A stretch of 37,565 bases of DNA from Nitrosomonadales bacterium (GTDB lineage: Bacteria > Pseudomonadota > Gammaproteobacteria > Burkholderiales > Nitrosomonadaceae): contig VFJL01000038.1 of assembly GCA_009886095.1 (NCBI GenBank), forward strand, positions 1-37,565, written 5' to 3'. Positions 1 to 37,565 of the stretch are shown here, one piece after another. A program made the translations under genes and the position numbers. Position 1 is the first letter of the stretch. Each line of letters begins with the position of its first letter. Below the pieces are notes generated by a model that was not told the DNA's origin, ran no database searches, and saw only the letters and a list, made by a program, of their open reading frames with translations.

Positions 1-178
1 AGTTGGACAGCATTTCTGCTGCCTCATAAGCGTTCTCTGGCAGAGTGCCACTATCCAGGTTGGCAATAAATACCGCCGCCGCACCGGTAGCCTTGAGCAG
101 ACTCTGGCGCTCCTTCATTAGCATCTCAATTTCAGCGCGTAACATGGAAATCTCTTGTTCTTTCAGCACGTGGGGCAT
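1..178 (-). CDS. Partial small coiled-coil hypothetical protein (3' end outside window)
   Basis: The minus strand is open from an ATG at 176-178 to the window edge, giving at least 59 residues starting MPHVLKEQEISMLRAEIEML. A GAGG lies about 9 nt upstream of this ATG and supports the start. The first 30 residues are rich in Glu, Lys, Leu and Met with heptad-like spacing and probably form a coiled coil. An Ala-rich stretch and an acidic segment follow. The gene is on the same strand as the large restriction-modification gene and begins 123 nt after its stop, so co-transcription is possible. I do not recognise the family and assign no function. Confidence 0.55.
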   Translation of the reverse strand, partial: MPHVLKEQEISMLRAEIEMLMKERQSLLKATGAAAVFIANLDSGTLPENAYEAAEMLSN

Positions 179-301
179 GAGCTCATCCTCGCTATATTAA
201 TTATGTAGTGTGCAATATACCAGAATCAATACGTTCCTTGCCGAACGATGGATATGAGAGGTAATTTCACAGATGTAATCTCCTCAATCAAGACTATCAG
301 C

Positions 302-3300
302 TTATAACCGCACTATGGTAGTGAAATCCCCTGCCGCCACTGCGTTCATATAGGCGAGAATCAGCTCCTTGGTAAGATAGCAGTCGTGCGCCTTTTCGTC
401 CTGTTCGCGCACGATGGGGAAGGTATCGAGGATGTAAGCCGCATCGTCGCGGTTGATGCCATAGAGATAAAAGAACAGCGCATCCAGCCGCGCCAGACGG
501 TGGCGGCGGTCGGCTTCAGTCCATGCGAACGGCGCACCGTCATAACCCAGATCACGCGCAAAGGGTGCGAGGTCGTGGGCGGTGTAGGACAGGCGCAGTA
601 CTTCGCCGCGCACGAAGTCCGCGATCTTGGTTTTGCCCAGTACCTGTTCGAATTGCTCCGGGCGGATCAGCGGCAGTTGCTCGACGATGAACCAGTTGAC
701 GTGCTGCCCTTGTACTTTTTGACGTGCCAAAAAATCTAAAGCGAAGGAATTGAGATTAGCGAGAAGCAAAGGTGCAAACTTTGCATACTCTTCGTTACCA
801 GTATTTCCGTCAGGAAAAAGAATAGGCAATGTGTTGCCATAACCTGTAGAAGGAACAATTGCGGCGATCATGGTGCGGACGTTAGTAGGCGCGGTAACGT
901 CTTTAAAAGCAACCACCCAAGGACTTTCAGCCAACAGTTCAGTGCTCACCCAAAACTGCGGCTCAGGCGAGAAGTTCGGATCGGCATGCTCAGCAGCGGT
1001 GCTGGTCTCTTGCTGTGCCGGACGGTGCAGATTGTCGGCGTTCATCACCACGTTGGCAGCGCGATGGTCATACCTCTGCACCATCTTGCCTTCGTACAGC
1101 GGCACCGCTTCCGTTTCACCCTTCTTCCAATGATTCATGCCGACCGGATACCAGCCTTGCGCCTCCAGCTCGTCGCGCCGCTTGAACAGGTGCGAATCGT
1201 TAGTCATGTGAAACATGGTGCAATAGCGCACGGGCCAGACTTTCTTCGTAGCCGTTCGTGCTGAGCCTGTCGAAGCACGCCCTTCGACAGGCTCAGGGTG
1301 AACGGGATGTAAGGCCAGCACTGGCTGACGGCGGTAAATCGCGGTGGTGATATCGGCGTCGCGCTTCGTCCTGAAAATGGGCGCAGCACCAGTATTGGGA
1401 TTGACCGCGCTGAAGTCTTGAGCGGTAAGGGTGAGGATGTGTGCGGGGTCGTCGGCTTCTTCCAGCGTGTGCAGGTAAAAGGCGCAGCGTGCGGCGGCAA
1501 CGGTGCGCTGCTCGCCGCCGAACATCAGCGCGCAGAATTTGAAGCGGCTGTCCACGTCGGGGAAAAATCCTTTTCGATTCTCAAAATCGTAGAGTGCGGC
1601 AAGACGGCCAGTGGTAGAGATGCTGCGGAAAAATTCCGCCGCGCCCTTGTCGGCCGCGATGCCGGAGGGGCACAGCAAGCCGACCGCGCCGCGTGGATGG
1701 ATCAGCGCTTGCGCGCGTTCGACGAATAAAGAATACAGGTTGGTGTCGCCACCGGACAGTAGCGGGTAGTCACCGCACTCGCGTGCCACGCGGCTGCCCG
1801 CTGCGGCGGCTGCCTGTGCGGCAAGGTAGTCTTGCCACAGCGGATCGCGATTGGTTTCCAGTTGGGCGATGAGTTGTTTGCGGTCAGCAGCACGTGCAGC
1901 TTTGGCAATTTCCGGTTTGCGTTCGGCAAACCATTCCACTTCCTGTAATTTCATCCGGTCCCACGGCGGGTTGCCGATAATGGCGTCGAAGCCGCCTTGC
2001 CCGTTTTGCCAGACCGTGGGGAAGGCCAGTTCCCAGTGCAGGAAGCGGTTATTCGCGGCACACGCAAGCGCGGCCTGTACCACGCGGTGGTCATTCTGCT
2101 GGCGTTCGGAGAACAGCTTGATGCCTGCCTTGCCGAGCAGGTCGATGGATTCGAGCAAGTTGTCGCCGTATTCATGGTTGAGCAGACCAACCCAGGTTTG
2201 CTGGTAGTTCTTCGCTTCAGCCTTGCCCGCCCATTGCTTGGCCTGGAGAAAATCCAGCGCGTGTTGCGTCGGCCGCAGGTTATCGGTGAGTGTGGCCATC
2301 AACGCCTTGGATTCGTGCGCTTCGGCGATGTCGATGTCAGTGAGGTTGCCAATGGCATTCATGCTGATGCGCGCTTGTTCGACACGCTGCAAGTCGTCCT
2401 GCTGCAACAGCCCGCCCGCGAGTTTGCCCAGTTCTTGCGCGAGTTGGCTCACCTTGCCGCCGAACAGTGAATCACCACAATGCAGATGGTGATCGAGGAA
2501 AGATAGCGGCGCACCGACGGTAAAGGTGTGCAGCCACAACGCGACCTTGGCCAGTTCCACCGCCATCGGGTTCTTGTCCACGCCGAAAATAACGCGCTTG
2601 AGAATCATGCGGCGCACGATGTGGCGGTCGTCCAGTTGCGCTTCGGTCACTGTCCAGCGCTGCTGGCGCGCGGCGCTGAGAATGCGGCTGCGGATGTCGG
2701 CGATGCGTGCAACCAGCGGTGATGCCCATGGATTCTCAATATCTTTTGCCCAAAGCTGTGCGGCGACTTCGAGTTGCGCGGCGGCAATACTTTCGAGAAT
2801 TTCATCGGCGAGATAATCCACCAGCGAAACCAGAAAGTGGCCGCTACCCATCGCGGGATCACAGACTCTCAGGTCGAGCATGATGCTGGCGGGATCGAGC
2901 TTATCCAGCATTTCCCAATCGGCGGGCTTGAGTTCTTTCTTGCGATGCCACGTTTCAAGCTGGGTGTTGAAAGCCGCCTTACGCTCGGTAACCAGCGGGC
3001 CGACGGTTTCGCGGATAATGAGCTTTACCAGGCCATCGTGGGTGTAATAGCTGCCGCTGACCTTGCGCGCGAAACTGGCGGGGCGGGCAACGATACTGCC
3101 GTCTTCCACCGTCAGGCTGTATTCCAGCAGGCGTTCGTAAATGCCACCGAGATGCTGCACCGAAAGATCGCGGTAGTTAATCCATGCGCGCAGCAAGCCT
3201 GTCTTGAGCTTGGTCGCAGGGTCAGGGCTGCGTGCGAGGTCGTCAAACAGGGGAGCAAAGCGAGCATCCGGCACGCGGCTGCGTCCCAGCAGCGGGGCGC

Positions 3301-4438
3301 GATTCTCTTCAAATAATCCGCCGTTGTAAGCGGGCATGCCGATAGAAGCATCTCCCTTGGCGATGATGCGGAATAGGTCGGTGAGGTGCTGCCAGTAACG
3401 GCTGGCAGTGTTGCTCAAGGTGTCGTTCGCATCGCGTCGCTTGGCAATGTCTTCGCGGATTTTATGCAATGCGTAGTCATCATAGCGTTCGTCGCGCACC
3501 GGCAGAAGGTTGCGATCTTCGGCATAGAGAATGAACAGCAGGCGATAAAGCAGAATCAGTGTGGCTTCACGCAGCTCTGCAAGGTAGGCAGGAGAAGTGA
3601 GGTCGGCTTTCTCGTCGCCCGCCGCCAGGGCATTCGCCAGTTGCGGAAAGATGGTGGCAAACACGCGCGCACCTAAATCCTGCGAGACTTTTTCTTCATA
3701 CAGCCGCGCTTCATTAAAGGCGTATTCGTGGAAAGTACGGCCTTCCTTATCCCACGTCTGCCGCAGGAAAGCGCCGCGATGGAACAGGCAGAAGAACAGC
3801 TTGATGCCATGCCTGGCGTCCATGCTGAACAGGTCCTGCTTGCAACCGGAAACGCCCAGTAGCGCGGCAAGATCGAGTTCCAGAAATTCTTCCGAGCGTG
3901 AACGTGCACCTTGCCAATATAGCCGCCACACTGCCCCGTTGGTAAGAATGCCCCAACGTACTTTTCTTTCGGAAGCGACCTCGACGCTGGAAAGATAGCG
4001 CAGAATCTGGTTCGACGGTGTGCCGGGGTCGAGACGATTAGTCGTGTCGCCCCGATCCAGCGCACGCATCCAGCGTTTGGCTTCGAGGATGGCAATGCCG
4101 TGGCGATAACGGCGGTCATCACGCGTCTCGGCACGCGCGTCCTGTTTGGCGGTTTGGTCCGGGAACAGCAGGAAATCCGGCACGTCTTCGCGGCGGGTGC
4201 TGGAAGCCGTGACTTGTTTGAGGGTCAGGTCACGCCAGTCAAGCAGGCCGAGCACTTGCTCGATGATATCGGCTTCGGTGTTGGCCTCGTTGAGTGCGCT
4301 GGTGGCCGTAAGCGGCGCGTAAATACGCCGAAGATCAGCAAGGAAGGTGTCGAGTGCCGTATCCGGCAACGCTTCCCATACGGGCGTACGGCAGATGCCG
4401 TCGAGCAGGAAATCCTGAGAAAAAAGTTTACCTTCCAT
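302..4438 (-). CDS. Eco57I-like type IIG restriction-modification enzyme (N6-adenine methylase fused to nuclease)
   Basis: This 1378-residue protein looks like a single-chain restriction-modification enzyme. Near the N-terminus PDF (residue ~87) and EAK (~119-121) fit a PD-(D/E)xK nuclease core. The central methylase has motif I DPAMGSGHF near residue 528 and the N6-adenine motif IV NPPWDR near residue 821. The C-terminal part (LDALFFYLYG, YILDTFPIV) resembles the recognition and C-terminal regions of Eco57I/MmeI-like and PglX-like proteins. In this family one chain binds DNA, methylates adenine and cuts. No partner specificity or BREX genes are visible, so a stand-alone type IIG enzyme is the best reading. 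The ATG at 4436-4438 has a weak ribosome site. Residues about 1045-1062 are encoded by a REP-like palindrome and are absent from any expected domain. A solitary methylase or orphan PglX homologue is the alternative. Confidence 0.85.
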   Translation of the reverse strand: MEGKLFSQDFLLDGICRTPVWEALPDTALDTFLADLRRIYAPLTATSALNEANTEADIIEQVLGLLDWRDLTLKQVTASSTRREDVPDFLLFPDQTAKQDARAETRDDRRYRHGIAILEAKRWMRALDRGDTTNRLDPGTPSNQILRYLSSVEVASERKVRWGILTNGAVWRLYWQGARSRSEEFLELDLAALLGVSGCKQDLFSMDARHGIKLFFCLFHRGAFLRQTWDKEGRTFHEYAFNEARLYEEKVSQDLGARVFATIFPQLANALAAGDEKADLTSPAYLAELREATLILLYRLLFILYAEDRNLLPVRDERYDDYALHKIREDIAKRRDANDTLSNTASRYWQHLTDLFRIIAKGDASIGMPAYNGGLFEENRAPLLGRSRVPDARFAPLFDDLARSPDPATKLKTGLLRAWINYRDLSVQHLGGIYERLLEYSLTVEDGSIVARPASFARKVSGSYYTHDGLVKLIIRETVGPLVTERKAAFNTQLETWHRKKELKPADWEMLDKLDPASIMLDLRVCDPAMGSGHFLVSLVDYLADEILESIAAAQLEVAAQLWAKDIENPWASPLVARIADIRSRILSAARQQRWTVTEAQLDDRHIVRRMILKRVIFGVDKNPMAVELAKVALWLHTFTVGAPLSFLDHHLHCGDSLFGGKVSQLAQELGKLAGGLLQQDDLQRVEQARISMNAIGNLTDIDIAEAHESKALMATLTDNLRPTQHALDFLQAKQWAGKAEAKNYQQTWVGLLNHEYGDNLLESIDLLGKAGIKLFSERQQNDHRVVQAALACAANNRFLHWELAFPTVWQNGQGGFDAIIGNPPWDRMKLQEVEWFAERKPEIAKAARAADRKQLIAQLETNRDPLWQDYLAAQAAAAAGSRVARECGDYPLLSGGDTNLYSLFVERAQALIHPRGAVGLLCPSGIAADKGAAEFFRSISTTGRLAALYDFENRKGFFPDVDSRFKFCALMFGGEQRTVAAARCAFYLHTLEEADDPAHILTLTAQDFSAVNPNTGAAPIFRTKRDADITTAIYRRQPVLALHPVHPEPVEGRASTGSARTATKKVWPVRYCTMFHMTNDSHLFKRRDELEAQGWYPVGMNHWKKGETEAVPLYEGKMVQRYDHRAANVVMNADNLHRPAQQETSTAAEHADPNFSPEPQFWVSTELLAESPWVVAFKDVTAPTNVRTMIAAIVPSTGYGNTLPILFPDGNTGNEEYAKFAPLLLANLNSFALDFLARQKVQGQHVNWFIVEQLPLIRPEQFEQVLGKTKIADFVRGEVLRLSYTAHDLAPFARDLGYDGAPFAWTEADRRHRLARLDALFFYLYGINRDDAAYILDTFPIVREQDEKAHDCYLTKELILAYMNAVAAGDFTTIVRL
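1252..1305. repeat. REP-like palindrome inserted in frame in the type IIG gene
   Basis: The two 24-bp arms (1252-1275 and 1282-1305) are near-perfect inverted copies around a 6-nt loop. Each arm contains the core CTGAGCCTGTCGAAG or its complement. I recognise this core as a palindrome dispersed in many proteobacterial genomes. Its 54 bp equal 18 codons, so the reading frame is kept. It encodes a Pro/Gly/Ser-rich segment including HPEPVEG and STGSART. Confidence 0.85.
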
Positions 4439-4711
4439 CCGGGTCTATAGTTTGGTTGGGTAGCAGCGGACCGTTTTGATTTAAGGCCCAATAAATTTCA
4501 GTCTAACAGAAACGTTGAACTCCATTTTTTCAGCTTACCTCAGCGTCTCCCCCTGTATCGCTCGAGCGGATCATACTGTCATCGAATGATAATATACCAT
4601 TTGATTAGTTTCTGTAAAATGCACGCCGGATCCTTCAGACTCGACACTATTGCATCGGGTTAAATAGAGAATCTGTTTCATTTTTTATTAAACACAACCC
4701 TGGAGAGAGAT

Positions 4712-6157
4712 ATGCGTAGCAAAAGTTTTACCAAATTTGGGCTGATATCAGCGTCAGTCATGTTTGCAGCACTGGCAATGCCTGCGATTGCAGACAGTAA
4801 TTTAGATAAGCTGCCAAACATGTTCAAATCAGTCAATAGTCATGGCATCGATGCAACTTTTAACACAGCCGGTTCTATTGATCTTAACAATCCATTTTTC
4901 AAAAGTTTGGGAAGTAATGGCCGTAGCTGTACAACGTGTCATGTACCTTCAGAGGGGTGGGTGATTACACCAAAAGGAGTACAAGCACGCTTTGATAAAA
5001 CTCAAGGCCTGGATCCGCTTTTTCGCTTGAATGATGGCGCCAATTCTCCTGTCGCGAATGTGTCGTCAGTTGAAGCGCGCCGCGAGGCTTATAGTATGTT
5101 GCTGAATAAGGCAAATATACGTGTTGGTATTGGCATTCCTGCTGGCGCAGAATTCACATTGATCGAAGTGGATGATCCTTATGGCCATGCGAGCGCAACA
5201 GAATTGTCATTGTTCCGCCGGCCAATGCCTACAACCAATCTGAAATTTTTAAGTACCGTGATGTGGGATGGGCGTGAGACAACACCCATGCCAGGTTCCA
5301 GTGAATGTATTTTTGGTACTTCAACTTGCTTTGCTCCAGTACCTTCGGACTTGTCAAACCAGGCTAATCATGCAACATTGGGTCATGCAGAAGCGTTACA
5401 GGCGCTGACCGCTGATCAACGTAATGCGATCGTGACATTTGAATCAGGTTTGTTTACGGCTCAAATACATGACAAGGATGCTGGCAATCTGACGACACAC
5501 GGAGCACGTGGCGGCCCCAAAAATCTAAAGAAACAAGACTATTACTTTGGCATTAACGATACTGTAGCTGGGGACTATCGCACCCGTGCGCCCTTTAATC
5601 CAAATGTGATGTCACTCTATGATACCTGGAATCGTTACCATCCTGCTGGATCGGATGATCACGATGAGGCAGATAGTGCAAACGCTCGTACTGCAATCGC
5701 ACGTGGTCAAGCCTTATTTAATACCAAACCTATCCGGATTGAAAATGTTAAAGGTTTAAATGATGATCTGGGTGTGAGCGTGATATCAGGTACATGCACC
5801 ACATGTCATAACACACCCAATTCCGGCAATCACTCAGTTCCAATGCCGTTAAATATTGGCATTTCCGACGAATCGCGTCGTACACCGGATATGCCTCTGT
5901 ACACACTTCAAAACAATCTGACTAGTGAAACCATTAGAGTAACTGATCCAGGCCGCGCTTTGATTACTGGTAAGTGGAAAGATATTGGTCGTTTTAAAGG
6001 ACCCATTCTGCGTTCTGTCGCATCACGGCCCCCCTATTTTCATGATGGTTCTGCCTCAGACCTGAATGCAGTGATTGATTTCTATAACACACGTTTTGGT
6101 ATCGGTTTCACTGAACGTGAAAAGGCTGATCTAGTTGCCTTCCTGGCAGCGCTGTAA
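4712..6157 (+). CDS. Di-heme cytochrome c peroxidase-like secreted protein
   Basis: The 481-residue product starts with a signal peptide (basic MRSKSFTKFG, hydrophobic core, AIADS cleavage region near residue 28), so it should act in the periplasm. It carries two heme c sites, both CTTCH: C73-H77 and C362-H366. The C-terminal PPYFHDGSA and the final FYNTRFG...FLAAL block are typical of the di-heme cytochrome c peroxidase/MauG superfamily. At 481 residues it is longer than the classical ~330-residue peroxidase, so the substrate may not be hydrogen peroxide. A GGAGAGAG ribosome site precedes the ATG. The gene is alone, has its own leader of about 270 bp and ends in a strong terminator, so it is probably monocistronic. 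Specific substrate unknown. Confidence 0.85.
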   Translation: MRSKSFTKFGLISASVMFAALAMPAIADSNLDKLPNMFKSVNSHGIDATFNTAGSIDLNNPFFKSLGSNGRSCTTCHVPSEGWVITPKGVQARFDKTQGLDPLFRLNDGANSPVANVSSVEARREAYSMLLNKANIRVGIGIPAGAEFTLIEVDDPYGHASATELSLFRRPMPTTNLKFLSTVMWDGRETTPMPGSSECIFGTSTCFAPVPSDLSNQANHATLGHAEALQALTADQRNAIVTFESGLFTAQIHDKDAGNLTTHGARGGPKNLKKQDYYFGINDTVAGDYRTRAPFNPNVMSLYDTWNRYHPAGSDDHDEADSANARTAIARGQALFNTKPIRIENVKGLNDDLGVSVISGTCTTCHNTPNSGNHSVPMPLNIGISDESRRTPDMPLYTLQNNLTSETIRVTDPGRALITGKWKDIGRFKGPILRSVASRPPYFHDGSASDLNAVIDFYNTRFGIGFTEREKADLVAFLAAL

Positions 6158-6180
6158 CGTTTTGTAACCGTAAAAATCAA

Positions 6181-6220
6181 ATGCCCTACTGGCTAATTGA
6201 GCGAGTAGGGCATTTTTTTT
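6181..6220 (+). terminator. Rho-independent terminator after the di-heme cytochrome gene
   Basis: A perfect 10-bp stem (6181-6190 with 6204-6213) encloses a 13-nt loop and is followed directly by a run of eight T. It lies 23 nt after the stop codon. The remainder of the gap to 6473 holds no gene that I can support. Confidence 0.9.
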
Positions 6221-6473
6221 GTAAAAAAAGTAAAAAGTTTTTTGCTTGTTGGTACCGGTTGACCATTGACCACCTAAGCCAGTAGAACACAGCTTAGACG
6301 ATTGCACCCTGGCATCCAGATCGCCACTCGCTGCTCCCATTACGCCGACAGATCGACCGCCAGTTCCAATAATCCGGCAATGTGTCGTCCAGAATATCAA
6401 CAGCTATATAGCGATATGCGAATGATCGGTTGGCACTCTCCAGCCATCGAGCGTTCCCTTTTTCATCCAGACG

Positions 6474-7136
6474 CTATCGCAGGCTGATGATCGGCCAGCC
6501 ATTCTTTTCTGCGTGCCGCCGGAGGGTTGGGTCGGGGTCTACCGCCACCGGATGAGTGACTTTGTTCAGCAGCGGCAGGTCATTCAGCGAATCGCTGTAA
6601 AACCAGCTTTCGAGGAACGACAGCCAGGTCAGGTTGCGCTGGTCCAGCCAGCTTTCCAGCCGGGTGATTTTGCCTTCTCTGAAACAGGGTATCCCTGAAA
6701 CCTGGCCGGTGAATTCACCATCTTTTTGTTCCGGTTCGGTGGCGATCAGATGGATTATTCCCAATATCTGTGCGATCGGTGCGGTAACGAAGCTATTGGT
6801 GGCGGTGATGATGACGCATAAATCGCCGTTAAGCATGTGCTGCTCAATCAATTTGTGCGCACCGGGTGCGATCAGCCGCTTAATCTTTTTCGCCATGAAT
6901 TCGCTGTGCCAGGCATCGAGCTGGCTGCGCGGGTGGCGCGATAACGGCTTCAACTGAAAATCGAGGAACTCATGGATATCCAGGGTACCGGCTTTGTACT
7001 GCTCGTAGAATTCCAGATTGCGCGCTTCATACACTTCACGGTCAAGCACGTGTTGTCCGATCAGGAATTGTGCCCATTCAAAATCACTATCGCCCGCCAG
7101 AAGCGTGTTGTCGAGGTCGAACAGCGCCAGATTCAT
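6474..7136 (-). CDS. HAD-IB family phosphatase (SerB-like)
   Basis: The 220-residue protein begins MNLALFDLDNTLL, the HAD motif I with nucleophile D7 and general acid D9. Motif II is the ITATNS block near residue 111. Motif III/IV is the FYSDSLNDLPLL block near residue 183, with the paired acidic residues that bind Mg2+. The helical cap after motif I is typical of subclass IB (phosphoserine phosphatase-like). The substrate cannot be named. It is the last gene of a minus-strand series perM-hda-HAD, a grouping I know from betaproteobacteria. Its ATG sits in a GGGGGGCGTCATGA context that matches the end of hda, so it was probably once overlapped with hda; five tandem repeats now separate them. 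Confidence 0.88.
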   Translation of the reverse strand: MNLALFDLDNTLLAGDSDFEWAQFLIGQHVLDREVYEARNLEFYEQYKAGTLDIHEFLDFQLKPLSRHPRSQLDAWHSEFMAKKIKRLIAPGAHKLIEQHMLNGDLCVIITATNSFVTAPIAQILGIIHLIATEPEQKDGEFTGQVSGIPCFREGKITRLESWLDQRNLTWLSFLESWFYSDSLNDLPLLNKVTHPVAVDPDPTLRRHAEKNGWPIISLR

Positions 7137-7638
7137 GACGCCCCCCGCGATACAGCAAGCGAAGCTGGACCAGAGGCAGAAGCGGTGGGCAGGGCGCTAT
7201 TCCCGCAAACGGCCGCTTTGCGGTAACGAGTCATGACGCCCCCCGCAACATGGTATGGATTGAAGTGGAATTATAAATAGAAGCGGGAGGCTGGGCGCCA
7301 TTCCCGCAAGCGGCCGCTCTGCGATAACGAGTCATGACGCCCCCCGCAACATGGTATGAATTGAAATGGAGCCATGGGTGGAAGCGGGAGGCTGGGCGCC
7401 ATTCCCGCAAGCGGCCGCTCTGCGGTAACGAGTCATGACGCCCCCCGCAACATGGTATGGATTGAAGTGGAATTATGAATAGAAGCGGGAGGCTGGGTGC
7501 CATTCCCGCAAACGGCCGCTCTGCGGTAACGAGTCATGACGCCCCCCGCAACATGGTACGGAGTGAAGTGGAGTCATGGGTAGAAGCGGTGGGCTGGGCG
7601 CCATTCCCGCAAACGGCCGCTTTGCGGTAACGAGTCAT
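7137..7638. repeat. Five tandem ~101-bp repeats between hda and the HAD gene
   Basis: Units start at 7137, 7235, 7336, 7437 and 7538. The first is 98 bp and diverged. The other four are each exactly 101 bp and differ by a few bases. Every unit begins GACGCCCCC and ends with CGAGTCAT on the plus strand, so each junction recreates the TCATGA found at the hda stop and the HAD start. Units contain GC-rich self-complementary pieces such as GCGGCCGC. A length of 101 is not a multiple of 3, and no frame continues with a repeated peptide, so I do not regard it as coding. Confidence 0.95.
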
Positions 7639-8318
7639 GACGCCCCCTGCAACAGTTCGCGTAACAATGGCACTGTGATCTGACGCTGGTTCTCGAGCGA
7701 ATGGCGGTCCAGCGCATCGAGCGTGGCGATCAATGACGGCAAATCGCGCCGCCCATGACGTAGCAGGTAATCACTCACCTCCTGCGGCAGGTCGAAGCCG
7801 CAGCTGACAGCATGGCTTTGCATGGCTTGTACTTTCTCCTCATCGGTTAGTTCGTGCACCTGGTAAACCAGCCCCCATCCCAAGCGCGTGACCAGATCCT
7901 CGCGCAGCCCCAATTGTGCCGGTGCGACAGGGCCACTTACCAGCAGTCGCGCATGATCTTCACCACGCATGTGGTTATACAGATTGAATAAGCCGATTTG
8001 CGCGTCGGCGCTGAGACGCTCGACATTATCCACTGCCACGCAGTCAGCGACACGGCTTGCAGCGAAGGCAGCATTTGTGTCATCGGTGTCGCCACACTCG
8101 ATATACACCGCGTTTAGTTTGTTGCATATACCTGCGGCGACTACTGCCTGCAACAGGTGGCTCCTGCCACAACCTGTTGCACCCCACAGATAAACAAACC
8201 GCTCCCGTCCCGTCAGCACATCGTTCAGGGTCTGCAGCAGTTCGTGGTTGCGTCCCGGCACGAAATTAGTCAGTGTGGGGGAAGATGGTGGGGCAATATC
8301 CAGCAGCAGTTGTTTCAT
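7635..8318 (-). CDS. hda: DnaA regulatory inactivator Hda
   Basis: This 227-residue DnaA-type AAA+ protein starts MKQLLLDI, which contains the clamp-binding motif that tethers Hda to the DNA-loaded beta clamp. The Walker A-like GATGCGRSHLL has Arg where most ATPases have Lys, as in known Hda proteins. A Walker B-like VADCVAVDNV follows near residue 92. Hda stimulates ATP hydrolysis by DnaA and so prevents re-initiation of replication. It lacks the DNA-binding domain IV of DnaA, and its length fits Hda. It starts directly after the stop of the upstream permease gene with no intergenic base, which indicates co-transcription. Its 3' end is the template for the tandem-repeat junctions that follow. 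Confidence 0.92.
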   Translation of the reverse strand: MKQLLLDIAPPSSPTLTNFVPGRNHELLQTLNDVLTGRERFVYLWGATGCGRSHLLQAVVAAGICNKLNAVYIECGDTDDTNAAFAASRVADCVAVDNVERLSADAQIGLFNLYNHMRGEDHARLLVSGPVAPAQLGLREDLVTRLGWGLVYQVHELTDEEKVQAMQSHAVSCGFDLPQEVSDYLLRHGRRDLPSLIATLDALDRHSLENQRQITVPLLRELLQGAS

Positions 8319-9383
8319 TTATGAATTGTAGAGGTCACTTTGCATATACTTTTCACGCGCATGACGTAGCCATATCAGTAACGCAGCACTCACTGGCAGC
8401 GCCAGCAAGATACCGAAGAATCCAAACAATTGACCAAATGCAAGCAGCGCGAAAATCACCATTACCGGATGCAGGCCGATGCGGTCACCGACTAACCAGG
8501 GCGTTACTATCATGCCTTCCAGTAATTGACCGACCGCGAATACGACCCACACTGGTAGCAGACCGCTCCACCCCTGGAACTGCATCAACGCTGCCATGGT
8601 CGCAAGGATCAGGCCGACAGCCGCACCGAGGTAGGGAACAAATACCAGGAAGCCGGCCAATAGTCCGATCGGCAGAGCGAATTCCAGGCCCACCAGCCAC
8701 AGCCCGGCCACGTAACAGATACTCATCAACAGCATTACCGCAAGCTGCCCGCGCAAAAATTCTGCCAGCACGCTATCGGTCGCGTGCGCGAGGGTATGCG
8801 CCTGTTCGTGCCAGCGGCGTGGAATCATTTCATCGATCCGCCGGATCAACCCATCCCAGTCGCGCAGCAAATAGAACAGTACCACCGGCACCAGCAGCAG
8901 ATTCATGAAAAATTCCACCACTACCATGCCGCCACTGGTGAGTGATGGCAGCAGTTTCGCCACAAGCCCGCCCGCGCTTTGCCAGTGCTGTGCCAGTGCC
9001 TGCTTGAGTGTGGCAACATCCAGTTGCAGGCTGATACCAAGATGCGTTTCCAGCCAGGGGATCAGGCTATTTTTGATTATTTCAAGGTAGGCTGGCGCCC
9101 GCTCGATCAAGCGGGAAATTTCCATCTCGAATAAAGGCAGCATGATCAGAAGCAACGCCGTAAGCATGCCGAGCAACAACGCCATCACCAGAATGGCGCC
9201 AAGTGTGCGCGGAATTTTCCCCGCCGCCATTCGCGTCATCAGTGGATTGCAAATATAGGCAATGATCCCCGCCAACAGGAATGGCGTGAGTATCGGGCTT
9301 AGCAGATAAATCAGGACTCCCGCGACGGTGGCCAGAGCCAGCCACCATAGATAATGCAGATCGTCGGAGTGTTTAGGGTCCAT
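8319..9383 (-). CDS. AI-2E/PerM family membrane permease
   Basis: The 354-residue product has about seven to eight hydrophobic segments. The first pair (residues ~10-50) is followed by another hydrophobic pair near 60-85, then a long soluble stretch (~90-150) and a C-terminal cluster of helices that includes FVPYLGAAVG and the VMVIFALLAFGQLFGFFG region. This is the usual pattern of the AI-2E transporter (TqsA/PerM, formerly UPF0118) family, whose members export small molecules or act as ion-coupled transporters. The true substrate is not known. It is the first gene of the minus-strand perM-hda-HAD series and diverges from purM across a 229-bp AT-rich gap at 9384-9612 that must hold both promoters. 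Confidence 0.88.
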   Translation of the reverse strand: MDPKHSDDLHYLWWLALATVAGVLIYLLSPILTPFLLAGIIAYICNPLMTRMAAGKIPRTLGAILVMALLLGMLTALLLIMLPLFEMEISRLIERAPAYLEIIKNSLIPWLETHLGISLQLDVATLKQALAQHWQSAGGLVAKLLPSLTSGGMVVVEFFMNLLLVPVVLFYLLRDWDGLIRRIDEMIPRRWHEQAHTLAHATDSVLAEFLRGQLAVMLLMSICYVAGLWLVGLEFALPIGLLAGFLVFVPYLGAAVGLILATMAALMQFQGWSGLLPVWVVFAVGQLLEGMIVTPWLVGDRIGLHPVMVIFALLAFGQLFGFFGILLALPVSAALLIWLRHAREKYMQSDLYNS

Positions 9384-9612
9384 TTACGGTAAAATCACAT
9401 TTCTTGAAAGTGGCACTCTATCTGTAATGAGAGGGGAACTCAACTTACGGGCATCTGTAAAATTTAAATTTCGTTGGAATACTGTATTGTCCGTTAAAAT
9501 ATTTCTTTGCCTATCAGCACATGTTGCGTCTATATTTTTCATTTGCACGTTTAATTCGTACACTTAGCTAGCAGATAAGTTCACTTAGAACCTTGAATTT
9601 CCAGAGGCACCC

Positions 9613-10671
9613 TTGACTGCATCCAATTCGATAAACCCGCACTCAGCTCATCTGTCCTATCGCGATGCAGGCGTAGATATCGATGCCGGTGATCGTTTGG
9701 TGGAAAATATCAAACCCTATGCCAAACGCACCATGCGTGCGGAAGTGCTTGCTGGCATCGGTGGTTTTGGCGCGTTGTTTGAAATCTCCAAAAACTACCG
9801 TAACCCGGTGCTGGTATCCGGTACCGATGGCGTCGGCACCAAGTTGAAACTCGCATTCCAGCTTGGTAAGCACGATAGTGTCGGCATAGATCTGGTGGCG
9901 ATGAGCGTCAACGATATTCTGGTACAAGGGGCGGAGCCGCTGTTTTTCCTGGATTATTTTGCCTGTGGCAGGCTGAATGTAGACACTGCTACTCGTGTCG
10001 TCAAAGGTATTGCGGCAGGTTGCGAGCAGGCAGGCTGCGCTTTGATTGGCGGCGAGACCGCAGAGATGCCGGGCATGTATCCGGAGGGCGAATATGACCT
10101 CGCGGGTTTTGCTGTAGGCGTGGTGGAGAAAGACCACATCATTACCGGTCTGACTATCCGGGAAGGCGATGTAGTCCTGGGACTGGCTTCCAGCGGTGCG
10201 CACTCCAACGGTTATTCGTTAATCCGTAAGATCATCGAAAAAAACCACACAGATCTGTCTGCCGATTTCAACGGCACTGCGTTAAGCGATGTAATTATGG
10301 CACCGACCCGTATTTATGTGAAACCGTTGCTTGAACTGATGCGACACCTGCCGGTGAAAGGCATGGCGCACATCACCGGCGGTGGATTGGTGGAAAATAT
10401 CCCGCGTGTTTTGCCCGAAGGCTTCACTGCCGTGTTGCAGAAAAGCGCATGGGAGATGCCGCCACTGTTCCGCTGGCTGCAACAGCAGGGTAACGTTGCC
10501 GAGAGCGAGATGCACCGCGTATTCAATTGCGGCATCGGCATGGCGCTGGTAATTGCACCGGAACACGCCGATGCGGCGATGCGGATGTTGCAGTCTGCAG
10601 GTGAGACGGTATGGCGCATCGGTGCCATCCGCCAGCGTACCGCAGATGAAGCGCAAACAATCGTTACATGA
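9613..10671 (+). CDS. purM: Phosphoribosylformylglycinamidine cyclo-ligase (AIR synthetase)
   Basis: The 352-residue protein catalyses the ATP-dependent closure of FGAM to aminoimidazole ribonucleotide, step five of purine synthesis. [13 protein letters not shown] near the N-terminus, [12 protein letters not shown] near residue 73 and the [11 protein letters not shown] block near residue 140 are PurM signatures. The start is TTG at 9613-9615, preceded by AGAGG; no closer ATG fits. The stop TGA at 10669-10671 lies inside a CATGA that is repeated 148 bp downstream at the start of purN. This suggests purM and purN originally overlapped by ATGA. Confidence 0.95.
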
Positions 10672-10819
10672 TGGGCGCTTCTATAAATCCAAAGTTCTAA
10701 GTGAGACAAAGCGCGAATGAAATTTGAGAGCGCCACATGTGATTACTACGATGTAAGCGATAAAATTTCTTGAGCAACGCCCGTATCACGACAAAATCTG
10801 GATTTATAGAAGCGCCCAT
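10672..10819. mobile_element. 148-bp MITE-like element, copy 1, between purM and purN
   Basis: Terminal inverted repeats match perfectly over 25 bp (10667-10691 with 10799-10823), counting the palindromic part of the target site. The core end is GGGCGCTTCTATAAATCCA. Direct repeats CATGA flank it (10667-10671 and 10820-10824) and look like a 5-bp target duplication. It encodes no protein. Ends and interior resemble the copy at 12243-12390. No transposase for it is in this window. Confidence 0.82.
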
Positions 10820-10820
10820 C

Positions 10821-11459
10821 ATGAAATCCCTTGTCATTCTGATCTCCGGTCGCGGCAGCAACATGCAGGCGCTAATCGAAGCCGGCTTACCTGGCAGGAT
10901 CGCCGCAGTCATCAGTAACAAGCCGGGAGTAGAGGGGCTGGAGATCGCAAGAATGCACGGAATCGAAACACGGGTGGTAGATCAGCGAGCTTATGCTGAT
11001 CGGGTAACATTTGGCGCCGCACTGGCGGAAGAAATTGATTCTTGTCAACCAGACCTGGTGATACTTGCCGGTTTCATGCGTATTCTGGGAGACGCCTTCG
11101 TTAACCGTTATCAAGGCAGGCTCATGAATGTTCATCCTTCGTTACTGCCGGCTTTCCCCGGCCTTGATACCCACACACGGGCGTTGCAGGCGGGTGTAAA
11201 AATCCACGGCTGTACAGTACACTTTGTTACGCCGCAGGTCGACCATGGTCCGATTATTATTCAGGCTGCAATCCAGGTGTTACCGGACGATACTGCGGAA
11301 ACCCTTGCAGCACGGGTGCTGCAACAGGAGCATCGCATTTATCCCGAAGCCGTACGCTGGTTTATGGAGGGCCGGTTGAGGCTCGTCAATAACCATGTCG
11401 AGGTGAGCGGCGCCATAGCCGATAATTCAGTTTTGTATTCACCGGGATTACGCAAATGA
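10821..11459 (+). CDS. purN: Phosphoribosylglycinamide formyltransferase (GAR transformylase)
   Basis: The 212-residue enzyme moves a formyl group from 10-formyl-tetrahydrofolate to GAR, step three of purine synthesis. It starts VILISGRGSNMQALI. The catalytic Asn and His are in MNVHPSLLPAFPG and the catalytic Asp is in QVDHGPII. The frame is open further upstream to 10770, but those codons lie inside the inserted element. The ATG at 10821 aligns with normal PurN N-termini and is the likely start. That start codon is inside the right terminal inverted repeat of the element and has only a weak AGAAG upstream, so its translation may be affected by folding. The 3' end overlaps the next gene by ATGA (11456-11459). 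Confidence 0.94.
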   Translation: MKSLVILISGRGSNMQALIEAGLPGRIAAVISNKPGVEGLEIARMHGIETRVVDQRAYADRVTFGAALAEEIDSCQPDLVILAGFMRILGDAFVNRYQGRLMNVHPSLLPAFPGLDTHTRALQAGVKIHGCTVHFVTPQVDHGPIIIQAAIQVLPDDTAETLAARVLQQEHRIYPEAVRWFMEGRLRLVNNHVEVSGAIADNSVLYSPGLRK

Positions 11460-12193
11460 GACTTCTGGTTGCTGCCCTATTTTTGGGACTGGGTTTTTCT
11501 GCTCATGCCGATAGTTTTCCCACCCGCATCGACATCAGCTATTCGATAAGATCCGGCGCTATGGAAGGAGAGGCAAACGACACCCTGGAAGTCAAGCAGG
11601 AAAGCGGCGTGCGCAGCTATGCAATCAGCAGCGCCATCCGCGCTATCGGTCTGCTGGCACTGGTACAGTCGGGCAATATCCTGCGTGATAGTGTGGGCAC
11701 CGTAACGGAACAGGGCCTGCAACCCGGACATTTTTCTGATCAGCGCCGCGACAAGTTGCCTAGAATAGCCATTTTCGATTGGGAAAAGAGCTTATTGACC
11801 ATCAACAATCGGGGCAACGAACAGCGGAAACCCTTGCCTGCCGGTACCCAGGATCGCTTGAGCATGTTGTACAGCTTTGCATTCTTTCCGCCGCCTCCCG
11901 ACGGAATTGTTGACATGCATGAGACTGATGGCCGCACCCTCAAGCGGGTGCGTTATAGTGTGGACAAAGAAACACTGGACACGCCGATAGGTAAACTTGA
12001 AACCATAGTGCTGACAAAACAACTGGAAGCGGATGACAAGCTCTACCGGAAAATCTGGCTTGCCCCCGCTTATTACATGTTGCCGGTGCGCATCGTCGCT
12101 ACTGAAAGCGACCTGTTATTAGACCAGATGATCACAAAAATAAGCTACGCTGACGCTGGTGCGCTTCGCCTGGAACTTGAGTTGTTGCACTAG
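11456..12193 (+). CDS. DUF3108 domain secreted protein
   Basis: The 245-residue product begins with a signal peptide (MRLLVAALFLGLGFSAHA), so it is exported. The mature part has the pattern of DUF3108 proteins, a beta-rich family often encoded after purN in betaproteobacteria. Examples are the YSIRSGAMEGEAND strand near the start, RIAIFDWEKS in the middle and KIWLAPAYYMLPVRI near the C-terminus. Function is unknown; similarity in fold to outer-membrane-associated lipoprotein-carrier-like proteins has been suggested for such domains, but nothing here proves it. Its ATG overlaps the purN stop as ATGA, so translation is probably coupled to purN. Confidence 0.85.
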   Translation: MRLLVAALFLGLGFSAHADSFPTRIDISYSIRSGAMEGEANDTLEVKQESGVRSYAISSAIRAIGLLALVQSGNILRDSVGTVTEQGLQPGHFSDQRRDKLPRIAIFDWEKSLLTINNRGNEQRKPLPAGTQDRLSMLYSFAFFPPPPDGIVDMHETDGRTLKRVRYSVDKETLDTPIGKLETIVLTKQLEADDKLYRKIWLAPAYYMLPVRIVATESDLLLDQMITKISYADAGALRLELELLH

Positions 12194-12242
12194 GCTTCGA
12201 TGCTGGTCGCAATGGGCTATGGGATTATGCAACACGCTATAA

Positions 12243-12390
12243 GTACCTCTATAAAAATTTAGAGTTCTAAGCAAGGCGAAATGAGAACAAAAAATATAGA
12301 TACGGCATATAGCTGGTATGTAGTCGGAATAAGGAAATATTTTTGCGGGCAACAAAGTATTGTGACGAAATCTGGATTTTTAGAGATGCC
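12243..12390. mobile_element. 148-bp MITE-like element, copy 2, before the RsmB-like gene
   Basis: The left end (12243 onward, TACCTCTATAAAAATTTA) and right end (TGGATTTTTAGAGATGCC, to 12390) are imperfect inverted copies. TATAA occurs directly on both sides (12238-12242 and 12391-12395). Length and spacing equal copy 1, and the interior shares the TTCTAAG...GAC start and the ACGAAATCTGGATT end. It fills most of the 328-bp gap between DUF3108 and the RNA methyltransferase. I see nothing else in that gap. Confidence 0.75.
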
Positions 12391-12521
12391 TATAACTTCT
12401 GCTTGAAACCAGGGTGCCGATACTGAATTAAAACATGTGGAAATATGCAGCAGCTGCTCTTTTGTCTGCAATATTTGTCGCATAAGTAATCCCTCTTCCA
12501 TTTTCGCAGGATCAACAATAG

Positions 12522-13787
12522 ATGCGCCTCACCCCTGCTCACCTCGATCTGGCTACCGCTGCATTGCGTGCCGTGCTACCACTGGAACACCCTGCCGACG
12601 CGATCCTGCGGCGTTTCTTCCGTGACAACCCCGAGCTTGGCGTAAATGACCGGGCATTTATCACCGACACCGTGTTCGGCATTCTTCGCCATCGATTTTT
12701 CCTTGAGCGTGCTGCCGATACCACCGTACCCCGTCCGCTGCTGCTTGCCTATCTGGTTAAATTCCAAGGGATGAACTTGCGCGAACTGATGTCTCTTGTC
12801 AGCGAGGCTGAAACCAAGTGGCTTATAGGAATCAAGGCAGCGACACCGGAGTCGCAGCCACTTGCTGTCCGGGCCGAGTTTCCGGAATGGCTGGTGGAAA
12901 AACTGCATGGTTGTATGTCGGAGACGGACATTCTCGACTTGGGGCACTCGCTGCAACAGGCCGCATCGCTGGATCTACGTGTCAATACTCTGCTTGCCAA
13001 CCGTGATGAGGTGTTGGCGGCATTAAGCAAGGATGGTATTGAGGGCAGCGCCACTCCTTACTCGCCTAGCGGCATCCGTCTTGTCGGTAAGCCTGCAATC
13101 AATCGCCATGAATTATTTTTGACCGGCAAAGTGGAAGTGCAGGACGAAGGCAGTCAGTTGTTGGGCTATCTGCTTGCACCCAAGCGCAGTGACATGGTGG
13201 TGGATTTTTGCGCGGGTGCGGGAGGCAAGACGCTGATGCTGGGCGCACTGATGCGTTCGCAAGGGCGCATCTACGCTTTCGATATTTCCGAGAAACGGTT
13301 GAACAACCTGAAACCACGTCTCAAGCGTTCCGGTTTATCCAATCTGCATCCGCAGTGCATCACCAATGAAAATGACATCAAGGTAAAACGTCTGACGGGG
13401 AAGATTGACCGGGTTCTGGTGGATGCGCCATGCAGCGGGCTGGGTACGCTACGTCGCAATCCGGACTTGAAATGGCGACAGTCTCCACAGAGCATTGAAG
13501 GACTCAAACGCAAGCAAGCAGCAATTCTCTCGTCTGCGGCAAACCTGCTCAAACCCGGCGGCAGGTTAGTCTATGCCACGTGCAGTTTTTTACCGGAGGA
13601 GAACCAGGAAATTATCCAGCGCTTTCTTGCTGATCACCCCCGTTTCATGCTGCTGAATTGTGCCGAACTGCTGGCGCAGCAAAAGATCCCACTTGACACT
13701 GGAGAATTCCTGCAACTGATGCCCAGCCGGCACGGCACAGATGGTTTCTTTGCCGCCGTGCTGGCGCTTGCGGGGAAACAAATTTAA
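12522..13787 (+). CDS. RsmB/NOP family rRNA (cytosine-5) methyltransferase
   Basis: The 421-residue protein has an N-terminal helical NusB/RsmB-like part and a C-terminal Rossmann methyltransferase. SAM-binding motif I is VVDFCAGAGGKTLMLGALM near residue 225. The two catalytic cysteines are in DAPCSGLGTLRRNP near residue 305 and in VYATCSFLPEEN near residue 353. The double-cysteine arrangement marks RNA m5C methyltransferases of the RsmB/NOP2 group. The exact target (C967 of 16S rRNA in RsmB or another site) cannot be fixed, so I give no symbol. It lies on the same strand as purMN-DUF3108, separated from them by the second MITE copy, and is followed 7 nt later by the PLD-like gene. Confidence 0.9.
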   Translation: MRLTPAHLDLATAALRAVLPLEHPADAILRRFFRDNPELGVNDRAFITDTVFGILRHRFFLERAADTTVPRPLLLAYLVKFQGMNLRELMSLVSEAETKWLIGIKAATPESQPLAVRAEFPEWLVEKLHGCMSETDILDLGHSLQQAASLDLRVNTLLANRDEVLAALSKDGIEGSATPYSPSGIRLVGKPAINRHELFLTGKVEVQDEGSQLLGYLLAPKRSDMVVDFCAGAGGKTLMLGALMRSQGRIYAFDISEKRLNNLKPRLKRSGLSNLHPQCITNENDIKVKRLTGKIDRVLVDAPCSGLGTLRRNPDLKWRQSPQSIEGLKRKQAAILSSAANLLKPGGRLVYATCSFLPEENQEIIQRFLADHPRFMLLNCAELLAQQKIPLDTGEFLQLMPSRHGTDGFFAAVLALAGKQI

Positions 13788-13794
13788 GGCGTCC

Positions 13795-14379
13795 ATGATC
13801 CTGTCTGTGCCTAATGCTGTTATCGCCGGTTGTCTGGCCTTGCTGTTTGTCGCATCCGCGACAGCTTTCGAGCCATTATCCGGCCATGGTGGCAAGCCGG
13901 TTGTTCTCCCTGCTACCGGCACGGTACAGGTTGCCTTTACACCGGGTGATGATGCCGGCAAGCTGATCGTGGACGCTATCAGCGGCGCGCGCCGCCAAGT
14001 GCTGGTACAGGCATTCAGCTTCACCCATCACAGAATCGCCGAAGGGTTGATCACTGCCAGGCGCCGTGGAGTAGATGTGAGAGTGATTGCCGACAAAGAG
14101 CAGACCGAAAAAATTCCTACCAGCGTAATTGCCAGGATCGTAGCCGGAGGTGTGCCGGTTTTTCTTGATTCCGATCACACCAGTGCCCACAGCAAAGTGA
14201 TGGTGATTGATGCCGGCAGTCCAGAAGCAACGCTGGTTACCGGCAGTTTCAACTTCACTCAGGCTGCACAATACAAGAACGCAGAGAACGTGCTGGTGAT
14301 ACGCGGCAACGGAGCGCTTGTCGAGCTTTATCTGAAAAACTGGCAGCACCATTACGAGCACTCGCAGCCTTACCGCTGA
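13795..14379 (+). CDS. Phospholipase D-like exported nuclease/phosphodiesterase
   Basis: The 194-residue product has an N-terminal signal peptide (hydrophobic residues ~5-25 ending ATAFE) and a single PLD-type HKD motif, HSKVMVIDAG followed by GSFNFT. Single-HKD proteins of this size resemble the endonuclease Nuc and the conjugation-associated PLD proteins, which dimerise to make the active site and hydrolyse phosphodiester bonds. DNA is the likely substrate, but lipid cannot be excluded. The frame is open upstream to 13741, but the ATG at 13795 gives a normal signal peptide and follows the methyltransferase stop by only 7 nt. The two genes are probably co-transcribed. Confidence 0.85.
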   Translation: MILSVPNAVIAGCLALLFVASATAFEPLSGHGGKPVVLPATGTVQVAFTPGDDAGKLIVDAISGARRQVLVQAFSFTHHRIAEGLITARRRGVDVRVIADKEQTEKIPTSVIARIVAGGVPVFLDSDHTSAHSKVMVIDAGSPEATLVTGSFNFTQAAQYKNAENVLVIRGNGALVELYLKNWQHHYEHSQPYR

Positions 14380-14581
14380 GCTTGCGTTATCCTAAATCCG
14401 GCAAGAAATAAGCGCGCGCCGGCTTCGGGCCAATGGCATTTCTGAAGGAATCTACCGACAACGGCAGCAATCTCGAACTGGGTTTCTGGATCAACGGCCA
14501 AGAGAGAGCAAATTGCTTTGCACTCTGCTACCAATATGAAAACCTGATGGGAATTTATAACAGTGGCATTGTGAGCTTGAA

Positions 14582-17509
14582 TCACAGAAAATCTTTAAAG
14601 AATGATTCATGTGCGGGAACAGGTTTACCTACAAAATAGCCCTGCGCATGATCAACATGCAACTCCTCCAGTAAGGAGAGGGTCGCTGCGTTCTCTACAA
14701 ACTCGGCCGTGGTTTTCTTGCCAAATCCTCTCGCCACGTCGCACAAGGCTTTTACCAGAATTCGGTCATCAGGATTGGTGGCCAGGTTCTGTATAAATGA
14801 TCCATCGATTTTTACGACATCAATGGGAAGTTGCTTTATATAAGTAAAAGAGGAGAAACCAACACCAAAATCATCCAATGCGAAACGGCACCCCAGTCCT
14901 TTGATTGTCTCAATGAGTTTGCGTGCTGCAGGCATATCTTCCAGTACCGCTGTCTCGGTTATTTCAAACAGGAAATCTGTGGGGTCCGCTGCATGTTGCG
15001 TGAGAGCTTCCTTCAGAATCAGCAGTAGCTCCGGGTCATTAAATGCATGAGCAGATAAATTAATCGAGAAATTAATATGGCGCCCATGCTGATTGACTTT
15101 GGCTGCTTGAGCAATGACTTTACGCAATACCATTTGGTCAATCTTGTGAATAAGGCCGGTACGTTCTGCTGCGGATATGAAAGCACCAGGTGGAAGCACT
15201 GACCCATCGTCATCAAGCATGCGCAGCAGTGCTTCGCAATGTTCGATGGTTTTGGTCTGAACATTCATAATGGGCTGAAAGTATAGGATAAAGTGATCAT
15301 CAATGAGAGCTTGCTCAATCTTTTCTTTCCAGTGTACGAGGTTATGCATACGCTCACGGCTCTTGTCCTCCTCAGAGAATACATGCCATCCGCTACGTCC
15401 CGCTTCCTTGGCCTGGTACATGGCGAGATCTGCCGCTGCCAGTAGTTCATGCACATCTCCACCATGCTCGGGAAAGAGAGCAATACCAACGCTAGCAGAG
15501 GCCTTATGGGTTCGGTCGGCTACGGTGAGCCTCACCTCTCCCAGTTGTTCGAGAATAGTTTTTGTAACTACGATCGCCCCTTCCGCCGTAGTTTCAGGCA
15601 GAAGCACTGCAAATTCGTCCCCGCCCAGGCGCCCTATTACGTCGACATTGCGAACGGCGTTTGACAGCATGCTTGCGACCATCTTGAGCAGAGTATCGCC
15701 TGTCTGGTGACCGCTTGTATCGTTAATGTACTTGAACTGGTCCAAATCAAAGAAAAGCAGCGCACCCGGTCGCTGATAACGCGTAGCCAGATTAAGTATT
15801 TGCTCCAATTCTTCCTGAAAGCGGCGCCGGTTGAACAATCGCGTAAGCGGATCGTGATCCGCCAGCCAGGCCAAGCGGCCTTCTGCCTGTTTGTGTTCGG
15901 TGATATCGAGGCCTACCGATAGCACCGCCGGGTCATTTTTAGAATGCCGGGTAAGGCGGGAATGTAGCCAGATGATATACCGTGTTGAACCATCACTACA
16001 CAAGGTAGTGGTTTCATGCCGCAACTGCTCCCTTAGTTCAAGGCATATCTCCTCTAGCCGGGGGGGCAGGTCATAAAAGTCGTCTTCCAGCATAAGGATA
16101 TTAATGAAAGGCTGCCCTTGCAGATCCTTCTCCGCACACTGAAGAAGCTTTTCGCCAAAAGCATTAAGCGAAGTAATTTCGGCGTTACTATTTTGTGTAA
16201 TCACAATCACCTGCGCCATATCGAGCAAGTGCTCAACAAAGTCCCTTTCCTTACCCAGCTCACTCATTTGTATAGCCAATGCTGCTGTCCGGTCAGTAAC
16301 CTGGGTCTCAAGTTTCTCGAGTTGATAAGACAGCAATACGGCCGTCTCATCCAGCATGTCTATCTCATCTTTTAGCCATCGTTTCTGATCAACGGAAAGA
16401 AGTGCGCTACGAAAGTTTCTGAAGTCGCTTCTGGCCAAGAGCGGCAAGCTAAAGACAATGTGTTTCAGTCGTGATAGCGGTTTCGTAAGAATTAAAAATA
16501 ACAGAAATTCAGAGAGCAACAAGCCCATCAGCCCTATTGCTATACTCTGCCATGTTGCTTTATGAATAGCGTCGATGGTAGTAGTGATATCGGTGATCGC
16601 TATCAACGCTGCCACGTCAGTGGATGCGTCTGTCTTCTTTAGTGGTAACTCTTTTATATACAGATAACGGTCTTCCCAGGGAAATTCGATACCGCTTTTC
16701 AGGCTGGCAGGATTTGGGTATTGCTGGGCAACACTATTGAGGATGAGGATATTCTCTTTGCTATTGGTAAGTGCTGCTACGTAAGAGTTCCAGCCTGAAA
16801 CTTGCATGGAGTTGTCAAGACTCTCAGTTACGCCACCTTTCCTCTGGATAAGTAAGCCAATATCAGCACCTGCAATATTCTCAAACCCTAACACAGCGTC
16901 GACCAGAGTAGCCCCGATGATGATAGTTCCAACATTTCTACCCATTATCAGCAACGGCTCGACGGCGTATTGCACGCAGTTTTTTGTACAACTTAATGGG
17001 CTGCTAGGTTGTTCCTTGTTATTGGCATCGCGAACCCATTTCAGTATTGCATTATTATCATCAGATTCAGTGGATTCCCAGCCTGCCAAGAGCCGATTTG
17101 ACCCGTCGTAGAAACGCACCAGATGAACACCATTATAGAGTTGCAACGATGCCCAATGCTGGTCGAATGCGCGGTAGATTTTCTCCTTGTTACCCGTGAG
17201 CAAACCTTCATTCATCTCCTTCAGGAAAGGGGTCAGTTCGGCAAGTTGGTGCAAATTCTGTGCAGTCTGATCAATCAAGCCATCAATTTCTTTGATATGA
17301 CTTTGATGTTGCATAGCGCGCTGATTAGTGAAATTGTCTAATAGAGTCAAGTAACTGATTAGACTGAATGACATTGCAATGGCAAGCAGAATCAAGCTGC
17401 TTAGCAGCAAGACTTTCCATTTCAGGCCCAAGAATCTGCGCATAAAGCTTTCAGTTCCATCTGATGGAACCTTGCTTTCCTTGGAATCATGTTCAATCAG
17501 GCGGGGCAT
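14582..17509 (-). CDS. Membrane GGDEF-EAL cyclic-di-GMP protein with periplasmic sensor and PAS
   Basis: The 975-residue protein has a membrane helix at ~32-52, a periplasmic sensor of ~270 residues, a second helix at ~322-345, a short coiled linker and a PAS domain (~415-540). GGDEF (near residue 628) and EAL domains follow. GGDEF is intact, and the inhibitory RxxD site is present five residues before it (RNVD). The EAL domain keeps EALLR, the NLSA Asn, EITET, DDFG, VKIDG Lys, AEFVE and the AQGYF Gln, so phosphodiesterase activity is possible as well as synthase activity. It begins directly after the stop of the porin gene, so it is co-transcribed with the porin and the PstS-like gene. A role sensing a ligand delivered by those proteins is inference. 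Confidence 0.92.
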   Translation of the reverse strand: MPRLIEHDSKESKVPSDGTESFMRRFLGLKWKVLLLSSLILLAIAMSFSLISYLTLLDNFTNQRAMQHQSHIKEIDGLIDQTAQNLHQLAELTPFLKEMNEGLLTGNKEKIYRAFDQHWASLQLYNGVHLVRFYDGSNRLLAGWESTESDDNNAILKWVRDANNKEQPSSPLSCTKNCVQYAVEPLLIMGRNVGTIIIGATLVDAVLGFENIAGADIGLLIQRKGGVTESLDNSMQVSGWNSYVAALTNSKENILILNSVAQQYPNPASLKSGIEFPWEDRYLYIKELPLKKTDASTDVAALIAITDITTTIDAIHKATWQSIAIGLMGLLLSEFLLFLILTKPLSRLKHIVFSLPLLARSDFRNFRSALLSVDQKRWLKDEIDMLDETAVLLSYQLEKLETQVTDRTAALAIQMSELGKERDFVEHLLDMAQVIVITQNSNAEITSLNAFGEKLLQCAEKDLQGQPFINILMLEDDFYDLPPRLEEICLELREQLRHETTTLCSDGSTRYIIWLHSRLTRHSKNDPAVLSVGLDITEHKQAEGRLAWLADHDPLTRLFNRRRFQEELEQILNLATRYQRPGALLFFDLDQFKYINDTSGHQTGDTLLKMVASMLSNAVRNVDVIGRLGGDEFAVLLPETTAEGAIVVTKTILEQLGEVRLTVADRTHKASASVGIALFPEHGGDVHELLAAADLAMYQAKEAGRSGWHVFSEEDKSRERMHNLVHWKEKIEQALIDDHFILYFQPIMNVQTKTIEHCEALLRMLDDDGSVLPPGAFISAAERTGLIHKIDQMVLRKVIAQAAKVNQHGRHINFSINLSAHAFNDPELLLILKEALTQHAADPTDFLFEITETAVLEDMPAARKLIETIKGLGCRFALDDFGVGFSSFTYIKQLPIDVVKIDGSFIQNLATNPDDRILVKALCDVARGFGKKTTAEFVENAATLSLLEELHVDHAQGYFVGKPVPAHESFFKDFL

Positions 17510-18826
17510 TTAGAATCGATAGGAACCTTGCACTGCGAACAGATGCCAGTGCTGGGAATGCTGATTTGCGATATTGAGGTTGGGGTTGTCCAGCGGTGCG
17601 AGCCAAGCGGTGCCGTTGACGTAGTGATGCTCTGCGGCCAGCATGAAGGATGGGGTGATGTTCCAGCGGATACCTGTTGTCAAGTCCTTGGCAAAGCGAC
17701 TAAATGCAGGTCTTCCTGTCGATGCAGCGTAGTCATGACCACTGCGGTCGGCTCTGTTCGTATAGAGTGCATCATAGCGTAAGACACCCTCCCACTTCGG
17801 GGTAAACCGATAAATACCCTGAAAGTAGTAGCTTTCACCGGTAAAGTCCAAATTAAGTGAGGACACACCAAAATTGGTATAGGTAATATGGCGGATGGCA
17901 TATTCAGAGGTGAGGCTCCAGCGCTCGGCATTGTATTGCGCGGAAAAAATGATTGGCGAGAATTGAACTGAACCCGCGTGCAGAATGTCGGTTCCAGGCT
18001 TATAACCTACATTCATCTGTGCCCCGCTGACTGCCAGGCGAACCCTTCCGCCATCATACTCGTACATTCCACGCCCGATATATGACACCTGCGAGCTCAG
18101 GTTCCCCGGGCGATCGCTGCCCAGTAAGGCCGCCTCGGTTGTTGTGCCACTTGCGCCACTAACTGTTGGCATTACCACTCCGAACTGATAGCTGAAATCT
18201 CCCTTACTGGTGCGAGTCTCACCATAGACATGACCTCCATCTGCTGCGAGCGCGAGGTTACGTGAACGGTCAAAGTAAATCGATTGGGGTAACATAATGC
18301 TCGGCCGGGTATGTGCTACGTCACGTGTTTCGTTGTAGAAACCAAGTGGATTTTTTATTCTGCCTAAACGTATCCCGAATTGACTGTTTTCACCAGAATA
18401 TGCTTTGTAATCGATTAATCCGTAATCGAGACGAGCATCTTGACTACCCTGACCGGCATGGCGGTGGATTCCTTGAGCCGAGATCAGCAGGTTGGGAAAC
18501 AGTTGCACCGAGGCATTAATCCCCACTTCCCTGAAACCAAAGGTGCCGCTATCCTGACTGCTATTTCCGAAGACATTATTATTCCCTGTAGTATTCAAAT
18601 AACCTTGAGTTGCAAAGCCATGGATCTGTACGTTGTCGGGCAATTTTATTGTCTGCAGTCGCGCTGCGGTAGTACTTAAAAAGCCGGAGGTTTTCTGACT
18701 GTCAGGGAGCGCTTGAGATTGTGCGGGGAAACTCCATAGAATAGCCGCCATGACAACCAGCTTGGCTATCCCTACATGAAGGTTGCCCACGTTGTTATTT
18801 GATCTGGAGTACATTGATGCGCCCAT
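17510..18826 (-). CDS. Outer-membrane porin-like beta-barrel protein
   Basis: The 438-residue product has an N-terminal export signal (hydrophobic LVVMAAILWSFPAQSQA). Short alternating strands follow, such as VQIHGFATQGYLNTTG and QFGIRLGRIKNPLGFYNE, and it ends in a final strand closing with Phe (VQGSYRF). These are marks of an outer-membrane barrel of the porin type, about 16-18 strands by length. The substrate is not known. An internal ATG at 18814 (MYSRSN) may be the real start; the longer version overlaps the PstS-like gene by 32 nt. It is placed between a phosphate-binding-like periplasmic protein and a GGDEF-EAL sensor, which suggests one unit for uptake or sensing of an unknown solute. 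Confidence 0.82.
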   Translation of the reverse strand: MGASMYSRSNNNVGNLHVGIAKLVVMAAILWSFPAQSQALPDSQKTSGFLSTTAARLQTIKLPDNVQIHGFATQGYLNTTGNNNVFGNSSQDSGTFGFREVGINASVQLFPNLLISAQGIHRHAGQGSQDARLDYGLIDYKAYSGENSQFGIRLGRIKNPLGFYNETRDVAHTRPSIMLPQSIYFDRSRNLALAADGGHVYGETRTSKGDFSYQFGVVMPTVSGASGTTTEAALLGSDRPGNLSSQVSYIGRGMYEYDGGRVRLAVSGAQMNVGYKPGTDILHAGSVQFSPIIFSAQYNAERWSLTSEYAIRHITYTNFGVSSLNLDFTGESYYFQGIYRFTPKWEGVLRYDALYTNRADRSGHDYAASTGRPAFSRFAKDLTTGIRWNITPSFMLAAEHHYVNGTAWLAPLDNPNLNIANQHSQHWHLFAVQGSYRF

Positions 18827-19256
18827 TTACTTTTATCTTCTCTAGATAGCCAATTGCACCGGGAGTGCTGGCAACTTGGTCAAACATTCCCTCGCTTGAA
18901 GACACTTTAGTCGGAGCCTGGCCGGTACCGGAAAACACCAGTCGATCCCAGGCTTGACGCAACTGGTAGGGAAAGGCGTTCAGTTTCTCTTTAGCAAAGG
19001 AATTATGTAATGGCATATCATCAGCCAGCACGAAAACTTTTATCGGGGTGCCATCTGGCCAGGCTCGTTGCCGCATGCCGAAAATGGCGCGGAGGGAATT
19101 ACTGGAAAGGTTACGTTCGTTGATAGCGGAATGAGTCACGACTTCAAAATGTCCGTCTGCCCGTGCAACGCTAATAGAAGATAGCATCCCGAGCAACAGG
19201 GCCAGCAAAACATGACGGCAGGCGGTGCCAGTTGTATTTTTATTTATTGGTGTCAC
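18795..19256 (-). CDS. PstS-like periplasmic substrate-binding protein (short)
   Basis: This 153-residue protein has a signal peptide (hydrophobic HVLLALLLGMLSSISVARA). The mature part resembles one lobe of PstS-type phosphate-binding proteins: NLSSNSLRAIFGMRQRAWPDG and the GAIGYLEKIKV motif near the end are typical. At this length only a single lobe is present, so it may bind weakly or act as a sensor subunit rather than a transporter subunit. No pst permease or ATPase genes are nearby. It overlaps the porin start and probably shares a transcript with the porin and the GGDEF-EAL protein. Confidence 0.8.
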   Translation of the reverse strand: MTPINKNTTGTACRHVLLALLLGMLSSISVARADGHFEVVTHSAINERNLSSNSLRAIFGMRQRAWPDGTPIKVFVLADDMPLHNSFAKEKLNAFPYQLRQAWDRLVFSGTGQAPTKVSSSEGMFDQVASTPGAIGYLEKIKVNGRINVLQIK

Positions 19257-19314
19257 TGCTATCTACAATTTCTTTCTACTTTTATGGGGGGGATGAAACC
19301 GGCTGTTTAAAGAA

Positions 19315-20100
19315 TTAATTTCCGTGTTCAGCAACTATGCTGGCATTAAGCACTGCGCCCGGCAGGGTCGGCAGTACTCTGCCGTGGTCGGTAACCAGTT
19401 CCCAGACCTGGGGATTGTTTGTATACATCCTCTCCAGTACTTTTCTTATGTCGGCATAATATGGTCGACGCGGGCCATGATAATTGGCTAATGGTCCAAT
19501 AGGGCCAAGCTGTAGATCATAGATGCTCAATAATCTATTCAAGGCAGGCTCCATTACTGAGAACCAGTGGGTGATGTTGTGCTGGATACATGTTCGTATG
19601 ATGCCAACAGCAATTGCCAGCATCGGATGAGGAAAACGCCGCCGATTATTATCTTGATCACGTTGGTCACTGCTTAGCCAGTCCGGAGACCTGCGACGCT
19701 CTTCCCTGCGCCTGGAGTACTTGCCTAAAAGGAGAAAACGTGAGATCTCGGCAGTACTCTGCCTGGACAGATTGCTGATGTCTAACAGTTCATGGTCGAT
19801 TTGGGTATGTTGTTCGATAGGTAACGGGGTTTGCAGGTTTAAGGGGTCAGGGTATATCAAGCGTGCGCCGCCTATGAAGCTATCGGATGGACGATGCTTT
19901 AGCAGAAGGTGGTGAGAGTGGCAGTCAAACTCATCTGTTTCCCGCCCGTCGGGATAGTCTTCAACGCTGAACCCTGGAAGGCGAGCCTCAATACACAACA
20001 CTGTGTGGCGCAAACGAAATGACTCATCCAATAATTCTGGAGAATTTACGTTGACGATCTCAAAATATTCATCGAAAGCATCGATCAAATCATTCTGCAT
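19315..20100 (-). CDS. PEP-CTERM/exosortase system-associated acyltransferase
   Basis: The 261-residue protein resembles the GNAT-like acyltransferases found with exosortase/PEP-CTERM loci, which are related to N-acyl-homoserine-lactone synthases. The N-terminal block FRLRHTVLCIEARLPGF, the FIGGARLIYP strand and the EISRFLLLGKYSR motif with nearby Ser/Arg are the recognisable parts. The central region (~130-155) is unusually Arg/Asp-rich and probably a loop. The product and acyl donor are not known. No exosortase or PEP-CTERM gene is in this window, so it would be either an outlier from a remote locus or a stand-alone signal-synthesis enzyme. It precedes the PstS-like gene by 58 nt on the same strand. 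Confidence 0.78.
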   Translation of the reverse strand: MQNDLIDAFDEYFEIVNVNSPELLDESFRLRHTVLCIEARLPGFSVEDYPDGRETDEFDCHSHHLLLKHRPSDSFIGGARLIYPDPLNLQTPLPIEQHTQIDHELLDISNLSRQSTAEISRFLLLGKYSRRREERRRSPDWLSSDQRDQDNNRRRFPHPMLAIAVGIIRTCIQHNITHWFSVMEPALNRLLSIYDLQLGPIGPLANYHGPRRPYYADIRKVLERMYTNNPQVWELVTDHGRVLPTLPGAVLNASIVAEHGN

Positions 20101-20233
20101 ATGATGATTCCTGTTTCATTTATGTCAAATTCGGCGGTAAATCTAATTTATCTATTTTTCCTTAGGTAAGCTCCCTTGGTAATTCAATAATTGGGGCGCC
20201 GGAAAAGCAAGCAAGAGAAAAAATATAATCACA

Positions 20234-20283
20234 GACGCTCTAACGATATTCCTTTGTAAATAAAGGAATATCGTTAGAGCGTC
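20234..20283. repeat. Perfect 22-bp palindrome with 6-nt loop
   Basis: Arms 20234-20255 and 20262-20283 are exact inverted copies starting GACGCTCTAACG, with loop GTAAAT. No T run follows in either direction, so it is not a normal terminator. A second small hairpin (cgcatc/gatgcg) follows immediately. It lies 134 bp upstream of the acyltransferase start. Confidence 0.9.
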
Positions 20284-20420
20284 CGCATCGTTAGATGCGA
20301 ACCATAGTAGAAGCATCCTACACTCATCTATTTACTGCAGTACATTCCTCCTATGCAATAATGTAGCTATGACCCATGACAGATGTCAGCTTGGGTTGGT
20401 AGTCTGCACATTAATATTGA

Positions 20421-20525
20421 GGGTGTTTCTAAACTCAAGATTCCAAATAAGGCAAAGTAGGAACAGAAGATGTCGGCTAAGCATGCCGCTGATACCTAAG
20501 AAGCATTTTGTTTTGGGTGGTAACT
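20421..20525. mobile_element. Truncated MITE-family fragment (left part)
   Basis: The sequence starts GGGTGTTTCTAAACTCA and then follows the interior of the 12243 copy: TTCCAAATAAGGCAAAG, a CTGATACCTAAG block and GGGTGGTAAC. It is colinear but diverged, and it lacks the right terminal inverted repeat. Confidence 0.5.
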
Positions 20526-20628
20526 GCGCCCGTATCGGGGCGCAGTTAGGCAGTCAACAAGAAACAACAAGGTCACATAAACCCAGATAGCATGACAGTA
20601 CAGTACCATATTTACAAATTGATGCAAA

Positions 20629-20660
20629 TAAATATGTAAATATGTAAATATGTAAATATG
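20629..20660 (+). repeat. Four tandem 8-bp iterons TAAATATG
   Basis: Four exact copies of TAAATATG stand head to tail. One inverted copy precedes them at 20607-20614, so ccatatttac and gtaaatatgg form a 10-bp inverted repeat around the array. This could be a protein-binding site; nothing else supports an origin. Confidence 0.85.
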
Positions 20661-20899
20661 GTCAAACTTGATCTACGAGCTACTCATTATCACGGTATTA
20701 CATGACAAAATTATTAAGATTATGTTACAGATTTGTGGATGCTTTATGAATAAAGGAATAGAGCCGGTCAAAGAATTGCCGAACAAGCTTCTGAGGCCGT
20801 GCAATTAACCCCAAAGGAAGTTCCCTTTTGGGGTGCTGTCTGTGGCGTTCGTTTGTCATTATTTTGTTGTACTTCCGAACTGAAAAATGGAATTACGTA

Positions 20900-20966
20900 T
20901 CGCCGTATCTACATTTTTTGTGGATAACAAAGTGTTGTGACGAAATTTGGATTTTTAGAGGTGCCC
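20900..20966. mobile_element. MITE-family fragment (right end)
   Basis: The segment GTTGTGACGAAATTTGG followed by ATTTTTAGAGGTGCCC matches the right end of the copy at 12243-12390 (same ACGAAATYTGGATTTTTAGAG core). Only about 67 bp are recognisable. Confidence 0.65.
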
Positions 20967-21264
20967 AGCATGGACTGTAAGCGGATGCGTATCAGTGATC
21001 AGGCCGAGCGCAGAGCGCAGAGCGAAAATATTTGAAGACATTGATGAGCAGAGAGCGCACCAAGCGGTTTTGTATATAAAATTTCAACACTGACATTCTT
21101 CGTTGTGAATGGTGCAGCTTGATCAAATGGTTTGGAAGATAAATAGGCAGCTTTACGCGCTCGTGCGTATTGATTCGTCTTGCAGTGATTCAGCGTCCCG
21201 TCTAGTATAGGGAATCTATTGGTTTTTTGAGTACGGGTTGTGAGCATGTCGCAAGGAGCAACCA

Positions 21265-24006
21265 ATGCAACATGTTAATCCCCGCTATGTTCCATCGTTC
21301 TCTCGTGGTCACGCGGAATCCGGCCAGATTATTCTCCATGATGGGACAACAGCGACTATTCGTCCTGCTGTGCCAACAGACCATGCCGCATTGCAGAGTT
21401 TCGTAGAGCGGCTTGCACCCGAATCTAAACGGCACCGCTTCTTTTCTGCGACTTCGCCGGGCAGTGAGGTCATCGCATCGTTATGCGATTCAGCAGATCC
21501 CTGCTCCAAGCTGACCTTGGTGGTAACCCGCATCTGGGATGGAGCGCTGCGGATTATTGCGGCAGGCTCTTATCTGGCGCGAGATAAGCGCACAGCCGAG
21601 GTTGCCATGGTCGTGGATGATGCTTTCCATGGGAAAGGGCTGGGTACTATCCTGCTTGAGAGGTTGGCGATGTCGGCTATTCAGCATGGCTTTATCCACT
21701 TGTGGGCGGTCACACACCTGGATAATCTGGCGATGCGCGAAGTCTTTCGAGAATCCGGATTTGATATTCAGGAGAGCTGCGAAGGCGGAGATATCGAAGT
21801 CGAGCTGTCACTGATTCCCACAGAAACCACCTTGATCCGTTCTGAATTGCGGGATCGCATTGCCACTACCGCTTCACTTCATCCATTCTTCCACCCGCAG
21901 GCAGTAGCCGTCGTCGGCGCTTCGCGCGATCCGCACAGTATCGGTTACCGATTGGTCGAGGCTTTGGTTGGCAATCGGTTTCATGGCGCCATTTATCCGG
22001 TGAATCTACGAGCGGCAGAGATTGCTGGCCTGAAAGCGTACCCGTCGCTTGGAGCCGTACCTGGCAGCGTTGACCTGGCTATCATCGCTGTACCGCGTGA
22101 TGCGGTTCTGGCCGTGGTTGACGATTGTGCAGCCAAGGGAGTGCGGGCCATAATCGTGATTACTGCCGGATTTGCCGAGACCGGTGCGGAGGGTAAGCAA
22201 CTACAGGATCGTCTGGCCGAGAAAGTACGCCAGCAAGGCATGCGCATGATTGGCCCAAACTGTTTCGGTTTGCTGAATACTGATCCAGCGGTTTGCCTTA
22301 ATGCGACCTTCGCCTCTGTGTTTCCGCCGCCTGGACGGGTCGCGATGTCATCTCAGAGTGGTGCGCTGGGGTTGGCTATTCTCGCTGCTGCGCATCGGTT
22401 GCAGCTTGGGATCTCATCCTTCGTCAGTGTCGGCAACAAGGCTGATGTGTCCGGTAATGACCTGTTGCAATACTGGGAAAATGATCCCGCAACCCATGTC
22501 ATTCTGCTGTACCTGGAATCATTTGGCGACCCGCGCCGCTTTGCCCGGATCGCCCGCCGAGTGAGCCAGCAAAAGCCGATTATTGCGGTAAAAGCGGGTC
22601 GAACCCAGTCTGGATCCCGTGCCGCCGGTTCCCACACCGCTGCGCTGGCAGCAAGCGATGTGGGTGTGGAAGCATTGTTCTACCAGACCGGGGTGATTCG
22701 TGCCGAAACTCTGGAAGAGATGTTTGCGCTGGCGGCGGGCTTGTCGGCCCAGCCACTCCCGGCAGGTCGACGGGTTGGAATCATCACCAACGCAGGCGGG
22801 CCTGCGATTCTCTGTACTGATGCCTGTGAAGCTGGCGGCTTGACGGTCCCCGAGCTGTCAGTCCAGACCAAAGCCGCACTCGCTACCTTCCTGCCGTCCG
22901 CTGCTGCACTTAGCAATCCTGTGGATCTGATCGCCTCTGCTACGCCGGAACAATACACCAAAGCAATCGAAGTCGTCTTGAGAGCCAATGAGATCGATGC
23001 ATTGATCATATTGTATGTCTCCTTGGTAGCTGCCGACGTTTCCCCGATCGCGGATGGTATTCTGGCAGGACTCGCCGTCGCACGGGAGTCGAGCGTTCTG
23101 AAGAAACCGGTCTTTATCTGCTGGATGGCGGAAGGAGATCCGGAACGTTCCTTTACGCTGTCGGGTGAAACGATCCCTGCTTATCCTATGCCGGAAGTCC
23201 CTGCGCTGGTTCTTGGTAAGGCTGCCAGCTATGCCGAATGGAAGGCGCAGTCGTGTGGGGTGATTCCGGATTTTGCTGACATGGATCTGTCACTGGCACA
23301 CGAGATTTGTGAGAGAGCCCTTTCACAACGCGGGAGCGGTTGGCTGACAACGCAGGAGACCGGTGCTATTCTGGCAGCGGCACGGCTGCCACTCCTGCCA
23401 GGGGATATTGCCGTGACCGCTGATGCCGCAGTTGTTCTGGCGCGGACAATCGGGTTTCCGGTTGCAGTAAAGCTGGCTTCGCATACCCTTGTACATAAAA
23501 CCGAGATCGGCGGGGTCCATCTGAATTTGGCCGATGAGATAGCCGTTCGAGAAGCATTCGAGGCAATCCGTGCGCGGCTTGAGCAGGATCATAACCTTGC
23601 CGCGATGGAAGGAGTGTTGGTGCAGTCAATGATGCCAAATGGCATCGAATTGATGATTGGGGTCACGCATAATTCGCTCTTCGGTCCACTAATCGCGTTC
23701 GGCCTGGGTGGCATCCATGTAGAGATCCTCGGTGATGTGTGTTTCCGGATTACTCCCCTCAGTGACTGTGATGCCGCCGAAATGGTACGTTCGATCAAAG
23801 GTTACCGGCTACTTACTGGTTACCGTGGTCACCCGCCAGCGGATGTGGCGGCAATCGAGCAGGTGTTATTACGGATTTCACGTCTGGTGGAAGAAATTCC
23901 TGCGATCAGAGAACTCGATCTAAACCCGGTTCTTGCCCTGCCGCCTGGCCAAGGTTGCTGGATTGTGGATGCAAGGATACGCATTGAAGCGGATGTGCCG
24001 GGATGA
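21265..24006 (+). CDS. GNAT acetyltransferase fused to ADP-forming acyl-CoA synthetase
   Basis: The 913-residue fusion starts with a GNAT acetyltransferase domain (~25-185; acetyl-CoA loop HGKGLGTILLERL). A CoA-binding Rossmann domain follows (~200-330; VAVVGASRDPHSIGY), then two succinyl-CoA-synthetase-like parts with SQSGALGLAIL and the phospho-histidine region GSHTAALAASD (His ~457), and a C-terminal ATP-grasp domain (~690-910). The family includes the Pat-type protein acetyltransferases that inactivate acetyl-CoA synthetase by lysine acetylation. In Salmonella Pat the GNAT domain is C-terminal; here it is N-terminal. The His is kept, so NDP-forming acyl-CoA synthetase activity is possible. 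AAGGAG precedes the ATG at 21265. It stands alone. Confidence 0.88.
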   Translation: MQHVNPRYVPSFSRGHAESGQIILHDGTTATIRPAVPTDHAALQSFVERLAPESKRHRFFSATSPGSEVIASLCDSADPCSKLTLVVTRIWDGALRIIAAGSYLARDKRTAEVAMVVDDAFHGKGLGTILLERLAMSAIQHGFIHLWAVTHLDNLAMREVFRESGFDIQESCEGGDIEVELSLIPTETTLIRSELRDRIATTASLHPFFHPQAVAVVGASRDPHSIGYRLVEALVGNRFHGAIYPVNLRAAEIAGLKAYPSLGAVPGSVDLAIIAVPRDAVLAVVDDCAAKGVRAIIVITAGFAETGAEGKQLQDRLAEKVRQQGMRMIGPNCFGLLNTDPAVCLNATFASVFPPPGRVAMSSQSGALGLAILAAAHRLQLGISSFVSVGNKADVSGNDLLQYWENDPATHVILLYLESFGDPRRFARIARRVSQQKPIIAVKAGRTQSGSRAAGSHTAALAASDVGVEALFYQTGVIRAETLEEMFALAAGLSAQPLPAGRRVGIITNAGGPAILCTDACEAGGLTVPELSVQTKAALATFLPSAAALSNPVDLIASATPEQYTKAIEVVLRANEIDALIILYVSLVAADVSPIADGILAGLAVARESSVLKKPVFICWMAEGDPERSFTLSGETIPAYPMPEVPALVLGKAASYAEWKAQSCGVIPDFADMDLSLAHEICERALSQRGSGWLTTQETGAILAAARLPLLPGDIAVTADAAVVLARTIGFPVAVKLASHTLVHKTEIGGVHLNLADEIAVREAFEAIRARLEQDHNLAAMEGVLVQSMMPNGIELMIGVTHNSLFGPLIAFGLGGIHVEILGDVCFRITPLSDCDAAEMVRSIKGYRLLTGYRGHPPADVAAIEQVLLRISRLVEEIPAIRELDLNPVLALPPGQGCWIVDARIRIEADVPG

Positions 24007-24115
24007 GCAGTTCAGAAATATAGTAAAGATGTTTAACCTGAATCCGCCCGGTAGCGAACTCACCCAGAAGGTGCGGCGCAGATTCTGCTAATTTGCAGTC
24101 CAGCACATTGACCTT

Positions 24116-25117
24116 TTGCGTACCCGCGTGATTTCCGCCATACACCCCTTACCACGTCTGTTTCTCTTTCTGCTGCTCGCGGTAGCCAGCCTATTTGCCG
24201 GATTGCTGTTCGGCAGTGTGGACATTCCGGTTGCCAGTATTGCCCATGTGCTGTTGTCACCGGTGGCTGGTGACACCACCAGCCAGATTGTCTGGCAGCT
24301 TCGTCTGCCGCGTGTGTTGGCCGCATTTGCCTGCGGTGGTTTGCTGGCGCTGGCGGGTGCGTTATTGCAGGTACTGCTGCGCAACCCACTGGCCGATCCT
24401 TACATTCTCGGTGTATCGGGTGGTGCAGCGGTGGGCGCACTTACGGCAATGCTGCTGGGGTGGGGGCTGGTACTGGTCAATCTGACATCGCTGGCAGGTG
24501 CGCTGACCGCGATTGCCATCGTGTTCGGCCTGAGTTTTCGCAGCGGTGACTGGAATCTCTACCGGCTGCTCTTGACCGGGGTAGTGTTGTCCGCCGGCTG
24601 CGCTGCGCTGACTACTTTGATTTTGACCCTGGCGCCGACCAGCGATGTGAAAGGCATGTTGTTTTGGCTAATGGGCGATGTTTCGCGTGCGACCGGTGCC
24701 GAAGGGTTGTCATTTGCATGGGTGATATTGGTTATCATAGCCGCCATAAGTATGATCTTTTCCGGTAGTCTCAATGTTCTTAGCCTCGGTCAGATGAAGG
24801 CAAAAACCCTTGGTGTAGCAGTGCTGCCACTGCAAGTGGGGATTTACTTCGGCGCTGCATTGGCGACTGTGGCGGCGCTGATGCTGGCGGGTGTCATCGG
24901 TTTCGTCGGCTTGATCATTCCCCATGCCATCCGTTTGCTGGGGATCAATGATTATCGCTGGCTGCTACCCTTGGCTATGTTGCTGGGGGGCAGCTTTCTC
25001 ACATTGGCGGATACTCTGGCGCGAACCCTGTGGGCACCCCAGCAATTACCGGTGGGAGTATTAACTGCGTTGTTGGGGGTGCCGCTACTGTTGCTGCTGC
25101 TGTCGAGAAAACGGTGA
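24116..25117 (+). CDS. BtuC/FecCD-type ABC transporter permease (vitamin B12 or siderophore)
   Basis: This hydrophobic protein of about 330 residues has roughly ten membrane helices and the FecCD/BtuC signatures: LRLPRVLAAFACGGLLALAG, LLQVLLRNPLADPYILGVSGG and the GFVGLIIPHAIRLLG segment with the coupling helix near the end. It would form the membrane channel of an importer for B12, heme or an iron chelate. The first in-frame start is TTG 24116; GTG 24128 is an alternative. Neither has a good ribosome site. The expected ATPase and binding-protein genes are missing: directly after the stop comes the distal end of the integron, on the opposite strand. The operon may therefore be truncated, or its partners may lie elsewhere. 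Confidence 0.87.
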   Translation: MRTRVISAIHPLPRLFLFLLLAVASLFAGLLFGSVDIPVASIAHVLLSPVAGDTTSQIVWQLRLPRVLAAFACGGLLALAGALLQVLLRNPLADPYILGVSGGAAVGALTAMLLGWGLVLVNLTSLAGALTAIAIVFGLSFRSGDWNLYRLLLTGVVLSAGCAALTTLILTLAPTSDVKGMLFWLMGDVSRATGAEGLSFAWVILVIIAAISMIFSGSLNVLSLGQMKAKTLGVAVLPLQVGIYFGAALATVAALMLAGVIGFVGLIIPHAIRLLGINDYRWLLPLAMLLGGSFLTLADTLARTLWAPQQLPVGVLTALLGVPLLLLLLSRKR

Positions 25118-25249
25118 CGAAACCTGACAATCGAATAGTCTTGAGAGGCTATAGCGATGGCGAGACATAATGCCATGCGCATCTGAGAATCGATATGTGA
25201 ATCCACCATTTACTATTGATTTAGTCTGACCCTATTGATTTATTGATTT

Positions 25250-25459
25250 TTAAGAAATATCAATTTTTCTATGGCTTGATACACAATCTCGCAGATAAAG
25301 ATTTATGAGGCTCTGATACGGGACACCCTTTTCATCAGCCATTTGTTTGAAATAGCCAATAACATCTTCACTCAACCGCATCGTGACGGATTTTTTGAGC
25401 CTAGCCGCATAAGGATTTTTGCGGGATTTCATTTTTGACAGATCGTATTCAGTTTTCAT
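25250..25459 (-). CDS. brnA: BrnA-like ribbon-helix-helix antitoxin
   Basis: The 69-residue protein has a basic N-terminal part and a ribbon-helix-helix motif (KKSVTMRLSEDVIGYFKQMADEKGVPYQSLI). This is typical of BrnA/CopG antitoxins that bind their own promoter. It overlaps brnT by ATGA (25456-25459), so the two are translationally coupled, with toxin first as in known brnTA operons. It is the most distal gene of the integron array. No attC site follows it down to 25118, so its own recombination site is lost or too diverged to see. Confidence 0.85.
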   Translation of the reverse strand: MKTEYDLSKMKSRKNPYAARLKKSVTMRLSEDVIGYFKQMADEKGVPYQSLINLYLRDCVSSHRKIDIS

Positions 25460-25743
25460 GGCCTAACTCCTTGATAATAGGTGCTCTCGTTTTTTGTGGC
25501 TTTTCTTGCCGAGATGATCCGAACAATGTTGCCTTGGTCACGTTCGCAATGACAGACAATAAGAAGGCGTGCTTCATCACTGAAACCAAGCATCAAAAAT
25601 CTTTCTTCTGACACGGAATTATCTGCATCAAAAAATTGCACAGCGAACTCATCGTAAAAGACAGATTGAGCCTCCTCAAACGAAATGCCGTGCTTCTTTT
25701 TGTTCGAGGCCGCTTTGGCTGTATCCCACTCGAATTTAATCAT
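25456..25743 (-). CDS. brnT: BrnT-like ribonuclease toxin
   Basis: The 95-residue protein begins IKFEWDTAKAASNKKKHGISFEEA and ends with the RIISARKATKNE motif, both diagnostic of BrnT toxins, which are RelE-like ribonucleases that stop translation. The ATG is at 25741-25743. A sigma-70 promoter with its -10 only 7 nt before the ATG implies an almost leaderless transcript. The gene lies 37 bp inside the cassette that starts at attC3. A self-promoting toxin-antitoxin module at the distal end of an array fits the known tendency of such modules to stabilise integrons. Confidence 0.88.
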   Translation of the reverse strand: MIKFEWDTAKAASNKKKHGISFEEAQSVFYDEFAVQFFDADNSVSEERFLMLGFSDEARLLIVCHCERDQGNIVRIISARKATKNESTYYQGVRP

Positions 25744-25745
25744 GA

Positions 25746-25777
25746 ATACATTGTATGTACGCTAAATAAATTGTCAA
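25746..25777 (-). promoter_or_regulatory. brnTA promoter with overlapping palindromic operator
   Basis: On the minus strand the -35 TTGACA (25772-25777) and -10 TACAAT (25750-25755) are separated by 16 bp. A perfect 11-bp palindrome (ATACATTGTAT, 25746-25756) covers the -10 and is a good site for BrnA autorepression. The expected transcript start lies at or beside the brnT ATG. Confidence 0.75.
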
Positions 25778-25780
25778 GAA

Positions 25781-25843
25781 GCCCAACGTAAAAGTGAGGG
25801 GCTGCGCGCTTTTACAGCGTCGCACTCGAATGAAAGGTTGGGC
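25781..25843 (-). other. Integron recombination site attC3 (63 bp)
   Basis: Read on the cassette (minus) strand it runs from R'' GCCCAAC (25837-25843) to R' GTTGGGC (25781-25787). The interior is an imperfect hairpin with the GCGCGC region near its tip. It borders the brnTA cassette. Confidence 0.8.
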
Positions 25844-25955
25844 TGTTTTATAATTAAAAACGATTAAGTATAAAATCGATCGAGTCCGATCCCATTGATA
25901 CTGCGACCCCATGGTGGAGGTGGATTCTAATTCCAAGTGCACCACTGTTTAGAAT

Positions 25956-26159
25956 TTAAGCGGACATGATGAGTACTGCCGGGTCGAAGGCCGATGCGCC
26001 TTCGATGTCATTTTTGTAGCGTGCATGAAAGGCGGAAAGATCAAGTTCTTGATCGACCAGATGGCATAACGCGTATTCAAAACTGCCGGGAATAACTTGC
26101 CGTTCAAAGTCTACCGGCAGTAGTTTTAAGCCTTTGTGTATCGGTTTGAATCGCGCCAT
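25956..26159 (-). pseudogene. Truncated transposase fragment (N-terminal 60 residues)
   Basis: The 67-codon frame reads MARFKPIHKGLKLL...FDPAVLI and then ends MSA-stop. The first ~64 residues match what I know as the N-terminus of a common IS1182/DUF772-type transposase of several hundred residues; the rest is missing. It sits inside the integron array between attC2 and attC3, so an insertion sequence probably entered a cassette and was later mostly deleted. It cannot make a working transposase. The surrounding 25844-26244 holds no other gene I can support. Confidence 0.75.
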
Positions 26160-26244
26160 GTCGCATCCATTTTAGTTGCATTTCGTAATGGAATTATGGC
26201 AGATCAAGAGGTGATTTTTTAAGCAAATTTTGGTTTTTCTACAG

Positions 26245-26310
26245 CCTCAACGTGGAGTTGAGGCGCCTGCGCGGCTTTTCGCGCAGGTCGCCTCGAACGC
26301 AGGGTTAGAG
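26245..26310 (-). other. Integron recombination site attC2 (66 bp)
   Basis: On the minus strand it runs from R'' CTCTAAC (26304-26310) to R' GTTGAGG (26245-26251). The interior folds into a hairpin pairing GAGGCG-A-CCTGCGCG with CGCGCAGG-CGCCTC, with one extrahelical base as expected for attC. It starts one base after the stop codon of the unknown cassette gene. Confidence 0.88.
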
Positions 26311-26311
26311 G

Positions 26312-27385
26312 TCATATGCATAGCAATTGCTTCAGGTCTAGTAGCTCGTCTTCACTGAGGCGCGAGAATAGATCGTTGGTCAGGTCAAATGTGAATTCGA
26401 TGGTCCCGTCGGGTGAAGGCTCCCCACGTGCCGAAAGCGCAGACCACAGAAGGGCCATCGGTCTATCACACGTACACAGTGAGAATGCCTCCTGTTTAAA
26501 GTAGGCTTGACCAGCAATCGCCAACTCGATATGGCGTAGATCGCTGAGAGCGTTGAATGCGTCAGCCTCTGAATATGTCTCGCTGGGTTTGAGTATCCGC
26601 CTTCCTACGGCAGGTGTTGTGCCATGCATATCCTCGTATAGGCACGAGAGAACCGCGAGATTAGCTAGCGAAGCGCGGTTCAGTTCGTATTTGTCGGCGG
26701 TTCTTACGATGGTCTCGGCCACCTCGGCTTCCGTACGGCGTGGGACTCGCTGTACGACTAGAGGACAGGCTGCTTGTAGAAACTTGGTTTCGCGCTCGTT
26801 GCGTTCGTCGAAGGCTTCTAGTTGAGCATATGCAGCTCGGTAGTGGGTGTCCTCAAACTTTACGATGTGACATTTCGGTAGTGCATCACGTAATTCAGAT
26901 GCTCCTTCGTCGAACGCCGACACGAACTCTGCCATGGTGGGCTTTCGGCGGTATCCGGCCTCAAACGCATATGGGAGCGGATTAAACATTCCCGACCCCT
27001 CGGCAAAGAAGTTGGTCCACCACTGTAGTGCTTGAGCGTTTGCGGCAACCTTGCCCTCGCGTATCTTGCGCAATGAGATGACAACATTGCGATCCACCAA
27101 GAAGCGTGCTGGTATCGCAAACGGCAAGGGCAGCCAACCGCCACGAACAAGTGCAAAGATCGTGGTCGGATTATTGAATGCCACCTTTGTCTTTACGGTG
27201 GCTCGGCCGGGCGACGCAGCTCCATCAACAATTGCATTTTCGCCTTCAAGCGTCAGTTCGAGAGCTGAGGTCTCGTCTTCCTCTAGCTTACGGATTCCGT
27301 CTGCTCCAAGCGGGTAAATGAATGTTGGAACGATATCGATGCTCCGGCCTTCTTCAAATTCGGCGCGAAATGAGAACGGACCCAT
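26312..27385 (-). CDS. Unrecognised integron-cassette protein, possibly PIN-like
   Basis: I do not recognise this 357-residue protein. The stop codon is one base from attC2 and the ATG at 27385 is 12 bases from attC1, so it fills a compact cassette. The central to C-terminal pattern resembles PIN-type ribonucleases: FLVDRNVV (D98) as the first strand and acid, ALSDLRHIELAI near residue 285, and FSLCTCDRPMALLW with D307, like the T-x-D strand of PIN domains. The N-terminal ~90 residues are beta-rich, a pattern not typical for PIN toxins. The length is also two to three times that of a VapC toxin. Nuclease function is therefore inference only. There is no visible ribosome site, so expression may depend on a cassette promoter. 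Confidence 0.7.
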   Translation of the reverse strand: MGPFSFRAEFEEGRSIDIVPTFIYPLGADGIRKLEEDETSALELTLEGENAIVDGAASPGRATVKTKVAFNNPTTIFALVRGGWLPLPFAIPARFLVDRNVVISLRKIREGKVAANAQALQWWTNFFAEGSGMFNPLPYAFEAGYRRKPTMAEFVSAFDEGASELRDALPKCHIVKFEDTHYRAAYAQLEAFDERNERETKFLQAACPLVVQRVPRRTEAEVAETIVRTADKYELNRASLANLAVLSCLYEDMHGTTPAVGRRILKPSETYSEADAFNALSDLRHIELAIAGQAYFKQEAFSLCTCDRPMALLWSALSARGEPSPDGTIEFTFDLTNDLFSRLSEDELLDLKQLLCI

Positions 27386-27397
27386 GGGCCAAATGAC

Positions 27398-27457
27398 CTC
27401 TAACGCTCGGCATCAGCGGCGGCGCATAGCGCCGTCCGCTGCATGCTGTTGTTGGGC
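27398..27457 (-). other. Integron recombination site attC1 (60 bp)
   Basis: On the minus strand it runs from R'' GCCCAAC (27451-27457) to R' GTTAGAG (27398-27404) with an imperfect hairpin in between. Its R'' is the exact complement of the GTTGGGC at attI, as expected for the first cassette, and its R' is the complement of the R'' of attC2. It starts 4 bases after the nuclease stop codon. Confidence 0.9.
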
Positions 27458-27461
27458 GGCA

Positions 27462-28124
27462 TCACCGATCCTTCTTCCCTTGGTTGCACTTTCGGCACAG
27501 GGCCTGGAGATTTGTGATGTCGTTCTTTCCGCCCCTCGCCACGGCAACGACATGATCAACTTCGAGTTCGACGGAGTGGTCATTCGACGGCGCTGCTCCG
27601 CACTTCGCGCACCGATAGTTGTCCCGCTTCAGCACCGCCCACCTGACGTTCAGCGGAATTGTCTCGCGAACAGGGCGGGCTGCGTTCCCCGCAAGGAGCT
27701 GCTCCCGCGACATCCGGCCTTCATGAAACGCTGCCAGCGCCTCACAAGCCCCGCGAACACTGCCCCAATAGCGCTTGTACGGTGTCTCCGAGATTCGATT
27801 GCCGAGCTGTTTGATCTGCCGCTTGCCTGGAGGGTATCCAAGCTCCTTCCAGACCAATTCAAGGTTTTCGATCAGCTGGGCAGGCGCGTGTCGCCGTTCC
27901 CTTCCCCCGTCGATTCCGATCAGGGCGAGGGCTTTCTTCCACGATCCGAAGCGCTCGATGATCGTCGAAGAGTGGGGCCGCTTTCCGGGAAGCTCGTCGT
28001 ACCGAGTTGAAGGGAAGTACTCCTTACCCAGAGCCTCCGCAGCTGATTCCAGGGCCTGCATGAGCTCTTCGTCGGCAAGACGAGTCCGCTTCGCTTGGAG
28101 GTCAAATTTGAATCGCTCGCTCAC
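27462..28124 (-). CDS. HNH endonuclease with homing-endonuclease-associated repeats (integron cassette 1)
   Basis: The C-terminal ~50 residues form an HNH nuclease: CAKCGA, EVDHVVAVARGGKNDITNLQ and CRKCN, with two CxxC pairs for zinc and the catalytic DH and Asn. Upstream are two HNH-associated helical repeats, IIERFGSWKKALALIGI and RYWGSVRGACEALAAF, which bind DNA in homing-type and phage nucleases. The frame is open to 28184, but it then crosses the attI core. I prefer the GTG at 28122-28124, with AGGAG ten bases upstream, giving 220 residues wholly inside the cassette. Role unknown: anti-phage nuclease or selfish element are both possible. Confidence 0.85.
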   Translation of the reverse strand: MSERFKFDLQAKRTRLADEELMQALESAAEALGKEYFPSTRYDELPGKRPHSSTIIERFGSWKKALALIGIDGGRERRHAPAQLIENLELVWKELGYPPGKRQIKQLGNRISETPYKRYWGSVRGACEALAAFHEGRMSREQLLAGNAARPVRETIPLNVRWAVLKRDNYRCAKCGAAPSNDHSVELEVDHVVAVARGGKNDITNLQALCRKCNQGKKDR

Positions 28125-28142
28125 CGTGACACGTCTCCTGCC

Positions 28143-28201
28143 GCCCAACGTAATATATACGACATCAATTGTCCAATAATCCACTTCATGTGTCGTATAA
28201 T
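28143..28201. other. Integron attI region with core site and inverted repeat
   Basis: The core GTTGGGC (minus strand, 28143-28149) is the junction with the first cassette. A 9-bp perfect inverted repeat (TATACGACA at 28156-28164, TGTCGTATA at 28191-28199) lies between it and intI and overlaps a perfect TATAAT (28196-28201), a candidate -10 for intI; its -35 is poor. On the minus strand TTGGAC and TATTAC with 15-bp spacing could serve the cassettes, but weakly. Confidence 0.75.
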
Positions 28202-28264
28202 CATAACTTGAATTATATATCCTATTGCTTTAAATGATTAAAGAGTAAAACAAAAGGACGGGTC

Positions 28265-29257
28265 ATGCCAATAACTACGACATCATCGCCAGCCAGGAAA
28301 TTGCTGGATCAGGTGCGCGACAAGATTCGTTTCAAACACTATAGCTTAAGCACGGAAAATACTTATGTATCCTGGATTAAGCAATACATTCTGTTTAATG
28401 GCAAGCGTTATCCGGCAGAAATAGGTGCGGCTGAGGTGGAGGCGTTTTTAACTTATCTGGCTACCGAGCGTCATGTGTCCAGCTCTACCCAGAATCAGGC
28501 GCTGTCGGCAATCCTGTTTTTGTATCGTGAGGTACTGGCACTGGATTTGCCGTGGCTGGATGGTTTTGAGCGTTCTAAAAAGCCACGTCGTTTGCCGGTG
28601 GTGTTGACGCAGCTTGAGGTGCAAGCCTTGCTGCGAGAGGCGGCATCGGCACCGGAGCCAGTCGGGTTGATCATTAAATTATTGTACGGTACCGGCATGC
28701 GTTTGATGGAAGCGGTACGTTTGCGGATCAAGGATGTAGAGCTGGCGCGCAGGGAAATTATCGTGCGTGATGGCAAGGGCGGTAAAGACCGGATAACCAT
28801 GTTGCCGGATAGTCTGGTGGAAGCGATGCGTTTGCAGCTTGCGTTGCGTCGCCAATGGCATGAACAGGATGTTGTGCTGGGCAAAGTGAATGTCTGGCTG
28901 CCGGATGCGCTGGCGGTCAAGTATCCGAATGCGGCAAAAGAGTGGGGCTGGCAATATGTGTTTGCCGCCAGAAATTATTCCATTGATCCGCGTAGTAAAG
29001 CAGAGCGCCGCCATCATGTCGAAGAAAAGCAGGTGCAACGCTATGTTAAAAAGGCGGCGTTGGCGGCGGGCATCGCCAAACCAACTTCGCCGCATACCCT
29101 GCGTCACAGCTTTGCCACCCATGTTTTACAAGCTGGTTACGATATTCGTACGGTGCAGGAATTACTGGGGCATAGCGATGTGGCGACAACGATGATCTAC
29201 ACCCATGTGCTGAACAAGGGTGGGCGTGGAGTGGTCAGTCCGCTGGATGCGTTGTGA
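28265..29257 (+). CDS. intI: Integron integrase (tyrosine recombinase)
   Basis: The 330-residue protein is a tyrosine recombinase with all catalytic residues: R146 (GTGMR), K171, H277 and R280 (HTLRHSF), H303 (LGHSD) and Y312 (MIYTHV). To my knowledge these are the positions used in IntI1. The extra segment LPDALAVKYPNAAKEWGWQYVF (~212-233) is the IntI-specific insertion that distinguishes integron integrases from XerC/XerD and is needed to bind single-stranded attC hairpins. It inserts and excises cassettes at attI. The ATG has AAAGGACGG just upstream. It diverges from the cassette array, the standard integron layout. No truncation is seen, so it is likely functional. Confidence 0.96.
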   Translation: MPITTTSSPARKLLDQVRDKIRFKHYSLSTENTYVSWIKQYILFNGKRYPAEIGAAEVEAFLTYLATERHVSSSTQNQALSAILFLYREVLALDLPWLDGFERSKKPRRLPVVLTQLEVQALLREAASAPEPVGLIIKLLYGTGMRLMEAVRLRIKDVELARREIIVRDGKGGKDRITMLPDSLVEAMRLQLALRRQWHEQDVVLGKVNVWLPDALAVKYPNAAKEWGWQYVFAARNYSIDPRSKAERRHHVEEKQVQRYVKKAALAAGIAKPTSPHTLRHSFATHVLQAGYDIRTVQELLGHSDVATTMIYTHVLNKGGRGVVSPLDAL

Positions 29258-29314
29258 TTAATTGATGGGTTTAATTTCCCGTTCCGGCCAAGTACACAGG
29301 AGGGTAAGAAAAAT

Positions 29315-29348
29315 GTCTACTTGGAGCTTTGAATTTCTAGAAGTGCCC
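29315..29348 (-). mobile_element. Solo end of the MITE family
   Basis: On the minus strand it reads GGGCACTTCTAGAAATTCA and continues AAGCTCCAAGTAGAC, nearly identical in order to the left end of the copy at 10672. No second end is seen nearby, so this is a remnant between intI and ubiC. Confidence 0.65.
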
Positions 29349-29417
29349 TTTACTCCGAAAAGAGACTCAGCCACGTCAGGTTATGCGGCATAATTCTTCC
29401 TTTTTCATTTTGCTGTA

Positions 29418-29966
29418 ATGAATGCTGCTCGACTAGCCTGGTATCCTGCACCCTCTGCCATCTCGCCGCGCGCCCGTGACTGGTTGCAGAACCGTGGCTC
29501 CCTTACGCGCCTGATTCAGCAGCGTTGCAGAAATTTCCGCGTCAAGCCGGTCTCTCAGTCACTGGCGACTGTATGTGGGGACGAGCTTGCGGTAATGGGT
29601 TTGCGTCGCAACGAGCTGGCGCTGGTGCGAGAGGTGTATCTGTATTGCGGCGACACGCCGGTGGTTTTTGCGCATTCAGTGGTAGCCAGGAAAAATCTTC
29701 GGGGCGTATGGCGTGGACTAAGCGGTCTCGGTAACAGGTCGCTGGGCACGGTGCTGTTTACCAACCCGGTGGTCAAACGTACCCCGCTGCGATTCAAGAA
29801 ATTGAATTCGGGCCATCCGCTTTTTCGCCGCGCCTGCAGCGGATTGCCGGCAACGTCAGCGAGTCCGCCATCCAGCCTATGGGCGCGCCGTTCTCTATTT
29901 ACTTTGCATGGACAGTCGATACTGGTTACCGAAGTATTTCTTCCTGCCATTCTGGATTTAGCCTAG
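29418..29966 (+). CDS. ubiC: Chorismate lyase
   Basis: The 182-residue protein removes pyruvate from chorismate to give 4-hydroxybenzoate, the first committed step of ubiquinone synthesis. [20 protein letters not shown] contains the substrate Arg, [12 protein letters not shown] is the central motif, and [10 protein letters not shown] carries the catalytic Glu. The size fits UbiC. The stop TAG shares its last base with the GTG start of ubiA, so translation is coupled. Confidence 0.93.
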
Positions 29967-30826
29967 TGACTTTTACGCAACGCCTCGGCCATTACCAGAA
30001 ACTGATGCGGCTGGACAAGCCCATTGGCATTCTGCTGCTGTTGTGGCCAACGTTATGGGGTCTGTGGCTGGCGGCTGAGGGTTTTCCTGATATAACCATT
30101 CTGGTGATATTCGTGCTGGGTACGGTGCTGATGCGCTCCGCCGGTTGCGTGGTCAACGACTACGCTGACCGTAAAATCGACCCGCATGTCACGCGCACTA
30201 AAAACCGTCCGCTGGCGACCGGTGTCGTGAGCACCAAAGAGGCGCTGTTGCTGGCAGCGGGTTTGAGCTTATGCGCGTTTCTGCTGATACTGCCACTGAA
30301 TCGGCTCACGCTCGGGTTGGCGGTGGTTGCGCTGTTCCTTGCCGCCAGTTATCCGTTTACCAAACGCTTCTTCGCAATGCCGCAAGCCTATCTTGGCGTC
30401 GCCTTTAGTTTTGGCATACCGATGGCATTTGCCGCGCAGACCGGTGAGCTGCCATTAATTGTTTGGCTGCTAATGGCAGCGAACCTGCTGTGGGTGATTG
30501 CTTACGATACCGAGTATGCGATGGTGGATAGAGTCGACGATCTCAAGATCGGCATCAAGACTTCTGCGATCACGTTCGGGCGTTTCGATGTGGCCGGGAT
30601 CATGCTGTGCCATACGGTTTTTCTGGGTATCATGGCCGGCATAGGGCTGATGCAGAACCTGGGCGTCGCGTATTATGCTGGTCTGGTGGCTGCATCGGGT
30701 TTGATCGCATACCAGTATCGTCTGATTCATGAGCGTGATCCAGCCTGCTGTTTCAAGGCTTTTTTACACAATAACTGGGTGGGTGCGGTGGTATTTGCCG
30801 GCATTGCGCTTGATTACCTGATATAG
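29966..30826 (+). CDS. ubiA: 4-hydroxybenzoate polyprenyltransferase
   Basis: This membrane prenyltransferase attaches the polyprenyl tail to 4-hydroxybenzoate. The two Mg-diphosphate motifs are [11 protein letters not shown] (near residue 70) and [16 protein letters not shown] (near residue 190), and about eight or nine hydrophobic segments separate them. A longer frame opens at 29879, but the GTG at 29966 gives the usual N-terminus ([18 protein letters not shown]) and overlaps the ubiC stop by one base; I prefer it. Length 286 residues, normal for UbiA. Confidence 0.93.
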
Positions 30827-30851
30827 ACAACTTAATAGATGCCCCACCACG

Positions 30852-32315
30852 ATGAAATATAAAGACCTGCGGGATTTTCTTGCGCAACTGGAAAGCCAGG
30901 GCGAACTAAAGCGTGTCACAACCGAGATTGACCCTTGTCTGGAGATGACCGAAATCTGCGACCGGGTGTTGAAGGCTGGTGGTCCTGCCATTCTGTTTGA
31001 GAATCCCAAGGGACACACCATCCCTGTTCTCGGAAATCTGTTCGGCACACCCAAGCGGGTAGCGATGGGCATGGGACAAGAGTCAGTGGCAGCATTGCGG
31101 GAAGTAGGTAAACTCCTGGCTTATCTGAAGGAGCCTGACCCACCCAAAGGCTTGAAAGACGCCTGGGATAAATTCCCGGTGCTGAAGCAAGTTCTCAACA
31201 TGGCGCCCAAAGTAGTTTCGAGCGGGCCGTGCCAGGAAGTTGTGTGGGAAGGCAAGGATGTGGATCTCGGCAGGCTGCCGATCCAGACCTGCTGGCCGGG
31301 AGATGCCGGCCCGCTGATTACTTGGGGGTTGACTGTTACCCGGGGGCCGCACAAGACCCGGCAGAATCTGGGCGTTTATCGGCAACAAGTGATCGCACCC
31401 AACAAAATTATTATGCGTTGGCTGGCCCATCGCGGTGGTGCACTGGATTTTCGTGATTTTTGTCTCACCCATCCGGGGCAGCCTTATCCGCTGGCAGTAG
31501 CGCTGGGAGCTGACCCGGCAACCATACTTGGTGCGGTCACTCCAGTACCGGACAGTCTGAGTGAATACCAGTTTGCCGGTTTGCTGCGCGGGGCAAAAAC
31601 TGAAATCATCAAGTGTCTGAGCCATGATCTGCAGGTTCCGGCAAGCGCAGAGATCATCCTGGAAGGATATATTCATCCCGGCGAAACGGCGCTTGAAGGT
31701 CCATTTGGCGATCACACCGGCTATTACAACGAGCAGGAGACCTTTCCAGTATTTACGATTGATCGTATCACCATGCGGCGCAACCCAATTTTTCACTCCA
31801 CTTACACCGGCAAGCCGCCGGATGAGCCGGCAATACTCGGTGTAGCGCTGAACGAAGTATTCGTGCCCCTGTTGCAAAAACAGTTTCCTGAAATCGCCGA
31901 TTTCTATTTGCCACCGGAAGGTTGTTCTTATCGCATGGCAGTGGTGAGCATGAAAAAACAGTATGCAGGCCATGCCAAGCGCGTGATGTTCGGCGTGTGG
32001 AGTTTTCTGCGCCAGTTCATGTACACCAAATTCATCATCGTCACCGATGATGACGTGAATATCCGTGACTGGAAGGAAGTCATCTGGGCCGTTACCACGC
32101 GCGTCGATCCTGCACGCGATACGCTGATCGTGGAAAACACGCCGATAGATTATCTTGATTTCGCCAGTCCGGTGTCTGGTCTGGGCGGGAAGATGGGTCT
32201 GGATGCCACTAACAAATGGCCGGGAGAAACCACCCGCGAATGGGGAACACCAATCGCGATGGATGCAGCAGTGAAAGCGCATGTCGACAAAATCTGGCAG
32301 GACTTGGGGCTTTGA
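30852..32315 (+). CDS. ubiD: 4-hydroxy-3-polyprenylbenzoate decarboxylase
   Basis: The 487-residue enzyme decarboxylates the UbiA product using prenylated FMN made by UbiX. Recognised parts are [17 protein letters not shown] at the start, the central [14 protein letters not shown] motif near residue 285 with an active-site Glu, and the [21 protein letters not shown] block near the C-terminus. It follows ubiA by 25 nt and completes ubiCAD, three consecutive or neighbouring steps of ubiquinone synthesis. ubiX is not in the window. Confidence 0.93.
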
Positions 32316-32900
32316 TTGCTCGCCACAGAAGGCGTGCTCGTTCGGAGAGTGGCTAGCTATAAAATAGACTTTTCAGGGACAGACCCATTTCGATCCGGTT
32401 TGAAAGTGAAACGAGGCATGAAGAATGAATGCCGCAGGTAACGCATACTCCCACGAGGATTTCCTTCGAGGCGAATAGGGATAGTGCGGCCAGGCGCGAG
32501 TGAGGATATCAATGAAGTATCATCCTAACCCGGCAGTTGACCGCTCATTTTTTAATTTAACGCCATAACACATAGCACATAGTAATTTTTTGCAGTATTT
32601 GGCCTTCACCTTTTGGGTGAATTTGCTACCGGGCAGATTGCACGGTTTTTGCGGCACATGGCTGCGTTGTAACTTCTTGGAATGGAACAACCATTCCGCG
32701 TCGTTGTGCCTTGCCCTGCACCCCAGAAACCGCACACTCTACCCCGTCCAGCTGCCGGGTTTAGGATCACTGATGAAATGTGATCGAAACAACTGGCAGC
32801 GCTCTGGAGAAAAATATTTCCCCCGGTTTACCTCCATTCTCCATTCCCTTGTATTGTGAGTTGTACCATCACAACAGTCGTGCCCCCCATTTGAAAAATA

Positions 32901-32931
32901 ATTGAAAAAATGTTTGCATTATTTTTTCAAT
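32901..32931. promoter_or_regulatory. AT-rich 11-bp inverted repeat upstream of nrdA
   Basis: Perfect inverted copies ATTGAAAAAAT (32901-32911) and ATTTTTTCAAT (32921-32931) flank a 9-nt spacer. They sit 27 bp before the first NrdR-like box and may bind a nucleoid protein or act as an UP-type element. Confidence 0.5.
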
Positions 32932-32957
32932 TGCCTAAACTAGGGCTTCATGTGTTC

Positions 32958-33005
32958 ACACTATAACTAGTTAAAATTGATTTGGTCAGATACTAGATAT
33001 AGTAG
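32958..33005 (+). promoter_or_regulatory. Two NrdR-like boxes in the nrdAB promoter
   Basis: Boxes ACACTATAACTAGTTA (32958-32973) and ATACTAGATATAGTAG (32990-33005) resemble the consensus acaCwAtATaTwGtgt. Their starts are 32 bp apart, three helical turns, the known arrangement for the ATP/dATP-sensing repressor NrdR. The second box covers TATAGT, a possible -10. Confidence 0.8.
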
Positions 33006-33102
33006 TCAGGTGACAAATACAGCACCCGGCTCAGATGACAAGAAACAAGAAAAAAGGATTCCGTTTTCAGTAAAAGTATGGACAGCATAAGGAGACCTCG
33101 AC

Positions 33103-35967
33103 ATGCAGCTTGTAGCAGACAGCACCAACCCAGCGCCCACACTCAGTTACGACTTTTCTTCAGCCACTAACTCTCAAGACTCGCGCTATGCCCAGTATAA
33201 AATAATTCGCCGCAATGGTTCGGTAGCTTCTTTCGAGCCAGGAAAAATTTCCATTGCCATGACCAAGGCATTTATCGCTGTAAATGGCGGTCAGGGTGCA
33301 GTTTCCGCCAGGGTGCGCGAAGTGGTGGGACGCTTGACCAATGATGTGATAAGTGCGTTGATACGCCATCAGCCAGAAGGCGGGACTTTCCATATTGAGA
33401 ATATTCAGGATCAGGTGGAACTCGCGCTGATGCGTTCCGGCGAGCACGATGCAGCACGTTCCTACGTACTTTATCGCGAGAAGCGAGCGCTGGAGCGAGC
33501 GAAGCAGAAGGCGGAAACTGCGGCGGAAGCGCCAGCCAGCATTCTGCATGTGCTGGAGAATGGCCGTAGAACCCCGCTTGACACGGCACGATTGCTGGCG
33601 CTGATCGAATCTTCCTGTTTGGGTCTGGGCGAGACGGTGAATGGCACGCTGATACTTAAGGCCACATTGAAAGATCTGTACGATGGAGTGCCGGTGGAAG
33701 AGGTAAGAAAATCAGTCATTCTTTCGGCGCGCGCACTGATCGAAAAAGAGCCCGCCTACAGCTATGTGACTGCACGACTATTGCTGCATACCATCCGTTT
33801 CGAGGTGCTGGGTGAAGAAGTCATACAGCAGGAGATGGCGTCACGCTATATAGATTATTTTCCTGGTTTCATCAAACGCGGCATTGATGCCGAATTGCTG
33901 GACGGACGGATGGCGCAGTTTGACCTGTCCCGTTTGGCAAAAACACTGGATGCCACCCGCGATCTAAAATTTGGTTACCTTGGTCTGCAAACTTTGTATG
34001 ATCGTTATTTCCTGCATGTGCAAGACCGGCGGATTGAGTTGCCGCAGGCATTCTTTATGCGCGTGGCGATGGGACTCGCGCTGAACGAAGTAGATCGCGA
34101 AGCGCGCGCAATTGAGTTCTATCACGTATTGTCGAACTTTGATTTCATGAGCTCTACCCCGACTCTATTTAATTCCGGCACTTGTCGTTCGCAGTTATCT
34201 TCGTGCTATCTGTCTACGGTGGCGGATAACCTTGATGGTATTTACGAAGCAATCAAAGAAAATGCACTGCTTGCCAAGTATGCCGGCGGGTTGGGTAATG
34301 ACTGGACGCCGGTACGGGCGATGGGTTCGCACATCAAAGGTACTAATGGCAAATCGCAAGGTGTGGTGCCTTTTCTCAAAGTGGTGTCCGATACTGCGGT
34401 AGCGGTAAATCAGGGAGGCAAGCGCAAGGGTGCAGTTTGCTCCTACCTGGAATCATGGCATCTGGATATAGAGGAATTTCTGGAGCTACGCAAGAATACT
34501 GGCGATGACCGCCGTCGCACCCACGATATGAACACAGCCAACTGGGTTCCCGATTTATTCATGAAGCGGGTGATGGAAGGGGGCGAATGGACGTTGTTTT
34601 CTCCTTCTGATGTGCCTGACCTGCATGAAAAATTTGGCAAACCGTTTGAGCAGGCTTATCTTGCCTACGAGGAAAAGGCTACACGCGGCGAGTTGAGTTT
34701 GTACAAAAAGATTCCTGCGCAGCAGTTGTGGCGCAAGATGCTGAGCATGCTGTTCGAAACCGGGCACCCATGGATCACCTTCAAGGATCCGTGCAACATC
34801 CGCTCACCACAAAACCACGTCGGTGTAGTGCACAGCTCTAATCTCTGTACCGAGATCACCCTGAATACCGGCGAGGATGAAATTGCGGTATGCAATCTAG
34901 GTTCGATCAATCTGGCAGCGCATATCAACGATGGCAAGCTTGACACCGACAAGCTCAAGCGCACCATCAGCACCGCCATGCGTATGTTGGACAACGTAGT
35001 CGATATTAACTTCTACGCTGTTGCCAAAGCGCGTAACTCCAACCTCAAGCATCGTCCGGTGGGGTTGGGTATCATGGGTTTCCAGGATTGCCTGCATATG
35101 CTGCGCATTCCCTACGCCTCCGAGCAGGCGGTGGAGTTTGCTGACCGTTCAATGGAAACGGTAGCGTATCACGCCTACTGGGCTTCCACCGAGTTGGCCG
35201 AAGAGCGCGGTTGCTACGCCTCCTACCGTGGCAGTTTGTGGGATCGTGGGATCTTGCCCCAGGATACCCTTGATCTGCTGAGGGAAGAGCGCGGTGGTTA
35301 TGTTGAAGTGGACACCTCGGCCACACTGGAATGGGACGCGCTGCGTAAACGTATCAAGCAGCACGGTATGCGTAATTCGAATTGCCTGGCGATTGCACCC
35401 ACTGCAACCATTTCCAACATTATTGGTGTATCCGCCAGTATCGAGCCGACTTATCAAAATCTCTACGTCAAATCCAATTTGTCGGGAGAGTTCACTATTG
35501 CCAGCGAACGCCTGGTAAAAGATCTGAGAGAGCTTGGACTCTGGGACGAAGTGATGATCTCTGATCTCAAGTATTTTGACGGCGCTCTAAGCAAGATAGA
35601 CCGGGCTCCGGCTGATATTCGCAGACTTTATGCCACTGCATTCGAGATTGAACCGCAGTGGTTGATCGAAGCAGCAGCGCGGCGGCAAAAATGGATTGAT
35701 CAGGCGCAGTCACTCAATATTTATATGGCGGGTGTTTCCGGCAAGAGATTGGATGAAACCTATAAACTGGCGTGGTTACGTGGCCTGAAAACCACTTATT
35801 ATTTACGTACGCTGGGGGCGACTTCAGCGGAAAAATCTACAGTTAATGTCGGAGTTTTGAACGCGGTACCCACAGATGGCGGTATGACTTTAGCAAGTGT
35901 GGTGTCGACAATGACCGAAATGAAATATTGTTCCATTGATGACCCCGAGTGTGAATCATGTCAGTGA
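33103..35967 (+). CDS. nrdA: Class Ia ribonucleoside-diphosphate reductase, alpha subunit
   Basis: The 954-residue catalytic subunit reduces ribonucleotides to deoxyribonucleotides. It has two ATP-cone domains: a first (~33-130, [16 protein letters not shown]) and a second (~148-235, [15 protein letters not shown]) that aligns with the single cone of E. coli NrdA. The active-site cysteines are in [16 protein letters not shown] and AVCNLGSIN. The radical-transfer tyrosines are in [10 protein letters not shown] and the C-terminal redox pair in ECESCQ. AGGAGA precedes the ATG at 33103. It is the first gene of nrdAB, with NrdR-like boxes upstream. Confidence 0.96.
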
Positions 35968-36001
35968 TTCGCGCGGTATCAGAAATAAAAGGAGAGGAAA
36001 T

Positions 36002-37204
36002 ATGCTGACATTTGAGAACGAACCAGTGCAATCTGGAATTTCACTGTTGCAGAGCATGTCGGGTAGTGCACAGTTATCACCCGTTCCCGGGCTGAGATTG
36101 CAAGCCGTCAGCGGCGTGACTGTTGTCGGAGGCGCCGAAACGAAAAGCAATAGAGATGATGAACACGTTGCCGTCGTAAGTTCCAATCGCCGCATATCGG
36201 TGGAAGATAAGCGCATCATCAATTGCAAGGCGGATGTTAACCAACTGGTGCCGTTCAAGTACAAGTGGGCATGGGAAAAATATCTTTCCGCTTGCGCCAA
36301 CCACTGGATGCCGCAGGAAATCAATATGAGCCGTGACATTGCCCTCTGGAAAGATCCTAACGGACTTACCGAGGATGAACGCCGCCTGATCAAACGCAAC
36401 CTGGGGTTCTTTGTCACAGCTGATTCGCTGGCTGCCAACAATATTGTACTCGGTACCTACCGTCACATTACCAATCCAGAATGCCGCCAATACCTTCTGC
36501 GCCAGGCATTTGAGGAGGCAATTCATACGCATGCCTATCAGTACATTGTCGAGTCACTGGGGCTGGACGAGGGCGAGATTTTCAATGCCTACCATGAGGT
36601 GGCATCGATTCGGGACAAGGACGAATTTCTGATTCCGTTTATTGACACACTTACCGACCCGCAATTCAAGACGGGCACGCTAGAGACTGATCAGAAGTTG
36701 TTGAGAAGCCTGATCGTATTTGCTTGCATCATGGAAGGATTGTTTTTTTACGTCGGTTTCACGCAAATCCTGACACTGGGGAGGCAGAATAAAATGACTG
36801 GCGCAGCAGAGCAGTACCAGTACATTTTGCGAGACGAGTCCATGCACTGTAATTTTGGTATTGATGTTATCAACCAGATCAAGATGGAAAACCCGCATCT
36901 CTGGACCAAAGAATTTCGCGACGAGATTAACGGATTGATGCAGAAGGCGGTCGAGCTGGAATACCGCTATGCTGAGGACACCATGCCGAGAGGCGTGCTG
37001 GGAATGAATGCACCCATGTTCAAAGAATATCTTCGCTACATTGCCAATCGTCGTTGCCAGCAGATTGGTCTGGATATTCTTTACCCGGGTGCCAACAATC
37101 CATTTCCATGGATGTCCGAGATGATTGACCTTAAGAAAGAGAAGAATTTTTTTGAAACCCGTGTCACAGAGTATCAAACCGGCGGCGCACTTAGCTGGGA
37201 CTGA
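36002..37204 (+). CDS. nrdB: Class Ia ribonucleoside-diphosphate reductase, beta subunit
   Basis: The 400-residue subunit carries the diiron centre and the radical tyrosine. [13 protein letters not shown] contains the Glu, the His and, four residues later, the radical Tyr (E. coli E115, H118, Y122). [11 protein letters not shown] supplies the second iron-binding Glu and His. A longer frame opens at 35936 inside nrdA, but the ATG at 36002 follows AGGAGAGGAAAT and gives a normal N-terminus. It starts 34 nt after the nrdA stop, in one operon. The N-terminal ~90 residues are longer than in E. coli NrdB and probably disordered. Confidence 0.95.
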
Positions 37205-37421
37205 AAGGGCGTTGTGGGCACGCCAATCTGGATACCGAGATTTGTACAAGGATACGGCAAGCAGGACCAGAAAAATCCTGTTTGCATTAAAGGAACTACG
37301 GTTGGATTTTGGTGAATGCGGTTTCTTTTGCTTGTCCGCTACCCCAAAATTTTGCCAGTAGTGGTAGGCGTAGTAAATGTAAAAAGTTGTAACCCTATGT
37401 AACTTTAATCTGGAGGTTGAA

Positions 37422-37565
37422 ATGGCAACTACCAAGAAACCCGCAGCCAAGAAAGCTGCTGCTCCGGCCAAGAAAGCTGCTCCGGCCAAAAAGGCTGCTG
37501 TTCCGGCCAAGAAAGCTGCCCCAGCTAAAAAGGCTGCTGCACCGGCCAAGAAAGCTGCTCCAGCC
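37422..37565 (+). CDS. Histone H1-like AlaLys-rich DNA-binding protein (partial)
   Basis: The visible 48 residues start MATTKKPAAKKAAAPAKKAA and continue as repeats of PAKKAA, the pattern of bacterial histone H1-like proteins that bind DNA through their lysines and condense the nucleoid. TGGAGG precedes the ATG. The gene runs out of the window, so its length is not known. The DNA is itself repetitive (about 15-18-bp periodicity), which invites slippage and length variation. Confidence 0.85.
   Translation, partial: MATTKKPAAKKAAAPAKKAAPAKKAAVPAKKAAPAKKAAAPAKKAAPA

Follow-up and report, generated by a model that had tools for sequence, protein, structure and literature searches.

Organization of the locus

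The window, that is the whole 37,565-nucleotide stretch of DNA analyzed here, comes from a fragmented genome assembly (81 contigs) and carries an integron integrase gene diverging from a short cassette array, in the order fecCD - array - attI - intI - ubiC. The attC sites were sought in the window and in L002 with a covariance model built from 44 sites, none of them from this genome. The features are the following (coordinates, strand, identity, evidence):

28265..29257, plus strand: intI, integron integrase, 330 aa, intact (TIGR02249, 2a3v alignment, motifs)
28143..28202, minus strand: attI, cleavage core GTT at 28149-28147 (conserved in relatives; 19-mer)
27404..28148, minus strand: cassette 1, HNH protein and attC1, 745 bp (ORF, end complementarity, G003 homologue)
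27398-27457, minus strand: attC1, the weakest of the three sites (34.0 bits, E 1.6e-6)
26251..27403, minus strand: cassette 2, 357-aa protein and attC2, 1153 bp (ORF 26312-27385, G212 block, end complementarity)
26244-26310, minus strand: attC2, its last four bases from an IS end (40.7 bits, E 3.4e-8)
25968..26248, minus strand: IS1182-family remnant, left end and first 64 transposase codons (left ends elsewhere, transposase identity)
25916..25975, plus strand: IS30-like element, left end, interrupting the IS1182-family remnant (match on contig C17 of G000)
25781-25843, minus strand: attC3, remainder of the destroyed third cassette (53.5 bits, E 2.3e-11)
25250..25786, minus strand: BrnT (25456-25743) and BrnA (25250-25459, with its stop at 25250), last cassette, without attC (PF04365, PF12441, PF14384)

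An intact tyrosine recombinase, an attI beside its gene and attC sites in array orientation are the elements of a complete integron, and the earlier note, which had proposed a complete chromosomal integron from the letters alone, was right in this. All three attC sites that it listed were found by a model trained on other genomes, the check it had suggested; the model called no further attC in the window up to E = 10. We regard the locus as almost certainly a small, complete chromosomal integron that has a fixed place between the genes fecCD and ubiC of a Nitrosomonadaceae-like host, with two captured cassettes and a third wrecked by insertion sequences. Sedentary chromosomal integrons are recognized by a conserved location, which is found here (the flanks are common to G001, G006 and G007), and by a large array, which is not (three attC sites).

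The attI and the 5' end of the same intI lie between fecCD and ubiC in G001, G006 and G007, and these three sister genomes carry other cassettes at this place; in G002, fecCD lies directly beside ubiC. G001 and G006 have cassettes X (97.6%) and Y (96.9%) in common, in different order, and no main-locus cassette is common to G000 and any of the three. The cassettes thus change between relatives at genus level, as the earlier note had expected of an active integron. The attI is also kept in five relatives (L007-L010, L012), each with a different sequence after the GTT, i.e., a different first cassette. A genome-wide search for its 19-mer ATGTCGTATATATTACGTT, with up to three mismatches allowed, gives two matches, both exact, one here and one on contig C72 (818-836), where a second attI has a truncated intI of its own. 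A consensus promoter scan called no promoter-like site at attI that could represent the cassette promoter Pc.

An intact integrase in a lineage prone to lose it

IntI scores 458.9 bits against the NCBIfam model TIGR02249 'integron integrase' (cut-off 265), and its 330 codons contain no internal stop, confirming the earlier impression of an apparently intact gene. The solved structure 2a3v, also an integron integrase, aligns with its residues 14-329, and IntI carries the motifs GMRLME (at 144), RSKAERRHHVEEKQVQR (243), HTLRHSF (277) and LLGHSDVATTMIYTHV (300), presumably in their usual roles. Compared with G008 over 78 codons, the gene shows seven synonymous and no non-synonymous changes, and its dN/dS against three relatives is 0.10, 0.14 and 0.18; judging from these substitutions, intI is under purifying selection.

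One alternative is that the array dates from a formerly active integrase and no longer changes, intI being intact by chance or through recent replacement. At the same locus, intI is cut to about 30 codons in three of the eight same-genus relatives (G001, G006 and G007), and therefore the lineage tends to lose activity; the truncated gene at the second attI on C72 points the same way, as does the lack of any LexA-box-like site (at most one mismatch) upstream of intI, which leaves LexA/SOS control of the gene without support. Against such a frozen relic stand the full length of intI and the purely synonymous differences from G008, and we find this reading possible, though clearly the less probable one. 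We favor an IntI that may still be active today and might act on the second attI (contig C72) as well. Turnover of cassettes at a fixed site across the genus, with the integrase truncated in three or more of the sister genomes, makes a useful natural series.

Two cassettes captured whole

The array holds two complete cassettes and not more. Read on the minus strand, the cores are as previously noted: attI GTTGGGC (28149-28143) is complementary to the R'' of attC1 (GCCCAAC), and the R' of attC1 (GTTAGAG) to the R'' of attC2 (CTCTAAC). Within each cassette, complementarity between start and end exceeds the 7-nt core, reaching 11 nt in cassette 1 and 12 nt in cassette 2, which supports the earlier claim that both were inserted as circles. 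Such extended complementarity is a general property within cassettes (to position 12) and is at background level between neighbours. We dropped it as a novelty, since a range of 9-11 nt is already stated in PMC2727003.

Cassette 1 encodes an HNH protein (P0002, ORF 27462-28130, PF01844 and PF18780); in G003, a homologous gene likewise precedes an attC of its own (L161:2817-2895). For cassette 2, a homologous block in G212, a genome of another bacterial family, is 88% identical over 1134 bp, and its first base, 27403, directly follows the cleavage point G|TT, so that the exact cassette boundary is visible in an unrelated genome. Its attC2 shares 97% identity over 60 bp with the attC that ends another cassette in G006 (contig C52). 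The 357-aa product (P0003) matches no Pfam family, and its PDB profile matches, with designed Tet4 proteins and RAD51 at the top, indicate no function; the fold predicted from the single sequence is unusable (mean pLDDT 39.9), and no relatives were found in viral contigs. A PIN-like nuclease, an idea based on conserved acidic residues, received no support from any search.

The suggestion that the array is a defence-oriented set is unsupported, as it comes down to generic HNH-domain matches and a common toxin-antitoxin pair. The matches of P0002 to 16 PADLOC families all fall in its HNH domain (REase_II at residues 153-220 being the best, E 2.1e-8), and the other five proteins match none.

A third cassette wrecked by insertion sequences

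The third cassette is wreckage, because the R' of attC2 (GTTGAGG) holds the end of an IS1182-family element rather than a cassette core, and this element is in turn broken by an IS30-like end. The cassette history that was thought traceable therefore ends at attC2. The left end of the IS1182-family remnant adjoins the GTT of attC2, 13 other loci have a similar left end in the identical position, and 56 of the 64 transposase residues are identical to the full-length transposase of L198. Alone, the remnant (67 aa) matches the IS1182 family model at E 0.048; this 67-aa ORF (P0004) had been a candidate third cassette gene and was rejected on recognition of the IS end. The second end, whose element we take to be of the IS30 type, matches, at 59 of 60 positions, the stretch that precedes a transposase ORF on contig C17 of G000.

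The nuclease and 357-aa protein cassettes of the original description are whole, and its toxin-antitoxin pair lacks an attC of its own, none being called after BrnA. The BrnTA DNA is 86% identical to L057 in a match that stops at 25784, 3 nt from the core G, and has its own promoter-like site (25777-25750).

In the established mechanism of integrons, IntI recombines the bottom strand of attC, folded on itself, with attI, and the circular cassette is thereby taken in at that site. In the history that we propose, IntI would have captured two cassettes as circles at attI. An IS1182-family element targeting the crossover triplet GTT would have inserted at attC2, destroying the third cassette, and would then have been broken by the IS30-like element and mostly deleted, leaving attC3, in what seems the likeliest order of the IS events. 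A BrnTA cassette that lost its attC would close the array.

IS1182-family elements at attC sites

The integron itself is a further example of an ordinary, already known kind; the part of interest, and the result of more weight, is the insertion sequence. Among 20 loci found by transposase similarity, elements of this group adjoin a model-called attC at the crossover triplet in 16. The triplet is duplicated (GTT or AAC on both sides) in 10 of the 12 copies with both ends visible, and the elements, with the end sequence GAGGCTGTAGAAAAAC, have terminal inverted repeats. Counting against such targeting, no attC was called at the IS end in L203, L210 and L212, even with filters off and up to E = 10; L205 shows a weak one (E 0.47 at 11.3 bits), and for Pseudoalteromonas the site was judged by eye only. 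The group matches Pfam DUF772 and DDE_Tnp_1 and the NCBIfam IS1182 model, the latter at 277.1 bits for the full-length L198 transposase (cut-off 270) and below cut-off, at 189.5 bits, for a shorter copy in L071. The element in attC2 is thus not of the IS110/IS1111 type with a DEDD transposase.

We consider it likely that an IS1182-family clade, known here from 13 genera of the order and probably extending to Pseudoalteromonas, has attC as its specific target, its members inserting in both orientations at the IntI crossover GTT of R' and duplicating 3 bp. It would represent an attC-specific DDE class, unrelated to the RNA-guided IS1111-attC group, that caps or scrambles arrays as at attC2. The target is probably recognized as a folded attC hairpin, because IS1182-family members are reported to prefer stem-loops: PMC5678879 describes stem-loop targets for IS1272 and the IS1182 family. 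IS1272 shares with our element the transposase family and a palindromic target; as described there, it replaces the stem-loop without duplication, whereas here attC is kept and the GTT doubled.

That the element instead came in through IntI, as part of a cassette, might be read from its position exactly between two GTT cores, but this is very improbable: no attC is called at the right end of forward copies, both orientations occur (14 forward, 6 reverse), and the inverted repeats and repeated triplet speak for the element's own transposition.

Our literature search found no report of attC targeting by IS1182, and the attC-targeting elements named there belong to the unrelated IS1111 group. Among these, ISKpn4 and ISPst6 insert at one end of cassette attC sites according to PMC11187229, much as our group does, with a DEDD transposase and a guide RNA where we find an IS1182-family DDE transposase, terminal inverted repeats and triplet duplication. 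If true, the clade shapes integrons by capping or scrambling arrays, and attC targeting has arisen independently in an RNA-guided and in a DDE transposase family that are unrelated to each other. Hairpins of attC would then serve mobile DNA generally as landing sites and would contribute to the decay of integron arrays.

Comparison with known integrons

The Xanthomonas ilvD integrons, as described in PMC12444791, are similar in having a fixed site, an ancestral platform, frequent intI loss, variable cassettes and attC clusters elsewhere; the present integron instead lies at fecCD/ubiC, in a genome that carries a further attI beside a truncated intI.

The closest IntI proteins (81-84%) come from a Methylobacter MAG and three genomes of Nitrosomonas. 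At E <= 1e-60, only one of the eight same-genus relatives, G007, has a match, of 62% and on another contig. A recently arrived mobile integron, which this distribution could suggest, was rejected on synteny and is very improbable, given the shared fecCD/ubiC position in G001, G006 and G007 and the absence of transposon or plasmid families among nine neighbouring proteins scanned (one without any family match); we retain the resident integron. Chromosomal integrons of Nitrosomonas were reportedly described by Leon and Roy in 2003. Those of the three Nitrosomonas genomes resemble ours in IntI and in the same attI inverted repeat, and differ in their first cassettes. The host itself looks like a genus other than Nitrosomonas, to judge from GroEL (86-89%).

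The Integron and Its attC Sites

The earlier reading of this locus as a complete chromosomal integron proves sound, if modest as an example, with a full-length intI, attI and three attC sites, and it finds parallels in the Xanthomonas chromosomal integron case (PMC12444791) and in the intI pseudogenes that arose by intragenomic duplication (PMC2426708).

28265-29257, plus strand: intI, full length (TIGR02249, 458.9 bits; cut-off 265)
28143-28202, minus strand: attI
27404-28148: cassette 1
27398-27457, minus strand: attC1
26251-27403: cassette 2
26245-26310, minus strand: attC2
25781-25843, minus strand: attC3

Residues 14-329 of IntI can be aligned to the solved integron integrase 2a3v. The genome amounts to 2.11 Mb in 81 contigs, of which the window is one entire contig (C78). 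Its GroEL is 89% identical to that of Nitrosomonas aestuarii, 86-88% to those of four further Nitrosomonas genomes and 88% to that of a Sulfuritalea MAG; being near Nitrosomonas yet also near the latter, the host is probably best described, from this sequence comparison, as a Nitrosomonadaceae-like betaproteobacterium.

Palindromic sites near the intI genes of relatives were gathered into a list of 59; 44 of them, all taken from genomes other than the host's, were aligned to build a covariance model for attC. Searched against the window and one further locus (L002) at E ≤ 10, the model returned four sites, namely attC1, attC2 and attC3 of the window, all thereby recovered, and one on contig C72. 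Over the whole genome it called 14 sites at E ≤ 1 (10 at E < 1e-4), and since these spread across seven contigs (C72, C3, C45, C78, C31, C60 and C65), attC sites are scattered over the genome. On C45 (L121, 4848-5380), one good attC precedes two degenerate attC-like copies, and repeats of GGGGCCAGG type lie alongside.

A Second attI and the Locus in Relatives

With up to three mismatches permitted, the 19-base attI core has two places in the genome, both exact: the window and C72 (L119, 177-836). The intI adjoining the second attI is cut at codon 57 (C72:548-715, residues 2-57, 89% identity), next to an RNase P RNA gene. The C72 cassettes differ from those of the window, the first encoding a 198-aa ORF that has no Pfam match.

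Aligned with five other loci (L007, L008, L009, L010, L012), the attI region consists of a TATACGACAT-like arm, 23-24 bases, then ATGTCGTATA(T/C)ATTACGTT; the latter carries one or two changes in some of these loci, the downstream sequence differs in each, and a sixth (L011) aligns poorly. The inverted repeat TATACGACAT / ATGTCGTATA is conserved among Nitrosomonas relatives, and possibly represents IntI binding sites. The 60 bp of attI recur in two sister genomes (G001:C23 and G006:C52; 58/60 and 56/59 identical), where they precede a different, decayed integrase start (L159 2300-2600, L160 2040-2300); attI and intI have been reshuffled there.

Among eight same-genus relatives, G001, G006 and G007 hold attI and about 30 intI codons between fecCD and ubiC, G002 has fecCD directly adjoining ubiC, and G003 retains a 42-bp intI piece beside ubiC. 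In G008, which is split over contigs, an identical IntI is represented by its final 78 codons, at a contig end; G004 and G005, which are 74% and 51% complete, yielded no match at the DNA level. At this locus, the arrays of G001, G006 and G007 hold none of the window's cassettes; G001 and G006 have two cassettes in common, in a different order. The earlier note had taken changing cassettes between strains as a sign of activity, an expectation that the comparison of these three genomes bears out at the level of the genus. Further along the window (32394-32767), between ubiD and a ribonucleotide reductase gene, lies a dispersed repeat with dozens of copies in the genome and genus.

Cassette Contents and Origin as Circles

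The cassette 1 protein combines an HNH domain with homing-endonuclease-associated repeats and has relatives (E ≤ 1e-12) in 10 of the 399 genomes searched from the order, its own included; the homologous gene in G003 is followed by its own attC. The 357-aa protein of cassette 2 matched no known family, and its relatives are confined to 3/399 genomes, again with its own (E ≤ 1e-5). In a genome of another family (G212), the cassette 2 block recurs at 88% identity over 1134 bp with a dN/dS of 0.18 between the two gene copies. It starts at window position 27403, the first base past the cleavage point, ends within attC2, and in G212 has an attC just upstream. L057 carries a BrnT/BrnA copy of 86% DNA identity; the similarity ends at 25784, at a distance of 3 nt from the attC3 core G. 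Ahead of BrnT (25750-25777) lies a near-consensus promoter, TTGACA-16-TACAAT (11/12 positions).

Only an origin as a free circle should make the complementarity of a cassette's start with its own end reach beyond the core. Across 122 non-redundant cassettes from 36 loci, start and end matched at positions 8-12 with frequencies of 0.64, 0.59, 0.54, 0.45 and 0.39, and by position 13 the value was down to 0.20. For comparison, pairing a cassette with others gave 0.20-0.32 within one locus, 0.25-0.39 where the core was shared, and 0.26-0.34 between neighbours (93 pairs). Permutation z-scores ranged from 8.8 to 3.9 (131 cassettes), and a second sample, 49 cassettes in 14 loci called genome-wide by the model, gave 0.67, 0.67, 0.67, 0.51, 0.41, then 0.10. 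The proposal that the first two cassettes were inserted as circles is upheld, their starts and ends being complementary over 11 nt (cassette 1) and 12 nt (cassette 2). As the part of PMC2727003 consulted already states that self-pairing reaches 9-11 nt, this extended complementarity confirms known biology.

Cassette 3 has no such match (1/5), because IS1182-family sequence occupies the bases after the attC2 GTT. These read GAGGCTGTAGAAAAACC. The 67-aa ORF that comes next agrees, at 56/64 of its first 64 residues, with a full-length IS1182-family transposase of 507 aa. A related element occupies the same attC point in a Nitrosomonas sp. locus (L071; GTT[GAAGATGTAGAAAAACC ... GTTTTTCTACATCCTC]GTTAGCC), as does the left end of another in a Zoogloeaceae locus (L026). 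The remnant is itself cut by 60 bp that elsewhere in the genome form the left end of an element whose transposase is IS30-like.

An IS1182 Group at attC Sites

The L071 transposase, searched against the 399 genomes at E ≤ 1e-60, matched 20 places in 16 genomes. At 16 of these places a model-called attC (E 1.5e-11 to 0.015) lies directly against the element, with its R' triplet in contact with the IS end, in forward orientation in 14 (11 scored by script; L207, L211 and L217 added from attC calls and end sequences) and in reverse in two (L201, L202); L217 has ATT instead of GTT. The remaining four (L203, L205, L210, L212) have the triplet AAC at the IS, whose end shows no attC call at E ≤ 1. 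When the filters were switched off and the limit raised to E = 10, a weak site of 11.3 bits (E 0.47) appeared against the IS in L205 and none at the IS end in L203 or L210; L212, whose right end is missing, carries an attC at another point of the locus. Where both ends are visible, the same triplet stands on either side in 10 of 12 places (6 GTT, 4 AAC), the other two, L204 and L214 of a single genome, having GTT/GTC.

This unexpected yield of the analysis suggests an IS1182 group that would seek attC sites. The association describes a clade and not the whole IS1182 family, since the L071 query was itself taken from an attC. No attC at E ≤ 1 lies within 2.5 kb of five remoter transposases (25-35% identity), which were hand-picked among 1206 matched records; for one of them the alignment spans just 22% of the query. 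ISs of the IS1111 group that target attC are already published (PMC11187229, in part), and the accessible text of PMC5678879 reports that IS1272, of the IS1182 family, replaces stem-loops and that some IS1182 members target palindromes. We found no report of IS1182 targeting attC in the papers and listed titles covered, in part as excerpts; one of these papers names IS1182 solely as a table entry. Subscription papers and ISfinder lie outside this coverage, and the novelty of the group is therefore provisional.

A plasmid collection yielded two Pseudoalteromonas copies at 42-43% identity, whose visible ends, two in L218 and one in L219, carry GTT. In L218 the element is preceded, as judged by eye, by a long VCR-like attC that goes uncalled by the short-site model.
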